Assembly (NCBI GenBank): GCA_021793295.1
Contig: JAJYTA010000008.1
Location: 1-55,896 of the forward strand
Reading direction: 5' to 3'
DNA: 55,896 nucleotides
From: Actinomycetes bacterium
Lineage (GTDB): Bacteria > Actinomycetota > Actinomycetes > Jiangellales > Jiangellaceae
A program made the translations under genes and the position numbers. The notes below the pieces were generated by a model. That model searched no databases and was not told where the DNA came from. It saw only the letters and a program-made list of their open reading frames with translations. This document shows, in pieces, positions 1 to 55,896 of the stretch. Each line of letters opens with the position of its first letter. Positions within the stretch are counted from its first letter, which is position 1.

Positions 1-43
1 TGTGGTCTTTTGGTGGTGGGGTGGGGTTGGGCTGTTGGTGGCT

Positions 44-142
44 CATGATCGCGTGGGAGCGGTGATCATGGGTCGGTGGTGGCGTTGGTGGGGTGATCAT
101 GAGGTGTGGGTGGCGTTGGCGCGCCGTGGGTGACTCATGATC
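44..142. repeat. Degenerate 31-bp repeats with GATCATG cores
   Basis: Four copies of the heptamer GATCATG or its complement CATGATC lie at 44-50, 64-70, 95-101 and 136-142. The two inner copies are in the same orientation and exactly 31 bases apart. Each is followed by a copy of GGTGGCGTTGG (78-88 and 109-119), also 31 apart, so 62-92 and 93-123 are two units of a degenerate tandem repeat. The outer copies are inverted. The first 207 bases are strongly G/T-rich on this strand and hold no convincing gene. The array may continue outside the window. Confidence 0.55.
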
Positions 143-207
143 GTCATCACCTGCACCACCCGTGGGGCGTCGATGTCGCGGTGGCGCAGCTGCCTGATGG
201 CGCTGGT

Positions 208-390
208 CTACTCCGACGCCGTGCGTTTCACCCGGGCGTTGGCCGGCAGCGGCTCGTTGTGGACGACGACGTCGAACTCGCCGCGGATCTCGATCCGCCG
301 TGCGTCGCCATCTGCAGCCTTGAGGGCCTCGGACCATACCGTGGGGTTGACGCGCAGAACGCTGATGTCCGCGCCGGTCTTCTTGGTCAC
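208..390 (-). CDS. Small hypothetical protein (60 aa)
   Basis: This encodes a 60-residue soluble protein of unknown function. It starts at a GTG and begins MTKKTGADISVLRVNPTVW; charged and hydrophobic residues alternate through the centre (RRIEIRGEFDVVVHN), which looks like a small alpha/beta fold rather than random translation. No signal peptide, membrane segment or metal motif is seen. It lies 32 bases downstream of rocD on the same strand, so it could be the last gene of that operon, but nothing ties it to arginine metabolism. The opposite-strand frames here look like shadows. Confidence 0.45.
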   Translation of the reverse strand: MTKKTGADISVLRVNPTVWSEALKAADGDARRIEIRGEFDVVVHNEPLPANARVKRTASE

Positions 391-422
391 TCACCTACCG
401 TACGCCTGATGAGCGCCGGACA

Positions 423-1646
423 TCAGGCGGCGCGCTGGATCAATACGCGTCGCAAGGCGTCGACCGCGAGGTCGATCTCGTCGGGCGTGACCACCAGCGG
501 CGGGGCGAACCTGATGGTGGAGCCGTGCGTGTCCTTGACCAGGATGCCCTCAGCCAGCAGGGCCTCGCACGCCTCGCGCCCGGTCATGAGGGCGGGGTCG
601 ATGTCCACACCGGCCCACAGGCCGCGCCCGCGGATCTCGACCACGCCCTGGCCCATGAGCTCGCGCAGCCGCGTGTGCAGATGCTCGCCGAGCTGCGCTG
701 CCGTGCGCTGCCACGTCCCGCGCTCCAGCATGCCGACGACGGCGTGGCCGGCCGCGCAGGCCAAGGCGTTTCCGCCGAAGGTGCTGCCGTGCTCGCCGGG
801 CCGGATGACGCCGAGGACGTCGCTGTTGCCGACCACCGCCGAGACCGGGACGATGCCGCCGCCCAGCGCCTTGCCGAGCAGGTACAGGTCGGGCACGACG
901 TTCTCGTGCTCGCACGCGAACGTCGTGCCGGTGCGGCCGAGGCCGGATTGGATCTCGTCGGCCACGAACAGCACCTCGCGCGCGTCACAGAGCTGCCGGA
1001 CCTTGGACAGATATCCGGCCGGCGGCACGATGACACCGGCCTCGCCTTGGATGGGCTCGATCAGTACCGCGACCGTGGTGTCGTCGATCGCGTCGGCGAT
1101 GGCGGAGGAGTCACCGTAGGGAACGACCCGGAAGCCGGGCGTGAACGGCCCGAAGTTGGTCCGCGCCGTCGGATCGGTGGAGAAGCTCACGACGCTGATG
1201 GTGCGGCCGTGGAAGTTGCCGTCGGCCACGATGACGGTGGCGCGGTCGGCAGGGACGCCCTTGACCTCGTAGCCCCACTTGCGGGCTACTTTGAGCCCGG
1301 TCTCGACCGCCTCGGCGCCGGTGTTCATGGGCAGGACGAGGTCCTTGCCCGCCAGCGCGGCGAGATCGCGAACGAACGGGCCCAGCACGTCGTGGTGGAA
1401 AGCGCGGCTGGTCAGCGTCAACCGGTCGAGTTGGGCTTGGACCGCCGCGACGATCTCCGGGTGCCGATGCCCGAAGTTGAGGGCGGAGTACGCGGCCAGA
1501 CAGTCGAGATAGCGGCGGCCTTCGACGTCGGTGACCCAGGCGCCCTGCGCGTGTGCCGCCACGACGGGCAGCGGGTGGTAATTGTGCGCGGCATGCTTCT
1601 CGACGAGGGCGATCGCCTCGTCGCTACGGCTGGCCTGAGTTTTCAC
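423..1646 (-). CDS. rocD: Ornithine--oxo-acid aminotransferase
   Basis: This is a PLP-dependent class-III aminotransferase of 407 residues, the usual length for ornithine delta-aminotransferase. It transfers the delta-amino group of ornithine to 2-oxoglutarate, giving glutamate-5-semialdehyde and glutamate in the cytoplasm. Visible features are MNTGAEAVE near 107-115 (PLP phosphate region), the FVADEIQSGLGRTG block at 227-240 and the Schiff-base lysine in LLGKALGGG (Lys259). The GTG start overlaps the TGA of the upstream hydrolase gene by four bases (GTGA), so the two are translationally coupled. A longer in-frame ORF runs upstream to 2552, but that part reads out of frame through the hydrolase gene. 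The pairing suggests an arginine to ornithine to glutamate/proline route. Confidence 0.93.
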   Translation of the reverse strand: MKTQASRSDEAIALVEKHAAHNYHPLPVVAAHAQGAWVTDVEGRRYLDCLAAYSALNFGHRHPEIVAAVQAQLDRLTLTSRAFHHDVLGPFVRDLAALAGKDLVLPMNTGAEAVETGLKVARKWGYEVKGVPADRATVIVADGNFHGRTISVVSFSTDPTARTNFGPFTPGFRVVPYGDSSAIADAIDDTTVAVLIEPIQGEAGVIVPPAGYLSKVRQLCDAREVLFVADEIQSGLGRTGTTFACEHENVVPDLYLLGKALGGGIVPVSAVVGNSDVLGVIRPGEHGSTFGGNALACAAGHAVVGMLERGTWQRTAAQLGEHLHTRLRELMGQGVVEIRGRGLWAGVDIDPALMTGREACEALLAEGILVKDTHGSTIRFAPPLVVTPDEIDLAVDALRRVLIQRAA

Positions 1647-2545
1647 GAGCACTCCTCGGCGGTGATCGGCGACGGGGTGAACGGGGCGTGCGGGCGGTGC
1701 AGCTCCAGCGTGGTGCACTTGACCCCGCCGCCGGCTTTCAGCAGCTCCGACACGTCGACCGGCACCGGTTCGAAGCCGGCCACGGCGACGGCAGCGGCCA
1801 GGTGCTCGGCTTGCTCGGCGAGGACGACGTGGCGCCCGTCGCTCACGGCGTTGAGCCCGAGCACGTCGGCATCGGCCTTGGTGGCGATGATCGCGTCCGG
1901 GTAGAGCTCGGCGAGCACGTTCTGGCTCGCCGGCGAGAACGCCGGTGGGTAGTAGGCGATGGTGGCCGGATCGAGTACGGCCAGGGCGGTGTCGAGGTGG
2001 TAGAACCGCGGGTCGACGAGTTCGAGGGGCACGACCGGAAGATCGAAGGTCGCTTCGAGGTCGGCGCGCGCGGCGGGGTCGGCGCGGAACCCGGTGCCGG
2101 CGAGGATGCGCGAGCCGGCCCAGGCGAAGTCGCCTTCGCCCTCGTTGATCGCCTGCGGCAGCCGGACATCGATGCCGGCCGCGGTGAGCCAGTCCCGATG
2201 AGCCGGCGCCTCGGCCGCTCGCACCGGTTGCCGGAAGTTGGCTCCCAGCGCGGTGTCGCCGACGACGAACGCGCCGTTGGCGGCGAAGACCATGTCCGGC
2301 AGGCCGGGAACGGGGTCGAGGAGGCGGACCCGGTGGCCGAGCCGTTCGTAGGTGGCGCGCAGCGCCTCCCACTGCTCGATCGCGCGGTCCCGGTCGACCG
2401 GCTGGGTGGGGTCCATCCAGACGTTGATCGCGTACTGCACGTCGAAGTACGTCGGCCGGCACATCACGTAATCGCGCGGGGTGGCGACTCGCTGGGGCGT
2501 GGCGGCGGGGGCACCGGTCACCTGGGGCGCAACGTTCACCGTCAT
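1643..2545 (-). CDS. ddaH: Dimethylargininase / arginine-hydrolase family protein
   Basis: This 300-residue protein belongs to the amidinotransferase/DDAH (pentein) superfamily, which hydrolyses guanidino compounds through a covalent thiouronium intermediate. Family landmarks are GLPDMVFAANGA at 81-92, EGEGDF at 135-140, the catalytic His183 in FYHLDTAL and the nucleophile Cys277 in GGGVKCTTLEL. It is the first gene of a two-gene operon with rocD, with a four-base overlap. Known members release citrulline plus an amine, but some bacterial relatives hydrolyse arginine all the way to ornithine. The coupling to ornithine aminotransferase fits an ornithine-producing activity better, though sequence alone does not settle the substrate. 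The start at 2545 (ATG) faces the AsnC-type regulator gene. Confidence 0.85.
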   Translation of the reverse strand: MTVNVAPQVTGAPAATPQRVATPRDYVMCRPTYFDVQYAINVWMDPTQPVDRDRAIEQWEALRATYERLGHRVRLLDPVPGLPDMVFAANGAFVVGDTALGANFRQPVRAAEAPAHRDWLTAAGIDVRLPQAINEGEGDFAWAGSRILAGTGFRADPAARADLEATFDLPVVPLELVDPRFYHLDTALAVLDPATIAYYPPAFSPASQNVLAELYPDAIIATKADADVLGLNAVSDGRHVVLAEQAEHLAAAVAVAGFEPVPVDVSELLKAGGGVKCTTLELHRPHAPFTPSPITAEECS

Positions 2546-2588
2546 ACGTCAAGTGTGGCCAGCCCGTGACGGGTCATCCATGCCGGTT

Positions 2589-2650
2589 CATTGCGATCAA
2601 CGGGCTGATCGTTGCGTGAAATCCCGCTCCTGCGGCTGAACATTGCGTGA
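2589..2650. promoter_or_regulatory. Candidate AsnC/Lrp operator repeats
   Basis: The 148-base gap between the ddaH-like gene and the regulator holds three related decamers: CATTGCGATC (2589-2598), CGTTGCGTGA (2610-2619) and CATTGCGTGA (2641-2650). Their starts are 21 and 31 bases apart, about two and three helical turns. Repeats on one face of the helix are what an Lrp-type octamer or dimer array would bind. Assignment to this regulator is inference from position. Confidence 0.45.
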
Positions 2651-2693
2651 GGCCGGTCTTGCGGCACGGCGCCCGGCGGATCACGATCGACAG

Positions 2694-3167
2694 GTGACAC
2701 TCGATCCGCTGGACGAACAGATCATCCGGGCACTGATGGCCGACGGTCGCGCCAGTTTCGGCTCGATCGGCGCGAAGGTCAATCTGTCGGCGCCGGCCGT
2801 CAAGCGCCGGGTGGACCGGCTGCGGGCACGCGGTGTCATCACCGGGTTCACGGTGCGCGTGGACCCGGCGGCCATCGGGTGGAGTACCGAGGCCTACGTC
2901 GAGTTGTTCTGCAACCGCCGGACGTCGGGCGAAGAGATCCTGCGGCGCACGCAGACCTACCCCGAAGTCGTGGAGGCCTTCACCGTGACCGGGGACGCCG
3001 ATGCCCTGCTGCACGTGTTCGCCGGTAGCATGCAGCACTTCGAGCGCGTGCTCTCCGAGATCTCGGCTGAGCCGTTCGTGGCCCGCACCAAGAGCGTCAT
3101 CGTCCTGTCCCCCTTGCTGCGCCGGACGCAGCCACCGCGGGACGACATCGGCGAGAGCACAGCCTGA
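2694..3167 (+). CDS. Lrp/AsnC family transcriptional regulator
   Basis: This is a 157-residue Lrp/AsnC regulator of normal family length. Residues 1-50 form the winged HTH (LDPLDEQIIRALMADGRAS, then the recognition region SAPAVKRRVDRL). Residues 60-145 form the RAM/ligand-binding domain, with the typical pattern VVEAFTVTGDADALLHVFA. The GTG at 2694 was chosen because the protein then begins right at the conserved LDPLDEQII; the frame is open back to 2643 but that extension is not family-like. It is divergent from the arginine hydrolase/rocD operon and probably controls it in response to an amino acid such as arginine or ornithine. Confidence 0.9.
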   Translation: MTLDPLDEQIIRALMADGRASFGSIGAKVNLSAPAVKRRVDRLRARGVITGFTVRVDPAAIGWSTEAYVELFCNRRTSGEEILRRTQTYPEVVEAFTVTGDADALLHVFAGSMQHFERVLSEISAEPFVARTKSVIVLSPLLRRTQPPRDDIGESTA

Positions 3168-3280
3168 CGTCGCGTCATACCTGCTCGCTTCGAAACGACA
3201 CCGATGTAATTCGTCAAGTCGACACGCCGGTTAATGATGAGAATTTTGTGATTTCTGTTCCCTCGAGTGACGATCGTGGC

Positions 3281-3286
3281 TAGCCT
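3281..3286 (+). promoter_or_regulatory. Putative -10 element (TAGCCT) for the NlpC/P60 gene
   Basis: TAGCCT fits the actinobacterial TANNNT -10 pattern and lies at the end of an unusually AT-rich stretch (3180-3275). Transcription would begin near 3293, giving a short leader containing GGAGG (3312-3316) before the TTG start chosen for the peptidase. Alternatively it could give a nearly leaderless message from the GTG at 3295. Confidence 0.35.
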
Positions 3287-3324
3287 TCTCTGCTGTGACG
3301 TGTGGTGCGGGGGAGGTGGCCACG

Positions 3325-4710
3325 TTGCGCAGAACGATGGTCGGTGTCGTGCTGGCCGGCGTGATCGGGTCTGGTCTGGCGGCCGCTCCTGCTTCGGCCA
3401 CCCCGGAGATCCCCTCCGAGCAGGAGATCGACGAGGCTCGCGAAGCCGAGCACGCCGCCGGGGGCGCCGTCGCGGTTCTGGAAGCTCGGCTGTCCGACCT
3501 GACGGCCCGAGCCGACGAGCTCTACGTCCGCGTGGCCAGCGCCGTCGAGGCGTTCAACGGCGCACGCATCCGGCTGGCCGAAGCCGAACAGGCCGAAGAA
3601 CGCGCCCGCGAGATGGCACAGCAGAAGGCGGCCCAAGCCGAACAGGCCCGGATCGAGCTGGGCCGGCTGGCGGCGGCGTCCTACAGCCGCGGCGGCGAGC
3701 TCTCGGCCGTCAGCATGCTGCTCGGCGCCGAGGACGGCGAAGCGCTGTTCGATCGCGTCGGAGCGCTGCGCGCGGTGACCGCCTCACATGCCGGCGTCTA
3801 CCGGCAAGCGGCTGAAGCGACCGAGCAGGCCGAGCAAGCCGCAGCGAAAGCCCAGCAGGCGTTGGCTGATCGCGAGGAGGCGGCCGAGACCGCTCGAGCC
3901 GCCCGGGCTGCGGCCGAGGCCGCCGTGGCCGAACACGAGCAGACGCTGGCCGCCGTCGAGACCGAGCGGGACGCCGCCCTGGCCGCGCTGGCCGCGGCCA
4001 AGGGCACCACGGTGGAACTCGAGCAGCAGCGCCGCCAAGGCCTCGCCGAGCGCGAGGCGGCCGAGCGTGAGCGCCGCGAGGCCGAGCGCCGCGAGCGTGA
4101 GCGCGAGGAGTCACCGCCGACGCCGACGCCGACGCCGTCGAGCACACCGGACGCTCCGGTGACTCCGGAGACCAGCGCCAGCCCGACGCCGTCGACGCCG
4201 CCCAGTCCGACGCCGTCGACGACCCCGGATCCGCCCGACCCGCCGGACCCGCCGGATCCCCCGGACCCGCCGGATCCCCCGGACCCGCCGGATCCCCCGG
4301 ACCCGCCGGATCCGCCGGACCCGCCGGATCCGCCGGATCCGCCGTCGACCGGGGCCGACGCGGCGATCGACTTCGCTTACGCCCAGCTCGGTAAGGGCTA
4401 CGAATGGGGAGCCGACGGGCCGGACACCTTCGACTGCTCCGGGCTCACCATGCGCGCCTGGCAGGCGGGCGGGAAGAGCCTTCCACACTGGAGCGTGGCC
4501 CAGGCCCGGCAGACGACCCGGGTGTCGTACGCCGAGCTGGCCCCCGGCGACCTGATCTTCTGGTCGGACAACGGCGCCGCGTCGGGCGTCTATCACGTCG
4601 GGCTGTACATCGGCGGCGGGAAGATGATCCACGCGCCGCGCCCGGGCAAGGCCGTGGAGGTGCAAAGCGTGTTCTACTGGGTCGACCCGGCCTTCTACGG
4701 ACGGGTCTGA
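3325..4710 (+). CDS. Secreted C40 peptidase (NlpC/P60) with coiled coil and DPP linker
   Basis: This is a predicted secreted peptidoglycan hydrolase of 461 residues. A 25-residue signal peptide ends ...APASA. A long Ala/Glu-rich coiled coil follows (about 30-260, like the RipA/CwlO class), then a Thr/Pro/Ser segment, thirteen DPP triplets, and a C-terminal NlpC/P60 domain. Catalytic residues are visible as Cys371 (DTFDCSGLT), His424 (YHVGLYIG) and His436 (IHAP). Such enzymes cut D-Glu-mDAP bonds in cell-wall stem peptides. I chose the TTG at 3325 because GGAGG lies eight bases upstream and the signal peptide is then classic; GTG at 3316 or 3295 is possible. The DPP run is longer than I would expect for this family. 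Confidence 0.88.
   Translation: MRRTMVGVVLAGVIGSGLAAAPASATPEIPSEQEIDEAREAEHAAGGAVAVLEARLSDLTARADELYVRVASAVEAFNGARIRLAEAEQAEERAREMAQQKAAQAEQARIELGRLAAASYSRGGELSAVSMLLGAEDGEALFDRVGALRAVTASHAGVYRQAAEATEQAEQAAAKAQQALADREEAAETARAARAAAEAAVAEHEQTLAAVETERDAALAALAAAKGTTVELEQQRRQGLAEREAAERERREAERREREREESPPTPTPTPSSTPDAPVTPETSASPTPSTPPSPTPSTTPDPPDPPDPPDPPDPPDPPDPPDPPDPPDPPDPPDPPDPPSTGADAAIDFAYAQLGKGYEWGADGPDTFDCSGLTMRAWQAGGKSLPHWSVAQARQTTRVSYAELAPGDLIFWSDNGAASGVYHVGLYIGGGKMIHAPRPGKAVEVQSVFYWVDPAFYGRV
4228..4344 (+). repeat. 9-bp minisatellite encoding (Asp-Pro-Pro)x13
   Basis: Thirteen consecutive 9-base units of GAY-CCN-CCN encode an uninterrupted Asp-Pro-Pro run between the coiled coil and the catalytic domain of the NlpC/P60 peptidase. 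GAT and GAC units partly alternate, giving an 18-base higher-order period. The tract probably forms a stiff extended linker and is a candidate for length variation by slippage. Confidence 0.9.
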
Positions 4711-4765
4711 CCGGCTACGCCGATCCTGGCCGTGCCGGTCGTCCGACACCGGCCGCGGAGGGCTC

Positions 4766-5659
4766 GTGAAGCAACTGCTCGTCCTGGTGAACGCACGCGC
4801 CGGACCGAGTCTGCAGGACGCCGGCGAGGCCGCGGCCGACGTCCTGCGCACGGGCGCCGACGTGCGCGTGGTCGAGGTCGGCGAGCCGAGCGAGCTCGCC
4901 GGGTTGCTTGAGCTCGAGTCCGACCGGACGCCGGTGATCGTCGGCGGCGATGGTTCCATCCATGCGCTCGTGGCAGCCTTGCGCGACCTCGACCGCCTGG
5001 GCGAGCGCCCGCACGAGCTGGGCATCGTGCCGGCCGGAACCGGCAACGACCTGGCCCGCACGCTGGAACTGCCACTGGACCCCGTGGCGGCCGCCGAGGT
5101 GATCCTGCGAGGGCGTGAGCGAGACCTCGACATCGTGGTCGACGACGCGGGAGGCGTGGTCGTGAACGCGCTGCACCTCGGGGTGGGAGCAGAAGCCGCA
5201 CGACGGGCGGCGCCGCTCAAGCCCTGGTTGCGGCGGCTGGCCTACCCGGTCGGCAGCCTGCTGGCCGGAACAGCCGCGCGCGGCTGGCGGCTGCGGGTGG
5301 TGGTGGACGGCGACGTGGTGACCGACGGGCGGCGCCGCGTACTCATGGTCGCGCTCGGCAACGGCATGACGATCGGCGGCGGTGCCCCGGTCGCGCCGGC
5401 CGCGGCCCCGGACGACGGGCAGGTGGACGTCGTGGTGTCGTTCTCGACGTCGTGGCGCGCCCGCCTCGGCTTCGTGGTTACTCTTGCGCGCGGGCGCCAT
5501 CCGCGACGCCCGGACGTCATCGTCCGCCGCGGGCACGAGGTGCGGGTCGACGGCGAGCCGGTGCCGGTCAACGCCGACGGCGAAGTATCGAACCTCGAGG
5601 CGGGCCGATCGTGGACGGTGCTTCGCCACGCTCTACGCGTCCCGGTGCCCGCACCGTGA
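4766..5659 (+). CDS. Diacylglycerol kinase-family lipid kinase
   Basis: This is a 297-residue member of the diacylglycerol/sphingosine kinase catalytic family, which phosphorylates lipid hydroxyls with ATP. The nucleotide-binding signature GGDGS is at 60-64 and PAGTGND at 89-95. A beta-rich C-terminal half ends with VDGEPVPVNADGEV, typical of the YegS/DgkB fold. There is no membrane segment, so it is likely a peripheral cytoplasmic protein. The GTG start is preceded by GGAGGG. It lies 55 bases after the peptidase gene on the same strand and is convergent with the PhoD-like gene (24-base gap). The exact lipid substrate is not readable from the sequence. Confidence 0.88.
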   Translation: MKQLLVLVNARAGPSLQDAGEAAADVLRTGADVRVVEVGEPSELAGLLELESDRTPVIVGGDGSIHALVAALRDLDRLGERPHELGIVPAGTGNDLARTLELPLDPVAAAEVILRGRERDLDIVVDDAGGVVVNALHLGVGAEAARRAAPLKPWLRRLAYPVGSLLAGTAARGWRLRVVVDGDVVTDGRRRVLMVALGNGMTIGGGAPVAPAAAPDDGQVDVVVSFSTSWRARLGFVVTLARGRHPRRPDVIVRRGHEVRVDGEPVPVNADGEVSNLEAGRSWTVLRHALRVPVPAP

Positions 5660-5683
5660 CGGCCGAGGACGTCGCGAGGGATC

Positions 5684-7318
5684 TCAGAGGTCGGTCTCCA
5701 GGATCCGTTTCATCGACGTTTCGCCGTCGTCGGCCACCACTCCGGTGTCCCAGTGCACCCGCGCCGATCGGCTCGTCAGGTCCAAGGTGGCGATCGCGTT
5801 GTCGAAGCGAGGCCCGGTGTCGACCCGCCAGCTGACGGTCGAAGCCGGCACACCGGCCCGTTTCGCCAGCGGAGCCCCGACCGCTCGCGCGACGGCGAAG
5901 GCGGCCGCGCCGTTGAGATAGCGAACGGCTCTGTTCAACGGGTTGCGCAGCGGTGAGCAGACCAGTTGGTGCACGCGGCTCGTGGTGTCGGACTCGCCCG
6001 GGTAGGACATGCGCGCCGCATACGAGTAGTGCACGTCGCCGGACAGGAAGGTGATGGTCTGGGGGCGGTGGCCGCCCGGCGCCGTCGCGACGTCGGTGAT
6101 CAGGCGCTCCATCGCCCGGAACGAGTGCCCGAATGCGGCCCAGTGCTCCAGATCGACCACTTGGCGCATGGTCTCTGCGGGTTTCACCCAGCGCTCACCC
6201 CAGGCGCCGTCGGCGACCGACTCGTTCCAGGCTTCGACGGAGTGCAGGCCGGGCGGTAGCAGGTACGGCAAGGAGGTGCCGATGAGTACATGGTCAGCGT
6301 GGCTGGCAGAGCGGATGTGTGCGTCGATCCAGGCCCACTCGGCGTCGTCGACGATGGTGCGCCGGCCGGGCTCGAGCATCCGGCCGCAGCGCGAATCGAT
6401 CATGATCAGCCGGACCGGCCCGATGTCGCGGGCGAAGCTCCAGCGGTACGAGGACGGATCGCGATCGGCCGTGCGCGCGAACTCGTGGAGGACCTTGCCG
6501 CCGTCGTCGCTCTCGCGGACCGCGGCCAGGACCGGATCGTCGGCGCGCTCGTCCGGCGACAGATTGCCCAGGTGCTGATAGAGCCAGTACGCGGCGAGGC
6601 CGCCGGTGATGCGGTCGGGCCACCATGGTTCGTCGGCCATCTGCTCGCGCCAGGCACGCGAGGTGTTCCAGTCGTCGCGGATGTCGTGGTCGTCGAAGAT
6701 CATCGCCGACGGCACGGTCGACAGCAGCCAGCGCACGGCCGGGTCACTCCAGGCCAGCCGGTACAGGTGGGCGTATTCCTCGAAGTCGGCGACCTCGGTA
6801 CCGGGTGGTTGCGACGTGTCCCGCCGGGCGGCGATGAACTGCTGCATCTGCGGCGCGGTCTCGTCCGCATAGACCTGGTCGCCCAGCAGCAACAGGGCGT
6901 CGGGCCAGTCCGCGCGGCCGTGCGCCACCTGGTGGGCGTAGGTGCGCAGCGCGTCCACGCCGTAGATGCGGCGATGCCGGGCGTCGTGCGGGACGCTCAT
7001 CCGGCACGAGCCGAACACCATCCGGACCGGCTCGTCGGCCGTGTCGTCGGGGCGGGTCCGGATGCGCGGCGGCGGGAAGGACGAGTCCGGGTCGGGCCAG
7101 ACGGTCTCGCCGTCGATGGTCAGGTGGTACTCGGTGGTCGTGGCCGGCTCGAGGCCGTCGATCTCGAGCAGAGCGTAGTGGTGCCCGTGCACGGCGAACG
7201 TCGCTGCGGTCGCGTCGAGTGCACCCACGACGCAGGGCCGGTCGGTCTCCACCCAGATCGCCGCCGACGTAGGGCCGACGTGCCGCAGCATCGGCCCGAC
7301 GACGATGCCGTCGGTCAC
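5684..7318 (-). CDS. PhoD-like alkaline phosphatase/phosphodiesterase, no signal peptide
   Basis: This 544-residue protein belongs to the PhoD/alkaline-phosphatase-D metallophosphatase family. Motifs are FGSCR near 102-106, [11 protein letters not shown] (Asp147), [10 protein letters not shown] near 215-225 and [10 protein letters not shown] in the C-terminal third; together they would hold the metal centre. I chose the GTG at 7318 because it overlaps the stop of ppa by four bases and gives a protein starting at the beta-rich N-terminal domain ([13 protein letters not shown]); the frame is open to 7390. Unlike classic PhoD it has no twin-arginine signal, so it probably acts in the cytoplasm or on an internal phosphodiester. 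Coupling to pyrophosphatase suggests a phosphate-recycling context. Confidence 0.85.
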
Positions 7319-7806
7319 GGGTGACTGGATTCCCTGTGGCGGCGCCGTGACGCCTCGATCTCCTCCTCGGCGGCCTTTCGATCCACCCACGTCGCGCCTT
7401 CGACCGATTTACCGGGCTCCAGGTCCTTGTAGACCTCGAAGAAGTGCTGAATCTCCAGCCGGTCGAACTCCGGGACGTCGTCGATGTCCTGGAACGTGTC
7501 CTTGCGGGGATCGCCGGACGGCACGCACAGGACCTTGTCGTCGCCGCCGGCCTCGTCGGTCATCCGGAACATGCCGATGGCCCGGCAGGCGATCAGACAG
7601 CCCGGGAACGACGGCTCCTCGATCAACACCAGGGCGTCGAGCGGGTCGCCGTCCAAGCCGAGGGTGTCATCGATGAAGCCGTAATCGTGTGGATAACGGG
7701 TGGAGGTGAACAGTCGCCGGTCGAGTCTGATCCGCCCGGTCACGTGGTCCATCTCGTACTTGTTCCGGCTGCCCGCCGGGATCTCGATGGTGACGTCGAA
7801 CTCCAC
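7315..7806 (-). CDS. ppa: Inorganic pyrophosphatase (family I)
   Basis: This is a soluble family-I inorganic pyrophosphatase of 163 residues, normal for actinobacteria. It hydrolyses PPi to two phosphates in the cytoplasm and pulls biosynthetic reactions forward. Active-site features include the substrate-binding SRNKYE near the N-terminus, YPHDYGFI and the metal-binding [10 protein letters not shown] block, followed by the Asp/Lys-rich region GGDDKVLCV and DPRKD. Its stop codon overlaps the PhoD-like start (GTGA). It is divergent from dacB, with 106 bases between the two starts. Confidence 0.96.
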
Positions 7807-7912
7807 GAACGTGCCTTCTCCCTACTCGCCCAGCTGTGCCGATCAGAACCAGTCTCCCGTACCGTGGCACACGCTGAACAGCGAGGACCAGCGAGCAAGG
7901 GGAGATGCGCGG

Positions 7913-9319
7913 ATGTCGTGGCGTGGCGCCGTCGTCGTCATCGGCCTTGCGCTGCTCGTGGCCGCCGGTGCCGTCGTCGCCTTCGCCGCCACCTACGGCC
8001 TGCCGTGGAGCAGCACCGACACGTCCGGTCCGGCGCTCATCACGCCGAGCCCGCCGCCTGCGGCCGCGTGGGAGTCCGCGGCCGAGGTGCTGCCGGCCGC
8101 AGGCGATGTGGAACCGACGGACGACGCAGCCGGCTCGTCCGACGCGGTGGCCGCAGCGCTGGCCGGACCCCTCGCCGCCGACGGGCTCGGCGGTCGGGTC
8201 GGCGTGAGCGTCATCGACCTCGCCTCGGACACGCCGGTGTACCAATCCGAGGCCGCCCGCGCCCAGACACCGGCGAGCACACTCAAGATCCTGACCGCCG
8301 TCGCCGCCTTGGACGTCCTGGGGCCCGAGCACGTGTTCACCACCAAGGTCGTCATAGCTGGAGCGGGTCTCGAGCCGCCGGCGGCCATGATCACCTTGGT
8401 CGGCGGCGGTGATCCCACCCTCACCACCGAGGACGGCGACGGGACCTCCTTGACGGCGCTGGCCGAACGCACGGCCCGGGCCCTCGACGAGGCCGGTGTC
8501 ACGTCGGTCACGTTGACCTATGACGATTCACTGTTCAGCGGGCCGGCCGTCGACCCGGACTGGCGTCCCACGTACGTGTCGTCGGGCGTCGTCTCGCCGG
8601 TCACGGCGCTGGCTGTGGACGTGGCCGAGGACCGTCCGCAGGACCCGTCGGCCGCAGCGGCAGACCAGTTCGCCGAGCTGTTGCGCGAGCGTGGCATCGA
8701 CGTCGCCGCGCAGGTGCAGCCGGACGCGGTCGCCGACGATGCGACCGAGATCGCCTCGGTGCATTCCGGCCCGGTCGCCGCCGTCGTCGAAGATCTGCTG
8801 ATCACCAGTGACAACGATGTCGCCGAAGTGCTGGCTCGCCATGTCGCGCTCGGGGCCGGCCTCGAGGGCACAGCGGCGGAAGCGAGTACCGCGGTCGTGC
8901 GCACACTGGACGAGCTCGGCATCGACATGTCGTCGGTCACCATGCTCGACGGCAGCGGACTCGCTCGAGGCAACGCGGTGCCAGCCTCGACCATCGCGGC
9001 CGCGGTGGCGCTCGCCGCCGACAGCGAGCACCCGCAGCTGCGTGCGGCCGTCACCGGACTGCCGGTCGCCGGATTCACCGGCACGCTCGCCGACCGGATC
9101 GAACAGAGCCCCGGGGCGGGCAACGTCCGCGCCAAGACCGGCACCCTGACCGGAGTGAGCTCACTGGCTGGTGTCGTGACGTCCGCCGACGGCGTCCGGT
9201 TCGCCTTCGCGGTGCTGGCCGACGACATCACGAACACGTTCGAGGCCCGGGCGGCGCTCGACGACGTGGCCGCAGCACTGGCCGGATGCACCTGCGGCGC
9301 GGGCCAGGCCCCGTCGTGA
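7913..9319 (+). CDS. dacB: D-alanyl-D-alanine carboxypeptidase/endopeptidase (PBP4 type)
   Basis: This is a 468-residue class-C penicillin-binding protein (peptidase family S13) that trims or cleaves peptidoglycan peptides outside the membrane. An N-terminal signal anchor spans about 5-28. Catalytic motifs are S122-T-L-K125, S299-D-N301 and K408-T-G410. The ATG at 7913 has AAGGGGAG eight bases upstream; the frame is open further back but only over the ppa gene and promoter region. It opens the conserved actinobacterial run dacB - zinc metalloprotease - tilS - hpt - ftsH - folE. TACCGT just upstream may be its -10 element. Confidence 0.93.
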   Translation: MSWRGAVVVIGLALLVAAGAVVAFAATYGLPWSSTDTSGPALITPSPPPAAAWESAAEVLPAAGDVEPTDDAAGSSDAVAAALAGPLAADGLGGRVGVSVIDLASDTPVYQSEAARAQTPASTLKILTAVAALDVLGPEHVFTTKVVIAGAGLEPPAAMITLVGGGDPTLTTEDGDGTSLTALAERTARALDEAGVTSVTLTYDDSLFSGPAVDPDWRPTYVSSGVVSPVTALAVDVAEDRPQDPSAAAADQFAELLRERGIDVAAQVQPDAVADDATEIASVHSGPVAAVVEDLLITSDNDVAEVLARHVALGAGLEGTAAEASTAVVRTLDELGIDMSSVTMLDGSGLARGNAVPASTIAAAVALAADSEHPQLRAAVTGLPVAGFTGTLADRIEQSPGAGNVRAKTGTLTGVSSLAGVVTSADGVRFAFAVLADDITNTFEARAALDDVAAALAGCTCGAGQAPS

Positions 9320-9321
9320 CG

Positions 9322-9327
9322 TAGCGT
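9322..9327 (+). promoter_or_regulatory. -10 element TAGCGT of a leaderless promoter
   Basis: TAGCGT matches TANNNT and is separated from the ATG at 9334 by exactly six bases (TGAACC). That puts the expected transcription start on the A of the ATG, and there is no Shine-Dalgarno sequence. It begins two bases after the dacB stop codon. Confidence 0.55.
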
Positions 9328-9333
9328 TGAACC

Positions 9334-10443
9334 ATGACGACCAGCGACGCTGCGCCCACGATGGTGGACTGGGATCTCGCAGTCTCGACGGCGCAGCGGT
9401 TGGCCGGGTCCGGCCCGGCTGTCGGCGCCGCCGAGGCGCGCGCCGCCGTCGCCGAGCTCCGCGATCTCGCCGCCGAAGCCGAGGCCCATGTGCACCGGTT
9501 CACCGCGCTCGACGGTACGGGCGCGGCCGCTCCAGTCGTCGTGGTCGACCGCGGCAACTGGGCCCGGGCCAACGCCCAGAGCATGCAGACGATGATCGCT
9601 CCGCTGGAGCGCAAGCTCCGGGGCGAAGGTGAGATGTCCGCGGCGCGCCGGGCCGGCGCCAAGCTCACCGGCCTGCAGACCGGAGCCCTGCTGGCGTTCC
9701 TGTCCAGCAAGGTGCTCGGGCAGTTCGACCCGTTCTGGTCCGGACCGGCCGGCACCGATCCGTCCCGGACGCATGGCCGATTGTTGCTCGTCGTGCCGAA
9801 CATCGTGCACCTCGAGCGAGAGCTCGACGTGGTGCCGCGCGACTTCCGCCTGTGGGTGGCGCTGCACGAAGAGACGCACCGGGTCCAGTTCACCGCTGTG
9901 CCGTGGCTGCGCGATCACCTGGCCGGCGAGATCGAGGCGTTCGTGGCGGCGACCGACGTCGACCCGGCGGCCTTCGCCACCCGGTTGCGCGAGGCGGTGC
10001 GCGGTCTCACTGAAGCCGCCCGGTCCGGCGATGACGGCGCGTCCCTGCTCGACCTCGTCCAAACGCCGGCCCAGAAGGTCGTGGTCGACCGCGTGACCGC
10101 GTTGATGTCGCTGCTCGAAGGGCACGCCGATGTCGTCATGGACGGCGTTGGCCCCGACGTCATCCCGACGGTCAACACGATCCGGCGACGCTTCCAGCGA
10201 CGCCGCCGGTCCCCGCAGGGCCTCGATCGAGCCGTGCGGCGGCTGCTCGGCCTGGACGCGAAGATGCGTCAGTACCGTGATGGCGCGGCCTTCGTGAACA
10301 AGGTGGTCGAGCGCGTCGGCATGCACGGCTTCAACCGCGTGTGGGAATCCGCCGACGCCTTGCCCACGAAGGACGAGATCGCCGACCCGATCGCGTGGGT
10401 CCGGCGCATGAACGGCGCGTCGCCGGTGACCACCACGAGCTGA
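9334..10443 (+). CDS. Zinc-dependent metalloprotease (DUF2342 family)
   Basis: This is a 369-residue actinobacterial zinc-metalloprotease-like protein. The zinc site is H178-E-E-T-H182 inside LWVALHEETHRVQF, with a downstream Glu in SLLEGHADVVMDG as the likely third ligand. The family is sometimes labelled as an F420-biosynthesis-associated protein and is typically found between dacB and tilS, as here. There is no signal peptide or membrane segment. The gene lacks a ribosome-binding site and has a -10 element six bases before the ATG, so it is probably leaderless. Its physiological substrate is unknown. Confidence 0.88.
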   Translation: MTTSDAAPTMVDWDLAVSTAQRLAGSGPAVGAAEARAAVAELRDLAAEAEAHVHRFTALDGTGAAAPVVVVDRGNWARANAQSMQTMIAPLERKLRGEGEMSAARRAGAKLTGLQTGALLAFLSSKVLGQFDPFWSGPAGTDPSRTHGRLLLVVPNIVHLERELDVVPRDFRLWVALHEETHRVQFTAVPWLRDHLAGEIEAFVAATDVDPAAFATRLREAVRGLTEAARSGDDGASLLDLVQTPAQKVVVDRVTALMSLLEGHADVVMDGVGPDVIPTVNTIRRRFQRRRRSPQGLDRAVRRLLGLDAKMRQYRDGAAFVNKVVERVGMHGFNRVWESADALPTKDEIADPIAWVRRMNGASPVTTTS

Positions 10444-10445
10444 CG

Positions 10446-11453
10446 ATGCCGCCAGCGCACCTGGACGTCCGGCGTGCGGTCCGCGACGAGCTGCGCGACG
10501 CCCCGGGTGGGGCCACCGTCGTGGTGGCCTGCTCCGGCGGCGCCGACTCCTTGGCCCTGGCCGCGGCGCTGGCGTGGGTCGGCCCGCGGCTGGGATTGCG
10601 GGTCGCGGGGATCACCGTCGATCACGGGCTGCAGGAAGGTTCGGCGCTCCGGGCGCGCGGGGTGGCGGCGACGATGGCGGGCTTGGGATTCGATCGCGTC
10701 GAAGCCGTACACGTCGACGGGCGCGATGGTGCCGCCGGCCCGGAAGGCAACGCGCGAGCCGCGCGCTACCGTGCGCTGACCGCTGCGGCCGGCCGGTTGG
10801 CCGCCCACGCCGTCCTGCTCGGGCACACCCTCGACGACCAGGCCGAGACGGTGCTGCTGGGGCTGGCGAGGGGTTCGGGCGCGCGGTCGCTGGCCGGCAT
10901 GCCGCGCCGATCCGGCATCTTCCGGCGTCCGCTGCTCGGGCTGCGTCGGGTGCGGGTGCGCGCCGCGGTGCCCGAGGGGCTGGCCACGTGGGACGACCCG
11001 CACAACGCCGACCCGGCCTTCGCCCGGTCCCGGGTCCGCCACCGGGTCCTGCCCGTGCTGGAGGCCGAGCTCGGTCCGGGTGTGGCCGAGGCGCTGGCTC
11101 GCACGGCGGATCTGCTGCGGGCCGACACCGACGCGCTCGAGGCCCAAGCTGCGGCGGCGCTGCGCGATTCGGTGGTCGAGGCGTCGTGGCCGTCGCAGGC
11201 CGACGACGGGCCTGATCGCGACCAGGGCTACGACGTCACCCGGCTGGCCCGGTTGGCCGATGCCGTTCGGTTGCGGGTGCTGCGGCAGGCGGCCATCGCC
11301 GCGGGCAGCCCGCCCACCGATCTCACCGCGGCGCACGTCCTGGCCGTCGATGCTCTGGTGATGCGCTGGCGAGGTCAGACCGGCATCGACGTTCCCGGCG
11401 GCCTGCGGGCCGTGCGACGGGACGGGGTGCTGAGGTTCGCCTCGTCGCGCTGA
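10446..11453 (+). CDS. tilS: tRNA(Ile)-lysidine synthetase
   Basis: This 335-residue N-type ATP pyrophosphatase modifies the wobble cytidine of the tRNA-Ile with CAU anticodon to lysidine, so that it reads AUA. The PP-loop S30-G-G-A-D-S35 (VACSGGADSLALA) and the downstream LLGHTLDDQAETVL block are diagnostic. The C-terminal part is shorter than in E. coli TilS, as is common in actinobacteria. The ATG at 10446 is only two bases after the metalloprotease stop, so translation is likely coupled. The gene is essential in most bacteria. Confidence 0.93.
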   Translation: MPPAHLDVRRAVRDELRDAPGGATVVVACSGGADSLALAAALAWVGPRLGLRVAGITVDHGLQEGSALRARGVAATMAGLGFDRVEAVHVDGRDGAAGPEGNARAARYRALTAAAGRLAAHAVLLGHTLDDQAETVLLGLARGSGARSLAGMPRRSGIFRRPLLGLRRVRVRAAVPEGLATWDDPHNADPAFARSRVRHRVLPVLEAELGPGVAEALARTADLLRADTDALEAQAAAALRDSVVEASWPSQADDGPDRDQGYDVTRLARLADAVRLRVLRQAAIAAGSPPTDLTAAHVLAVDALVMRWRGQTGIDVPGGLRAVRRDGVLRFASSR

Positions 11454-11469
11454 CGTGGCCGCCGTATGG

Positions 11470-11475
11470 CAGGCT
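11470..11475 (+). promoter_or_regulatory. -10-like element CAGGCT before hpt
   Basis: CAGGCT lies seven bases before the GTG start of hpt and keeps the key A2 and T6 of the TANNNT consensus. No Shine-Dalgarno sequence is seen in the 29-base gap after tilS. It is weaker than the other leaderless candidates because position 1 is C. Confidence 0.35.
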
Positions 11476-11482
11476 GCGGTAC

Positions 11483-12034
11483 GTGGATCCCCAAGACGTC
11501 GACGGCGACCTTGAAACGATCTTGTTGTCCGAGGAAGAGATTCAACGCCGGCTGGCGGAGATGGCCGCGGACATCGAGAAGGACTACGAAGGCAAGGACC
11601 TGCTCGTGCTGGGGGTGCTCAAGGGCGCGGTCATGGTCATGGCCGATCTGACCCGGCACCTGTCGCGCCACGTCGAGCAGGACTGGATGGCGGTGTCGTC
11701 CTACGGGTCGGGCACCCGTTCGAGCGGTGTCGTGCGCATCATCAAAGATCTCGACACCGACATCACCGATCGGCACGTGCTCGTCGTCGAGGACATCATC
11801 GACACCGGCCTCACCTTGTCGTGGCTGGTGTCCAACCTGCGCTCGCGCGGCCCGGCCTCGGTCGAGATCTGCACCCTGCTGCGCAAGCCGGAGGCGGCGA
11901 AGACATCGGTCAAGGTGAACTACGTCGGCTTCGACATTCCGAACTCGTTCGTCGTCGGCTACGGGCTCGACTTCAACGAGAAGTACCGCAACCTGCGCGT
12001 GGTCGCGACGCTGGCACCGCACGTGTACGCCTGA
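11483..12034 (+). CDS. hpt: Hypoxanthine(-guanine) phosphoribosyltransferase
   Basis: This is a 183-residue purine salvage enzyme of type-I PRT fold that joins hypoxanthine or guanine to PRPP to make IMP or GMP. The PRPP-binding loop VLVVEDIIDTGLT is at 99-111, and VLKGAVMVMADL near 45-56 forms the loop over the base. The GTG at 11483 gives a family-length protein beginning MDPQDVDGDLETILLSEEEI. It sits between tilS and ftsH, the usual actinobacterial order. With purB and purSQL further along, the window holds parts of both salvage and de novo purine supply. Confidence 0.95.
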   Translation: MDPQDVDGDLETILLSEEEIQRRLAEMAADIEKDYEGKDLLVLGVLKGAVMVMADLTRHLSRHVEQDWMAVSSYGSGTRSSGVVRIIKDLDTDITDRHVLVVEDIIDTGLTLSWLVSNLRSRGPASVEICTLLRKPEAAKTSVKVNYVGFDIPNSFVVGYGLDFNEKYRNLRVVATLAPHVYA

Positions 12035-12272
12035 TCAAACTGGGCAGACGCCGCCACGTGTGACCGATCATGCATGGTGCTGTGGGAACACGCGGGCTCA
12101 CCAGCGACGTTCTCCTAGTGTCGCGGGCAGGTGCGAATGGTATCGCGAGTCTCCAGCAAGGTATCGTCGGGTTTGGAATCCGACGCCTTCGGTGAGATGT
12201 GGGATCAGTCCGCGTCGTCAGCTGAGGTTGCCAGCCGATCTGCAGGAGGAACGAGGCCGACGGTCTCGCATC

Positions 12273-14279
12273 ATGAACGCCAAGCGATTCACGCGACCAC
12301 TGATCTGGTTGCTCATCTTCGTGCTCGCCGCCGTCGTGTTGAGCAGTGTGCTCAACGACTCCAACGGCGTCGAGGAGGTTGACACCGCCCAGGTCGTCGC
12401 CGAGATCGAGTCCGGCAACGTCAAGTCCGCCAAGATCACCGGCGGCGACACGCAGGAGATCGAGCTCACCCTCAACGACGACACGCGGATGTCTTCGCAG
12501 TACGTCGAAGGGCAGGGCATCCAACTCAAGGACGCACTGCAAGAGCAGTACCAGGCCGGCAACCTGCCCGAGGGCTACGACGTCGAGGTTCCTCAACCCA
12601 GCCTGCTGTGGGGCATTCTCGGCACGCTGCTGCCGTTCTTGATCCTCGGTGCGCTGATCTTCTTCTTCATGACCCAGATGCAAGGTGGCGGCGGCCGGGT
12701 CATGCAGTTCGGCAAGTCGCGGGCCAAACTCGCGTCCAAGGATGCGCCCAAGACCACGTTCGCCGATGTCGCCGGTGCCAACGAACCGGTCGAGGAACTA
12801 CACGAGATCAAGGAGTTCCTGCAAGAGCCGGCGAAGTTCCAGGCCGTCGGGGCCAAGATCCCCAAAGGTGTGCTGCTCTACGGTCCTCCCGGAACCGGTA
12901 AGACGTTGCTGGCGCGTGCCGTGGCCGGCGAGGCCGGGGTGCCGTTCTACTCCATCTCGGGTTCGGACTTCGTCGAGATGTTCGTCGGTGTCGGTGCCTC
13001 CCGCGTGCGCGACCTGTTCAAGGAAGCCAAAGAGAACGCACCGGCCATCGTCTTCGTGGATGAGATCGACGCGGTCGGCCGGCATCGCGGTGCGGGCATG
13101 GGCGGCGGTCACGACGAGCGCGAGCAGACCCTGAACCAACTCCTGGTCGAGATGGATGGCTTCGACGTCAAGACCAACATCATCCTGATCGCGGCCACGA
13201 ACCGTCCCGACATCCTCGACCCCGCCCTGCTGCGCCCGGGTCGCTTCGACCGGCAGATCGCCGTCGAGGCGCCTGACCTCGAGGGCCGCGAGAAGATTCT
13301 CGGCGTGCACGCTCGGGGCAAACCGATGAGCGAGGACGTCGACCTGCGCGCCGTGGCCCGGCGCACCCCCGGGTTCACCGGCGCCGACCTCGCCAACGTG
13401 CTGAATGAGGCCGCGCTGCTGACCGCGCGCAAGAACGAGAAAGTGATCACGCCCGAGGCGCTCGACGAGGCGATCGACCGCGTGGTGGCGGGCCCGCAGA
13501 AGAGCTCGCGGTTGATGAAGGACGAAGAGAAGCGCATCACGGCCTACCACGAGGGCGGGCACGCGCTGGTGGCCGCTGCCTTGCACCACACCGACCCGGT
13601 GCACAAGGTCACGATCCTTCCGCGGGGTGGCGCGCTGGGCTACACGATGGTGCTGCCCGACGAAGACAAGTACTCCACCACGCGCAACGAGATGCTCGAC
13701 CAGTTGTCGTACATGATGGGCGGACGTGCGGCCGAGGAGCTCGTCTTCCACGACCCCACCACCGGTGCCGCCAACGACATCGACAAGGCCACCACGCTCG
13801 CTCGCCGCATGGTCACCCAGTACGGCATGACCGAGCGGCTCGGCGCCATCAAGTTCGGCTCCGACCGGACCGAGCCGTTCCTCGGCCGCGAACTGAGCCA
13901 CGAACGCGACTACTCCGAGAACATCGCCGGTCAGGTCGACGAAGAGGTCCGCAAGCTCATCGAGGCCGCACACCAGGAGGCGTTCGACATCCTGGTCGAG
14001 AACCGTGAGGTGCTCGACAACCTGGTCCTGGAGTTGCTCGAACACGAGACGCTCAACAAGGAACAGATCGCCGAGATCTTCGCCCCGATCCGGCGCCGTG
14101 ATCCGCGCCCGCCGTGGACCGGTTCGCCCAACCGCAAGCCATCCGATGAGGGCCCGGTGCCCATCCCGATGAAGGTCTCCACCAACGGCAAGGAATCCGG
14201 TCACGAGCAGGGCATCGTGGTCGGGCCGGACCAGGACCACGCCACGGTGAACGACCCGGAGCCTCGCGGTGAGCAGTGA
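12273..14279 (+). CDS. ftsH: ATP-dependent zinc metalloprotease FtsH
   Basis: This 668-residue membrane AAA+ protease degrades unassembled membrane proteins and unstable regulators. Order: TM helix 1 (about 9-27), extracytoplasmic domain (28-110), TM helix 2 (111-134), AAA module with Walker A GPPGTGKT (204-211), Walker [10 protein letters not shown] (259-267) and the SRH block around 309-327, then the M41 site H426-E-G-G-H430. The canonical HEAGH reads HEGGH here. The C-terminal 60 residues are a low-complexity Pro/Gly/charged tail. The ATG at 12273 starts just before TM1; AGGAGGA lies 22 bases upstream, too far to be ideal. The 238-base gap after hpt presumably holds its promoter. Confidence 0.97.
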
Positions 14280-14883
14280 TGAGCTTGAGGGCGAGCTCGA
14301 CCTGAGCATTCCGAACCGCAAGTTCGACCACGCTCGGGCCGAGGCGGCCATCCGCGAGCTGCTGATCGCCGTCGGCGAAGACCCTGATCGGGACGGGTTG
14401 ACCGACACGCCGGCCCGGGTGGCGCGTGCTTACGAAGAGATGTTCCGGGGCCTGCATGAGGAGCCGTCCGAGGCGCTGACCACCACGTTCGAGCTCGGGC
14501 ATGACGAGATGGTGCTGGTCAAGGACATCGAGCTGGCGTCGATGTGCGAGCACCACCTCGTCCCGTTCTACGGGTACGCCCACATCGGCTACATCCCCGG
14601 CCCTGGAGGCCGCATCGCGGGCTTGTCCAAGCTCGCCCGGCTGGTCGACGTGTTCGCCAAGCGCCCGCAGGTCCAGGAGCGGCTCACCACCCAGGTCGCC
14701 GACTCGCTGCGCGACCTGCTCGACGCAGGCGGCGTCATCGTCGTCATCGAGGCCGAGCACCTGTGCATGACGATGCGTGGGGTGCGCAAGCCCGGCGCCA
14801 AGACGCTGACCAGCGCTGTGCGAGGGCAGTTGCGTGACCCGGCCACCCGGTCCGAGGCGATGAGCCTCATCATCGGCCGCTGA
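14269..14883 (+). CDS. folE: GTP cyclohydrolase I
   Basis: This 204-residue enzyme opens GTP to 7,8-dihydroneopterin triphosphate, the first step of folate synthesis. Zinc ligands are Cys93 and His96 (SMCEHH) and Cys166 ([11 protein letters not shown]); [21 protein letters not shown] is the conserved core. The GTG at 14269 lies inside the last codons of ftsH (11-base overlap), so translation is coupled. In many actinobacteria folP-folB-folK follow. Here folE is instead met head-on by a sugar-transport operon only three bases after its stop codon. Confidence 0.95.
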
Positions 14884-14886
14884 AAC

Positions 14887-15705
14887 CTACTTGCCGGTGC
14901 CGGCGGTGAGCCCAGCCAGGAGCCACCGACGCCCGACCAGGTAGACCACGAGCAGCGGCAGGACCGACAGCATCACGGTCGCCATGATCAGCGGGACGTT
15001 CAACCCGTACTGGCCCTGCAGGTCCCACAACCCCAACGTGAGGGTGCGTACCGACGCGCTCTGCGTCAGGACCAGCGGGAACAGGAAGCCGTTCCAGGCT
15101 TGCATGGCCGCGAAGATGCCGACGGTGGCCAGCCCAGCCCGCGACAGCGGCAGCACGACCGACCACATCGCCTGCCACGGTCCCGCCCCGTCGAGGTGCG
15201 CGGCCTCGAACAGTTCGCGCGGAATGTCGCGCAACCCCGACGTCAGCACCACCACGGACAGCGGCAGCGAGAACGCCGCGGTCGGCAGGATCACCGCGAG
15301 CAGTGAGTCGTACAGGCGCAGCTGCGTGATCAGCAGGTACACCGGCACGATCACCGCTTGGGACGGCACCGCGAGCCCGATGAGCAGGATGGAGAACACC
15401 CGGGCGACGGACCGGTTCGGGCTGCGCACGATGGCGTAAGCCGCCGGCAGCGACAACGCGAGGACGATGGCGACGCAGGCCGCGGTGACGATGACGTTGT
15501 TGACGAAGTAGCGGACGAAGTCCGACTGCAGGACCTCGGCGTAGTTGGCCAAGCTGATGTCCGCGGGAATGGACAGCGGCCCAGCCTGCAGGTAGTCGCT
15601 GGATTCGCGCAGGCTGGTGGCGATGACGAAGTACAGCGGGACGCCGACGACGACCAGCCAGATCAGCGCGCCGGCACCCCCGATGACGTTGGGGCGCTGT
15701 CTCAT
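14887..15705 (-). CDS. Carbohydrate ABC transporter permease (MalG type)
   Basis: This is a 272-residue inner-membrane permease with about six transmembrane helices, starting with IWLVVVGVPLYFVIATSL. The EAA loop that docks the ATPase reads ELFEAAHLDGAGPWQAMWSV, near 165-184. The ATG at 15705 overlaps the stop of the partner permease by four bases; the upstream open frame to 16389 is a shadow of that partner. It is the third gene of a binding-protein, permease, permease operon. No ATPase is encoded nearby, which is usual for actinobacterial sugar importers that share an MsiK-type ATPase. Confidence 0.92.
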   Translation of the reverse strand: MRQRPNVIGGAGALIWLVVVGVPLYFVIATSLRESSDYLQAGPLSIPADISLANYAEVLQSDFVRYFVNNVIVTAACVAIVLALSLPAAYAIVRSPNRSVARVFSILLIGLAVPSQAVIVPVYLLITQLRLYDSLLAVILPTAAFSLPLSVVVLTSGLRDIPRELFEAAHLDGAGPWQAMWSVVLPLSRAGLATVGIFAAMQAWNGFLFPLVLTQSASVRTLTLGLWDLQGQYGLNVPLIMATVMLSVLPLLVVYLVGRRWLLAGLTAGTGK

Positions 15706-16607
15706 AGCCCCTCCCGCTGGCTGGCCATCCGGTGATAGCCGGTCACCCTGGTGACCAGGAGGGACAACGCGGCGCCGAGCGCGAGCAGGACGACGGCCAG
15801 CGCACTGGCATAACCCATGTCGAAACTTCGGAACCCTTCCAGGTACATGTGCAGCGGCAGGATTCGGGTAGCGGTTCCGGGCCCGCCTCCGGTGATGATC
15901 AAGATGACCTCGAAGTAGGTCAGCGACCCGACGACGATGAGGACGCTGGAGGTGATCAGCGTGTCCCGCAGCTGCGGCAGAGTCACCGAGCGGAACTGTC
16001 GCCAGCGCCCGGCACCGTCGATGGTGGCGGCCTCGTAGAGGGTATGCGGGATCTGCCGGGTGGCCGCCTGGTACAGCAGCGTGTGAAATGGCATGAACTG
16101 CCACGACACCACGAGCAGAATGCAATAGAACGCCAGCGTCGGGCTGCCGATGAAGTTGCCGTCCTCGACCCCGATCCATGGTCCCACCACCGACGCCAGG
16201 CCGAAGTTCGGATCGAACAGGGTCGTCCACAACAAGGCGATGGCCGCGCCGGACAGCAACAGGGGCATGAAGAAGATCGCTGCCAGGAGGGCACGACTGC
16301 GACCGGGCGCGGCGATGAAGACCCCCAGCGGTAGCGCGATCGCGGTCTGAAACAGCCAGGACAGCGCCGTCAGCGCGGCTGACTTCCACAACGAGTCGAA
16401 GAAGATCGGGTCGTCGAGCAGCCTCGCCCAGTGGTCGCCACCGAGCCAGGCCGGGGTACCGATGCCGCTGTACTCGGTCAGGCTGAGATACACCACGGCG
16501 CCCATCGGCAGCAGCGCGAACAAGCCGAAGAACAGCAGCACCGGGGCGGCCCAGACGAGTCCCGGCCGCCCCGCCGTGGCGACGGAGCCGTGCCGCGCTG
16601 GGGTCAT
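15702..16607 (-). CDS. Carbohydrate ABC transporter permease (MalF type)
   Basis: This is a 301-residue permease with about six transmembrane helices. The first, LVWAAPVLLFFGLFALLPMG, follows a short basic N-terminus. The EAA loop is LYEAATIDGAGRWRQF. It forms the heterodimeric channel with the MalG-type permease. The ATG at 16607 overlaps the solute-binding-protein stop by four bases, so the three genes are coupled in the order binding protein, MalF-type, MalG-type. Confidence 0.92.
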   Translation of the reverse strand: MTPARHGSVATAGRPGLVWAAPVLLFFGLFALLPMGAVVYLSLTEYSGIGTPAWLGGDHWARLLDDPIFFDSLWKSAALTALSWLFQTAIALPLGVFIAAPGRSRALLAAIFFMPLLLSGAAIALLWTTLFDPNFGLASVVGPWIGVEDGNFIGSPTLAFYCILLVVSWQFMPFHTLLYQAATRQIPHTLYEAATIDGAGRWRQFRSVTLPQLRDTLITSSVLIVVGSLTYFEVILIITGGGPGTATRILPLHMYLEGFRSFDMGYASALAVVLLALGAALSLLVTRVTGYHRMASQREGL

Positions 16608-17926
16608 TGCGCCGCCTGCTCCATGGCGTCGGCGAACTCCTCCGGAGTCATCTGCCCGTTGAAGACCTGCTGGATGTTGGTGAGCATGGTCTGAGAAAGG
16701 TCCGGCGGCAGCGCCTGGTCCCACGACTGGGTGAACGACGGCGCATCCCGGACCATCTCGTACGCATAGGTGTTGAAGTCGCCGAACGTGCCCTCACCGA
16801 CCTGGTCCTCCAGCCCGGCGATGGCCGGCACCTGGCCGACCTCCATCATGCCCTGCACGTACTCGTCGGACGTCATCTGCGTCATGAGGAACTCGACGGC
16901 GGCCTCCACATCGTCGGACTGCGACGACACGGAGTAGAAGTTGCTGGGGTTGCCGACGATGCTGTCCGGGTTGCCCGCCCCGCCTTCGATCGCCGGGAAG
17001 TCCGCCCAGCCGAGCGTGCCGGCCTCGATGAATTCGGGGAAGTTGTCGTTCAGCCCGGTCACCTCCCACGACCCCATCAGCTCCATGGCGGCGCGGCCGC
17101 TGGTGAGCAGGGCTTGCGAGCCCTGGTTGTCGTAGTTCACCGACGCGTAGTTGGTGCCGAAAGCCCCGGCGTCCACGAGTTCGCGGACCATCCGCATCGA
17201 CTCGACCACGGCTTCGTCCTGCCAGGCGCCCGGTTCACCGGCGACGATCGCCTGGAACTTCTCCGGGCCGCCGAGACGGTCGAGGAAGTACTCCAGGTAC
17301 ATGAGTTCCGTCCAGCCTTGCGACCCGGCCAGGGCGATCGGCTGGACGTCGATGGCTTTGAGCTTGTCGACGGCGTCCATGAACTCCGTCCACGTGGCGG
17401 GGAACTCCTCGATTCCGGCCTCGGCGAAGACGTCCTTGTTGTAGAAGAACGAGACCGGCTGCACACCCTGCATCGGCACGCCGTAGACCTCGCCGTCGAC
17501 GGTTCCGACGTCCAGCACGCTGGGCAGGAAGGCATCTCGCACGTCGGGGTTCTCGTCGAGCGCTTCGGTGAGCGGGGCGACCTGGTCGGCGTCGACGTAC
17601 TGCTCGAGGTTGCCGCCGCCCCAGTTGTAGAAGATGTCCGGCGCGTTCGGCGAGCCGATCGACGTCTGCAACTTGGACTTGTACGGGTCGTTGACGTACG
17701 TCGTCATCTCCAACGACGCGTCGTGTTCTTCGTTGAACCGGTCGATGGCCGCCTGCTGGACCTCGTTGATGCCTTCGTTCTGCAACGTCCACAAATGCAG
17801 GTCGGCGCCCGAGGAACCCTCCGATCCGGTTTCGCCCGGCCCGGAGGTGCCGCAGGCCGCCGTGGTGAGCAGCAGCGCGAGAACGGCTGCGCCGATGGTG
17901 CTTCGTCTCCTGGATGCGATCGCCAT
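16604..17926 (-). CDS. Sugar ABC transporter substrate-binding lipoprotein
   Basis: This 440-residue family-1 extracellular solute-binding protein is exported as a lipoprotein. The signal peptide ends in the lipobox TTAAC (Cys near residue 26) followed by a Gly/Ser-rich tether. The mature domain begins ADLHLWTLQNEG and carries NAPDIFYNWGGGNLEQYVDA, a pattern common in di- and oligosaccharide binders. I chose the ATG at 17926 because it starts directly at the basic n-region MAIASRRRS. It is the first gene of the transporter operon and lies divergent from a LacI regulator, with palindromic sites over and upstream of the start. The substrate sugar cannot be fixed from sequence. Confidence 0.93.
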   Translation of the reverse strand: MAIASRRRSTIGAAVLALLLTTAACGTSGPGETGSEGSSGADLHLWTLQNEGINEVQQAAIDRFNEEHDASLEMTTYVNDPYKSKLQTSIGSPNAPDIFYNWGGGNLEQYVDADQVAPLTEALDENPDVRDAFLPSVLDVGTVDGEVYGVPMQGVQPVSFFYNKDVFAEAGIEEFPATWTEFMDAVDKLKAIDVQPIALAGSQGWTELMYLEYFLDRLGGPEKFQAIVAGEPGAWQDEAVVESMRMVRELVDAGAFGTNYASVNYDNQGSQALLTSGRAAMELMGSWEVTGLNDNFPEFIEAGTLGWADFPAIEGGAGNPDSIVGNPSNFYSVSSQSDDVEAAVEFLMTQMTSDEYVQGMMEVGQVPAIAGLEDQVGEGTFGDFNTYAYEMVRDAPSFTQSWDQALPPDLSQTMLTNIQQVFNGQMTPEEFADAMEQAAQ

Positions 17927-17957
17927 TTCGAAACCCCTGACCGAGAATTTTCGAAAA
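17926..17957. promoter_or_regulatory. Tandem LacI-type operators at the transporter start
   Basis: Two perfect palindromes lie beside the binding-protein start: TTTCGAAA (17926-17933, touching the start codon) and TTTTCGAAAA (17948-17957). Their centres are 23 bases apart. The CGAA/TTCG core is typical for actinobacterial LacI-family sugar repressors. The neighbouring divergent LacI gene is the obvious candidate. Confidence 0.6.
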
Positions 17958-18091
17958 CTTTCTGGATGTGTTGCGCTAGTAAACCGTCCGCATGTACTCA
18001 GGTCAAGACGGTGGAGCCGAACAGGTTCGGGTGATCCATCGTAGAGAAGCGCGCTGTTGGAGCGCTTTGGCCAGCCAAACGTTGCGATAGA

Positions 18092-18102
18092 GTTTCGGAA
18101 AC
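18092..18102. promoter_or_regulatory. LacI-type operator upstream of lacI
   Basis: GTTTCGGAAAC is a perfect 11-base palindrome about a central G, 48 bases before the GTG of the LacI gene. It resembles the two TTTCGAAA sites near the transporter start, which suggests autoregulation and possibly looping across the 223-base divergent region. Confidence 0.5.
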
Positions 18103-18149
18103 ATGCATGCCGGGAGCGCAGCCAGGCCTGGCGGGAGAGGGGCCGAGTC

Positions 18150-19172
18150 GTGAAGCCTGCACCGCATCGGGTGAGCCGTCCGACCCTGGCCACCGTGGCG
18201 GCCGCGGCCGGAGTCTCGCCCGCGACCGTCTCGAAGGTGCTGAACGAGCGCGGCGACGTGTCCGCGGCGACGCGGCGACGCGTCGGGGAGCTGTTGCGCC
18301 AGTACAACTACGCCCGGCCCGGTTCACCGCCACGGACCGCTCAGATCGTGGAGCTGGTCATCGACGGCCTGGACAGTCCGTGGGCCGTCGAGATCCTGCG
18401 TGGCGTGGAGCGGGAATGTCACGACAACAGCGTCGGTGTGGTCGTGTCGCGCTGGCGGCCGGACGACCACGGCAACAGTTGGGTTTCCGAGGTGTCGAAA
18501 CACGGCAGCCACGGCGTCATCCTCGTCAAGGCACGTGTCACCGCAGCCGAGCGGGCGCTGTTGCGCGCCGCCCAGGCCGCCGTCGTGGTGGTCGATCCCG
18601 TCGACGTCGGCGAGAGCGACATCCCCAGTGTTGGCGCGACGAACTGGAACGGGGGGTTCGCAGCCACCGAGCACCTACTCGACCTCGGCCATCGCCGGAT
18701 CGCGGCCATCGGCGGGCCGCGCGAGCTGATGTGCGCCCGGGCCCGGGTGGACGGATACCGCGCAGCGCTGGACCGGGTCGGTGCTGCTGGGTCCTCTGAC
18801 GAGTTGGTGCGCTATGACGATTTTTCGTTCGCCGGCGGGTTCCGCCAGGCCAGCGACCTGTTGGCCCGGCCCGACCGGCCGACGGCGATCTTCGCGGGTA
18901 GCGACCAGCAGGCGCTGGGGGCCTACGAAGCGGCCCGGCAGGCGCGGTTGCGTATCCCCGACGACCTCAGTGTCGTGGGCTTCGATGACATTCCGCTGTG
19001 CGAGTGGGTGTCGCCGCCGATGACCACGGTGCGCCAGCCGTTGGAGCAGATGGGGCGGGTGGCCGCGAGCACGCTGCTTCAGGTGCTGCAAGGACGACAC
19101 TTGGTCAGCCACCGGGTCGAACTGGCCACTGAGCTCAAGGTCCGGTGGTCGTCGGGACCACCGGGGTCCTGA
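18150..19172 (+). CDS. LacI family transcriptional regulator
   Basis: This is a 340-residue LacI/GalR repressor. The N-terminal HTH is PTLATVAAAAGVSPATVSKV, followed by the hinge region, and residues 65-340 form the periplasmic-binding-protein-like effector domain (VVGFDDIPLCEWVSPPMTTV near the C-terminus). The GTG at 18150 has GGGAGAGGGG seven bases upstream. It is divergent from the sugar ABC operon and very likely represses it, through palindromes of the TTTCGAAA type found on both sides of the intergenic region. The inducer is unknown. Confidence 0.93.
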   Translation: MKPAPHRVSRPTLATVAAAAGVSPATVSKVLNERGDVSAATRRRVGELLRQYNYARPGSPPRTAQIVELVIDGLDSPWAVEILRGVERECHDNSVGVVVSRWRPDDHGNSWVSEVSKHGSHGVILVKARVTAAERALLRAAQAAVVVVDPVDVGESDIPSVGATNWNGGFAATEHLLDLGHRRIAAIGGPRELMCARARVDGYRAALDRVGAAGSSDELVRYDDFSFAGGFRQASDLLARPDRPTAIFAGSDQQALGAYEAARQARLRIPDDLSVVGFDDIPLCEWVSPPMTTVRQPLEQMGRVAASTLLQVLQGRHLVSHRVELATELKVRWSSGPPGS

Positions 19173-19311
19173 GGGTCGGCGGGCTTTCCGGACGAACCGC
19201 TGCCGCCGGCCGCGCAGGCCATGTTCGTGCCTGCCGACATGCCAGCGGAGCGGGTTCGCACGGTTCTCAGGGACTTTCAGGGACGGGTACCGGTTCTCAG
19301 CCGGTGACGGA

Positions 19312-19455
19312 TCAGGTGAAGACGCTCACGCCGCCGGGACCGACCAGCAGGCCGACCACGACGAGCACGATTCCCCACAGGATCTGCCCACGCAGCAGCG
19401 AGACGATGCCGCCGATCACGAGCACGACGGCGAGGATCCACAGCAGCAGGCTCAT
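19312..19455 (-). CDS. GPGG-motif small membrane protein (47 aa)
   Basis: This is a 47-residue membrane protein with two hydrophobic segments, LLLWILAVVLVIGGIVSLL and ILWGIVLVVVGLLV, followed by the GPGG motif near the end (VGPGGVSVF). Small actinobacterial proteins with this plan are known as GPGG-motif small membrane proteins; their function is unknown. The ATG is preceded by AGAGAGGAACGAACA, a good ribosome-binding region. It is divergent from purB. The 139 bases between its stop and the LacI stop hold a 10-base direct repeat (CGGTTCTCAG at 19261 and 19291) and no gene that I can see. Confidence 0.8.
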   Translation of the reverse strand: MSLLLWILAVVLVIGGIVSLLRGQILWGIVLVVVGLLVGPGGVSVFT

Positions 19456-19558
19456 TGTTCGTTCCTCTCTTCGATCATCACGGTTGTTCGTGCCCTGATC
19501 GGCGTGTCCTAAACGTCCAGGTTCGCCCGCGGTGGTGCGGGCGGGTTCGCTCGTGGGC

Positions 19559-19564
19559 GACAAT
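19559..19564 (+). promoter_or_regulatory. -10-like element GACAAT before purB
   Basis: GACAAT keeps A2 and T6 of the TANNNT consensus and lies exactly six bases (GAGGCA) before the GTG start of purB. That spacing would place the transcript start at the start codon. The GAGG in the spacer is too close to the start to act as a normal Shine-Dalgarno. Confidence 0.4.
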
Positions 19565-19570
19565 GAGGCA

Positions 19571-21004
19571 GTGCCTGACAAGTCGCAGATCCCTGATGTC
19601 CTCGCCGCTCGGTACGCCTCAGCCGAGCTGACCCGGTTGTGGTCCCCCGACGGCAAGATCGGTCTCGAACGCCGGTTGTGGCTGGCGGTTCTGCGCGCGC
19701 AACGCGACCTCGGCGTCGATGTCCCGGACGGCGTGATCGAGGCGTACGAGGACGTGCTCGACGACGTGGACCTCGCCTCCATCGCCGAGCGGGAACGCGT
19801 GACCCGTCACGACGTGAAGGCGCGTATCGAGGAGTTCAACGCGCTGGCCGGTCACGAGTACATCCACATGGGGATGACCAGCCGCGACCTCACCGAGAAC
19901 GTCGAGCAACTCCAGGTCCGACGGTCGCTGGAGCACGTCCGGGAGCGGACGGTCGCCGTGCTGGTGCGCTTGGCCGCGCGAGCCACCGAGTACGCCGACA
20001 CCCCGATGGCCGGGCGTAGCCACAACGTGCCCGCACAAGCCACCACGCTCGGCAAGCGGTTCGCTTCGGCGGCCGACGAGCTGCTCGTCGCCTTCGAGCG
20101 GATGGACGAGCTGATCGGGCGCTACCCGCTACGCGGGATCAAGGGGCCGGTGGGCACAGCGCAGGACATGCTCGACTTGCTCGGCGGCGACCACGAGCGC
20201 CTCGCTGACCTTGAACGGCGGGTCGCGCGGCACCTGGGCTTCGACCGGGTCCTGACCAGCGTCGGTCAGGTGTATCCGCGCTCGCTCGACCACGACGTCC
20301 TGTCCGCTCTGGTTCAGGTGGCCGCCGGTCCGTCGTCGCTGGCCACGACGGTGCGCCTGATGGCCGGTCAGGAATTGGTCACCGAGGGATTCCGACCGGG
20401 TCAGGTGGGCTCCAGCGCGATGCCGCACAAGATGAACACCCGCTCGTGCGAGCGGGTCAACGGTCTGGCGGTCGTGTTGCGCGGCTATGCGTCGATGACC
20501 GGTGAACTCGCCGGAGCCCAGTGGAACGAGGGCGACGTCTTCTGCTCGGTCGTGCGCCGGGTCGCGCTGCCTGACGCGTTCTTCGCCCTCGACGGGCTGA
20601 TCGAGACCTTCCTGACCGTGCTGGACGAGTTCGGCGCCTATCCCGCCGTCATCGCGCGCGAGCTCGACCGTTACCTGCCCTTCCTGGCGACGACGAGCGT
20701 GCTGATGGCTGCGGTGAAGGCGGGAACCGGGCGCGAGACCGCTCACGAAGTGATCAAGAAGCACGCCGTCGACGTCGCACTCGACCTGCGCGAGCGGGGG
20801 CTGGAGCACAACGACCTACTGGACCGCTTGGCCGCCGACGACCGCCTGGGTGTCGACCGCGCCCATCTCGAGTCCCTGGTTCGCTCGCCGATGGAGTTCA
20901 CCGGAGCGGCCCGGGCACAAGTGGACGAGGTGGTGCGGCAGGTGGAGCAGGTCGCGGCGCGGTACCCGGAGGCGGCCGCCTATGTTCCCGCGCCGATCCT
21001 CTGA
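19571..21004 (+). CDS. purB: Adenylosuccinate lyase
   Basis: This 477-residue member of the fumarase/aspartase superfamily removes fumarate from SAICAR and from adenylosuccinate, acting in both IMP and AMP synthesis. The superfamily signature is GSSAMPHKMNTRSCERVNG; THDV-like and AGRSHNVPAQATT regions supply other active-site parts. The GTG at 19571 gives the family-typical start DKSQIPDVLAARYAS; an open frame continues to 19532 without support. The gene probably has a leaderless or very short leader. It is separated from purSQL by a 6.4-kb accessory stretch. Confidence 0.95.
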   Translation: MPDKSQIPDVLAARYASAELTRLWSPDGKIGLERRLWLAVLRAQRDLGVDVPDGVIEAYEDVLDDVDLASIAERERVTRHDVKARIEEFNALAGHEYIHMGMTSRDLTENVEQLQVRRSLEHVRERTVAVLVRLAARATEYADTPMAGRSHNVPAQATTLGKRFASAADELLVAFERMDELIGRYPLRGIKGPVGTAQDMLDLLGGDHERLADLERRVARHLGFDRVLTSVGQVYPRSLDHDVLSALVQVAAGPSSLATTVRLMAGQELVTEGFRPGQVGSSAMPHKMNTRSCERVNGLAVVLRGYASMTGELAGAQWNEGDVFCSVVRRVALPDAFFALDGLIETFLTVLDEFGAYPAVIARELDRYLPFLATTSVLMAAVKAGTGRETAHEVIKKHAVDVALDLRERGLEHNDLLDRLAADDRLGVDRAHLESLVRSPMEFTGAARAQVDEVVRQVEQVAARYPEAAAYVPAPIL

Positions 21005-21022
21005 GCCGCGGGCTGGGCGGCC

Positions 21023-21214
21023 TCACACCGCGCAATGAGCGCAGATCCAGGCCGAGCGTGAGGAGCCTAGGGCGACCGGCACAGGTTCGGTCTCGAGACG
21101 GTGACACAGTCGGCAACTATCGACCACACCGTCACCCCCATCGAAACGACGCCCGAGCCCGCCAGGACGCTGAACCGCCCCGGTCGTTGAACTAGTAGAG
21201 CGGCTGGGTCGCAT
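21023..21214 (-). CDS. Putative small zinc-ribbon protein (63 aa)
   Basis: This frame codes for 63 residues ending in two Cys-x2-Cys knuckles: CRLC near residue 34-37 and CAHC near 58-61, 20 residues apart. That is the layout of a treble-clef or zinc-ribbon module. The N-terminal 25 residues are Arg/Gly/Ser-rich and may not be translated; the true start could lie further in. It is convergent with purB and divergent from the HTH gene. The case rests on the CxxC pair alone, so confidence is modest. Otherwise the 300-base region 21005-21304 shows nothing I recognise. Confidence 0.4.
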   Translation of the reverse strand: MRPSRSTSSTTGAVQRPGGLGRRFDGGDGVVDSCRLCHRLETEPVPVALGSSRSAWICAHCAV

Positions 21215-21304
21215 CATCGCGTCGTCCACAGGGGAACGTGGCGGGCCTTCGTTGTCCACATTGGCGGTTCGGCCCCTCGCGGCCGCCATCTCGCCGGATG
21301 CATC

Positions 21305-22093
21305 GTGGCTCACATGGATGCGGGTGGACTGATCAAGCGCGCGAGGGTCGCGGCCGGACTGTCTCAGCGGATGCTGGCCGAGCGGGCCGGTGTCAGCCGG
21401 CATGCGTTGTCGCGCTACGAGCGCGCCAGCCGTGTCCCGTCCATCAGGACGCTGACCACCATCCTTGCCGCTGCCGGTTGGCAGGTCCGAGCCGAGCTCG
21501 AGCAGCTCGACGCCGACGTGCGTGCGGCCATCGCTCGGGTGGCGGCTGAGCCGCTGGCCGACCGGATCACCGTGTCGCGATGGCTCACATTCACTGAGCT
21601 CGCCGACCTCGCGTACCGCGTGGAGGGGGCGGCTGCGGCGAATCTCCTGGGCGCGCCAATACCAGTGGACCACTACGACCTCGCCGTCGCCGATACCGAT
21701 GAGACAGTCGAAGTCCTGGCCCGGCTGGCCACGGTGCATCGCTACGTCATCGAGGCGGGTCGTCGGCGGGGTGCCAGGTTCTACGCGGCGCGATCGACGC
21801 CGGACCAGTCCGCAGCGCGGCGGCTGCGGGACTGGTTTCGTGCACACTGCCCGGACGGGACATTCTGGTTGCGTTCCGGCTTCTCCGAAGCGCGGACTCG
21901 GTTCGCCGCCCCTGACGACGTCGCCCGGTACGTCGATGTGTCCACACCACACGGTCCGGTCCGGGTCGCGCCCCTGAACGAGATCGAGGGCGCCGACGAC
22001 CACGCTCGCCGGGTGCTTCACGTGCTCCGGGAGATGACGCACGAATCCGGGGACGGTGTCGAAACCGACACCGTCCCCGGAACTGGTTCGTGA
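21305..22093 (+). CDS. XRE-family HTH protein with possible nucleotidyltransferase-like domain
   Basis: This is a 262-residue two-domain protein. Residues 8-60 are a clear XRE/cro-C1 helix-turn-helix (LIKRARVAAGLSQRMLAERA, SRHALSRYERASRVPSIRTL). Residues 95-250 are unassigned but resemble an AbiEii/MNT-type nucleotidyltransferase fold: VEGAAAANLLGAPIPVDHYDLAV in place of the usual GG-A..G..R.T.D.D motif, and VRVAPLNEIEGADDHARRVL near the end. The metal-binding Asp pair looks degenerate (HYD). HTH and NTase modules often form two-gene toxin-antitoxin systems; here they would be one polypeptide. The GTG at 21305 or ATG at 21314 may be the start. The last codons overlap a long hairpin. Confidence 0.75.
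   Translation: MAHMDAGGLIKRARVAAGLSQRMLAERAGVSRHALSRYERASRVPSIRTLTTILAAAGWQVRAELEQLDADVRAAIARVAAEPLADRITVSRWLTFTELADLAYRVEGAAAANLLGAPIPVDHYDLAVADTDETVEVLARLATVHRYVIEAGRRRGARFYAARSTPDQSAARRLRDWFRAHCPDGTFWLRSGFSEARTRFAAPDDVARYVDVSTPHGPVRVAPLNEIEGADDHARRVLHVLREMTHESGDGVETDTVPGTGS
22040..22092. terminator. Bidirectional hairpin inside the HTH gene's end
   Basis: CCGGGGACGGTGTCG (22047-22061) and its exact complement (22066-22080) form a perfect 15-bp stem with the loop AAAC. CACGAA (22040-22045) pairs again with TTCGTG (22087-22092) outside an asymmetric bulge. There is no U-tract, as is common in high-GC actinobacteria. It sits between two convergent genes that end at 22093 and 22099, so it can serve both. 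Confidence 0.8.
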
Positions 22094-22098
22094 ACCTC

Positions 22099-25000
22099 CT
22101 ACAGGTCGGGCCGATCAGTCACGCGTAGTGCGTTGATGATCGGCAGTTCGTAGCCGAACCGGTCGTGCAGGTCGACGGTGAGCGGACCACCCTCGTGCTC
22201 GATCACGACGGTGTGCTCGTCGGCCCACAGCCCGCGGACCTCCGCTGCGACGTCGTGGCCCACGAGCACGTAGTCACCGTTGACGCTGAGGTCGAACATC
22301 CGCCGTCCCGGCAGCTTGTTCGCCTCGAACTCGGCGAACCCGAGCTCGATCTCGTACATGCCGGCTGGAACGTCGTCGAACCGGTAGTCGAAGATGCCCC
22401 TCCGCCTGCTCTGGAAGAGCGTCTCGTCGTCGGTGCCACCGATGGCGTCGTCGGTGGTGTCGGTCTCGGCGCGCTGGCCGACCCAACCCCACGACCCGGC
22501 CGTGTACGCCTGGTCGGCGGACCAGACGTCCTCGATGGCGTCGGTGTACTCCGAACCACCGGCGTTGACGCCGGTCCGATACGCCGGTACCAGCAGCGAC
22601 ACCGGAACCTGCGCTGTCGGTACCCGGCCGGCGTTCGTGCCGACCATCAACGTGGCCTCGTACACACCAGCGTCCAGGTCGGTGCTGTCCACGGTGACGG
22701 TCACCGTCGTGGACTCACCTGGTCCGAGCGTGCCCGTAGCTGGCTCGACGTCGAGCCACGGCAGGTCGCTGACGTGCGGCACGCCCGTCTCGATCAGATA
22801 CGTGAGGTTGGTCAGCTGGCTGGTGGCCCACAGCGCACCGGTGGCGTCCAGCTCCAGGCCCGCCCCCGGTCCGAAGCCCTGCTCAGGGAACTCGATGGTG
22901 GAGATCGTCGCGCAGGTCTCCGGGTCGAGCTGGTACAGGTACGTGGTCAGCGAGCTGTTGACCATCCACATGACGTCAGCCGTCGGGTTGTACGCCAGCC
23001 CCGCGACCGAGACGTCCTCCGGCGAACACTGGGCGAGCGTCTCACCAGGGTTGTCGTGGGACTGGCCCGCGACGGTGAAGATGATGCCCTGGTTCCAGCC
23101 ACCGATGTAGAACGTGTCATCGGTCGGGTTGTAGGCCAGACCTCGTTGGGAGGTCAGCGTCCATTCCGGCCCCGAGATGACGTACTGCTCGGAGCCGTCC
23201 GCGGGGTCGAAGCAGTGGATCGCGTTGTCCCCGCCGACGTTGACCTGGCACATCGCACCGGTACTCGAATCCTGTGCCATGTCGCCGTTCCAGTCGCCAC
23301 CCCAGTTGCCGGGGAACACCTCACCAGGGGTGCCGTCGGCACTGAACTGGTTGTTGGTGATGCTGTCCGGGTCGGACACCCAGACATCACCGTTGTACCC
23401 GACTCCCCAGGCCACGGAGACCCCTTCGGCCGGCCACTGGGTCACCACGTCGCCGGTGTCGGTCGGGGTGAGCTCACGCGAGCCCAGATCCTCGAGCTGC
23501 TCCTCGGAGTATTGATCCAACGCCGTGCGGGCGTTCGGATCCGCTGCGGCCGCGGTCTCACGGTCCGGCGTCGGTGCCTTCTGCCGACCGCTGCCCCGGT
23601 TGAGTTCGCCGATCTCCCAGGTCAGCTCTGCAGAGCCGGTGTTGGTCACCGTCAGGTCGGTCGACCGGCTCTGGCCCTCGGTGATGGTCCAGGCCAGCGG
23701 GCCACCGTCGATGTCGGCGATGCCGGTCGACAGAGTGAAGTCCGCCGTGTTCGACTCGCCGTCGACGTCGATCAGCACGTCGTCGCTGCCGGTCACGTAC
23801 CCGGACTTCACCGCCTGGACGGTGTAGGCGCCGAAGAACAGTTGCATGCGGTATCGCCCGTCGTCGCCGGTGGTGACCTCTCGCACGACGGTGCCGTCCG
23901 CGTCCAGCGCCTGCACGGTCGCGCCGTCCACGGCGAGTCCGTCGTTGGCGTCGGTGATGGTCCCTCCGACGAAGCCGTTCGGCGGCAACGCGAAGGTGAT
24001 GGCGGTGTCGTCGGAGAGTACGGCCTCGTTGAACGAGTACTGCCACGCGTCCGTGCCGTCGGCGTTCTCGATGCCCACCGTCGCGCTGGAGCCGAGTTCA
24101 CGCTCCACGGCGGGGTCGAGGTTGCGGTAGGCGAAGGTGATACTGCCGTTCTCGCGCAACGTCACCGAGAAGTCGACCGCGTTGCTGTCACTGCCGTAGA
24201 AGTGGGCGTTGCGGTACTCGATGACGAAGCCGTCGTCGGTGGTGCCGGTGTAGATCGCACCGTCGGTGATGTTGAAGTCGTCCCAGAACGGGTACACCGC
24301 CGCGTTCGGCTCGTTCGGGTTCGGAATGCTGGCGTTGGCGTAGGTCGTGAACGGTTCCAGGAAGTTCATCATGCCGTTCGTCGACAGGTACGCGGTGTCG
24401 TAGCTGTTGCCGTACAGCGGGAAGTCGAACGGCAACGCGACCTCGGCGGTCTCTTCGTCCCCAGCGAGGTCGACCAGGGTGTCGCCCTCCACGTACTGCG
24501 CTGCTCCGGTGGCACAGAAGTAGCCGTAGTCGTCGGTGAGCTTGGCCAGGGCGATGTCGAGTGTCGTGGGGCCCTGCACCGTCAGCTCCTGCGTCGTCGC
24601 GGAGTTGCACACCCCCGCGTCGACGCTGACCTGGTACTCGCCCGCGGGCACGGCGTCGAACGTGTACTGACCGGCTTCGTCGGTGGTCGCCGGCGGGATC
24701 GCCGTGCCGTTGACGGTCACGGTGGCGCCGGCCAGCGGAGCGCCGCTGAGCTCGTCCGTCACGGTCCCGGTGACCGCGAACGAGTCCGCCTGCTCCAACG
24801 TGACGTCGACGATGGTCGTCTCGTCCACCGTGATGTCGGCTGAGACGGTCGTGGCCTCGTATCCGTACGCGGAGACCGTGACGTCGTACGTGCCCACCGG
24901 CAAGGTCATGGCGTAGGTGCCGTCCTCAGCGGTGGTGGTTTCGCGCTCCACCGCGCCGGTGACCGAGACGGTCGCGGCCGCCACCGGTGCGCCTTCGGCG

Positions 25001-26508
25001 TCGGTGATGGTGCCGGACACCATGCCGGCGTCACCGGTTGGCGCAGCATCCAGCAGCGCGAGTGCATCGAGGCGGCCCTCGCCGAACACGTTGTTGTCCT
25101 CCGGCGTGCCGCCGCATTGGTCGTCGGCGGTGTCGATGGCCGTCTCGTTCAGCAGCGCACGAGTGTCGTCGATCTCGCCGACGAGGCTCGGCGCAGCCGA
25201 CCACAGCAGCGCGATGGCTCCCGCGACGTGCGGCGCGGCCATCGAGGTCCCCGAGATCTCCTTGTACTGGCCGTTGTTGATCGAGGAACGAACATCGACG
25301 CCGGGAGCGGCGATGTTCGGCTTGATCTCGCCGTCCTGCCCGGGTCCCCGCGAGGAGAACCAGGCGATGGTGTTGGAGCTGTCGTAGGCGCCGACGGAGT
25401 AGTTCAATATCCGGCTACCCGGCGACCCGCTCGTCGCGCACGAGCTACCGCTGTTCCCGTTGGCCCACACGCCGAAGATTCCCGCGTTGGCCCATTCGGT
25501 GAGGATGTCCTCCATGAAGGGGTCGTTCGACGGGGTCCGGGTGCCCCAGGAGTTGTTGATGATGTGCGGGCGCTTGGACACGTCGGGGTTCTCACCGCCG
25601 AGGTCCGTCGGCTCCAGCATCCACTCGCCGGAGGCGATCAGGTGGGCGTCGGAGCAGGTGTTGCACCCGTTGGCTGCGATCCACTGCACGCCGGGAGCGA
25701 CCCCGATCTGGTTGCCCGCGCCGTCATCGCCGACCATGGTCCCCATCGTGTGGGTGCCGTGCGAATCCAGCGTGTCGCCGTCGAACGGCTCGTCGCTGGT
25801 ACCGGTCGCGTCGAACCAGTTGTAGTCGTGGTCGAACGTACCGTCGCCGTTGTTCCCGCGGTACGAATCGACCAGCGCCGGGTGGTCGTAGTCGACCCCG
25901 CTGTCGATGTTGGCGATGACGATGCCCTCGCCGGTCACACCGTAGTCACTCCACACGTCGTCGGCGTTGATATTCGCCACGCCCCACTCGACTGCCTGGG
26001 TGACCATGCCGGACGGCTTCGTCTCCACCGGGTCCGGGCGCAGGTAGGTGCGTGGAGCCCGGATCTGTTCGACCGCGTCGAGCTTGGCCAGTTCCTCCGC
26101 CAGCGCCCGGTTACCGTCACGCACCAGGATCGCGTTGGTGATCCAGTACGTCTCGTACTTCACGCCGTAGTGGTCCAAGGCTTTGCGCGCAGTGGCTTGG
26201 GAACGCTGCGCGGTGGTCTTGAGCTCGTCGACGACCATCTGGCCGCGGGCCGTCCAGTCGTCGACGGCGACCGCTCGACCGGTGTCGGCGTCGGCGTGGA
26301 AACGGACCCAAAAGTCGGCCAGGTTCTTGGTCTTCGAGTCGTCGAAGATGTCCTGTTCGATCTTCGACATCGGGTCGGTGGGCTGTGCGGGTCGCCCGAA
26401 GTCTGCCTGGGCCGCCGGAGCAACCCCAAGCAGCGTCGTGACCATGGCGAACACGGAGAGTAAGGCGGCTAGATGTCGCCGCCTGCGAGGTGGGGGTGGA
26501 TGGTGCAC
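22099..26508 (-). CDS. Large secreted S8 (subtilisin-family) serine protease with malectin-like C-terminus
   Basis: This is a 1469-residue exported multidomain subtilase. A Sec signal peptide covers about 1-36 and an I9-like propeptide region 45-160. The S8 catalytic domain (about 180-490) carries Asp202 (IDSGVDYDHP), His250 (SHGTHTMG), oxyanion Asn352 and Ser422 (SGTSMAAPH). Two carboxypeptidase-regulatory-like beta modules follow (about 495-660), then a nidogen-like region (YPFWDDFN), a third such module, a conserved beta/ASPM-like stretch, a propeller-like segment with repeated GLAYNPT, another beta module and a malectin-like sugar-binding domain from about 1300. The GTG start has AAGGAGG five bases upstream. 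It probably digests extracellular protein while the beta domains bind substrate or wall glycans. Confidence 0.92.
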   Translation of the reverse strand: MHHPPPPRRRRHLAALLSVFAMVTTLLGVAPAAQADFGRPAQPTDPMSKIEQDIFDDSKTKNLADFWVRFHADADTGRAVAVDDWTARGQMVVDELKTTAQRSQATARKALDHYGVKYETYWITNAILVRDGNRALAEELAKLDAVEQIRAPRTYLRPDPVETKPSGMVTQAVEWGVANINADDVWSDYGVTGEGIVIANIDSGVDYDHPALVDSYRGNNGDGTFDHDYNWFDATGTSDEPFDGDTLDSHGTHTMGTMVGDDGAGNQIGVAPGVQWIAANGCNTCSDAHLIASGEWMLEPTDLGGENPDVSKRPHIINNSWGTRTPSNDPFMEDILTEWANAGIFGVWANGNSGSSCATSGSPGSRILNYSVGAYDSSNTIAWFSSRGPGQDGEIKPNIAAPGVDVRSSINNGQYKEISGTSMAAPHVAGAIALLWSAAPSLVGEIDDTRALLNETAIDTADDQCGGTPEDNNVFGEGRLDALALLDAAPTGDAGMVSGTITDAEGAPVAAATVSVTGAVERETTTAEDGTYAMTLPVGTYDVTVSAYGYEATTVSADITVDETTIVDVTLEQADSFAVTGTVTDELSGAPLAGATVTVNGTAIPPATTDEAGQYTFDAVPAGEYQVSVDAGVCNSATTQELTVQGPTTLDIALAKLTDDYGYFCATGAAQYVEGDTLVDLAGDEETAEVALPFDFPLYGNSYDTAYLSTNGMMNFLEPFTTYANASIPNPNEPNAAVYPFWDDFNITDGAIYTGTTDDGFVIEYRNAHFYGSDSNAVDFSVTLRENGSITFAYRNLDPAVERELGSSATVGIENADGTDAWQYSFNEAVLSDDTAITFALPPNGFVGGTITDANDGLAVDGATVQALDADGTVVREVTTGDDGRYRMQLFFGAYTVQAVKSGYVTGSDDVLIDVDGESNTADFTLSTGIADIDGGPLAWTITEGQSRSTDLTVTNTGSAELTWEIGELNRGSGRQKAPTPDRETAAAADPNARTALDQYSEEQLEDLGSRELTPTDTGDVVTQWPAEGVSVAWGVGYNGDVWVSDPDSITNNQFSADGTPGEVFPGNWGGDWNGDMAQDSSTGAMCQVNVGGDNAIHCFDPADGSEQYVISGPEWTLTSQRGLAYNPTDDTFYIGGWNQGIIFTVAGQSHDNPGETLAQCSPEDVSVAGLAYNPTADVMWMVNSSLTTYLYQLDPETCATISTIEFPEQGFGPGAGLELDATGALWATSQLTNLTYLIETGVPHVSDLPWLDVEPATGTLGPGESTTVTVTVDSTDLDAGVYEATLMVGTNAGRVPTAQVPVSLLVPAYRTGVNAGGSEYTDAIEDVWSADQAYTAGSWGWVGQRAETDTTDDAIGGTDDETLFQSRRRGIFDYRFDDVPAGMYEIELGFAEFEANKLPGRRMFDLSVNGDYVLVGHDVAAEVRGLWADEHTVVIEHEGGPLTVDLHDRFGYELPIINALRVTDRPDL

Positions 26509-26647
26509 AGGGGCCTCCTTGTGTGCGTGCCGCAGGGGCCCGGACCGGCTGATCGGACACTTGCGTCACGCTTGTCCCGATATGCGGTGCAGCCATCCTT
26601 GCGGCGGCGACGCTGTGCCCTCAAGGTCGCGACAAGGGCAAAAGAGG

Positions 26648-26680
26648 GTCAATGTCAGGACCGAATTCAGCCGCATTGAC
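26648..26680. promoter_or_regulatory. Inverted repeat upstream of orphan winged-helix gene
   Basis: GTCAATG (26648-26654) and CATTGAC (26674-26680) form an inverted repeat with a 19-base spacer in the 291-base divergent region between the subtilase and the winged-helix gene. It is a plausible operator for the neighbouring DNA-binding protein. The rest of that region shows only Shine-Dalgarno sequences. Confidence 0.3.
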
Positions 26681-26799
26681 TTCGTAGTGATGCCGACATG
26701 ACCGGAAATGTTCCACTAGATGTACCCAAACGTGATCAAACCTGTCATGCTGCCTTGTGCAAGGGGGCCAGGGGGGCACCCGGAAGGGAAGACGTGGAT

Positions 26800-27291
26800 A
26801 TGGCCAGGTCCTCGCCGACGGGAATCGTCACCCCGTACGTCATCTGTGTGGGCACGACGCTGCAGGACACTGCCGCCATCGCTGGAGCGGTCGACCGGCG
26901 GGCTGTGGTCCTGGTGGCCCCGGACACCGAGACCGCGAGAGGTCTGTTGGTGGAGCAGCCGAACCCGGCCCACCACAGCGAGCGAGCGGGCGTCATCGAG
27001 CACGGACACCTACGTGTCGACAGTACGGCCCGCGAGGTCACCTGGGCCGGGGTGAGCATCGAGCTCAGCGCGCGGGAATTCGATCTGCTGGCCATACTGG
27101 CCAGTGACGCGGGGCGGGTCTGGACCTTCGAGGAACTGATGGCGCGAATCTGGCACACCCGCTACCTCGGTGATGCCGATCCGGTGGTCTCCGCCGTCAA
27201 GCGGCTGCGCAAGCGGCTCGCGGCGGTCGTCGAGGAGTTGCGGGTCGTCTCGGTTCGCGGTGTGGGCTTCCGCCTCGTCGTGCCGGACTGA
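26800..27291 (+). CDS. Orphan OmpR/PhoB-type winged-helix DNA-binding protein
   Basis: This 163-residue protein has a C-terminal Trans_reg_C winged helix (about 75-162): SIELSAREFDLLAILASDAG, WTFEELMARIWHTRYLGD and the wing VVSVRGVGFRLV. The N-terminal 65 residues (YVICVGTTLQDTAAIAGAV, then VVLVAPDTETARGLL) look like a shrunken alpha/beta domain without the phospho-acceptor Asp of a receiver. The ATG at 26800 is chosen because GGAAGGGAAG lies eight bases upstream; a longer frame opens at 26698. No histidine kinase is nearby. It precedes purS by 78 bases and is divergent from the subtilase, so either could be its target. Confidence 0.82.
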   Translation: MARSSPTGIVTPYVICVGTTLQDTAAIAGAVDRRAVVLVAPDTETARGLLVEQPNPAHHSERAGVIEHGHLRVDSTAREVTWAGVSIELSAREFDLLAILASDAGRVWTFEELMARIWHTRYLGDADPVVSAVKRLRKRLAAVVEELRVVSVRGVGFRLVVPD

Positions 27292-27369
27292 CGTCACACC
27301 GTCGTTGCGCCGGCGAGCAGGTACCCTGGTCGTGCCCCATTCGGACCGCTTGTCAAAGGAGCGTGGCCT

Positions 27370-27621
27370 GTGGCCCGCGTCGTCGTCGACGTCATGCTCA
27401 AACCCGAAATTCTCGATCCGCAGGGTAAGGCCGTACATGGAGCGCTGACCCGTCTCGGCTTCGACGGTGTCGCCTCGGTTCGCCAGGGCAAGCGGTTCGA
27501 GATCGAACTCGACGGTGAAGCCACCCCCGAAGCCGTCGCCGAAGTCGAACGGGCGGCGTCGACACTGCTGTCCAACCCCGTCATCGAAGATTTCGTGGTC
27601 CGCGTCGAGGCTGGGGTCTGA
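27370..27621 (+). CDS. purS: Phosphoribosylformylglycinamidine synthase subunit PurS
   Basis: This is the 83-residue small subunit that dimerises to bridge PurL and PurQ in the FGAM synthase complex. The sequence starts [20 protein letters not shown], the canonical PurS opening, and ends with [10 protein letters not shown]. The GTG start has AAAGGAG eight bases upstream. A TACCCT in the 78-base leader (27322-27327) is a possible -10 element. It begins the purS-purQ-purL operon, with two bases between purS and purQ. Confidence 0.95.
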
Positions 27622-27623
27622 GC

Positions 27624-28291
27624 GTGCGGATCGGTGTCGTCACTTTCCCTGGCTCGCTCGACGACCACGACGCCGCGCGCGCCGTACGCGTCGCCGGCGG
27701 TGACCCGGTCGTGTTGTGGCATGCCGACGCCGACGTGCGCGGCGTGGACGCCGTCGTGCTGCCGGGCGGATTCTCCTACGGCGACTACCTGCGGGCCGGT
27801 GCCATCGCGGGGATGGCGCCGGTGATGTCCGCGGTGGTGGACGCCGCTCGCGGCGGGATGCCGGTTCTCGGGATCTGCAACGGCTTCCAGGTGTTGTGCG
27901 AGGCGCACCTGCTGCCTGGCGCCATGTTGCGCAACGAACACCTCCGGTTCGTCTGTCGCGACCAGCGGCTGCGGGTCGAGAACGCGGCGACGTCGTGGAC
28001 GAGCGCATACGGGCAGGGTCAGGAGATCGTCGTTCCGTTGAAGAACATCGACGGCTGCTACGTGGCCGATGAACGCACGCTGGACGAGCTCGAGGCCGAG
28101 GGCCGGGTGGCGTTCCGCTACGTCGGCGAAAACCCCAACGGCTCGTTGCGTGACATCGCCGGCATCACCAACGCACGTGGAAACGTCGTCGGCTTGATGC
28201 CGCACCCCGAACACGCCGTCGACGCCCTGACCGGCCCCACAACGGACGGGCTCGGCTTTTTCACCTCGGTGCTCGAGGGGATGGCGCACGC

Positions 28292-28295
<4 letters not shown>
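27624..28295 (+). CDS. purQ: Phosphoribosylformylglycinamidine synthase subunit PurQ (glutaminase)
   Basis: This is a 223-residue class-I glutamine amidotransferase that supplies ammonia to PurL for FGAR to FGAM conversion. The triad is visible as Cys85 ([11 protein letters not shown]), His194 and Glu196 (MPHPEHAVD). The GTG start lies two bases after purS, and its stop overlaps the purL start (GTGA), showing tight coupling in the complex. Confidence 0.96.
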
Positions 28296-30550
<2,255 letters not shown>

Positions 30551-31874
30551 GCGCGGGCCTGCTCGATCCGCGCCGTCGTCAGCCGGGGTACCACGTAGAT
30601 CAGAATCGCGATGTGGAGCGCTGCGCCGACGAGGAACGGCAACCGCAGCGCCCACTCCCGACCGACGACGGTCTCGCCGAGGGTGACCATCGCTCCGCCG
30701 AGCGCCGTGCCCAGCGAGATCGCGCCCCAACCGAAGAACCGGTAGCCGGAGTTGACGCGGCCGAGTACGTGGTCGGGCGTGATGGTCTGGCGCAGGGAGA
30801 CGGTGATGACGTTCCACTGCACGGCCAGGAAGCCGACCGACGCGAACACCGCCCACACGACGACCCCGGACGTTGACAACCCGATGACGGCTTGGGCGAG
30901 GCCCATACCCACCAGGGACAGCACCAGGACCCGGCCCGACCCGAACCGGATGCTGATGCGGTCGGCCACCAGGGAGGCGAGCACCCCGCCGACTGCCGCA
31001 CCGGTGAGCAGTAAGCCGAACCGCCCGGCATCCAGGGTGAGCACCTCTTGGGCAAACAGGACGAGCACCGCTTCAGCCATGGTGCTCAGCGCGTTGGCGG
31101 CACCCAGCATGATCGCCAGCGTCCGCAGCAGCGGCGTGTGCCAGAGCCAGCGCAAGCCTTCGCCGATCTCCGAGCGCCAGGCGATCCGGCCGGACGTCGT
31201 CTGGCCACGAGGCGTGAACTGGCCGGCGAGGCTGAACACGAGCGCCGCGGCAATGGCGAACGCACCGGCGTTGACGAAGAACGGGACGGCGAAGGCCAGC
31301 CCCAGCAGCGCGCCGGCCAACGGCGGGCCGACGAACTGGCTGGCCACCAGCTCCGCACCCCACATGCGCCCGTTCGCCTTCTCCAGCTGATCCTTGGCCA
31401 CGACGGACGGCAGCAGAGTCTGGGCGGTGTTGTCGCGCAGCACTTCGGCCGTGCCGAGCAGGAAGGCTGCGGCGTAGATCAGGGCCAGCAGGGGAGCCGG
31501 GTGGGTGGGCAGGTCGCCCGTCCCGGCCTCGACCTGCTGCGGGGTGGCCAGCCCACCTTGCACAGCGGTGACGGCGACGGCGAAGGCGAGCATCACGGCG
31601 AAGCGCAGGGCGTCCATCGTCGCGACCAGCTTCCGGCGATCGACTCGGTCGGTGATGACGCCGGCGGGCAGCGAGAACAGCAGCCACGGGACCCGGGTCG
31701 CCAGGGAGACCAGGGCGATCTGTAACGGGTCGCGGGTGATGGCCGAGGCCAGCCACGGGATCGCCACGATGGACAGGCCGTCGCCGAGGTTGGTGACGGT
31801 TGAGGCGATCCACAGCTTCCGGTAGCCGGGGCCCAGGTGGGTCGCGCGTGCGGGGCGGTCGCCGGGGTGGGCGG

Positions 31875-32468
31875 TCACCGCGGCTGGCCCGGGTCGGGAA
31901 GACGGGGCCGATCGGTCGGATAGATGGCCACGACCAGGCCGAACGTGACGTCGCCCGCGCGCGGTTCGCTGACGAATTCCACGGAGAGTTCGCTGAGCCG
32001 GCGTTGCCACTCCTCGGCCCGCTCGGCCGGGATGCGCGCATAGCGGACCGAACTCATGGCCGGCAATCCGGGCGGTGATTCGTCCGGCAGGTTCGCCATC
32101 TCCGCTGCGGCGTTGGCCATCAAGGTCGTCGGGTCGGTGCCGATGCCGTCGAAACTGTCGCGGTCACGTCCTTCGAACAGGTAGGTACGCGCGGTGCGGC
32201 CGTAGTACCTGGCCTCGATGGCGCGGACCATCTGGGTCCGCACGACGCGGACCAGTCCTGCGTGCTCCAAGACCTTCAGGTGGTGGCCGACGGTGCCCTT
32301 CGGCTTGCCCAGCGCGTCGGCCAGCTCCGACGTCGTCGCCGCGCGTTCGAGGAGGAGATCGATGATCTTCAGACGAGTCTCGTCGAACAGGGCACGGTAC
32401 TGAGCCGGATCGGCGAGCTCGAGCTCGCCGGCGAGTTCATAGTCGGGAGTACCAGACTGGTCGGCCAT
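31875..32468 (-). CDS. ArsR-type winged-helix regulator
   Basis: This 197-residue regulator has an N-terminal winged HTH: ALFDETRLKIIDLLLERAAT, TSELADALGKPKGTVGHHLK and VLEHAGLVRVVRTQMVRA. A longer C-terminal part includes YYGRTARTYLFEG and a beta-rich segment, as in HTH_20/ArsR-like proteins paired with MFS pumps. No metal-binding Cys cluster is seen, so it probably senses an organic ligand. The ATG at 32468 is only three bases from a 28-base palindrome, a strong sign of autorepression. It is the first gene of the ArsR-MFS operon. Confidence 0.9.
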   Translation of the reverse strand: MADQSGTPDYELAGELELADPAQYRALFDETRLKIIDLLLERAATTSELADALGKPKGTVGHHLKVLEHAGLVRVVRTQMVRAIEARYYGRTARTYLFEGRDRDSFDGIGTDPTTLMANAAAEMANLPDESPPGLPAMSSVRYARIPAERAEEWQRRLSELSVEFVSEPRAGDVTFGLVVAIYPTDRPRLPDPGQPR

Positions 32469-32471
32469 AGC

Positions 32472-32499
32472 CGTATGGTCGGGGAAAGCCGACCATACG
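32472..32499. promoter_or_regulatory. Perfect palindromic operator of the ArsR-MFS operon
   Basis: CGTATGGTCGG (32472-32482) and CCGACCATACG (32489-32499) form a perfect 11-bp inverted repeat with the 6-base spacer GGAAAG. It ends three bases before the ArsR start codon and lies in the 111-base divergent region shared with the MDMPI-family gene. A bound dimer would block the start of the ArsR-MFS message. No other copy was noticed in the window. Confidence 0.75.
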
Positions 32500-32567
32500 T
32501 CAAGCCGTGTCGGTGCTAGCGTCCGCTGGCTTCCGGGGGTGTTCATCGGTGATCGACGCGCAGTGCC

Positions 32568-32573
32568 TACGCT
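32568..32573 (+). promoter_or_regulatory. -10 element TACGCT of a leaderless promoter
   Basis: TACGCT fits TANNNT and is followed by six bases (GCACAC) and the GTG start at 32580. No Shine-Dalgarno sequence is present. Confidence 0.5.
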
Positions 32574-32579
32574 GCACAC

Positions 32580-33371
32580 GTGGCGAAACGGATCGATCCT
32601 GCGGCGGTATGGGCCGCGTACGCGGAGGGACATCACGCGATTCGGTCGTGGCTGGCCGAGCTGCCGGAGACGGCGTGGAGTGCGGCGAGCGTTCTACCGG
32701 GCTGGAACATCGCCGACCTCGCGGCGCACATGGCTAGCGTCGCCGACTCCGTGACCGCCGTGGAGGTGGCCGGGCGAGGGATCGCGCCGGACACGGTGAG
32801 CAGTTATCTGGCCTCGTACGGCGACGTCGCCGCCACGATCGCCGATGCGGCAAAACGGATGGCCGACGACGCAAGCCGCGAGCCATCGGCGCTGTTGGCG
32901 ATCATCGACGAACGGTTCAAGGCCGCCACGGCCGTCATCGAGCGGATCGGCCTGCGCGACCAGGTCGTTGCGACGCGCCGGGTTCCCGTTCGACTCGCGG
33001 ATTACCTGCTGACCAGGGTCATCGAGGTCGCCGTGCACGCTGACGACTTCGCTCGCTCGGTTGCGGGCACCGCGCCGCCTTCGGTGCCCCGTGATGTCAA
33101 CCGGCTGGCGACGAGGGCACTGCTCGAGGTGCTGGCCGAGCGTGCGCCGGGACGTAGCGTCGAGGTGCGGGTGCCGCCGTATGCGGCGGTCCAATGTGTG
33201 GCCGGCCCGCGGCACACACGGGGCACCCCGCCCAACGTGGTCGAGATGGCCCCGCACGTGTGGCTCCGGCTGGCCGCCGGGCGGACGACCTGGGCGGACG
33301 AGGTCGCGGCCGGGTCGGTGGCGGCGAGTGGGGAACGCGCGGACCTGACGAGTCTGCTGCCACTGCTGTAG
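32580..33371 (+). CDS. Maleylpyruvate isomerase/mycothiol-dependent (MDMPI) family protein
   Basis: This 263-residue protein has an N-terminal DinB/MDMPI four-helix domain with likely metal ligands in [16 protein letters not shown] (His near 50) and [15 protein letters not shown] (Glu and His near 145-150). A C-terminal sterol-carrier-like domain ([18 protein letters not shown]) follows. The family includes mycothiol-dependent isomerases and transferases, but many members have no known reaction. It is divergent from the ArsR-MFS operon. Start GTG 32580 is supported by a leaderless-type -10. Confidence 0.85.
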
Positions 33372-33417
33372 CAACGGCGGGACGTACCAGGGCGTGCCGC
33401 CGAGGCATGGTGGGCAC

Positions 33418-33492
33418 ACCACTAGGCGTTGTGCTGGACCACTAGGCGTGCACAGGTGGTGTGGCAGGGATTTGCCTAGTGAACATGATCAT
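33418..33492. repeat. ACCACTAGGCGT direct repeats with inverted copy
   Basis: The 117-base convergent gap between the MDMPI and anti-sigma genes holds ACCACTAGGCGT twice, 20 bases apart (33418-33429 and 33438-33449). A complementary GCCTAGTG follows at 33474-33481, then the palindrome ATGATCAT at 33485-33492, which covers the anti-sigma stop codon. The inverted CACTAGGC/GCCTAGTG pair could form a terminator-like stem. Confidence 0.5.
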
Positions 33493-34190
33493 TCATGGAG
33501 GGTGGCGACGAGGGTGGGGCCGTCAGGAGCGACCAGCCGGACCTCGCGGACCTGGTAGATGGCGGCGTCGATGGTTCCGCCGGCGCCTCCGGTCTCGGCC
33601 TCGACGTGGCAGGTCGCCACAGTGTCGGTCGAGGTGTCCGTCGCCACTTGGACGTCGTAGACGCCGGGAGCCGGAGCACCGCCGAGGACCGCGAACACCC
33701 ACGAGGGCTCCCCCTGGTAGAGGAACACGTGCCCGACCTGAGTCCCGCCGCTGTCGACGATGGGCGCGGCGGAGAAATACTGACCGTTGGCGACGTCGAG
33801 GGTCTCGCTGTAGTTCGCCGCGAGTTCGCGCTCGTCCGAGGTCGACGTCCACACGATGCCCGCGCCGGCGAGCCCGATCACCAGGGCGGCAGCGGCCAAC
33901 ACCAGGTTCCGGACCCACCGCCGACGCGGACGACTCGCCGGTTTATCTGCTGCGGCGATGCGGTCGAGCACCGCGCTCTCGAACCCGGCCGGCGGCTCGT
34001 GTTGGGGTGCCAGCAGCAACACCTCGTCGGCCACCCTCGTCAGCTGTTCGAGCTCGTGGCGGCAGTCGTCGCATTCGGCGAGGTGATCGAGCACCCGTGC
34101 GCGGTCCGGGCCACTGGCGGCGCCGGTCGCCACTTCGGCCAAGCTCTCGGCGAGCGAGGTGCAGCCATCCGGATCGGTGTGATCGCTCAT
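33489..34190 (-). CDS. Anti-sigma factor (zinc-finger, RskA-like)
   Basis: This is a 233-residue membrane anti-sigma factor. The cytoplasmic N-terminus carries the zinc-anti-sigma motif His36-x3-Cys40-x2-Cys43 (DHLAECDDCRHE), then one transmembrane helix (about 95-114, NLVLAAAALVIGLAGAGIVW). The extracytoplasmic RskA-type domain contains FLYQGEPSWVFAVLGGAPAP. It should bind and hold the adjacent ECF sigma factor until a stress signal triggers release or proteolysis. Its ATG overlaps the sigma-factor stop by four bases. Confidence 0.92.
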   Translation of the reverse strand: MSDHTDPDGCTSLAESLAEVATGAASGPDRARVLDHLAECDDCRHELEQLTRVADEVLLLAPQHEPPAGFESAVLDRIAAADKPASRPRRRWVRNLVLAAAALVIGLAGAGIVWTSTSDERELAANYSETLDVANGQYFSAAPIVDSGGTQVGHVFLYQGEPSWVFAVLGGAPAPGVYDVQVATDTSTDTVATCHVEAETGGAGGTIDAAIYQVREVRLVAPDGPTLVATLHE

Positions 34191-34720
34191 GGGCTCACCT
34201 CCAAGATCTTCCGTAGGCGCAGCAGGCCGGTCCGGATGCGTGTCTTCGCCGTCCCCAGCGGGATCTGTTGCTGTTCGCCGATCTCTCGGGCCGTCAAGCC
34301 GAAATGCACCGACAGCAGCACCGCCACCGCTTGCTCACGCGGCAGCGAACGCAGCGCCGCGCTGATGCGGTGGCCCTCCTCGACCCGCGTGCCGGGATCG
34401 CTCCCGGCCAGCATCATCTCAGCGATCACCGACGGCTCGGTGGGCCGCTCACGTCGTACCCGGACGACGTCGATCGCGGCGTTGCGGGTGATCGTGAGCA
34501 GCCACGTCACCGCCTGGGCGCGGCGCGGATCGTAGTTGCCCGCATGTCGCCAGGCGCGCACGAATGCTTCCTGCGCCACCTCCTCAGCGATGGCCGGCAC
34601 ACCCACGATCGACAGCGCCATCCCGTAGACCCGCCCCTGATATCGCCGGACGAATGTCGCCATCGCGTCGGCGTCGCCGGTGGCGATTCCGGCGAGCAGC
34701 GCCTCGTCCGACACTCCCAC
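34187..34720 (-). CDS. ECF RNA polymerase sigma factor (SigK-like)
   Basis: This is a 177-residue extracytoplasmic-function sigma-70 factor. Region 2 (about 20-85) includes EEVAQEAFVRAWRHAGNYDP and AVTWLLTITRNAAIDVVR. Region 4 (about 115-170) includes LRSLPREQAVAVLLSVHFGL and REIGEQQQIPLGTAKTRIR. The SigK/SigL-type pairing with an RskA-like anti-sigma supports the assignment. The GTG at 34720 is preceded by AAGGA; GTG 34714 is also possible. Its regulon is unknown. Confidence 0.93.
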   Translation of the reverse strand: MGVSDEALLAGIATGDADAMATFVRRYQGRVYGMALSIVGVPAIAEEVAQEAFVRAWRHAGNYDPRRAQAVTWLLTITRNAAIDVVRVRRERPTEPSVIAEMMLAGSDPGTRVEEGHRISAALRSLPREQAVAVLLSVHFGLTAREIGEQQQIPLGTAKTRIRTGLLRLRKILEVSP

Positions 34721-34787
34721 GTCCTTATGTACGTCGCCGCAGTGCGTTCGGATTGCGCGCCGCGGAAGTCAGCGAGCTCGGGTGACA

Positions 34788-35066
34788 TCACACCACGTCA
34801 TCGTGGTTCGCGTCATCGTCGGCCACCGGCACCGGCCGCAGCCGCGCCCACACAGCGAACACGGCGGCGGCGACTAAGAGGCCCGCCCCGGTCCACGTGT
34901 TGAGGTTCGTGCCGCCGGCCCGGTCGATGTCGGCTTGGCTCGTGCCGAACAACCCCATGAGCAGGATGATCACGCCGAAGACGGCCAGCAGCGCGGCGAT
35001 GACCAGGCGGATGTCGAACGCGCTGGCCCAGCTTTTCCGCCCGGACCGATGATCGCTGGCGTTCAT
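34788..35066 (-). CDS. Small two-helix membrane protein downstream of symporter
   Basis: This 92-residue protein has two predicted transmembrane helices (LVIAALLAVFGVIILLMGLF near 21-40 and TGAGLLVAAAVFAVWA near 59-74) and an acidic, His-containing C-terminus (PVADDDANHDDVV). The ATG start has GAGGAGC upstream and lies ten bases after the sodium:solute symporter stop, so the two form an operon. It is reminiscent of small partner subunits of SSF transporters such as DUF4212 proteins, but I do not see a clear match to that family. Confidence 0.75.
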   Translation of the reverse strand: MNASDHRSGRKSWASAFDIRLVIAALLAVFGVIILLMGLFGTSQADIDRAGGTNLNTWTGAGLLVAAAVFAVWARLRPVPVADDDANHDDVV

Positions 35067-35076
35067 GAGCAGCTCC

Positions 35077-36759
35077 TCACGCGAAGATGATGTTCAAGGC
35101 GATGACGAGCACCAAGGTGATGCCGGCCATGAGACCCGGGCGCTGGTACCAGGACTGACCCTCGTCGCGCGGATCGTGGAAGCTGTCGCGGGGGGTCAGC
35201 CCGTACACCAGTCCCACCAGCTCACGAGCCGGTTTCGGAGCCGTGACCGTCGTGACGGCGACGCTGACGACGATGTCGACCGCGAAGGCAGCCCCAGCTG
35301 CCACGAACGCCGTCCCCTGCCCGGGGAGTTCGACGACGCCGGTCTCGGACATGACGAACACCGTCACCGCCGCCAGGGTCCCCGACACCAGCCCGACCCA
35401 ACCCGCGGTCGGCGTCATCCGCTTCCAGAACATGCCCAAGATGAACGTCGCGAACAGCGGCGCGTTGAAGAACGAGAACAGCTGCTGCAGGTAGTCCATG
35501 AGGTTGGCGTAGCTCGCGGCGATGAACGCCGTGCCGACGGCGATGACGGTGGCGACCACCGTGACGACGCGCCCGACCAGGAGGTAGTAGGAGTCCTGCC
35601 GGTCCTTGACGATGTAACGCTGCCAGATGTCGTAACTGAACACGGTGTTGAACGAGCTGACGTTGGCGGCCATACCGGCCATGAACGATGCCAACAGGCC
35701 CGAGATCGCCAGTCCGAGCATCCCGTTGGGCACCAGGTCGCGAATCAGCAGCAGGAGCGCGTCGTTGTAATCGACGCCGGCCTCGGCGGACTCGGTGCGC
35801 TTGTACTCGGCCAGTTCGGGCACCAGCACCGCGGCGATCATGCCCGGGATGACCACGAGGAACGGGATGAACATCTTCGGGAACGCCCCGATGATGGGCG
35901 TCCGCCGGGCCGCCGACATGCTCTTGGACGCCATCGCCCGCTGCACCTCGACGAAGTTCGTCGTCCAGTAGCCGAAGGACAAGACAAAGCCCAGTCCGAA
36001 CACGATGCCGATCACCGACAGCACACTGGAGTCGAACCCGGCCAGCTCGGTGCCCGGCCATGCTCCGGTCTGTGCCGGCGACGCCTCCTGCTCGACCCGG
36101 CTGACCAGTCCGTCCCAACCCCCGACTCGCTGCAAGGCGACGACGGTGAGCGGGAACAGCGCCGCGACGATGACGAAGAACTGCAGCACCTCGTTGTAGA
36201 TCGCAGCCGAGAGACCGCCGAGCGTGATGTAGCACAGCACCACGACCGCAGCCGCGACCACCGAGATCGGGATCGGCCAGCCCAGCAGCACATTGATCAA
36301 GGTGGCCAGCAAGTACAGGTTGATGCCGGCGATCAGGACTTGGGCGACGGCGAAGGTGATCGCGTTGACCAGGTGGGCCGGTGCACTGAATCTCTTCAGC
36401 ATGAATTCCGGGACGCTGCGCACCTTGGAGCCGTAGTAGAACGGCATCATCACCACGCCCAGGAACAGCATGGCCGGGACCGCGCCCACCCAGAAGTAGT
36501 GCATCGTCGGCATGCCGTACTGCGCACCGTTGGCCGACATACCGACGATCTCGATCGCGCCCAGGTTCGCGGAGATGAACGCCAAGCCGGTGACCCAGGC
36601 CGGCAGCGATCGGCCGGAGAGGAAGAAGTCGAGGCTGTCCGACACCGAGTACCGCGCCATCAGGCCGATGCCCAGCACGAAGATGAAATAGATCGCGATC
36701 AGGGCGTAGTCGGTGAAGCCGGCATCCAGGCGCAGGCTCGCATCGGCGAGGACGGTCAT
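35077..36759 (-). CDS. Sodium:solute symporter (SSF/SGLT family)
   Basis: This 560-residue transporter has about 13-14 transmembrane helices and belongs to the SSF family, which imports sugars, vitamins or other solutes with Na+. The first helix region is DYALIAIYFIFVLGIGLMAR. FLSGRSLPAWVTGLAFISAN contains the conserved SGR/N core near TM2. TTNFVEVQRAMASKSM and the SSFNTVFSYDIW block (the sodium-site SS pair) are typical of SGLT-like members. The ATG at 36759 is preferred over GTG 36768 because CGGAG lies at the right distance. The neighbouring hydrolase and rhamnose operon are on the same strand, but no substrate is implied. Confidence 0.93.
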   Translation of the reverse strand: MTVLADASLRLDAGFTDYALIAIYFIFVLGIGLMARYSVSDSLDFFLSGRSLPAWVTGLAFISANLGAIEIVGMSANGAQYGMPTMHYFWVGAVPAMLFLGVVMMPFYYGSKVRSVPEFMLKRFSAPAHLVNAITFAVAQVLIAGINLYLLATLINVLLGWPIPISVVAAAVVVLCYITLGGLSAAIYNEVLQFFVIVAALFPLTVVALQRVGGWDGLVSRVEQEASPAQTGAWPGTELAGFDSSVLSVIGIVFGLGFVLSFGYWTTNFVEVQRAMASKSMSAARRTPIIGAFPKMFIPFLVVIPGMIAAVLVPELAEYKRTESAEAGVDYNDALLLLIRDLVPNGMLGLAISGLLASFMAGMAANVSSFNTVFSYDIWQRYIVKDRQDSYYLLVGRVVTVVATVIAVGTAFIAASYANLMDYLQQLFSFFNAPLFATFILGMFWKRMTPTAGWVGLVSGTLAAVTVFVMSETGVVELPGQGTAFVAAGAAFAVDIVVSVAVTTVTAPKPARELVGLVYGLTPRDSFHDPRDEGQSWYQRPGLMAGITLVLVIALNIIFA

Positions 36760-36885
36760 ACGACGCACTCCGGGGTCGGGTGGGCTCCCGTTCGAGTACC
36801 GGATGATCAGTACTGCGCCGTCTCGTACCCGGGTTTTCGATTTCTATGATCTCCAGCCCGGGCCCGCCGGGTGGGATCGGTGCGG

Positions 36886-38241
36886 TCAGTGCCACCCCGC
36901 GGGATCCACACCGCCGGGCACGTCCGCGTCCGGGGCGTAGGGCGTGCGGGTGAACCGGAACGATGCGAGGTCGAGGTGACTGACCGACCCGTCGGAACGC
37001 CGGATCACCACCAGCGGCTCGCCGGCGAAATAACCGTCCAGTCCGATCCAGCGGTCGCGTCCGACCGGCCGGAACCGTGACGCTCGCGACGTCCCCTCCC
37101 GGGGCGCGAGCCGCAGCAGGTCGTCGTCACCGGCGCGGACGTCGAACGGTGCCGGGCCCCAGTACCACGGCCCGACCAGGTCGAGCGTGCCCGTCGGCAG
37201 CTGCGTCACGTGCCATGGCTGGATCGGCGTGGGCTCGGCCTGGGCCACCTCGGCCAACAGGCCGGAGGCCAGATCTCGCGGCAGGCCGGTCGTGGAGTTC
37301 GTGAACAGGACGACGCCGTCGCCGGATTCGACGTCCACGCGTACCGTCGCCAGGAACCCGGGCATCGAACCACCGTGGCCGACGAAGCGCTGGCCGTCGA
37401 TGTTCCACACCTGAACGCCCAGGCCGTGCGCGGCGGTCCACGCGACGCCGGGGATGTCGTCGATGACCATCGGTACGCGCATCTCAGCGAGCGTGTCCGG
37501 ACTGAGCAGTCCCTGCGTGTGTCCGGCGAGGAAGCCGGCCCAGCGAGCCAGGTCGCGCAACGTCGACCACAGCTGGCCGGCCGGCGCCATCGCCCCGGCG
37601 TCGTGCTCGGGTTCGGCGAGCACGACGTCGGCGAACGGATGCACCGCGAGCCCGTGTGCGTGCGGAGCCACCGGACGTTTCGTCGTGCGGTCCATGCCCA
37701 GAGGTTCGAGCAACTCTTCGGACACCGCGCGCGACCAGGAGCTGCCGCGTAGGCGGGCGATCAGCTCGCCGAGTGCGGCGTAGCCGACGTTGGAGTAGTG
37801 GAACCGCTGCCCCGGCGGGTGCCGCAGGTCGAGCTGTTCGGCCAGCGCGCGCCACTGATCGCCGGGGGTGCGTTCCCACCACGGCCCGTCGGTCTCCGCC
37901 TTCAGCCCCGAGCCGTGCGACAGTAGTTGAGCGATGGTGACGTGACCGATCGGGGTGCCGGGCACGTGGCGCTCGAACGGATCGGCGAGGTCCAGCGCGC
38001 CCTCGTCCCGCAATCGCATCACGACCACGGCCACCAGAGTCTTGGTGATCGATCCGATGCGGTACTGCGTGTGCTCGTCGACCTCGTGGCCGTTGGCGCG
38101 GCCGTCGATGGTGCCGTGCGCGTCGGACCAGATCAGCTCCCCGCCACGGATCAGCCCACCGACGATCGATGGGAGCCGGGCCTCGGACTGGGCGGCGGCC
38201 AGCCGGCGAGAAAGCCGGGCCGCGGTGGTTGGCTGGATCAC
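36886..38241 (-). CDS. Serine hydrolase (beta-lactamase/class C fold)
   Basis: This 451-residue protein has the penicillin-binding/beta-lactamase fold with Ser64-x-x-Lys67 (GSITKTLVA), Tyr149-Ser-Asn151 (HYSNVGYAALGE) and a HGG motif (FVGHGGSMPG). A C-terminal beta domain of about 110 residues follows, as in many esterase/DD-peptidase-like members. No signal peptide is seen, so it probably acts in the cytoplasm as an esterase or peptidase. The start is GTG at 38241. It lies 72 bases downstream of rhaB on the same strand and may be read through from the rhamnose operon. Confidence 0.87.
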   Translation of the reverse strand: MIQPTTAARLSRRLAAAQSEARLPSIVGGLIRGGELIWSDAHGTIDGRANGHEVDEHTQYRIGSITKTLVAVVVMRLRDEGALDLADPFERHVPGTPIGHVTIAQLLSHGSGLKAETDGPWWERTPGDQWRALAEQLDLRHPPGQRFHYSNVGYAALGELIARLRGSSWSRAVSEELLEPLGMDRTTKRPVAPHAHGLAVHPFADVVLAEPEHDAGAMAPAGQLWSTLRDLARWAGFLAGHTQGLLSPDTLAEMRVPMVIDDIPGVAWTAAHGLGVQVWNIDGQRFVGHGGSMPGFLATVRVDVESGDGVVLFTNSTTGLPRDLASGLLAEVAQAEPTPIQPWHVTQLPTGTLDLVGPWYWGPAPFDVRAGDDDLLRLAPREGTSRASRFRPVGRDRWIGLDGYFAGEPLVVIRRSDGSVSHLDLASFRFTRTPYAPDADVPGGVDPAGWH

Positions 38242-38313
38242 GCCCGGGAGCTTAGCGGAGGTGCCGGGCGAAGAACCGCAGTGTGCTGAGGATCCCAGCG
38301 GGCTCGGACGTCG

Positions 38314-39765
38314 TCATCGGCGGGGGTGACGCTGTGGTCGAAAAGGACTGCGAGGCTCGTAGCGGCGGGTGGGGTGAGTGGCGCGGATCAGCGCCCGCAT
38401 GCTCCACCGGTCACCGCTGATCGCACCCAGCGCACGGGCTTGGACCAAGACGTTGCCCAGCGCCGTCGCCTCCACCGGCCCGGCCACCACCGGCAATCCG
38501 CAGGCATCGGCGGTGAGCTGGCACAACAGCTCGTTCTGCGCGCCACCACCGACGAGGTGGACGGCGTCGACGTCGCGCCCGGACAACGCCACCGCCTCGC
38601 GCACAGTCCGGGAGTACGCCGCGGCGAGGCTGTCGAGGATGCACCGTACGAGCGCACCTTGCCCGGTCGGCACGGGCAGCCCTGCGCGGCGGCACGCGTC
38701 CTCGATGCGGGCCGGCATGTCGCCGGGTGGCAGGAAAACCGGGTCGTCCGGGTCGATCACCGGACCGCCCGGGCCGGCTTCGGCGGCCATCGCCAGCAGC
38801 GTCGGCAGGTCGCTGACCAGCCCGGCGCGTTCCCAAACGGCGATGGACTCGCTGAGCAACCACAGCCCCATCACGTTGCGCAGGTACCGGACGGTGTTGT
38901 CGACGCCCAGCTCGTTGGTGAAGTTCGCCGCGCGCCCGGCGTCGGTGAGTACCGGCTGGTCGAGCTCCACACCGACCAGGGACCACGTTCCGCACGACAC
39001 ATAGGCGAACCGCTCGTCGGCGGCGGGGACGCCGACCACGGCCGACGCCGTATCGTGCGAGCCCACGGCGGTGACGACGGTGGACTCGGGCAACCCGGTG
39101 TCGTCTCGTACCCCAGCCAGCAGCGGCCCCAGCACGACACCGGGCGGGCGCAGCTCGCCGAACAGGCCCAGCGGCAGGCCAACCCGGCGGATGACGTCGT
39201 CGGCCCAGGCCCGGCGTCGAGCATCGAACAGCCCGGTCGTCGAGGCGTTCGTCATCTCCACCCCGTGCCGCCCGGTCAGCCAGTACGTCAGCAGGTCGGG
39301 GATGAGCGCCACCCGGCTGGCCTGCTGGAGCACCGGGCCTTCGACGGCCAGCTGGTAGATGGTGTTGAACGGCAGGAACTGCAGGCCGGTGGTGGCATAG
39401 AGGTCGTCGACGCCGATCTGCGCGTGCACGGTCTCGGCCGCCCCGTCGGTGCGGGTGTCACGGTAGTGGTAGGGGTTGCCCAGCAGGGCGCCCCGCGCGT
39501 CGAGCAGCCCGTAGTCCACCGCCCAGGAGTCGATCCCGATGCTGTCCACTTCGCCGTCGGCGGCACGACGCGCGGCGGCCAGCCCGTCCAGCACGTCGCG
39601 GTAGATCCGGAGGATGTCCCAGTGCAGCCCGTCGGGAAGTCGCACCGGAACGTTCGCGAACCGGTGGACCTCGGTCAGGTCGAGCCGGTCGCGGCCGACC
39701 CGCGCGAGCATGACGCGACCGCTGGACGCGCCGAGGTCGACGGCGGCGACGGTGGACTCGGGCAC
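38314..39765 (-). CDS. rhaB: Rhamnulokinase
   Basis: This 483-residue FGGY-family kinase phosphorylates L-rhamnulose to rhamnulose-1-phosphate. The N-terminal phosphate loop is AAVDLGASSGRVMLA. IGIDSWAVDYGLLD is the RhaB-type acid/substrate motif, and VHLVGGGAQNELLCQLTADA is the adenine-binding motif of the second domain. The GTG at 39765 has AAGGAGAG upstream; the open frame beyond it is a shadow of the aldolase/dehydrogenase gene. It is the last gene of the rhaI-rhaM-rhaD-rhaB operon and is preceded by a 13-bp inverted repeat. Confidence 0.94.
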   Translation of the reverse strand: MPESTVAAVDLGASSGRVMLARVGRDRLDLTEVHRFANVPVRLPDGLHWDILRIYRDVLDGLAAARRAADGEVDSIGIDSWAVDYGLLDARGALLGNPYHYRDTRTDGAAETVHAQIGVDDLYATTGLQFLPFNTIYQLAVEGPVLQQASRVALIPDLLTYWLTGRHGVEMTNASTTGLFDARRRAWADDVIRRVGLPLGLFGELRPPGVVLGPLLAGVRDDTGLPESTVVTAVGSHDTASAVVGVPAADERFAYVSCGTWSLVGVELDQPVLTDAGRAANFTNELGVDNTVRYLRNVMGLWLLSESIAVWERAGLVSDLPTLLAMAAEAGPGGPVIDPDDPVFLPPGDMPARIEDACRRAGLPVPTGQGALVRCILDSLAAAYSRTVREAVALSGRDVDAVHLVGGGAQNELLCQLTADACGLPVVAGPVEATALGNVLVQARALGAISGDRWSMRALIRATHPTRRYEPRSPFRPQRHPRR

Positions 39766-39786
39766 CGCCTCTCTCCTTCCTTCGAC

Positions 39787-39840
39787 GTGATCGTTGGCGG
39801 ATTCCGGTTCCCCTGGCGACCGATTCGCGCCAACGATCAC
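39787..39840. other. Intercistronic inverted repeat in the rha operon
   Basis: GTGATCGTTGGCG (39787-39799) and CGCCAACGATCAC (39828-39840) are perfect 13-base complements flanking a 28-base loop. The loop can itself pair CGGT with ACCG. The hairpin fills the 83-base gap between rhaD and rhaB and ends 21 bases before the rhaB start. It may attenuate rhaB, protect the upstream mRNA or bind a regulator; there is no U-tract. Confidence 0.6.
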
Positions 39841-39848
39841 CGATGGGA

Positions 39849-41891
39849 TCAGCGCAGGAACGCGGCGGCCACCCCGGCGTCGACCGGGACGTGCAACCCG
39901 GTGGTGTGGCTGAGCTCGCCCGCGGTCAGCGCGAGGACGGCATTGGCGACGTGTTCGGGCAGGACCTCCCGCTTGAGCAGCGTGCGCTGGGCGTAGAACG
40001 CGCCGAGCTCGTCCTCGGGGACGCCGTACACGGCGGCGCGTTGCGCGCCCCAACCGCCGGCGAAGATGCCCGAGCCCCGGACGACGCCGTCGGGGTTGAC
40101 GCCGTTGACCCGGATGCCGTGCTCGCCCAACTCGGCGGCGAGCAACCGCACCTGATGCGCCTGGTCGGCCTTGGTTGCGCCGTAGGCGACGTTGTTCGGC
40201 CCGGCGAACACGCCGTTCTTGCTCGCGATGTAGACGATGTCGCCGCCGAGGCCCTGCTCGATCATCACCCGCGCGGCCTCGCGAGAGACCAGGAACGACC
40301 CCCTGGCCATGACGTCGTGCTGCAGGTCCCAATCGCGCGTGGTGGTCTCCAGCAGCGGTTTCGAGATCGACAACCCGGCATTGTTCACCACCAGGTCGAC
40401 GCCGCCGAAGGCCAGCGCCGCGTGCCGGATCGCAGCGGCGACCTGGTCTTCGTCGGTGACGTCCGCGGTGACCGGCACCGCCACGTCGGCCCCGCCGATC
40501 TCACCGGCGACCGCGGCTGCCGAGTCACCGTCGAGGTCGGCCACCACCACGCACGCGCCTTCGGCGGCCAGTCGGTGTGCGATGGCCCGCCCGATGCCCG
40601 AACCGGCTCCGGTCACCAGCGCGACCCGCGTGGCCAGCGGCTTCGGCTTGGGCATGCGCTGGAGTTTCGCCTCTTCCAGCGCCCAGTACTCGATCCGGAA
40701 CTTCTCGCTCTCCGGAATCGGCGTGTACGTGGAGACCGCCTCGGCGCCGCGCATCACGTTGATCGCGTTGACGTAGAACTCCCCGGCGACCCGGGCGGTC
40801 TGCTTGTCCTTGCCGAAGCTGAACATGCCGACGCCGGGGACCAGCACGATCGCCGGGTCGGCGCCACGCATCGGTGGACTGTCGGCGGTGGCGTAGCGCT
40901 GGTAATAGGCCGCGTACTGCTCGCGGTATTCGGCATGCAGTTCTCGCAGCCGGGCGATGACGTCGTCGAGCGGCGCCGTCGCGGGCAGGTCCAGCACCAG
41001 CGGGCGGACCTTCGTGCGCAGGAAGTGGTCCGGGCAGGAGGTACCCCGCTCGGCCAGCGTCTGCAGTTTCTCGCGGCTGAGGAAGTCCAGCACGACGTCG
41101 CTGTCGGTGAAGTGCCCGACCTGCCGACGGTCGGTGGAGGCCAGCCCCCGCAACATCGGCGCCAGCGCGGCGGCGCGTTCGCGGCGCTGCGCCTCGGGCA
41201 GGGCCTCGAAGCCGGCCAGGACGGGCCCGAACGGCTCGGCCACGCCGTTCTCGGCGAGGAACCGTTCCGCGGTGCGGATGATCTCCAACGAGTTCGCTTC
41301 ACACTCGGCGCTGGTGGCACCCCACGCGGTGATCCCGTGGCCGCCGAGGATGCAGCCGATCGCCTGCGGGTTGTCGGCCGCGATGGCGGCGATGTCCAGC
41401 CCGAGCTGGAATCCGGGTCGCCGCCACGGCACCCACAGCACCCGGTCGCCGAAGCATTGCCTGGTCAGCGCCTTGCCATCGGCCGCGGTGGCCAGCGCGA
41501 TCCCCGCGTCCGGGTGCAGGTGATCCACATGGGCGGCATCGAGCAGTCCGTGCATGGCGGTGTCGATGGACGGCGCCGCGCCACCCTTGCCGTGCAGGCA
41601 GTAGTCGAACGCCGCCACCATCTCGTCCTCGCGCTCCACCCCCGCGTAAACCCCGGGTAGCGCGCGCATCCGGTCCAGGCGGAGCACGGCCAGCCCCTGC
41701 TCGCTCAGCGTGCCCAGATCGCCACCGGAACCCTTGACCCACAGCAGTTCGACGTCGTCGCCGGTGACGGGGTCGGTCGCCGTAGCCTTGGCCGACGTGT
41801 TGCCGCCGGCGTAGTTCGTGTTGCGCGGGTCAGCGCCCAGCCGATGACTTCGCTGGACGAGTTCGGCCACGGCCGGTGGAGTCGCGTTCAT
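39849..41891 (-). CDS. rhaD: Bifunctional rhamnulose-1-phosphate aldolase / lactaldehyde dehydrogenase
   Basis: This 680-residue fusion has an N-terminal class-II aldolase domain (about 1-400; zinc ligands in DHLHPDAG and GGHGITAWG, active region NYAGGNTSAK). The C-terminal short-chain dehydrogenase (about 425-680) has TGAGSGIGRAIA, NNAGLS and YGATKAD. It splits rhamnulose-1-phosphate to DHAP and L-lactaldehyde and oxidises the aldehyde, a form found in many actinobacteria and proteobacteria. It starts at ATG 41891, overlapping the rhaM stop by four bases. Confidence 0.95.
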   Translation of the reverse strand: MNATPPAVAELVQRSHRLGADPRNTNYAGGNTSAKATATDPVTGDDVELLWVKGSGGDLGTLSEQGLAVLRLDRMRALPGVYAGVEREDEMVAAFDYCLHGKGGAAPSIDTAMHGLLDAAHVDHLHPDAGIALATAADGKALTRQCFGDRVLWVPWRRPGFQLGLDIAAIAADNPQAIGCILGGHGITAWGATSAECEANSLEIIRTAERFLAENGVAEPFGPVLAGFEALPEAQRRERAAALAPMLRGLASTDRRQVGHFTDSDVVLDFLSREKLQTLAERGTSCPDHFLRTKVRPLVLDLPATAPLDDVIARLRELHAEYREQYAAYYQRYATADSPPMRGADPAIVLVPGVGMFSFGKDKQTARVAGEFYVNAINVMRGAEAVSTYTPIPESEKFRIEYWALEEAKLQRMPKPKPLATRVALVTGAGSGIGRAIAHRLAAEGACVVVADLDGDSAAAVAGEIGGADVAVPVTADVTDEDQVAAAIRHAALAFGGVDLVVNNAGLSISKPLLETTTRDWDLQHDVMARGSFLVSREAARVMIEQGLGGDIVYIASKNGVFAGPNNVAYGATKADQAHQVRLLAAELGEHGIRVNGVNPDGVVRGSGIFAGGWGAQRAAVYGVPEDELGAFYAQRTLLKREVLPEHVANAVLALTAGELSHTTGLHVPVDAGVAAAFLR

Positions 41892-42283
41892 CGGTCCTTC
41901 CCGGGTTCGGTCGGCCTCGCGTCGGGGCCGGATCGTGCGGCGGCCAATTGGTCGTCGAGGTTGAAGACTTCGTCGAGCAGCCGCCAGTTCTGGTCGGGGG
42001 GTTGGCCGTCCAGACCGGCGAACAGGTCGGACATCTCGCGTTGCCAGGCGGCGTTGACCTCGGTGGCTTCGACGGCGGCCTGTGCAGCGGCGAGGTCGTC
42101 GGCCTCGACGTAACCCACCAGCAGACCGTCAGTACCGAGGAACAGGGAGTACTGGCGCCATCCGGCATCCTTCAGCGCGTTGAGCAGCTCGGGCCAGACC
42201 TCGGCATGTCGCCGACGATATTCGTCCAGCCGGTCCGGTCGTACCTGGCCGACGAGGCAGTAGCGCGGCACGGACTCATGCAC
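41888..42283 (-). CDS. rhaM: L-rhamnose mutarotase
   Basis: This 131-residue protein has the RhaM/DUF718 ferredoxin-like fold that interconverts alpha and beta anomers of L-rhamnose. The conserved start RYCLVGQVRPDRLDEYRRRH and HAEVWPELLNALKDAG contain the catalytic His, and YSLFLGTDGLLVGYVE completes the core. A 25-residue tail is longer than in E. coli RhaM. The gene overlaps rhaI by eight bases and rhaD by four. Confidence 0.93.
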   Translation of the reverse strand: MHESVPRYCLVGQVRPDRLDEYRRRHAEVWPELLNALKDAGWRQYSLFLGTDGLLVGYVEADDLAAAQAAVEATEVNAAWQREMSDLFAGLDGQPPDQNWRLLDEVFNLDDQLAAARSGPDARPTEPGKDR

Positions 42284-43442
42284 CCCAGCCGGCCTGAACG
42301 CCGCCCACCCGCTCGGCCCGGATCGTGTCGAAGTAGCCCGACCGCTGGTAGGCCGCCATGGGATCCGGATCGAGCCCCTGCTCCTGGCGCATCTCGGCCA
42401 GCAGCGGCCGCACGTCGGTGTTGAAGGCGTCCATCAGGACCGCGTTCGCGCCCAGGACATCGCCGTCGCGCTGGGCCGTCGCCAACGCGTCGGCGTCGAC
42501 GAGCAGCGCTTTGGCGGTGGCTTCCTGGACGTTCATGACCGAGCGGATGACGGCCGGGATCTTGGGCTCGATGTTGTGACATTGGTCGAGCATGAAGGCG
42601 ATGCCGTGTTCGGGCGCGTGTGCACCCGCGGCGACGATCTCGTGCATGATCCGGAACAGCTGGAACGGGTCCGCGGCGCCGACCATGAGGTCATCGTCGG
42701 CGTAGAACCGGGAGTTGAAGTCGAAGCCGCCGAGTTTCCGTTCGCGCAGCAGGAACGCCACGATGAACTCGATGTTCGTCCCCGGTGCGTGGTGCCCGGT
42801 GTCGATGACGACCTGGGCCCGCTCGCCGAGGCGCAGGCAGTGCGCGTAAGACGTGCCCCAGTCGGGCACGTCGGTGGTGTAGAACGACGGCTCGAACAGC
42901 TTGTACTCCAGCAGGATGCGTTGCTGGTCGCCCAGTCGCCGGTACGTTTCGTCCAGCGCCTCGGCCAGCCGGTCCTGCCGGGCGCGGATGCTGTCCTGGC
43001 CGGGGTAGTTGGTGCCGTCGGCGAACCACAGCTTGAGGTCGCGGGAGCCGGTGGCGTCCATGATGTCGATGCACTCGAGCAGATGGTCGACCGCCTTACG
43101 GCGTACCGCCGGGTCCGGGTTGGTGACGCTGCCGAGCCGGTAGTCCTCGTCCTGGAAGACGTTCGCGTTGATCGTGCCGAGGCGTACGCCTCGGGCGCTC
43201 GCGTGGCGGGCCAGAGCGTCGTAGTCGTCGACCTTGTCCCACGGGATGTGCAGCGCCACCGACGGCGCCGCGCCGGTGAAGCGGTGGACCTGGGCGGCGT
43301 CGTCGATCTTCTCGTACGGGTCTCGGGGTACCCCGGGTTGCGGAAAGACCTTGAAGCGGGTGCCGGAGTTCGCGTAGGCCCACGACGCCGTCTCCACCCC
43401 CAGTCCACGCACCGCCGCCTTGACCGTCTCGTGAGAGCTCAT
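42276..43442 (-). CDS. rhaI: L-rhamnose isomerase
   Basis: This 388-residue isomerase converts L-rhamnose to L-rhamnulose. It is the RhaI type common in actinobacteria and Pseudomonas, a TIM barrel distinct from E. coli RhaA. Metal-binding features include LLEYKLFEPSFY, VVIDTGHHAPGTN and FDFNSRFYADDDL. The ATG at 43442 has GGAGG directly upstream. It is the first gene of the rha operon and is divergent from a LacI regulator. A TGAA-N4-TTCA palindrome lies in the 192-base region between them. Confidence 0.94.
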   Translation of the reverse strand: MSSHETVKAAVRGLGVETASWAYANSGTRFKVFPQPGVPRDPYEKIDDAAQVHRFTGAAPSVALHIPWDKVDDYDALARHASARGVRLGTINANVFQDEDYRLGSVTNPDPAVRRKAVDHLLECIDIMDATGSRDLKLWFADGTNYPGQDSIRARQDRLAEALDETYRRLGDQQRILLEYKLFEPSFYTTDVPDWGTSYAHCLRLGERAQVVIDTGHHAPGTNIEFIVAFLLRERKLGGFDFNSRFYADDDLMVGAADPFQLFRIMHEIVAAGAHAPEHGIAFMLDQCHNIEPKIPAVIRSVMNVQEATAKALLVDADALATAQRDGDVLGANAVLMDAFNTDVRPLLAEMRQEQGLDPDPMAAYQRSGYFDTIRAERVGGVQAGWGA

Positions 43443-43532
43443 TACGCCTCCGTTCGCCGGCCCGAACGGCCGGCGTCCCCGTGGTTGCGCTGCCGCGTGA
43501 CAGCGGGGCGGCCCACCTGGACACACCACGCT

Positions 43533-43546
43533 ATGAATCGTTTCAT
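43533..43546. promoter_or_regulatory. LacI-type operator for the rhamnose operon
   Basis: ATGAA-TCGT-TTCAT is a 14-base palindrome (5+5 arms around a 4-base centre) in the divergent region between rhaI and the LacI gene. It resembles the TGAAACGTTTCA-type sites bound by LacI-family repressors. Assignment to the neighbouring regulator is by position. Confidence 0.55.
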
Positions 43547-43622
43547 CTCGTGAGGGAACCTACGCCTGCCGATCCGGCGCCGTCAAGTGGCCGGTGTCGG
43601 CCGCGCCGATGCAGCGACGCAG

Positions 43623-43628
43623 TAAGCT
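43623..43628 (+). promoter_or_regulatory. -10 element TAAGCT of a leaderless promoter
   Basis: TAAGCT fits TANNNT and lies exactly six bases (GCCGAG) before the ATG of the LacI regulator at 43635. No Shine-Dalgarno sequence is present. Confidence 0.55.
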
Positions 43629-43634
43629 GCCGAG

Positions 43635-44654
43635 ATGGCTGGCTCCTCTCCGAATATCCGTGAGGTCGCGGTCCGCGCGGGCGTGTCGGTCGGCACCGTG
43701 TCGAACGTGCTCAATCGTCCCGAGTTGGTGGCCGAGCAGACCAGGGAACGGGTCCATGCCGCGATCTCGGAACTCGGCTTCGTCCGCAACGACTCCGCTC
43801 GCCAGTTGCGCGTGGGGCGCAGCAGGACCATCGGGCTGGTCGTGCTCGACGTCGCGAACCCGTTCTTCACCGACGTCGCCCGCGGCGTCGAAGAGGTGGC
43901 GAACCGTGAAGGCCTCGCGGTGATTCTCTGCAACACCGACGAGGACCACCACAAGGAGGAATCGCATCTGGCCCTGCTGGCCGAGATGCGGGTTCAAGGC
44001 GTGCTCATCAACCCCATCGACGAATCCGACGGGCGGATCGCCGCGCTTCGCGAGCGAGGCACCCCCGTCGTCCTGTTCGACCGGCCCGGGAAGCCGGGCG
44101 AGGAGTGTTCGGTGGCCGTCGACGACCTTCTCGGTGGCCGGCTCGCTGCGGAACACCTGATCGACGCCGGGCACCAGCAGATCCTGTTCGTCGGCGGGCC
44201 CTTCGCGTTGCGGCAGGTGCAAGAGCGCTACGACGGGGCGCTGTCGGCGATCAACTCCGGCACCGCCGACGTGCGCATGGATGTCATGACCACGCCGGCC
44301 CTCAACGTCGCCGCCGGCCGGGAGGCCGGTGACCAGATCGCCGCGCTGCCACGTACTGAGCTGCCCTCGGCGGTGTTCTGTGCCAATGACCTCGTCGCGC
44401 TCGGGGTGCTGCAGGCGCTGACTCATGCGGGTCTGCGGGTGCCGCACGACGTCGCGATCGTCGGCTACGACGACATCGACTTCGCCGCTGCCGCGGCGGT
44501 GCCGTTGTCGTCGGTCCGCCAGCCCCGGCAGTTGCTCGGCCGCACGGCGGCGGAGCTGCTCCTGGCTGAGACCAGCGAGGCCGACCACGAGCACCGGCAG
44601 GTGGTGTTCGAGCCGGAGCTCATCGTCCGCGATTCGAGTGCGCCGTCGCGTTGA
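43635..44654 (+). CDS. LacI family regulator of rhamnose operon
   Basis: This is a 339-residue LacI/GalR regulator. The HTH is NIREVAVRAGVSVGTVSNVL and the hinge is near RNDSARQLRVGRSRTIGLVV. The effector domain runs to IVGYDDIDFAAAAAVPLSSV and the usual RQP segment. It is divergent from the rhaI-rhaM-rhaD-rhaB operon, so L-rhamnose or rhamnulose is the likely effector. The transcript is probably leaderless. Confidence 0.93.
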   Translation: MAGSSPNIREVAVRAGVSVGTVSNVLNRPELVAEQTRERVHAAISELGFVRNDSARQLRVGRSRTIGLVVLDVANPFFTDVARGVEEVANREGLAVILCNTDEDHHKEESHLALLAEMRVQGVLINPIDESDGRIAALRERGTPVVLFDRPGKPGEECSVAVDDLLGGRLAAEHLIDAGHQQILFVGGPFALRQVQERYDGALSAINSGTADVRMDVMTTPALNVAAGREAGDQIAALPRTELPSAVFCANDLVALGVLQALTHAGLRVPHDVAIVGYDDIDFAAAAAVPLSSVRQPRQLLGRTAAELLLAETSEADHEHRQVVFEPELIVRDSSAPSR

Positions 44655-44766
44655 CCGATCCGCTCGGCTCGAATCGACGACGACTTCTCGGTGCCAAGAT
44701 CGGGTACGGCGCGATCCGTATTAGGCTGTCGAGCCATCCGCTCCAGCGATGTACCGGAGGCAGAAG

Positions 44767-45600
44767 ATGACGCCCGCTTCGTCGGGAAGTGCCCGCCCGC
44801 CCGTAGGTGTCGACCCCACTCGGCCCAGTATCGCCCGGGTGTATGACGCCGGCCTCGGCGGCAAGGACAACTACGAAGTCGACCGTGCCGTTCTCGCCGA
44901 GCTCAAAGAGGTCTTCCCGCAGGTCGTCGAATTCGCGTGGACCGGACGGAACTTCCTCATCCGGGTGGCCCGGTTTCTGGCCCAGCAGACCGACATCACC
45001 CAGTTCATCGACTGTGGTTCCGGATTGCCGACGGCTGAGAACACCCATCAGGTCGTGCAGCGTATGGACCCCGACGCGCGCGTGGTCTACATCGACAACG
45101 ACCCGGTGGTGCTGGCCCACGGCCGCGCCCTGCTCGAGGACAACGATCAGACGTTCCTCGCCGATGCCGACCTGTTCCAACCGCGTCAGGTGCTCGAGCA
45201 CCCGATCGTGCAGCGGCACTTGGACCTCAGTGAACCGGTCGCCCTGCTGCAGATCAGTACGCTGCACCATCACGTGGGTGAGCGGCACGAACCGGCCCAG
45301 ATCATGAAGGAGTACGTCGACGCGCTGCCGTCCGGCTCGTTCGTGGCCATCGGGCATTTCTGCGACCCGGAGAACGAGTACACCGAGAAGGCGCGGGACT
45401 TCGAGCGCGTGTTGTCCGAAGGCGATCTGGGCAGTGGCACGTTCCGGACCATGTCCGAAATCGAAGAGTTGTTCCCGGGCCTGGAGATGATGCCGCCCGG
45501 CGTCGTACCGGTCGTGGACTGGTGGCCCGAGGGCCCGAAACTGAAGCAGCCGGACGAGACGCACTTCCTGTTCGCCGGTGGCGTGGGTCGCAAGCCGTGA
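44767..45600 (+). CDS. SAM-dependent methyltransferase (DUF574 / PF04672 type), copy 1
   Basis: This 277-residue protein belongs to an actinobacterial S-adenosylmethionine methyltransferase family. The N-terminus has VDPTRPSIARVYDAGLGGKD, the SAM-binding motif I is FIDCGSGLPTAENTH, and VVYIDNDPVVLAHGRALL is the acidic loop that binds the ribose. GGAGG lies just before the ATG at 44767; the in-frame ATG at 44749 would include it. TAGGCT (44722-44727) may be its -10 element. Substrates of this family are not known to me. A close paralogue follows at 45756. Confidence 0.88.
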   Translation: MTPASSGSARPPVGVDPTRPSIARVYDAGLGGKDNYEVDRAVLAELKEVFPQVVEFAWTGRNFLIRVARFLAQQTDITQFIDCGSGLPTAENTHQVVQRMDPDARVVYIDNDPVVLAHGRALLEDNDQTFLADADLFQPRQVLEHPIVQRHLDLSEPVALLQISTLHHHVGERHEPAQIMKEYVDALPSGSFVAIGHFCDPENEYTEKARDFERVLSEGDLGSGTFRTMSEIEELFPGLEMMPPGVVPVVDWWPEGPKLKQPDETHFLFAGGVGRKP

Positions 45601-45755
45601 CGTTCCGGCCGCCGTGTTCATCGGTGATGACTCGCGGTGACCAGTGCAGTTCTCGTCGTTTCCGAATGAGCGGCAGTGCGGGGTGTTCGGAGTCGACGTG
45701 GCGGTTTACGCTGGATCCCCACTCGACTTGATCACGATGACCGGAGGCAGCAGAA

Positions 45756-46586
45756 ATGACCCCTGCCGACTCGGCTGACAAGGTGCCGCCTGTCGGTGTC
45801 GATCCCACGCGCCCGAGCGTGGCGCGCATGTACGACGCCGCGCTGGGTGGCAAAGACAACTACGAGATCGACCGTGCGATGCTCGCCCAGGTTCAGCAGG
45901 CCGCGCCGCACGTCATCGACTTGGCGCGAGCTGCGCGCGCCTTCTTGATCCGGGTCGCTCGGTTCCTGGCCTATCAGACCGACATCACCCAGTTCATCGA
46001 CTGTGGTTCCGGGCTGCCGACGGCTGAGAACACCCACGAGGTGCTGCAGCGGGTGAATCCGGACGCGCGCGTGGTCTACATCGACAACGACCCGGTGGTC
46101 ATGGCCCACGGCCGCGCCCTGCTGGCCGACAACGAGAAGACGTTCCTCGCCGGAGCCGACGTCTTCGAGCCGCAGCAGGTTCTGCAGAACAAGGAGGTGC
46201 GAGAGCACCTCGACCTGTCCGAGCCGGTCGGGCTGCTGCACATCAGCACGCTGCACTACCACGTGGGCGCCGCCGACGGACCGGCGAAGATCATGCGCGA
46301 GTACGTCGACGCGCTGGCGCCCGGTTCGTACGTCGCGATCGCGCACATGCACGACCCGGAGAACGAGTACACGCCGATGGCTCGCGAGGTCGAGCAGATC
46401 ATGCGTCAGGGTGTGGGCGCCGCGACGTTCCGGACCAAGGCACAGATCGAGGAGCTGTTCACCGGGTTGGAGTTGTTGCCGCCTGGTGTGGTGCCGTGCG
46501 TCGAATGGTGGCCGGACGGTCCCCAGCTCAAGCAGCGCAACGAGGTCGATCACCTGATGGCCGGTGGGGTCGCGCGCAAACTCTGA
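45756..46586 (+). CDS. SAM-dependent methyltransferase (DUF574 / PF04672 type), copy 2
   Basis: This 276-residue paralogue of the preceding gene is nearly colinear with it and shares long blocks such as QTDITQFIDCGSGLPTAENT and ARVVYIDNDPVV. The leader is also alike: both have CCGGAGGCAG just upstream of ATGAC. The 155-base gap between the copies has no ORF of interest. The pair looks like a tandem duplication followed by divergence, with the substrate region (LEPQ, LQNKEV) differing most. Confidence 0.88.
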   Translation: MTPADSADKVPPVGVDPTRPSVARMYDAALGGKDNYEIDRAMLAQVQQAAPHVIDLARAARAFLIRVARFLAYQTDITQFIDCGSGLPTAENTHEVLQRVNPDARVVYIDNDPVVMAHGRALLADNEKTFLAGADVFEPQQVLQNKEVREHLDLSEPVGLLHISTLHYHVGAADGPAKIMREYVDALAPGSYVAIAHMHDPENEYTPMAREVEQIMRQGVGAATFRTKAQIEELFTGLELLPPGVVPCVEWWPDGPQLKQRNEVDHLMAGGVARKL

Positions 46587-46740
46587 GCACCGTCGACGAA
46601 ACCGACTGGTGACATTCCGGCAGTGCATTCGCTATTGACGTCGGAGTCAGGTATCGACAACCTGTGTCGTGGCGTACGCCCGTCGTTCATGTGCAGCCGA
46701 TACGGTCGCTGCCGTCGACGTTGTCATACGGAGGTTACTC

Positions 46741-49098
46741 ATGCGCCTGACCAGGCGTCTTTATCGTGTAGGCGCCGTCGGCGCCGCCTTCGGCCTCGCG
46801 ACGAGCGGCTTGTTGTCGGTGCCGTCCGCCGCCATGGACGAGCCGGGGGAGACCGTCGATGTGGACATTCTCGGTATCAACGATTTCCACGGACGCCTCG
46901 AGGCTGACGGCCAAGCCGCGGGTGCAGCGCTACTGGCTGGCGCAGTGGACGAGATCCGCGGCGACAACCCGAACACGGTGTTCGCCGCCGCCGGCGACCT
47001 GATCGGCGCCTCGACGTTCGTCTCTTTCGTCGATGACGACAATCCCACCATCGACGCGCTCAATGCGGCGGGCCTCGACGTCAGCGCAGTGGGCAATCAC
47101 GAGTTCGACAAGGGCTACTGCGACCTGGTCGATCGCGTCATCCCGCGCGCTAGCTGGGAATACCTGGGCGCGAACGTCAAGGTCAAGAGCGGCCAGACAC
47201 ACGGGTGCGAGAACGCCGAGCTGGAAGACCTGGCGGAGTCGTGGACGACCGAGCTGGACGGCGTCACCGTGGGCTTCGTGGGCGCGGTGACCGAGCACTT
47301 GCCGGAACTGGTCAGCCCGGACGGCATCGCCTCCGTGGACGTCCTCGACGTCGTCGAAGAGACCAACCGCGTCGCCGACGAGCTCAAGGCCGACGGCGCG
47401 GACATCGTGGTCCTGCTCGTGCACGAAGGCGCCGCGACCACGGACGTCGAATCCGCCACCGACCCGAACACGGACTTCGGTGCCATCGTCACCGGCGCGA
47501 ACGCCAACGTCGACGCCATCATCTCCGGGCACACGCACCTGGCCTACGACCACGACGTCGAGGTGGCCGAGTGGGTGGACGAGGGACGCACGGTCACCGA
47601 GCGGCCCGTCGTCAGCGCCGGCCAGTACGGCTACAACCTCAACCAGCTCAGCTTCACCTACGACACCGAAGCTGAAGCCGTCACCGCGATCGAGTCGGCG
47701 ATCCTGCCCCTGACCGTCGAGGACGACGAGGGCAACTGGGTGCCCAACCCCGAGTACGAGCCCGACCCCGAGGTCCAGGCGATCGTCGATGATGCGGTCG
47801 CCAAGGCCGAGGAGCTCGGCGCGGAGTCGCTCGGCGAGATCACGGCGGACTTCAACCGCGCCCAGCAGAGTGATGGCACCGAGAACCGTGGCGGCGAGTC
47901 GACGCTGGGCAACTTCGTCGCCGACGTCCAGCTCGCCGCTGCGCAGGTGACCGATCCCGCGACGCAGATCGCCGTGATGAACCCCGGTGGGCTGCGCACC
48001 GACATGACCTATGCCGGCACCGGTGAAAGCGACCCGGACGGCAACGTCACCTACCGCGAGGCCGCCGAGGTGCAGCCGTTCGCCAACACGCTGGTCACCC
48101 TGACCCTGACCGGCGAGCAGGTCGTCCAGGTGCTGGAGGAGCAATGGCAGCCCGACGGTGCGAGCCGGCCGTTCCTCAAGCTCGGCGTCTCCGCGGGGCT
48201 GACCTACACCTACGACCCGCAGGCCGCCGACGGCGAGCACGTCACCTCGGTGACCTTCGACGGTCAGCCACTGGATCCCGAGGGTGAGTACCGCGTCGTG
48301 GCGAATTCGTTCCTGGCCTCCGGCGGCGACAACTTCGCGACCCTGGCCGAGGGTACGGACGTCGCCGACACCGGACAGATCGACTTGCAGGCCATGGTCG
48401 ACTACCTGGCCGCGAACTCGCCGGCGGCACCGGACTACGCGCAGCGCGCCGTCGGGGTCAGCTGGGTCAGCGATCCCGACGCGGTGTACGAACCGGGCGA
48501 CAAGCTCGAACTCGAGCTGTCCTCGCTGCTGTTCAGCACCAGCGAGCCGGTGGACGAGACGGCGTCGGTCACGCTCGGCGGGGTCGACCTCGGCACGGTG
48601 ACCGTCGACGACACGATCATCGACACGACCGACGAGGTCGGCCGGGCGCACGTCAGCGTCACGGTGCCCGACGACGTCGCCGCGGAGGGGGCGCAGCTCG
48701 CTGCGGCGACGGAGACCAAGCTCGTGGTCACCTTGCCCGAGACCGGCACGACGGTCACCGTGCCCGTGACCGTGGACCCGCAGGGGTCGGGGACCGACGA
48801 CGGTACGGAAACCGGCGACGAGACCGGTGACGTGTCGGGTACGGACGACGGTGCGGAGACCGGTGACGTGTCCGGTACGGACGACGGTGCGGAGACCGGT
48901 GACGTGTCCGGTACCGACGACGGTGCGGAGACCGGGGACGAGACCGGTACCGACGACGGTACCGAACTCCCGGACACCGGGTCGTCCGGCATCCAGTGGT
49001 GGCTGATCATCGGTATCGCGGTGCTCGTCGTGGGCGGCGTCTTGTACGCGCTGTCAAGGCGCAAGGGCTCGACCTCCGCCGGCAGCTCCGACAGCTGA
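46741..49098 (+). CDS. LPDTG-anchored 5'-nucleotidase / metallophosphatase
   Basis: This 785-residue surface enzyme of the bifunctional UDP-sugar hydrolase/5'-nucleotidase family releases phosphate from extracellular nucleotides. A signal peptide covers 1-31. The metallophosphatase domain has Asp48/His50 (GINDFHGRLE), Asp86 (AAGDLIGAS), Asn119-His120 (GNHEF) and the GHTH motif (ISGHTHLAYD). The C-terminal nucleotide-binding domain contains MNPGGLRTDM and NSFLASGGDNF. Three VSGTDDGAETGD repeats form a linker before LPDTG (743-747), a transmembrane helix and an RRKG tail, the layout of a sortase substrate. GGAGG lies six bases before the ATG. The next gene is also LPDTG-anchored. Confidence 0.93.
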   Translation: MRLTRRLYRVGAVGAAFGLATSGLLSVPSAAMDEPGETVDVDILGINDFHGRLEADGQAAGAALLAGAVDEIRGDNPNTVFAAAGDLIGASTFVSFVDDDNPTIDALNAAGLDVSAVGNHEFDKGYCDLVDRVIPRASWEYLGANVKVKSGQTHGCENAELEDLAESWTTELDGVTVGFVGAVTEHLPELVSPDGIASVDVLDVVEETNRVADELKADGADIVVLLVHEGAATTDVESATDPNTDFGAIVTGANANVDAIISGHTHLAYDHDVEVAEWVDEGRTVTERPVVSAGQYGYNLNQLSFTYDTEAEAVTAIESAILPLTVEDDEGNWVPNPEYEPDPEVQAIVDDAVAKAEELGAESLGEITADFNRAQQSDGTENRGGESTLGNFVADVQLAAAQVTDPATQIAVMNPGGLRTDMTYAGTGESDPDGNVTYREAAEVQPFANTLVTLTLTGEQVVQVLEEQWQPDGASRPFLKLGVSAGLTYTYDPQAADGEHVTSVTFDGQPLDPEGEYRVVANSFLASGGDNFATLAEGTDVADTGQIDLQAMVDYLAANSPAAPDYAQRAVGVSWVSDPDAVYEPGDKLELELSSLLFSTSEPVDETASVTLGGVDLGTVTVDDTIIDTTDEVGRAHVSVTVPDDVAAEGAQLAAATETKLVVTLPETGTTVTVPVTVDPQGSGTDDGTETGDETGDVSGTDDGAETGDVSGTDDGAETGDVSGTDDGAETGDETGTDDGTELPDTGSSGIQWWLIIGIAVLVVGGVLYALSRRKGSTSAGSSDS
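48829..48936 (+). repeat. Three 36-bp tandem repeats encoding DVSGTDDGAETG
   Basis: Three near-identical 36-base units (48829-48864, 48865-48900, 48901-48936) encode an acidic Gly/Thr-rich stalk just before the LPDTG anchor of the nucleotidase. Related partial units flank them. The units differ at only a few bases, so they arose recently and may vary in number. Confidence 0.85.
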
Positions 49099-49163
49099 CG
49101 TCCGCCATTCCCCGACTCAACATCGCCGGCCCCGGCGCGACGGGCCCGGCCGGAGGTAACGCG

Positions 49164-51863
49164 ATGCGCGAGACCATTCGACGCCGCCCCGTGCGGGCGG
49201 CACTCGCCGGGTGCACCGCGGCCGTCGTGGCCGGGGTCGGCGGAATCGTCATGCCAGTGGGCTCGGCGCAGCCGGCGAGTGCGGACGAGCCAGGCCCGTT
49301 CATCAGCGAGATCCATTACGACAACGCCGGCACGGACATCGGCGAGGCCATCGAGATCCAGGCCGAGCCCGGAACGAACCTCACCGGCTGGCAGATCGTG
49401 CTCTACAACGGCAACGACGGGGCGGTCTACGACCAGCGCACACTGCGGGGAAGCGTGCCGAGCGCCGGCGTGATGGTGGTCGAGTTCGACACGAACGGGT
49501 TGCAGAACGGGTCGCCCGACGGCGTCGTCCTGGCCAACCGGCAGCGCCAGGTCGTCGAGTTCCTCTCCTACGAGGGAACGTTCGAAGCCCATGGCCGCCC
49601 GGCTGACGGCATGACCAGCGTTGACATCGGCGTCGAGGAGGGGTCGTCCACTCCGGCCGAGTACTCGCTGCAGAAGGTCGACGGCACCTGGATCGGACCG
49701 GTACCGGCCTCGTTCGGCGTGGTGAACGAACCGCCGGACGATGATCCCGGGGAAGGGCAGCCGGCGACGATTCCCGAGATTCAGGGAACGGGCGCGGAAT
49801 CGCCGCTGGTCGGCGAGGTGGTCACCACGTCGGGCGTGGTCACCGCCGCCTACTCCGAGGGCGGATTCGACGGCTACTACATCCAGACCCCGGGCAGCGG
49901 TGGTGACACCGACCTCGACGAGCGGACGGCCTCCGACGCGGTCTTCGTCTACTCACCGGACACGGTGGACGACGTCGCGATCGGCGACTACGTCGAAGTC
50001 ACCGGCGAGGTGAGCGAGTTCAACGGGCTGACTGAGATCACGGTGGCCGACGGCGGCGTGGTGGAGCTCGATGAAGCCGCCGAAGCGGTGAAACCGGTCG
50101 CGTTCCGGCTGCCGGAGGACGACGAGCGTCGTGAGGTGTTCGAGGGCATGCTCGTCCAGCCGGCCGAGGGCTACGTCGTGTCCGACACCTACGCGCTCGG
50201 CGGATGGGGTAGCGCCGCGTTCGGCTCCATCGGTCTCGGCTTCGGCGGGCCGCTGGTCCAAGAGACCGATGTCGCCGCGCCAGGGTCACCGGAGTACGAC
50301 GCGGCCGTGGCCGACAACGCGGCTCGCGCTGTCACGCTGGACGACGGCCGCTCGGAGCGTACGTCCACCGACAGCCTGGTGCCGTACCTACCAGCGGACG
50401 TGCCGCCGCGCACCGGGGCCGTGGCGTCGTTCCACACGAGCATGATCTTCGACTACCGCTTCCAGTGGAACTTTCAGCCCACGACGCCGGTCGACGGCCC
50501 GGCACCGGACGTCGTCACCTTCGACTCGGGCAACACGCGCCAAGCCAACAGCACGCCGGAAGACGTCGGCGGCGAAGTCACCCTGGCCACGTTCAACGTG
50601 CTGAACTACTTCACCACGTTGGGTGTGGACCTCGACGGGTGCGAGCCGTACACCGACCGCGACGGCAATCCGATCAGTGTCAGCGGCGGCTGCGATGCAC
50701 GCGGTGCGTGGGACCCGGAGAACCTCGCCCGGCAGGAAGGCAAGATCGTCGCGGCGATCAACGGGCTCGACGCCGACGTCGTATCCCTCGAGGAGATCGA
50801 GAATTCGGCGAAGTTCGGCCAGGACCGCGACGAAGCGCTGGCCACCCTCGTGGCCGCCCTGAACACTGCGGCGGGTGCCGGCACGTGGGCGTATGCCGAG
50901 TCCCCGGCGGACCTGCCGGACCTGGACGAACAGGACGTCATCCGCAACGCCTTCATCTATCGCACGGCAGCGGTCGAGCCGGTGGGTGAGTCGGTGGTAC
51001 TGACCGGCTCTGCGGCCTTCGCCAATGCTCGCGAGCCGCTGGCTCAACAATTCCGGGTCCGCGGGTCCGGGTACACGTTCCTCGCGATCGTGAACCACTT
51101 CAAGTCCAAGGGCGGTGACTGCGGCGACCCGGCCCCGCCCGAAGGCTGCTTCGACGCCGACCGGGTGGCGCAGGCCGAGGCCCTGGTGGCCTTCGCCGAC
51201 GACCTCGTCGCGGCCTCGGATACCCAGGACGTGTTCCTGCTCGGGGACTTCAATGCGTACACGCAGGAGAACCCGATGCAGGTGTTCTACGACGCGGGGT
51301 ACACGAACCTCAACGAGGCCTTCGCCGGCGAGCAGACCTACGTCTTCGACGGCAAGGTCGGTTCGCTGGACCACGTCCTGGCCAGTTCCTCGGTGCTGGA
51401 TGACGACCTGATCCGCGGCGTGGACGTGTGGAACGTCAACTCCGTCGAGTCGGTGCTGTTCGAGTACTCCCGGTACAACTACTTCGCCAGCGAGCTGTTC
51501 GACGGCAATTCAGTGTTCCGGGCCAGCGACCATGATCCGATCCTGGTCGGGATCGGTCCGGGTGACGGGACGGACGAGCCGGACGAACCCGGTGACGGTG
51601 ACGAGTCCGGCGAGGCGGAGCAGCCGAACGACCCCGAGGAACCCGGCGACGACCATGCCGACGACCGGGCCGACGACGACAATGCCGCGGGCGCCGGTGA
51701 CGGTGGCGCGGACCAGCCGGGAACCGGTGATGACGCCGGCGCGGCGCTGCCGGACACCGGGGCACCGGCCGGCGGGCTGACGCTTCTCGCTGCCGCGGCG
51801 TTGCTGATCGGCGCCGGTCTGGCGCTGCGCCACGTACGCCGCGTTGTCGGCGTGAGCGTCTAG
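49164..51863 (+). CDS. LPDTG-anchored extracellular nuclease (ExeM/NucH-like)
   Basis: This 899-residue secreted protein has a signal peptide (about 1-40, ending PASADE) and a lamin-tail domain (about 45-155, FISEIHYDNAGTDIGEAIEI). An OB-fold-like region follows (about 195-330), then an exo/endonuclease/phosphatase domain (about 470-800) with TLATFNVLNYF, VSLEEIEN (metal Glu), VNHFKSKGG, LLGDFNAYTQE and SDHDPILV. The tail has an acidic stalk, LPDTG (862-866), a membrane helix and RHVRR. It most likely degrades extracellular DNA at the cell surface. The ATG at 49164 has CGGAGGT six bases upstream. Its start is 65 bases after the nucleotidase stop, so the two enzymes are probably co-expressed. 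Confidence 0.9.
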   Translation: MRETIRRRPVRAALAGCTAAVVAGVGGIVMPVGSAQPASADEPGPFISEIHYDNAGTDIGEAIEIQAEPGTNLTGWQIVLYNGNDGAVYDQRTLRGSVPSAGVMVVEFDTNGLQNGSPDGVVLANRQRQVVEFLSYEGTFEAHGRPADGMTSVDIGVEEGSSTPAEYSLQKVDGTWIGPVPASFGVVNEPPDDDPGEGQPATIPEIQGTGAESPLVGEVVTTSGVVTAAYSEGGFDGYYIQTPGSGGDTDLDERTASDAVFVYSPDTVDDVAIGDYVEVTGEVSEFNGLTEITVADGGVVELDEAAEAVKPVAFRLPEDDERREVFEGMLVQPAEGYVVSDTYALGGWGSAAFGSIGLGFGGPLVQETDVAAPGSPEYDAAVADNAARAVTLDDGRSERTSTDSLVPYLPADVPPRTGAVASFHTSMIFDYRFQWNFQPTTPVDGPAPDVVTFDSGNTRQANSTPEDVGGEVTLATFNVLNYFTTLGVDLDGCEPYTDRDGNPISVSGGCDARGAWDPENLARQEGKIVAAINGLDADVVSLEEIENSAKFGQDRDEALATLVAALNTAAGAGTWAYAESPADLPDLDEQDVIRNAFIYRTAAVEPVGESVVLTGSAAFANAREPLAQQFRVRGSGYTFLAIVNHFKSKGGDCGDPAPPEGCFDADRVAQAEALVAFADDLVAASDTQDVFLLGDFNAYTQENPMQVFYDAGYTNLNEAFAGEQTYVFDGKVGSLDHVLASSSVLDDDLIRGVDVWNVNSVESVLFEYSRYNYFASELFDGNSVFRASDHDPILVGIGPGDGTDEPDEPGDGDESGEAEQPNDPEEPGDDHADDRADDDNAAGAGDGGADQPGTGDDAGAALPDTGAPAGGLTLLAAAALLIGAGLALRHVRRVVGVSV

Positions 51864-51866
51864 AGT
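51861..51866 (+). promoter_or_regulatory. -10 element TAGAGT overlapping the nuclease stop codon
   Basis: TAGAGT fits TANNNT; its first three bases are the TAG stop codon of the nuclease gene. Seven bases (GCTGGCG) separate it from the ATG of the M20 peptidase at 51874, so the message is probably leaderless. No Shine-Dalgarno is seen. Confidence 0.5.
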
Positions 51867-51873
51867 GCTGGCG

Positions 51874-53208
51874 ATGAACGACATTGCTGCCGCCGTCGAG
51901 GCGATCCTCCCGTCCGTGCGGGCTGACCTGGAGAAGCTCGTCCGCATCCCCAGCGTGAGCGCCGAACCCGCTCGCGCCGACGACGTCCGGGCCAGTGCGG
52001 AGGCGGTCGCGGCGCTGGCGCGGGCCGAGAATGCCGCACAGGTCGACGTCCTCAGCGTCGACGGCGGCGCCCCGGCGGTCATCGCCAACTGGCCCGCACC
52101 GCCCGGTGCGCCCACCGTGCTGCTCTACGCCCACCATGACGTCCAGCCGACCGGGCCGGCCGACGCCTGGGGCAGTGCCCCGTTCGAGCCCACCGAACGC
52201 GGGGGACGCATCTACGGACGCGGCGCCGCGGACGACAAGGCGGGCGTCGCTGCCCATCTCGCGGCGCTGCGGGCCTACGGCGGGCGGCCCCCGGTGGGTG
52301 TGGTCTTGTTCGTCGAGGGTGAGGAAGAGGTCGGCTCGCCCACGTTCACATCGTTCCTGCGCACGTACCGCGACCGGCTGGCCGCCGATGTCATCGTCGT
52401 GGCCGATTCCGTGAACTGGTCCATCGACACTCCGGGCTTGACCACCAGCCTGCGCGGCGGTGTCGACTGCTATGTCGAGCTGCGAATCCTCGACCACGCG
52501 GTGCATTCCGGTATCTTCGGCGGGCCGGTGATCGACGCGTTGACCGCACTGTGCCGGCTGCTGGGCACGTTGCACGACGACAACGGTGACGTAGCGGTGG
52601 CCGGCCTGGTCCACGACGAGGCTCCCGATGTCGACTACCCCGAGGCACGGTTCCGGGCCGAGGCGGGCGTGCTCGACGGTGTCGAGCTGAGCGGCACCGG
52701 CTCGTTGGCCGAGCGACTGTGGACCCGCCCGGCGATCTCGGTCATCGGGATCGACGCGCCGAGCGTCGCCGATGCGGCCAACATCTTGGTGCACCAGGCT
52801 CGGGCGAAGGTGAGCTTGCGACTGGCGCCCAGCCAGGATCCGCGCGCGGCCCTCGATGCGCTCGCCGACCATCTGCGTTCGCACGCCGAGTACGGCGCCC
52901 AGATCAGCATCACCGACGGCATGGTGGGCGCCGGATGCGACCTCGATACGTCCAGCCCGGCGTTTCGGGCGGCCGAGTCGGCATTCGCCGACGCGTTCGG
53001 TCAAGCGCCGGTGCAGTTGGGCATTGGTGGCTCCATCCCGTTCATCGCGGAGTTCGAACGGGAATTTCCCGACGCCACGGTGTTGGTCACGGGCGTGGAA
53101 GACCCTGACTCCCGGGCCCACGGCGTGGACGAGAGCCTGCACGTCGAACAGTTCGGCAAGGTGTGTCTCGCCGAGGCCTTACTGCTGCAGCGACTCGCCG
53201 GCGACTGA
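51874..53208 (+). CDS. M20 family metallopeptidase (dipeptidase)
   Basis: This is a 444-residue cytoplasmic M20 di-zinc peptidase that hydrolyses dipeptides or related amides. Metal and catalytic motifs are LLYAHHDVQPTG, GRGAADDKAGV and VEGEEEVGSP. The dimerisation/lid domain (about 190-300) contains LDHAVHSGIFGGPV, and VDESLHVEQF lies near the C-terminus. I chose ATG 51874 because a -10 element lies seven bases before it; GTG 51865 would overlap that element. It may help use peptides released by secreted proteases. Confidence 0.92.
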   Translation: MNDIAAAVEAILPSVRADLEKLVRIPSVSAEPARADDVRASAEAVAALARAENAAQVDVLSVDGGAPAVIANWPAPPGAPTVLLYAHHDVQPTGPADAWGSAPFEPTERGGRIYGRGAADDKAGVAAHLAALRAYGGRPPVGVVLFVEGEEEVGSPTFTSFLRTYRDRLAADVIVVADSVNWSIDTPGLTTSLRGGVDCYVELRILDHAVHSGIFGGPVIDALTALCRLLGTLHDDNGDVAVAGLVHDEAPDVDYPEARFRAEAGVLDGVELSGTGSLAERLWTRPAISVIGIDAPSVADAANILVHQARAKVSLRLAPSQDPRAALDALADHLRSHAEYGAQISITDGMVGAGCDLDTSSPAFRAAESAFADAFGQAPVQLGIGGSIPFIAEFEREFPDATVLVTGVEDPDSRAHGVDESLHVEQFGKVCLAEALLLQRLAGD

Positions 53209-53222
53209 ACGGGAGGCGCCCG

Positions 53223-53774
53223 ATGACCCGATACATCGCATTGCTTCGAGGCGTCAATGTCGGCGGGCGCAACAAGGTCGCGATGCCCGACCTGCGAGCG
53301 CTGTTCGAAGGGCTCGGTCACACCGACGTCGCGACGTACATCAACAGCGGCAACGTCGTGTTCACCAGCGGTACCCCGGAACTCGACCAGCTCCAGCTCG
53401 CGGCAGCGGTCGAGGCGGAACTCGCGCGGCGGCTCGGGGTCGAGGTAGCGGTCATCGTCCGCAGTAGTGACGAGGTCACCGACGCCGTACAGGCGAACCC
53501 GTTCCCGGACGCCGATCCGAGCCGCCTGTTGATCATGTTCCTGGCGCAGGCGCCCGATCGGGCCGCTATCGACCAGGTCGCGGCCGTGGAGTCCGGGCGC
53601 GACGAGTCCCGCGTCATCGGCACGAACCTGTTTCTGCATTTCCCGGACGGCGTCGGCAAGAGCAAGCTGTGGGCGAGCGTCGGCGATCGCATCGGTGTCG
53701 TCGGCACGGCCCGGAACCTACGCACCGTGCGCCGCCTGCTCGAGATGGCTCGAACGGCTGAAACCGGCGAGTAG
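53223..53774 (+). CDS. DUF1697 domain protein
   Basis: This 183-residue protein belongs to DUF1697, whose start TRYIALLRGVNVGGRNKVAM and ATYINSGNVVFTS are highly characteristic. GKSKLWASVGDRIGVVGTAR and the terminal RNLRTVRRLLEMA complete the pattern. The family is widespread, cytoplasmic and of unknown biochemical function. GGGAGG lies six bases before the ATG, and it follows the M20 gene by 14 bases in the same direction. Confidence 0.92.
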   Translation: MTRYIALLRGVNVGGRNKVAMPDLRALFEGLGHTDVATYINSGNVVFTSGTPELDQLQLAAAVEAELARRLGVEVAVIVRSSDEVTDAVQANPFPDADPSRLLIMFLAQAPDRAAIDQVAAVESGRDESRVIGTNLFLHFPDGVGKSKLWASVGDRIGVVGTARNLRTVRRLLEMARTAETGE

Positions 53775-53800
53775 CGGCCACAGCGGTCGACCGACGCTGA

Positions 53801-53806
53801 GAGACT
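53801..53806 (+). promoter_or_regulatory. -10-like element GAGACT before the 142-residue protein
   Basis: GAGACT keeps A2 and T6 of TANNNT and is six bases (GCCCGG) from the ATG at 53813. No ribosome-binding site is visible. Position 1 is not T, so this is weaker than the other leaderless candidates. Confidence 0.35.
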
Positions 53807-53812
53807 GCCCGG

Positions 53813-54241
53813 ATGGAGAGCGAAGCCGTTCTGCTTCAAGTGCGCGACGGCGCCCTGGCCGGTGTCGGTGCGTGGGTCTACGCCTGGCTCCGGGTCGGTG
53901 CGACCCGGCCGGTGGTGTACGTCGGCAGTACGGGTGTGCCACCGGTGGTGCGCACGTGGCTGCACTTGAACGACACCGACCCCGACATCGGCCGGGTGAT
54001 CGCGCGCTACCCGGACGCAGCTCACGAGCCGTTGGACGTCCTCGCCTTCCCGGTTCCCGATACGTTGTCCCGCCCCGCGGTGAAGTCGGCCCTGGTGGAC
54101 CAATTGGAGGCGCGGGCGCTGCTCTCGGAGCGCTATGTCGGCGACCAGCCCGCGTTGCTCACGGGCAACGGCCAGGCTGCACAAGCGGCCACGGACATGG
54201 TGGAGCAGATCGTGGCCCACCTGAGGACGGCGTCGGCTTAG
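53813..54241 (+). CDS. Hypothetical protein, possible GIY-YIG-like fold
   Basis: This 142-residue soluble protein is not assigned to a named family by me. The segment WVYAWLRVGATRPVVYVGST, with VVRTWLHL after it, resembles the GIY...YIG core of GIY-YIG nucleases: an aromatic-Y pair, about 10-12 residues, YVGST, then an Arg on the following helix. A Glu further on (LVDQLEARALL) could be the metal ligand. It lacks a DNA-binding extension, so it could be a small nuclease-like domain or a degenerate relative. Between its stop and the convergent SDR lies a hairpin. Confidence 0.65.
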   Translation: MESEAVLLQVRDGALAGVGAWVYAWLRVGATRPVVYVGSTGVPPVVRTWLHLNDTDPDIGRVIARYPDAAHEPLDVLAFPVPDTLSRPAVKSALVDQLEARALLSERYVGDQPALLTGNGQAAQAATDMVEQIVAHLRTASA

Positions 54242-54318
54242 GAGCCTGTCCCGGACGCGGCACGAGCCGTACAGCGCAGTGGCCTGGTGGAGCGGCAGGG
54301 CGGCGGGCGTTTACGCGG

Positions 54319-54363
54319 AGGGGGTGACACCGAGGTCACGACGTGCCACGAGTGTCACCCCTT
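54319..54363. terminator. Convergent-gene hairpin, 12-bp stem with 21-base loop
   Basis: GGGGTGACAC (54321-54330) pairs exactly with GTGTCACCCC (54352-54361). Two more pairs, G-U and A-U, extend the stem on the plus strand. The 21-base loop has a second small complementarity. It is placed between a plus-strand gene ending at 54241 and a minus-strand gene ending at 54416, as expected for a bidirectional terminator. No other feature is seen in 54242-54415. Confidence 0.6.
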
Positions 54364-54415
54364 GCGACCCAAGGGTTTGCCGACACACGGACGCAGCCCG
54401 GCCCCGGCTCGCACG

Positions 54416-55294
54416 TCAGCTCGGCGACCGTTCCCGATCGGGCTGTGTGGCGCCCAGGGCCTGGGCGATCAGGGTGTCGGACAGCTCGCGTAGCCGTCGG
54501 CGGGCCTCGGGATCCGCGGCCTGCGGGTGGGGCGGCGTGTCGACTGTCTGGTCGTAGAATCGTCCACTGACCTCAGCCAGCGCCGGGTCGTTGATCAGCC
54601 GCAGCGTTGCCTCACCGCCGTCGTCGAGCGTGCTGAGCGCGGTGAAGTTCATCTCTCGCACCATCGCGGTGTCCATCAGGCTGGCCGGGTGCAAGGCGTT
54701 CGCGGTGACGCCGGTGCCGCGCAACCGCTCGGCCAGATCGATGGTGAACATGATCTGGGCGAGCTTGCTGCGGCGGTAGGCCTGGATGCCGGAGTAGTCG
54801 TGCTCGAGCATCGGGTCGTCGAAGTCGATCGGCTCCTGCCCGATGGAGGCGACGTTGACGATCCGAGCCGGCGCGCTGCGTTTCAGCAGCGGCAGGAGCC
54901 GGTTCGTCAGGTGATACCCGGCCAGGTAGTTGACGGCGAAGCGCAGTTCGAGCCCGTCAGCGCTGAGCTGGCGGGCAGCACCGGGCGGGCCGAAGCCGAC
55001 ACCGGCATTGTTGACCAGGACGTGGAGAGTGTCGAACTCTTTGAGCACCTCGTCGGCAAGCTGGTCGACCTGACTCAGGTCGGCCAGATCCGCCAGGACC
55101 GTGCCGTGCGGCCTGCCGCCGCCCTCGTCCTGCATGGCCCTAGCGGTGGCGTCGAGACGGTCGGGATCGCGGCCGTGGATGATGACACCGGCTCCGAGTT
55201 CGGCCAGTCGGACGGCGAGCCAGTGGCCGAGCCCGTTGGTAGCACCGGTGATCAGGACGATCGGTCGTGCAGGTGTCGTCTCCGTCACATTCAT
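54416..55294 (-). CDS. Short-chain dehydrogenase/reductase
   Basis: This 292-residue Rossmann-fold SDR resembles the retinol-dehydrogenase-like/WW-oxidoreductase group. NAD(P) binding is TGATNGLG near 17-24, the NNAG motif is NNAGVGFGPPG, and the active site Tyr-x3-Lys is YRRSK with an upstream Ser in NVASIG. The ATG at 55294 starts the typical VTETTPARPIVLITGATNG; the frame is open to 55408 without support. It acts on an unknown alcohol or carbonyl substrate with NAD(P)(H). It is divergent from the secreted repeat protein gene. Confidence 0.92.
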   Translation of the reverse strand: MNVTETTPARPIVLITGATNGLGHWLAVRLAELGAGVIIHGRDPDRLDATARAMQDEGGGRPHGTVLADLADLSQVDQLADEVLKEFDTLHVLVNNAGVGFGPPGAARQLSADGLELRFAVNYLAGYHLTNRLLPLLKRSAPARIVNVASIGQEPIDFDDPMLEHDYSGIQAYRRSKLAQIMFTIDLAERLRGTGVTANALHPASLMDTAMVREMNFTALSTLDDGGEATLRLINDPALAEVSGRFYDQTVDTPPHPQAADPEARRRLRELSDTLIAQALGATQPDRERSPS

Positions 55295-55477
55295 ACTCGT
55301 GCAACCGCGCTCGGCGAGTCGATGTTTCCGATCAAGCCGAATCCGTCGCCGGACCGTGGTCGACGACTCGCTGAGAATCCTCTCATCGGGCTCTCCTGAT
55401 CGGCTCATCTGCGGCTTCGAAGGTAGGAGTCAGCACCGGATGCAGAGGTCGGTGCCGTCCTACGAGGAGGAATTGCG

Positions 55478-55822
55478 ATGAAGGTCCAGCGGAAGTGGCT
55501 CGCCGTCGGCACGATGGCCGCCCTCGGTCTCGGCTCCGGTGTGGTCGTGGCGGCTCCGGCGTTCAGTGCTGACGACGGCCGTCCGTCGTCGACGGTGATC
55601 GACGCGCCGGCCACCGCAGACGATTCGGGCAAAACTCAGGCCGCGAAGTCCGCTGCCTCGGCGAACAGTGCGGCCTCGGCTGCATCGGCGAACAGCGCAG
55701 CGTCGGCTGCATCGGCGAACAGCGCAGCGTCGGCCCAGAGTGCGGCGTCGGCTGCATCGGCCAACAGCCCGGCCTCGGCCAACAGCCCGGCCTCGGCCGA
55801 CAGCGCCTCGTCGGCCGACTGA
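55478..55822 (+). CDS. Secreted Ala/Ser/Asn repeat protein
   Basis: This 114-residue exported low-complexity protein has a signal peptide (about 1-31; basic MKVQRK, then AALGLGSGVVVAAPAFSA). After a short linker, residues 57-114 consist almost only of Ala, Ser and Asn in a repeating SAASANSAA pattern, later SPASAN, ending with SADSASSAD. There is no membrane anchor or enzymatic motif. GAGGAGG precedes the ATG. Composition recalls alanine-rich structural or anti-aggregation peptides, but no function can be assigned. A very strong terminator follows 18 bases after the stop. Confidence 0.8.
   Translation: MKVQRKWLAVGTMAALGLGSGVVVAAPAFSADDGRPSSTVIDAPATADDSGKTQAAKSAASANSAASAASANSAASAASANSAASAQSAASAASANSPASANSPASADSASSAD
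55676..55729 (+). repeat. Two perfect 27-bp repeats in the Ala/Ser/Asn gene
   Basis: Two identical consecutive 27-base units (55676-55702 and 55703-55729), each coding nine residues SAASANSAA, sit inside a longer degenerate array (about 55649-55818). Exact identity at DNA level shows recent duplication and suggests copy number may differ between strains. Confidence 0.85.
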
Positions 55823-55840
55823 CCGTACGGCCGATACGAC

Positions 55841-55885
55841 CGAAGTCGGCACCAGCGCCCGCCCCAGGCGCTGGTGCCGACTTCG
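55841..55885 (+). terminator. Strong 19-bp hairpin terminator
   Basis: CGAAGTCGGCACCAGCGCC (55841-55859) and its exact complement (55867-55885) form a perfect 19-bp stem with the 7-base loop CGCCCCA. Allowing one bulged C, ACGA/TCGT adds four more pairs. It begins 18 bases after the stop of the repeat-protein gene. There is no U-tract after it. Confidence 0.85.
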
Positions 55886-55896
55886 TCGTCAACGCC

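Follow-up and report, generated by a model that had tools for sequence, protein, structure and literature searches.

A predicted wall-anchored 5'-nucleotidase and nuclease encoded by adjacent genes in a Jiangellaceae actinomycete

Introduction

Among the closest described counterparts of the locus studied here are the streptococcal SpnA and S5nA proteins (SpnAi/S5nAi), an LPXTG-anchored nuclease and an LPXTG-anchored 5'-nucleotidase (PMC7564053). Those two are sortase A substrates of a pathogen, whereas the pair described here is encoded by adjacent genes in a genome with class E sortases. To our knowledge, the streptococcal SpnA and S5nA genes are not linked. The nuclease half also resembles ExeM of Shewanella oneidensis, a sugar-unspecific, Ca/Mg-dependent endonuclease of the same LTD - OB-like - EEP family that has a C-terminal membrane segment and a basic end (PMC6085458). 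However, the ExeM tail is of the GlyGly-CTERM/rhombosortase type and ExeM has no partner nucleotidase, while our nuclease ends in LPDTG. As for the anchoring machinery, Streptomyces SrtE1 and SrtE2 are class E sortases, as are both sortases here, which keep the GHY tyrosine (Tyr229 in SrtE1; Tyr229/His251 numbering from PMC5148588), but the Streptomyces substrates carry LAxTG and ours LPDTG. SrtE1 cleaved both LAETG and LPETG in vitro with a 2-fold preference for alanine (PMC5148588), and a class E sortase of B. bifidum was inferred to accept [L/I/V][S/A/P]XTG (PMC8603203).

We analyzed a 55,896-nucleotide stretch of DNA (the window) from a Jiangellaceae genome, in which a 5'-nucleotidase gene is followed by a nuclease gene. 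Neither the enzyme families nor the principle of anchoring is new; the split, doubly anchored arrangement is of modest novelty.

Results and discussion

Architecture of the nucleotidase-nuclease locus

The features of the locus are as follows.

46730 to 46735, plus strand: ribosome-binding site of the nucleotidase gene, GGAGGT, 5 nt before the ATG at 46741
46741 to 49098, plus strand: 5'-nucleotidase (NT5) of the wall-anchored type, 785 aa (PF00149, PF02872, PF00746)
46741 to 46836, plus strand: NT5 signal peptide region MRLTRRLYRVGAVGAAFGLATSGLLSVPSAAM, read directly from the sequence
48811 to 48966, plus strand: NT5 acidic repeat stalk, tandem 36-bp units
48967 to 49095, plus strand: NT5 LPDTG sorting signal LPDTGSSGIQWWLIIGIAVLVVGGVLYALSRRKGSTSAGSSDS (PF00746, TIGR01167)
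49152 to 49157, plus strand: ribosome-binding site of the nuclease gene, GGAGGT, 6 nt before the ATG at 49164
49164 to 51863, plus strand: ExeM/NucH-family extracellular nuclease, 899 aa (NF033681, PF03372)
51555 to 51746, plus strand: nuclease acidic stalk, by residue composition
51747 to 51860, plus strand: nuclease LPDTG sorting signal LPDTGAPAGGLTLLAAAALLIGAGLALRHVRRVVGVSV (TIGR01167; position kept in relatives)
51865 to 53208, plus strand: open reading frame of a syntenic neighbor, presumably an M20-type peptidase

The NT5 frame, read directly, runs from the ATG at 46741 to a stop at 49098 and contains Metallophos (E-value of 7e-8), 5_nucleotid_C (2e-41) and Gram_pos_anchor (4e-5) domains; the anchor was also matched by TIGR01167 LPXTG_anchor (2e-5), which makes it firm. 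NT5 aligned end to end with UshA 1USH, 3IVD and 2Z1A, and it combines the metallophosphoesterase and 5_nucleotid_C domains with the metal and substrate motifs of UshA-type 5'-nucleotidases (NDFH47, AGD84, GNHE118, VHEG227, SGHTH262, GGLR and QPFAN). It should work like the streptococcal surface 5'-nucleotidases but is no member of their models NF047875 and NF040549 (169 and 74.5 bits, cut-off of 1050), and it stayed far under every equivalog cut-off, with the multifunctional and UshA families matched only below theirs. Ahead of the sorting signal stands a stalk of 52 residues, 19 acidic and none basic, with a repeat period of 36 bp and 3.9 copies by tandem-repeat analysis.

The nuclease frame begins with the ATG at 49164, 65 nt beyond NT5, ends with a stop at 51863, again by direct reading, and encodes a lamin-tail-like N-terminus, a middle region and an EEP catalytic domain. 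It scored 545 bits on ExeM_NucH_DNase (NF033681; cut-off of 300) over residues 222 to 797, which places the protein in this family, and the Exo_endo_phos domain was matched with an E-value of 6e-7. All the EEP catalytic residues (N, E, H-x-x-K, D-x-N, S-D-H) are present in the motifs FNVLN477, EEIEN543, NHFKSK644, GDFNAY694 and SDHDP788 and are invariant across an alignment of 11 nucleases. The lamin-tail domain is weak in the window nuclease (19.6 bits, under the Pfam cut-off of 34.3), and it was matched in 7 of the 11 aligned members, the best with 3e-12. A PDB sequence search with the nuclease gave no match. Its stalk holds 63 residues, of which 24 are acidic and one is basic.

The layout of an LPXTG substrate, that is, LPxTG followed by a membrane helix and a basic C-terminal end, is clear in NT5 and borderline by HMM in the nuclease, whose sorting signal scored 19.7 bits, or 20.3 with its neighbors, against a cut-off of 20; by TIGR01167 it scored 19.3 bits, above the cut-off. 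Because the signal is conserved in the sister genome of the same genus, G001 (LPDTGAGLGGW...RPRRR), and in two nucleases of the g6 genomes (LPDTGAG/LPDTGSG...SRRR), we consider it supported despite the borderline HMM score. Open reading frames, C-termini and HMMs thus agree with the original prediction of neighboring 5'-nucleotidase and nuclease proteins, each with a signal peptide, an acidic stalk, LPDTG, a helix and basic residues.

The putative M20 gene starts with GTG at 51865 or ATG at 51874, only 1 to 10 nt past the nuclease stop, and given this spacing the two genes probably share one transcript. Between NT5 and the nuclease, a consensus scan, which is a weak tool in high-GC actinomycetes, found neither promoter nor terminator. 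Upstream of the pair (44749 to 46586) lie two paralogous genes in tandem, whose products resemble SAM-dependent methyltransferases and by eye are of the DUF574 type; one methyltransferase-like gene also lies upstream in G001, and none was found adjoining the Jiangella pairs.

Conservation of the pair in Jiangellaceae

Among the 22 Jiangellaceae genomes compared, 14 have NT5 and the nuclease as direct neighbors on one strand, NT5 first (2 of the window genus, g1, and 12 of Jiangella, g3). The order nucleotidase-nuclease-M20 peptidase was kept in 14/14 genomes examined of these two genera, the M20 gene adjoining the nuclease on the same strand in every one (13 and the window), and the C-terminus of NT5 is LPDTG in all 14. 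The nuclease tail behaves differently from this constant order. LPDTG is found on it in g1 and in two g6 genomes (G010 and G012), while in Jiangella the nuclease closes with a FIMAH domain or with RTX repeats and has no sorting signal, as judged by HMM where members were scanned and elsewhere from the C-terminal sequence. Since the gene order is constant while the nuclease tails differ, the sequences indicate that the enzyme pairing is what is kept and the attachment mode of the nuclease is swapped. Double anchoring as a conserved feature is therefore ruled out by the Jiangella nucleases; LPDTG on both enzymes with adjacent genes occurs only in the genus of the window.

The C-terminal module of orthologous nucleases varies among LPDTG anchor, FIMAH and RTX (for example, L096:5325-8018 and L090:5310-7943), and the nuclease of G021 is identical to that of L120. 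For g6, the nucleotidase lies away from the locus in G010 and G012 and was not found in G006, G008 and G014. In the former two genomes (L192 on G010:C34 and L202 on G012:C5), the nucleotidase elsewhere in the genome has a different anchor, and the G012 frame is broken at about residue 176 beside a stretch of N, possibly by masking or an assembly gap.

Fused nuclease-nucleotidase proteins in Actinomycetota

To look beyond Jiangellaceae, we fetched 80 named loci (L109 to L188) with the nuclease profile, one of which is nevertheless Jiangella muralis itself; contig ends truncate some of these loci. Nuclease and nucleotidase are joined in one open frame of about 1350 to 1740 aa in 51 of the 80, including loci of Arthrobacter, Actinoplanes, Micromonospora and Microbacterium; the two are neighboring genes in 6, and no nucleotidase lies near the nuclease in the other 23. 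The fused proteins have the same two catalytic modules as the window pair, and some are likewise anchored. However, they are single polypeptides with the nuclease first (51/51), whereas the window has two genes, nucleotidase first, with one anchor each. Nine of them, including those of Microbacterium, Plantibacter, Compostimonas and Galactobacter, carry their own LA/LP/LSxTG-type anchors, which suggests that wall-bound nuclease-nucleotidase combinations are widespread. No published report of the actinobacterial fusion was found in the open-access literature, where absence is not proof.

On the well-supported branches of quick trees with SH-aLRT support only, the nuclease tree required at least 6 changes for the fused state and at least 4 for the split state, and the nucleotidase tree at least 5 for each, so the physical linkage appears to have been kept or regained repeatedly. 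The fused protein of Occultella glacieicola (Ruaniaceae; L176:5713-10674) shares 68% identity with the Jiangellaceae nuclease and clusters with the Jiangellaceae nucleases with 100% support in the nuclease tree, which suggests horizontal transfer between orders. Fusion of the two enzymes is the strongest evidence for joint action of their activities.

Sortases and the LPDTG signal

No sortase is encoded in the window, as the original prediction had stated, and two are found elsewhere. Regarding sortases and PENTAPEPTIDE, searches of this 99.99% complete genome of 4.67 Mb found exactly two sortase genes (contigs C266 and C200), and both products are of class E (NF033747; 209 and 213 bits, cut-off of 160). 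When aligned to SrtE1, they keep the catalytic Cys/His/Arg with the TLTTCWPR, GHY and HR motifs. The GHY tyrosine, the S3-site residue equivalent to Tyr229 of SrtE1, is retained in both, which rules out its loss as the cause of LPDTG use. Class E sortases above the cut-off were present in all 20 well-assembled Jiangellaceae genomes.

HMM and pattern searches, whose list may be incomplete, predicted 14 anchored proteins in the genome: 11 with LPDTG and one each with LPQTG, LPTTG and LADTG. Across Jiangellaceae, LPDTG made up 20 of the 21 distinct signals among the best anchor matches read, a count biased against LAxTG because the anchor HMM prefers LPxTG. As the main signal of this genome and the dominant one among the best-scoring matches of the family, LPDTG is not an anomaly; these sequences mark it as ordinary for the lineage, so that the contrast with LAxTG, noted in the original prediction, carries little weight. 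The search for an LPxTG-competent sortase thus yielded two class E enzymes in a genome with LPDTG as its main signal, and on this evidence it is plausible that a sortase of this genome can process LPDTG. Two class E sortases with mostly LPDTG predicted substrates also make a clean case for asking whether class E enzymes really prefer alanine at position two of the signal.

Proposed function of the pair

The sequences show the domains and families, the catalytic motifs and signals, the set of sortases, and the conserved linkage and fusion; from these we infer catalytic activity, wall linkage, co-transcription and a nutritional role (phosphate, purines). The pair probably constitutes a cell-surface nucleic-acid scavenging unit in which nuclease and nucleotidase are both held at the wall, a split form of a commonly fused team. 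Both precursors would be exported through their signal peptides, cleaved at LPDT|G and attached to peptidoglycan by the class E sortases of the genome. The ExeM/NucH nuclease would then cleave extracellular DNA, possibly also RNA, into fragments with 5' phosphates; phosphate would be stripped from nucleotides by the UshA-type nucleotidase, and the released nucleosides and phosphate would be taken up. Because an endonuclease alone may yield mostly oligonucleotides, unusable by NT5, this scheme may lack an exonuclease or phosphodiesterase step. The functional pairing of the two enzymes is well supported by the comparisons, and the original idea of a two-enzyme assembly line gains strength from the 14/14 adjacency in g1 and Jiangella and from the fusion in most actinobacterial relatives; shared anchoring would not be essential to it, because the Jiangella nucleases lack any sorting signal.

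A different role for the same pair would be mainly to clear the hyphal surface of nucleotide signals or of extracellular DNA that stems from biofilm matrix or lysed neighbors, with nutrients secondary. Such a role has precedents, since Shewanella ExeM is needed for normal biofilm formation (PMC6085458) and streptococcal wall-anchored SpnA/S5nA-type pairs serve immune evasion (PMC7564053). We nevertheless consider it unlikely here, because the coupling of nucleotidase to nuclease, in gene order and in repeated fusion, better suits nutrient release. Jiangellaceae, moreover, are environmental actinomycetes. Even less probable to us is that two unrelated surface enzymes share the locus and act on separate substrates, the nucleotidase, for example, on nucleotide sugars or cyclic nucleotides. 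It is true that the g6 nuclease persists without an adjoining nucleotidase, that the nuclease stands alone in 23/80 relatives and that the family matches of NT5 are below cut-off, but 14/14 adjacency in g1 and g3 together with 51 fusions in many families is not easily accounted for unless the two enzymes are functionally linked.

If the scavenging reading holds, the host, a soil-type actinobacterium, should strip DNA or RNA to nucleosides and phosphate at its wall. Three independent signs (adjacency, repeated fusion and shared anchor type) join two known enzyme families into one surface system, and wall-bound DNA use in non-pathogenic actinobacteria becomes directly testable.

Small genes in the nucleotidase slot

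In g6 (Phytoactinopolyspora-like) and g2 (G002) genomes, the NT5 slot is occupied by a frame of 67 to 86 aa in which a signal peptide leads within about 10 residues into L(A/P)DTGSS, followed by a membrane anchor like that of NT5. These micro-genes, from six Jiangellaceae genomes, are located as follows.

L102:5602-5895, micro-gene
L103:5618-5908, micro-gene
L104:5159-5743, micro-gene
L105:5872-6120, micro-gene
L279:6877-7092, micro-gene
L280:6279-6560, micro-gene

Their window counterpart is the two ends of NT5 (46741 to 46836 and 48967 to 49095); identity is about 65% between the signal half and the Jiangella NT5 signal peptides, and 66% between the anchor half and the anchor of the window NT5. 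The nucleotidase domain may either have dropped out of such a shell or have been inserted into it. With dN/dS values of 0.22 to 0.52 among four micro-genes, over few codons, the gene is by this measure under purifying selection. In a class-wide search of 395 genomes, full-length matches occurred only in the six Jiangellaceae genomes, and the proteins scored below the cut-off of the NCBIfam small-LAXTG-protein model. In G002 and G008, the micro-gene lies directly ahead of the M20 gene and the nuclease ortholog is absent. All 20 well-assembled Jiangellaceae genomes have one LPDTGSS-anchor locus ahead of the M20 gene, with a nucleotidase inside in 14 and empty in 6.

The predicted wall-bound product of the empty form is a peptide of about ten residues. 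It is conceivable, though we hold it only tentatively and rather doubt it, that the NT5 signal peptide and LPDTGSS anchor form a cassette that has its own role, the empty form being a minimal sortase substrate that serves anchoring or signaling itself and not cargo display. The sole LADTG signal found in the window genome belongs to a 94-aa protein (L049; G000:C128:27367-27651), which is possibly a second small sortase substrate.
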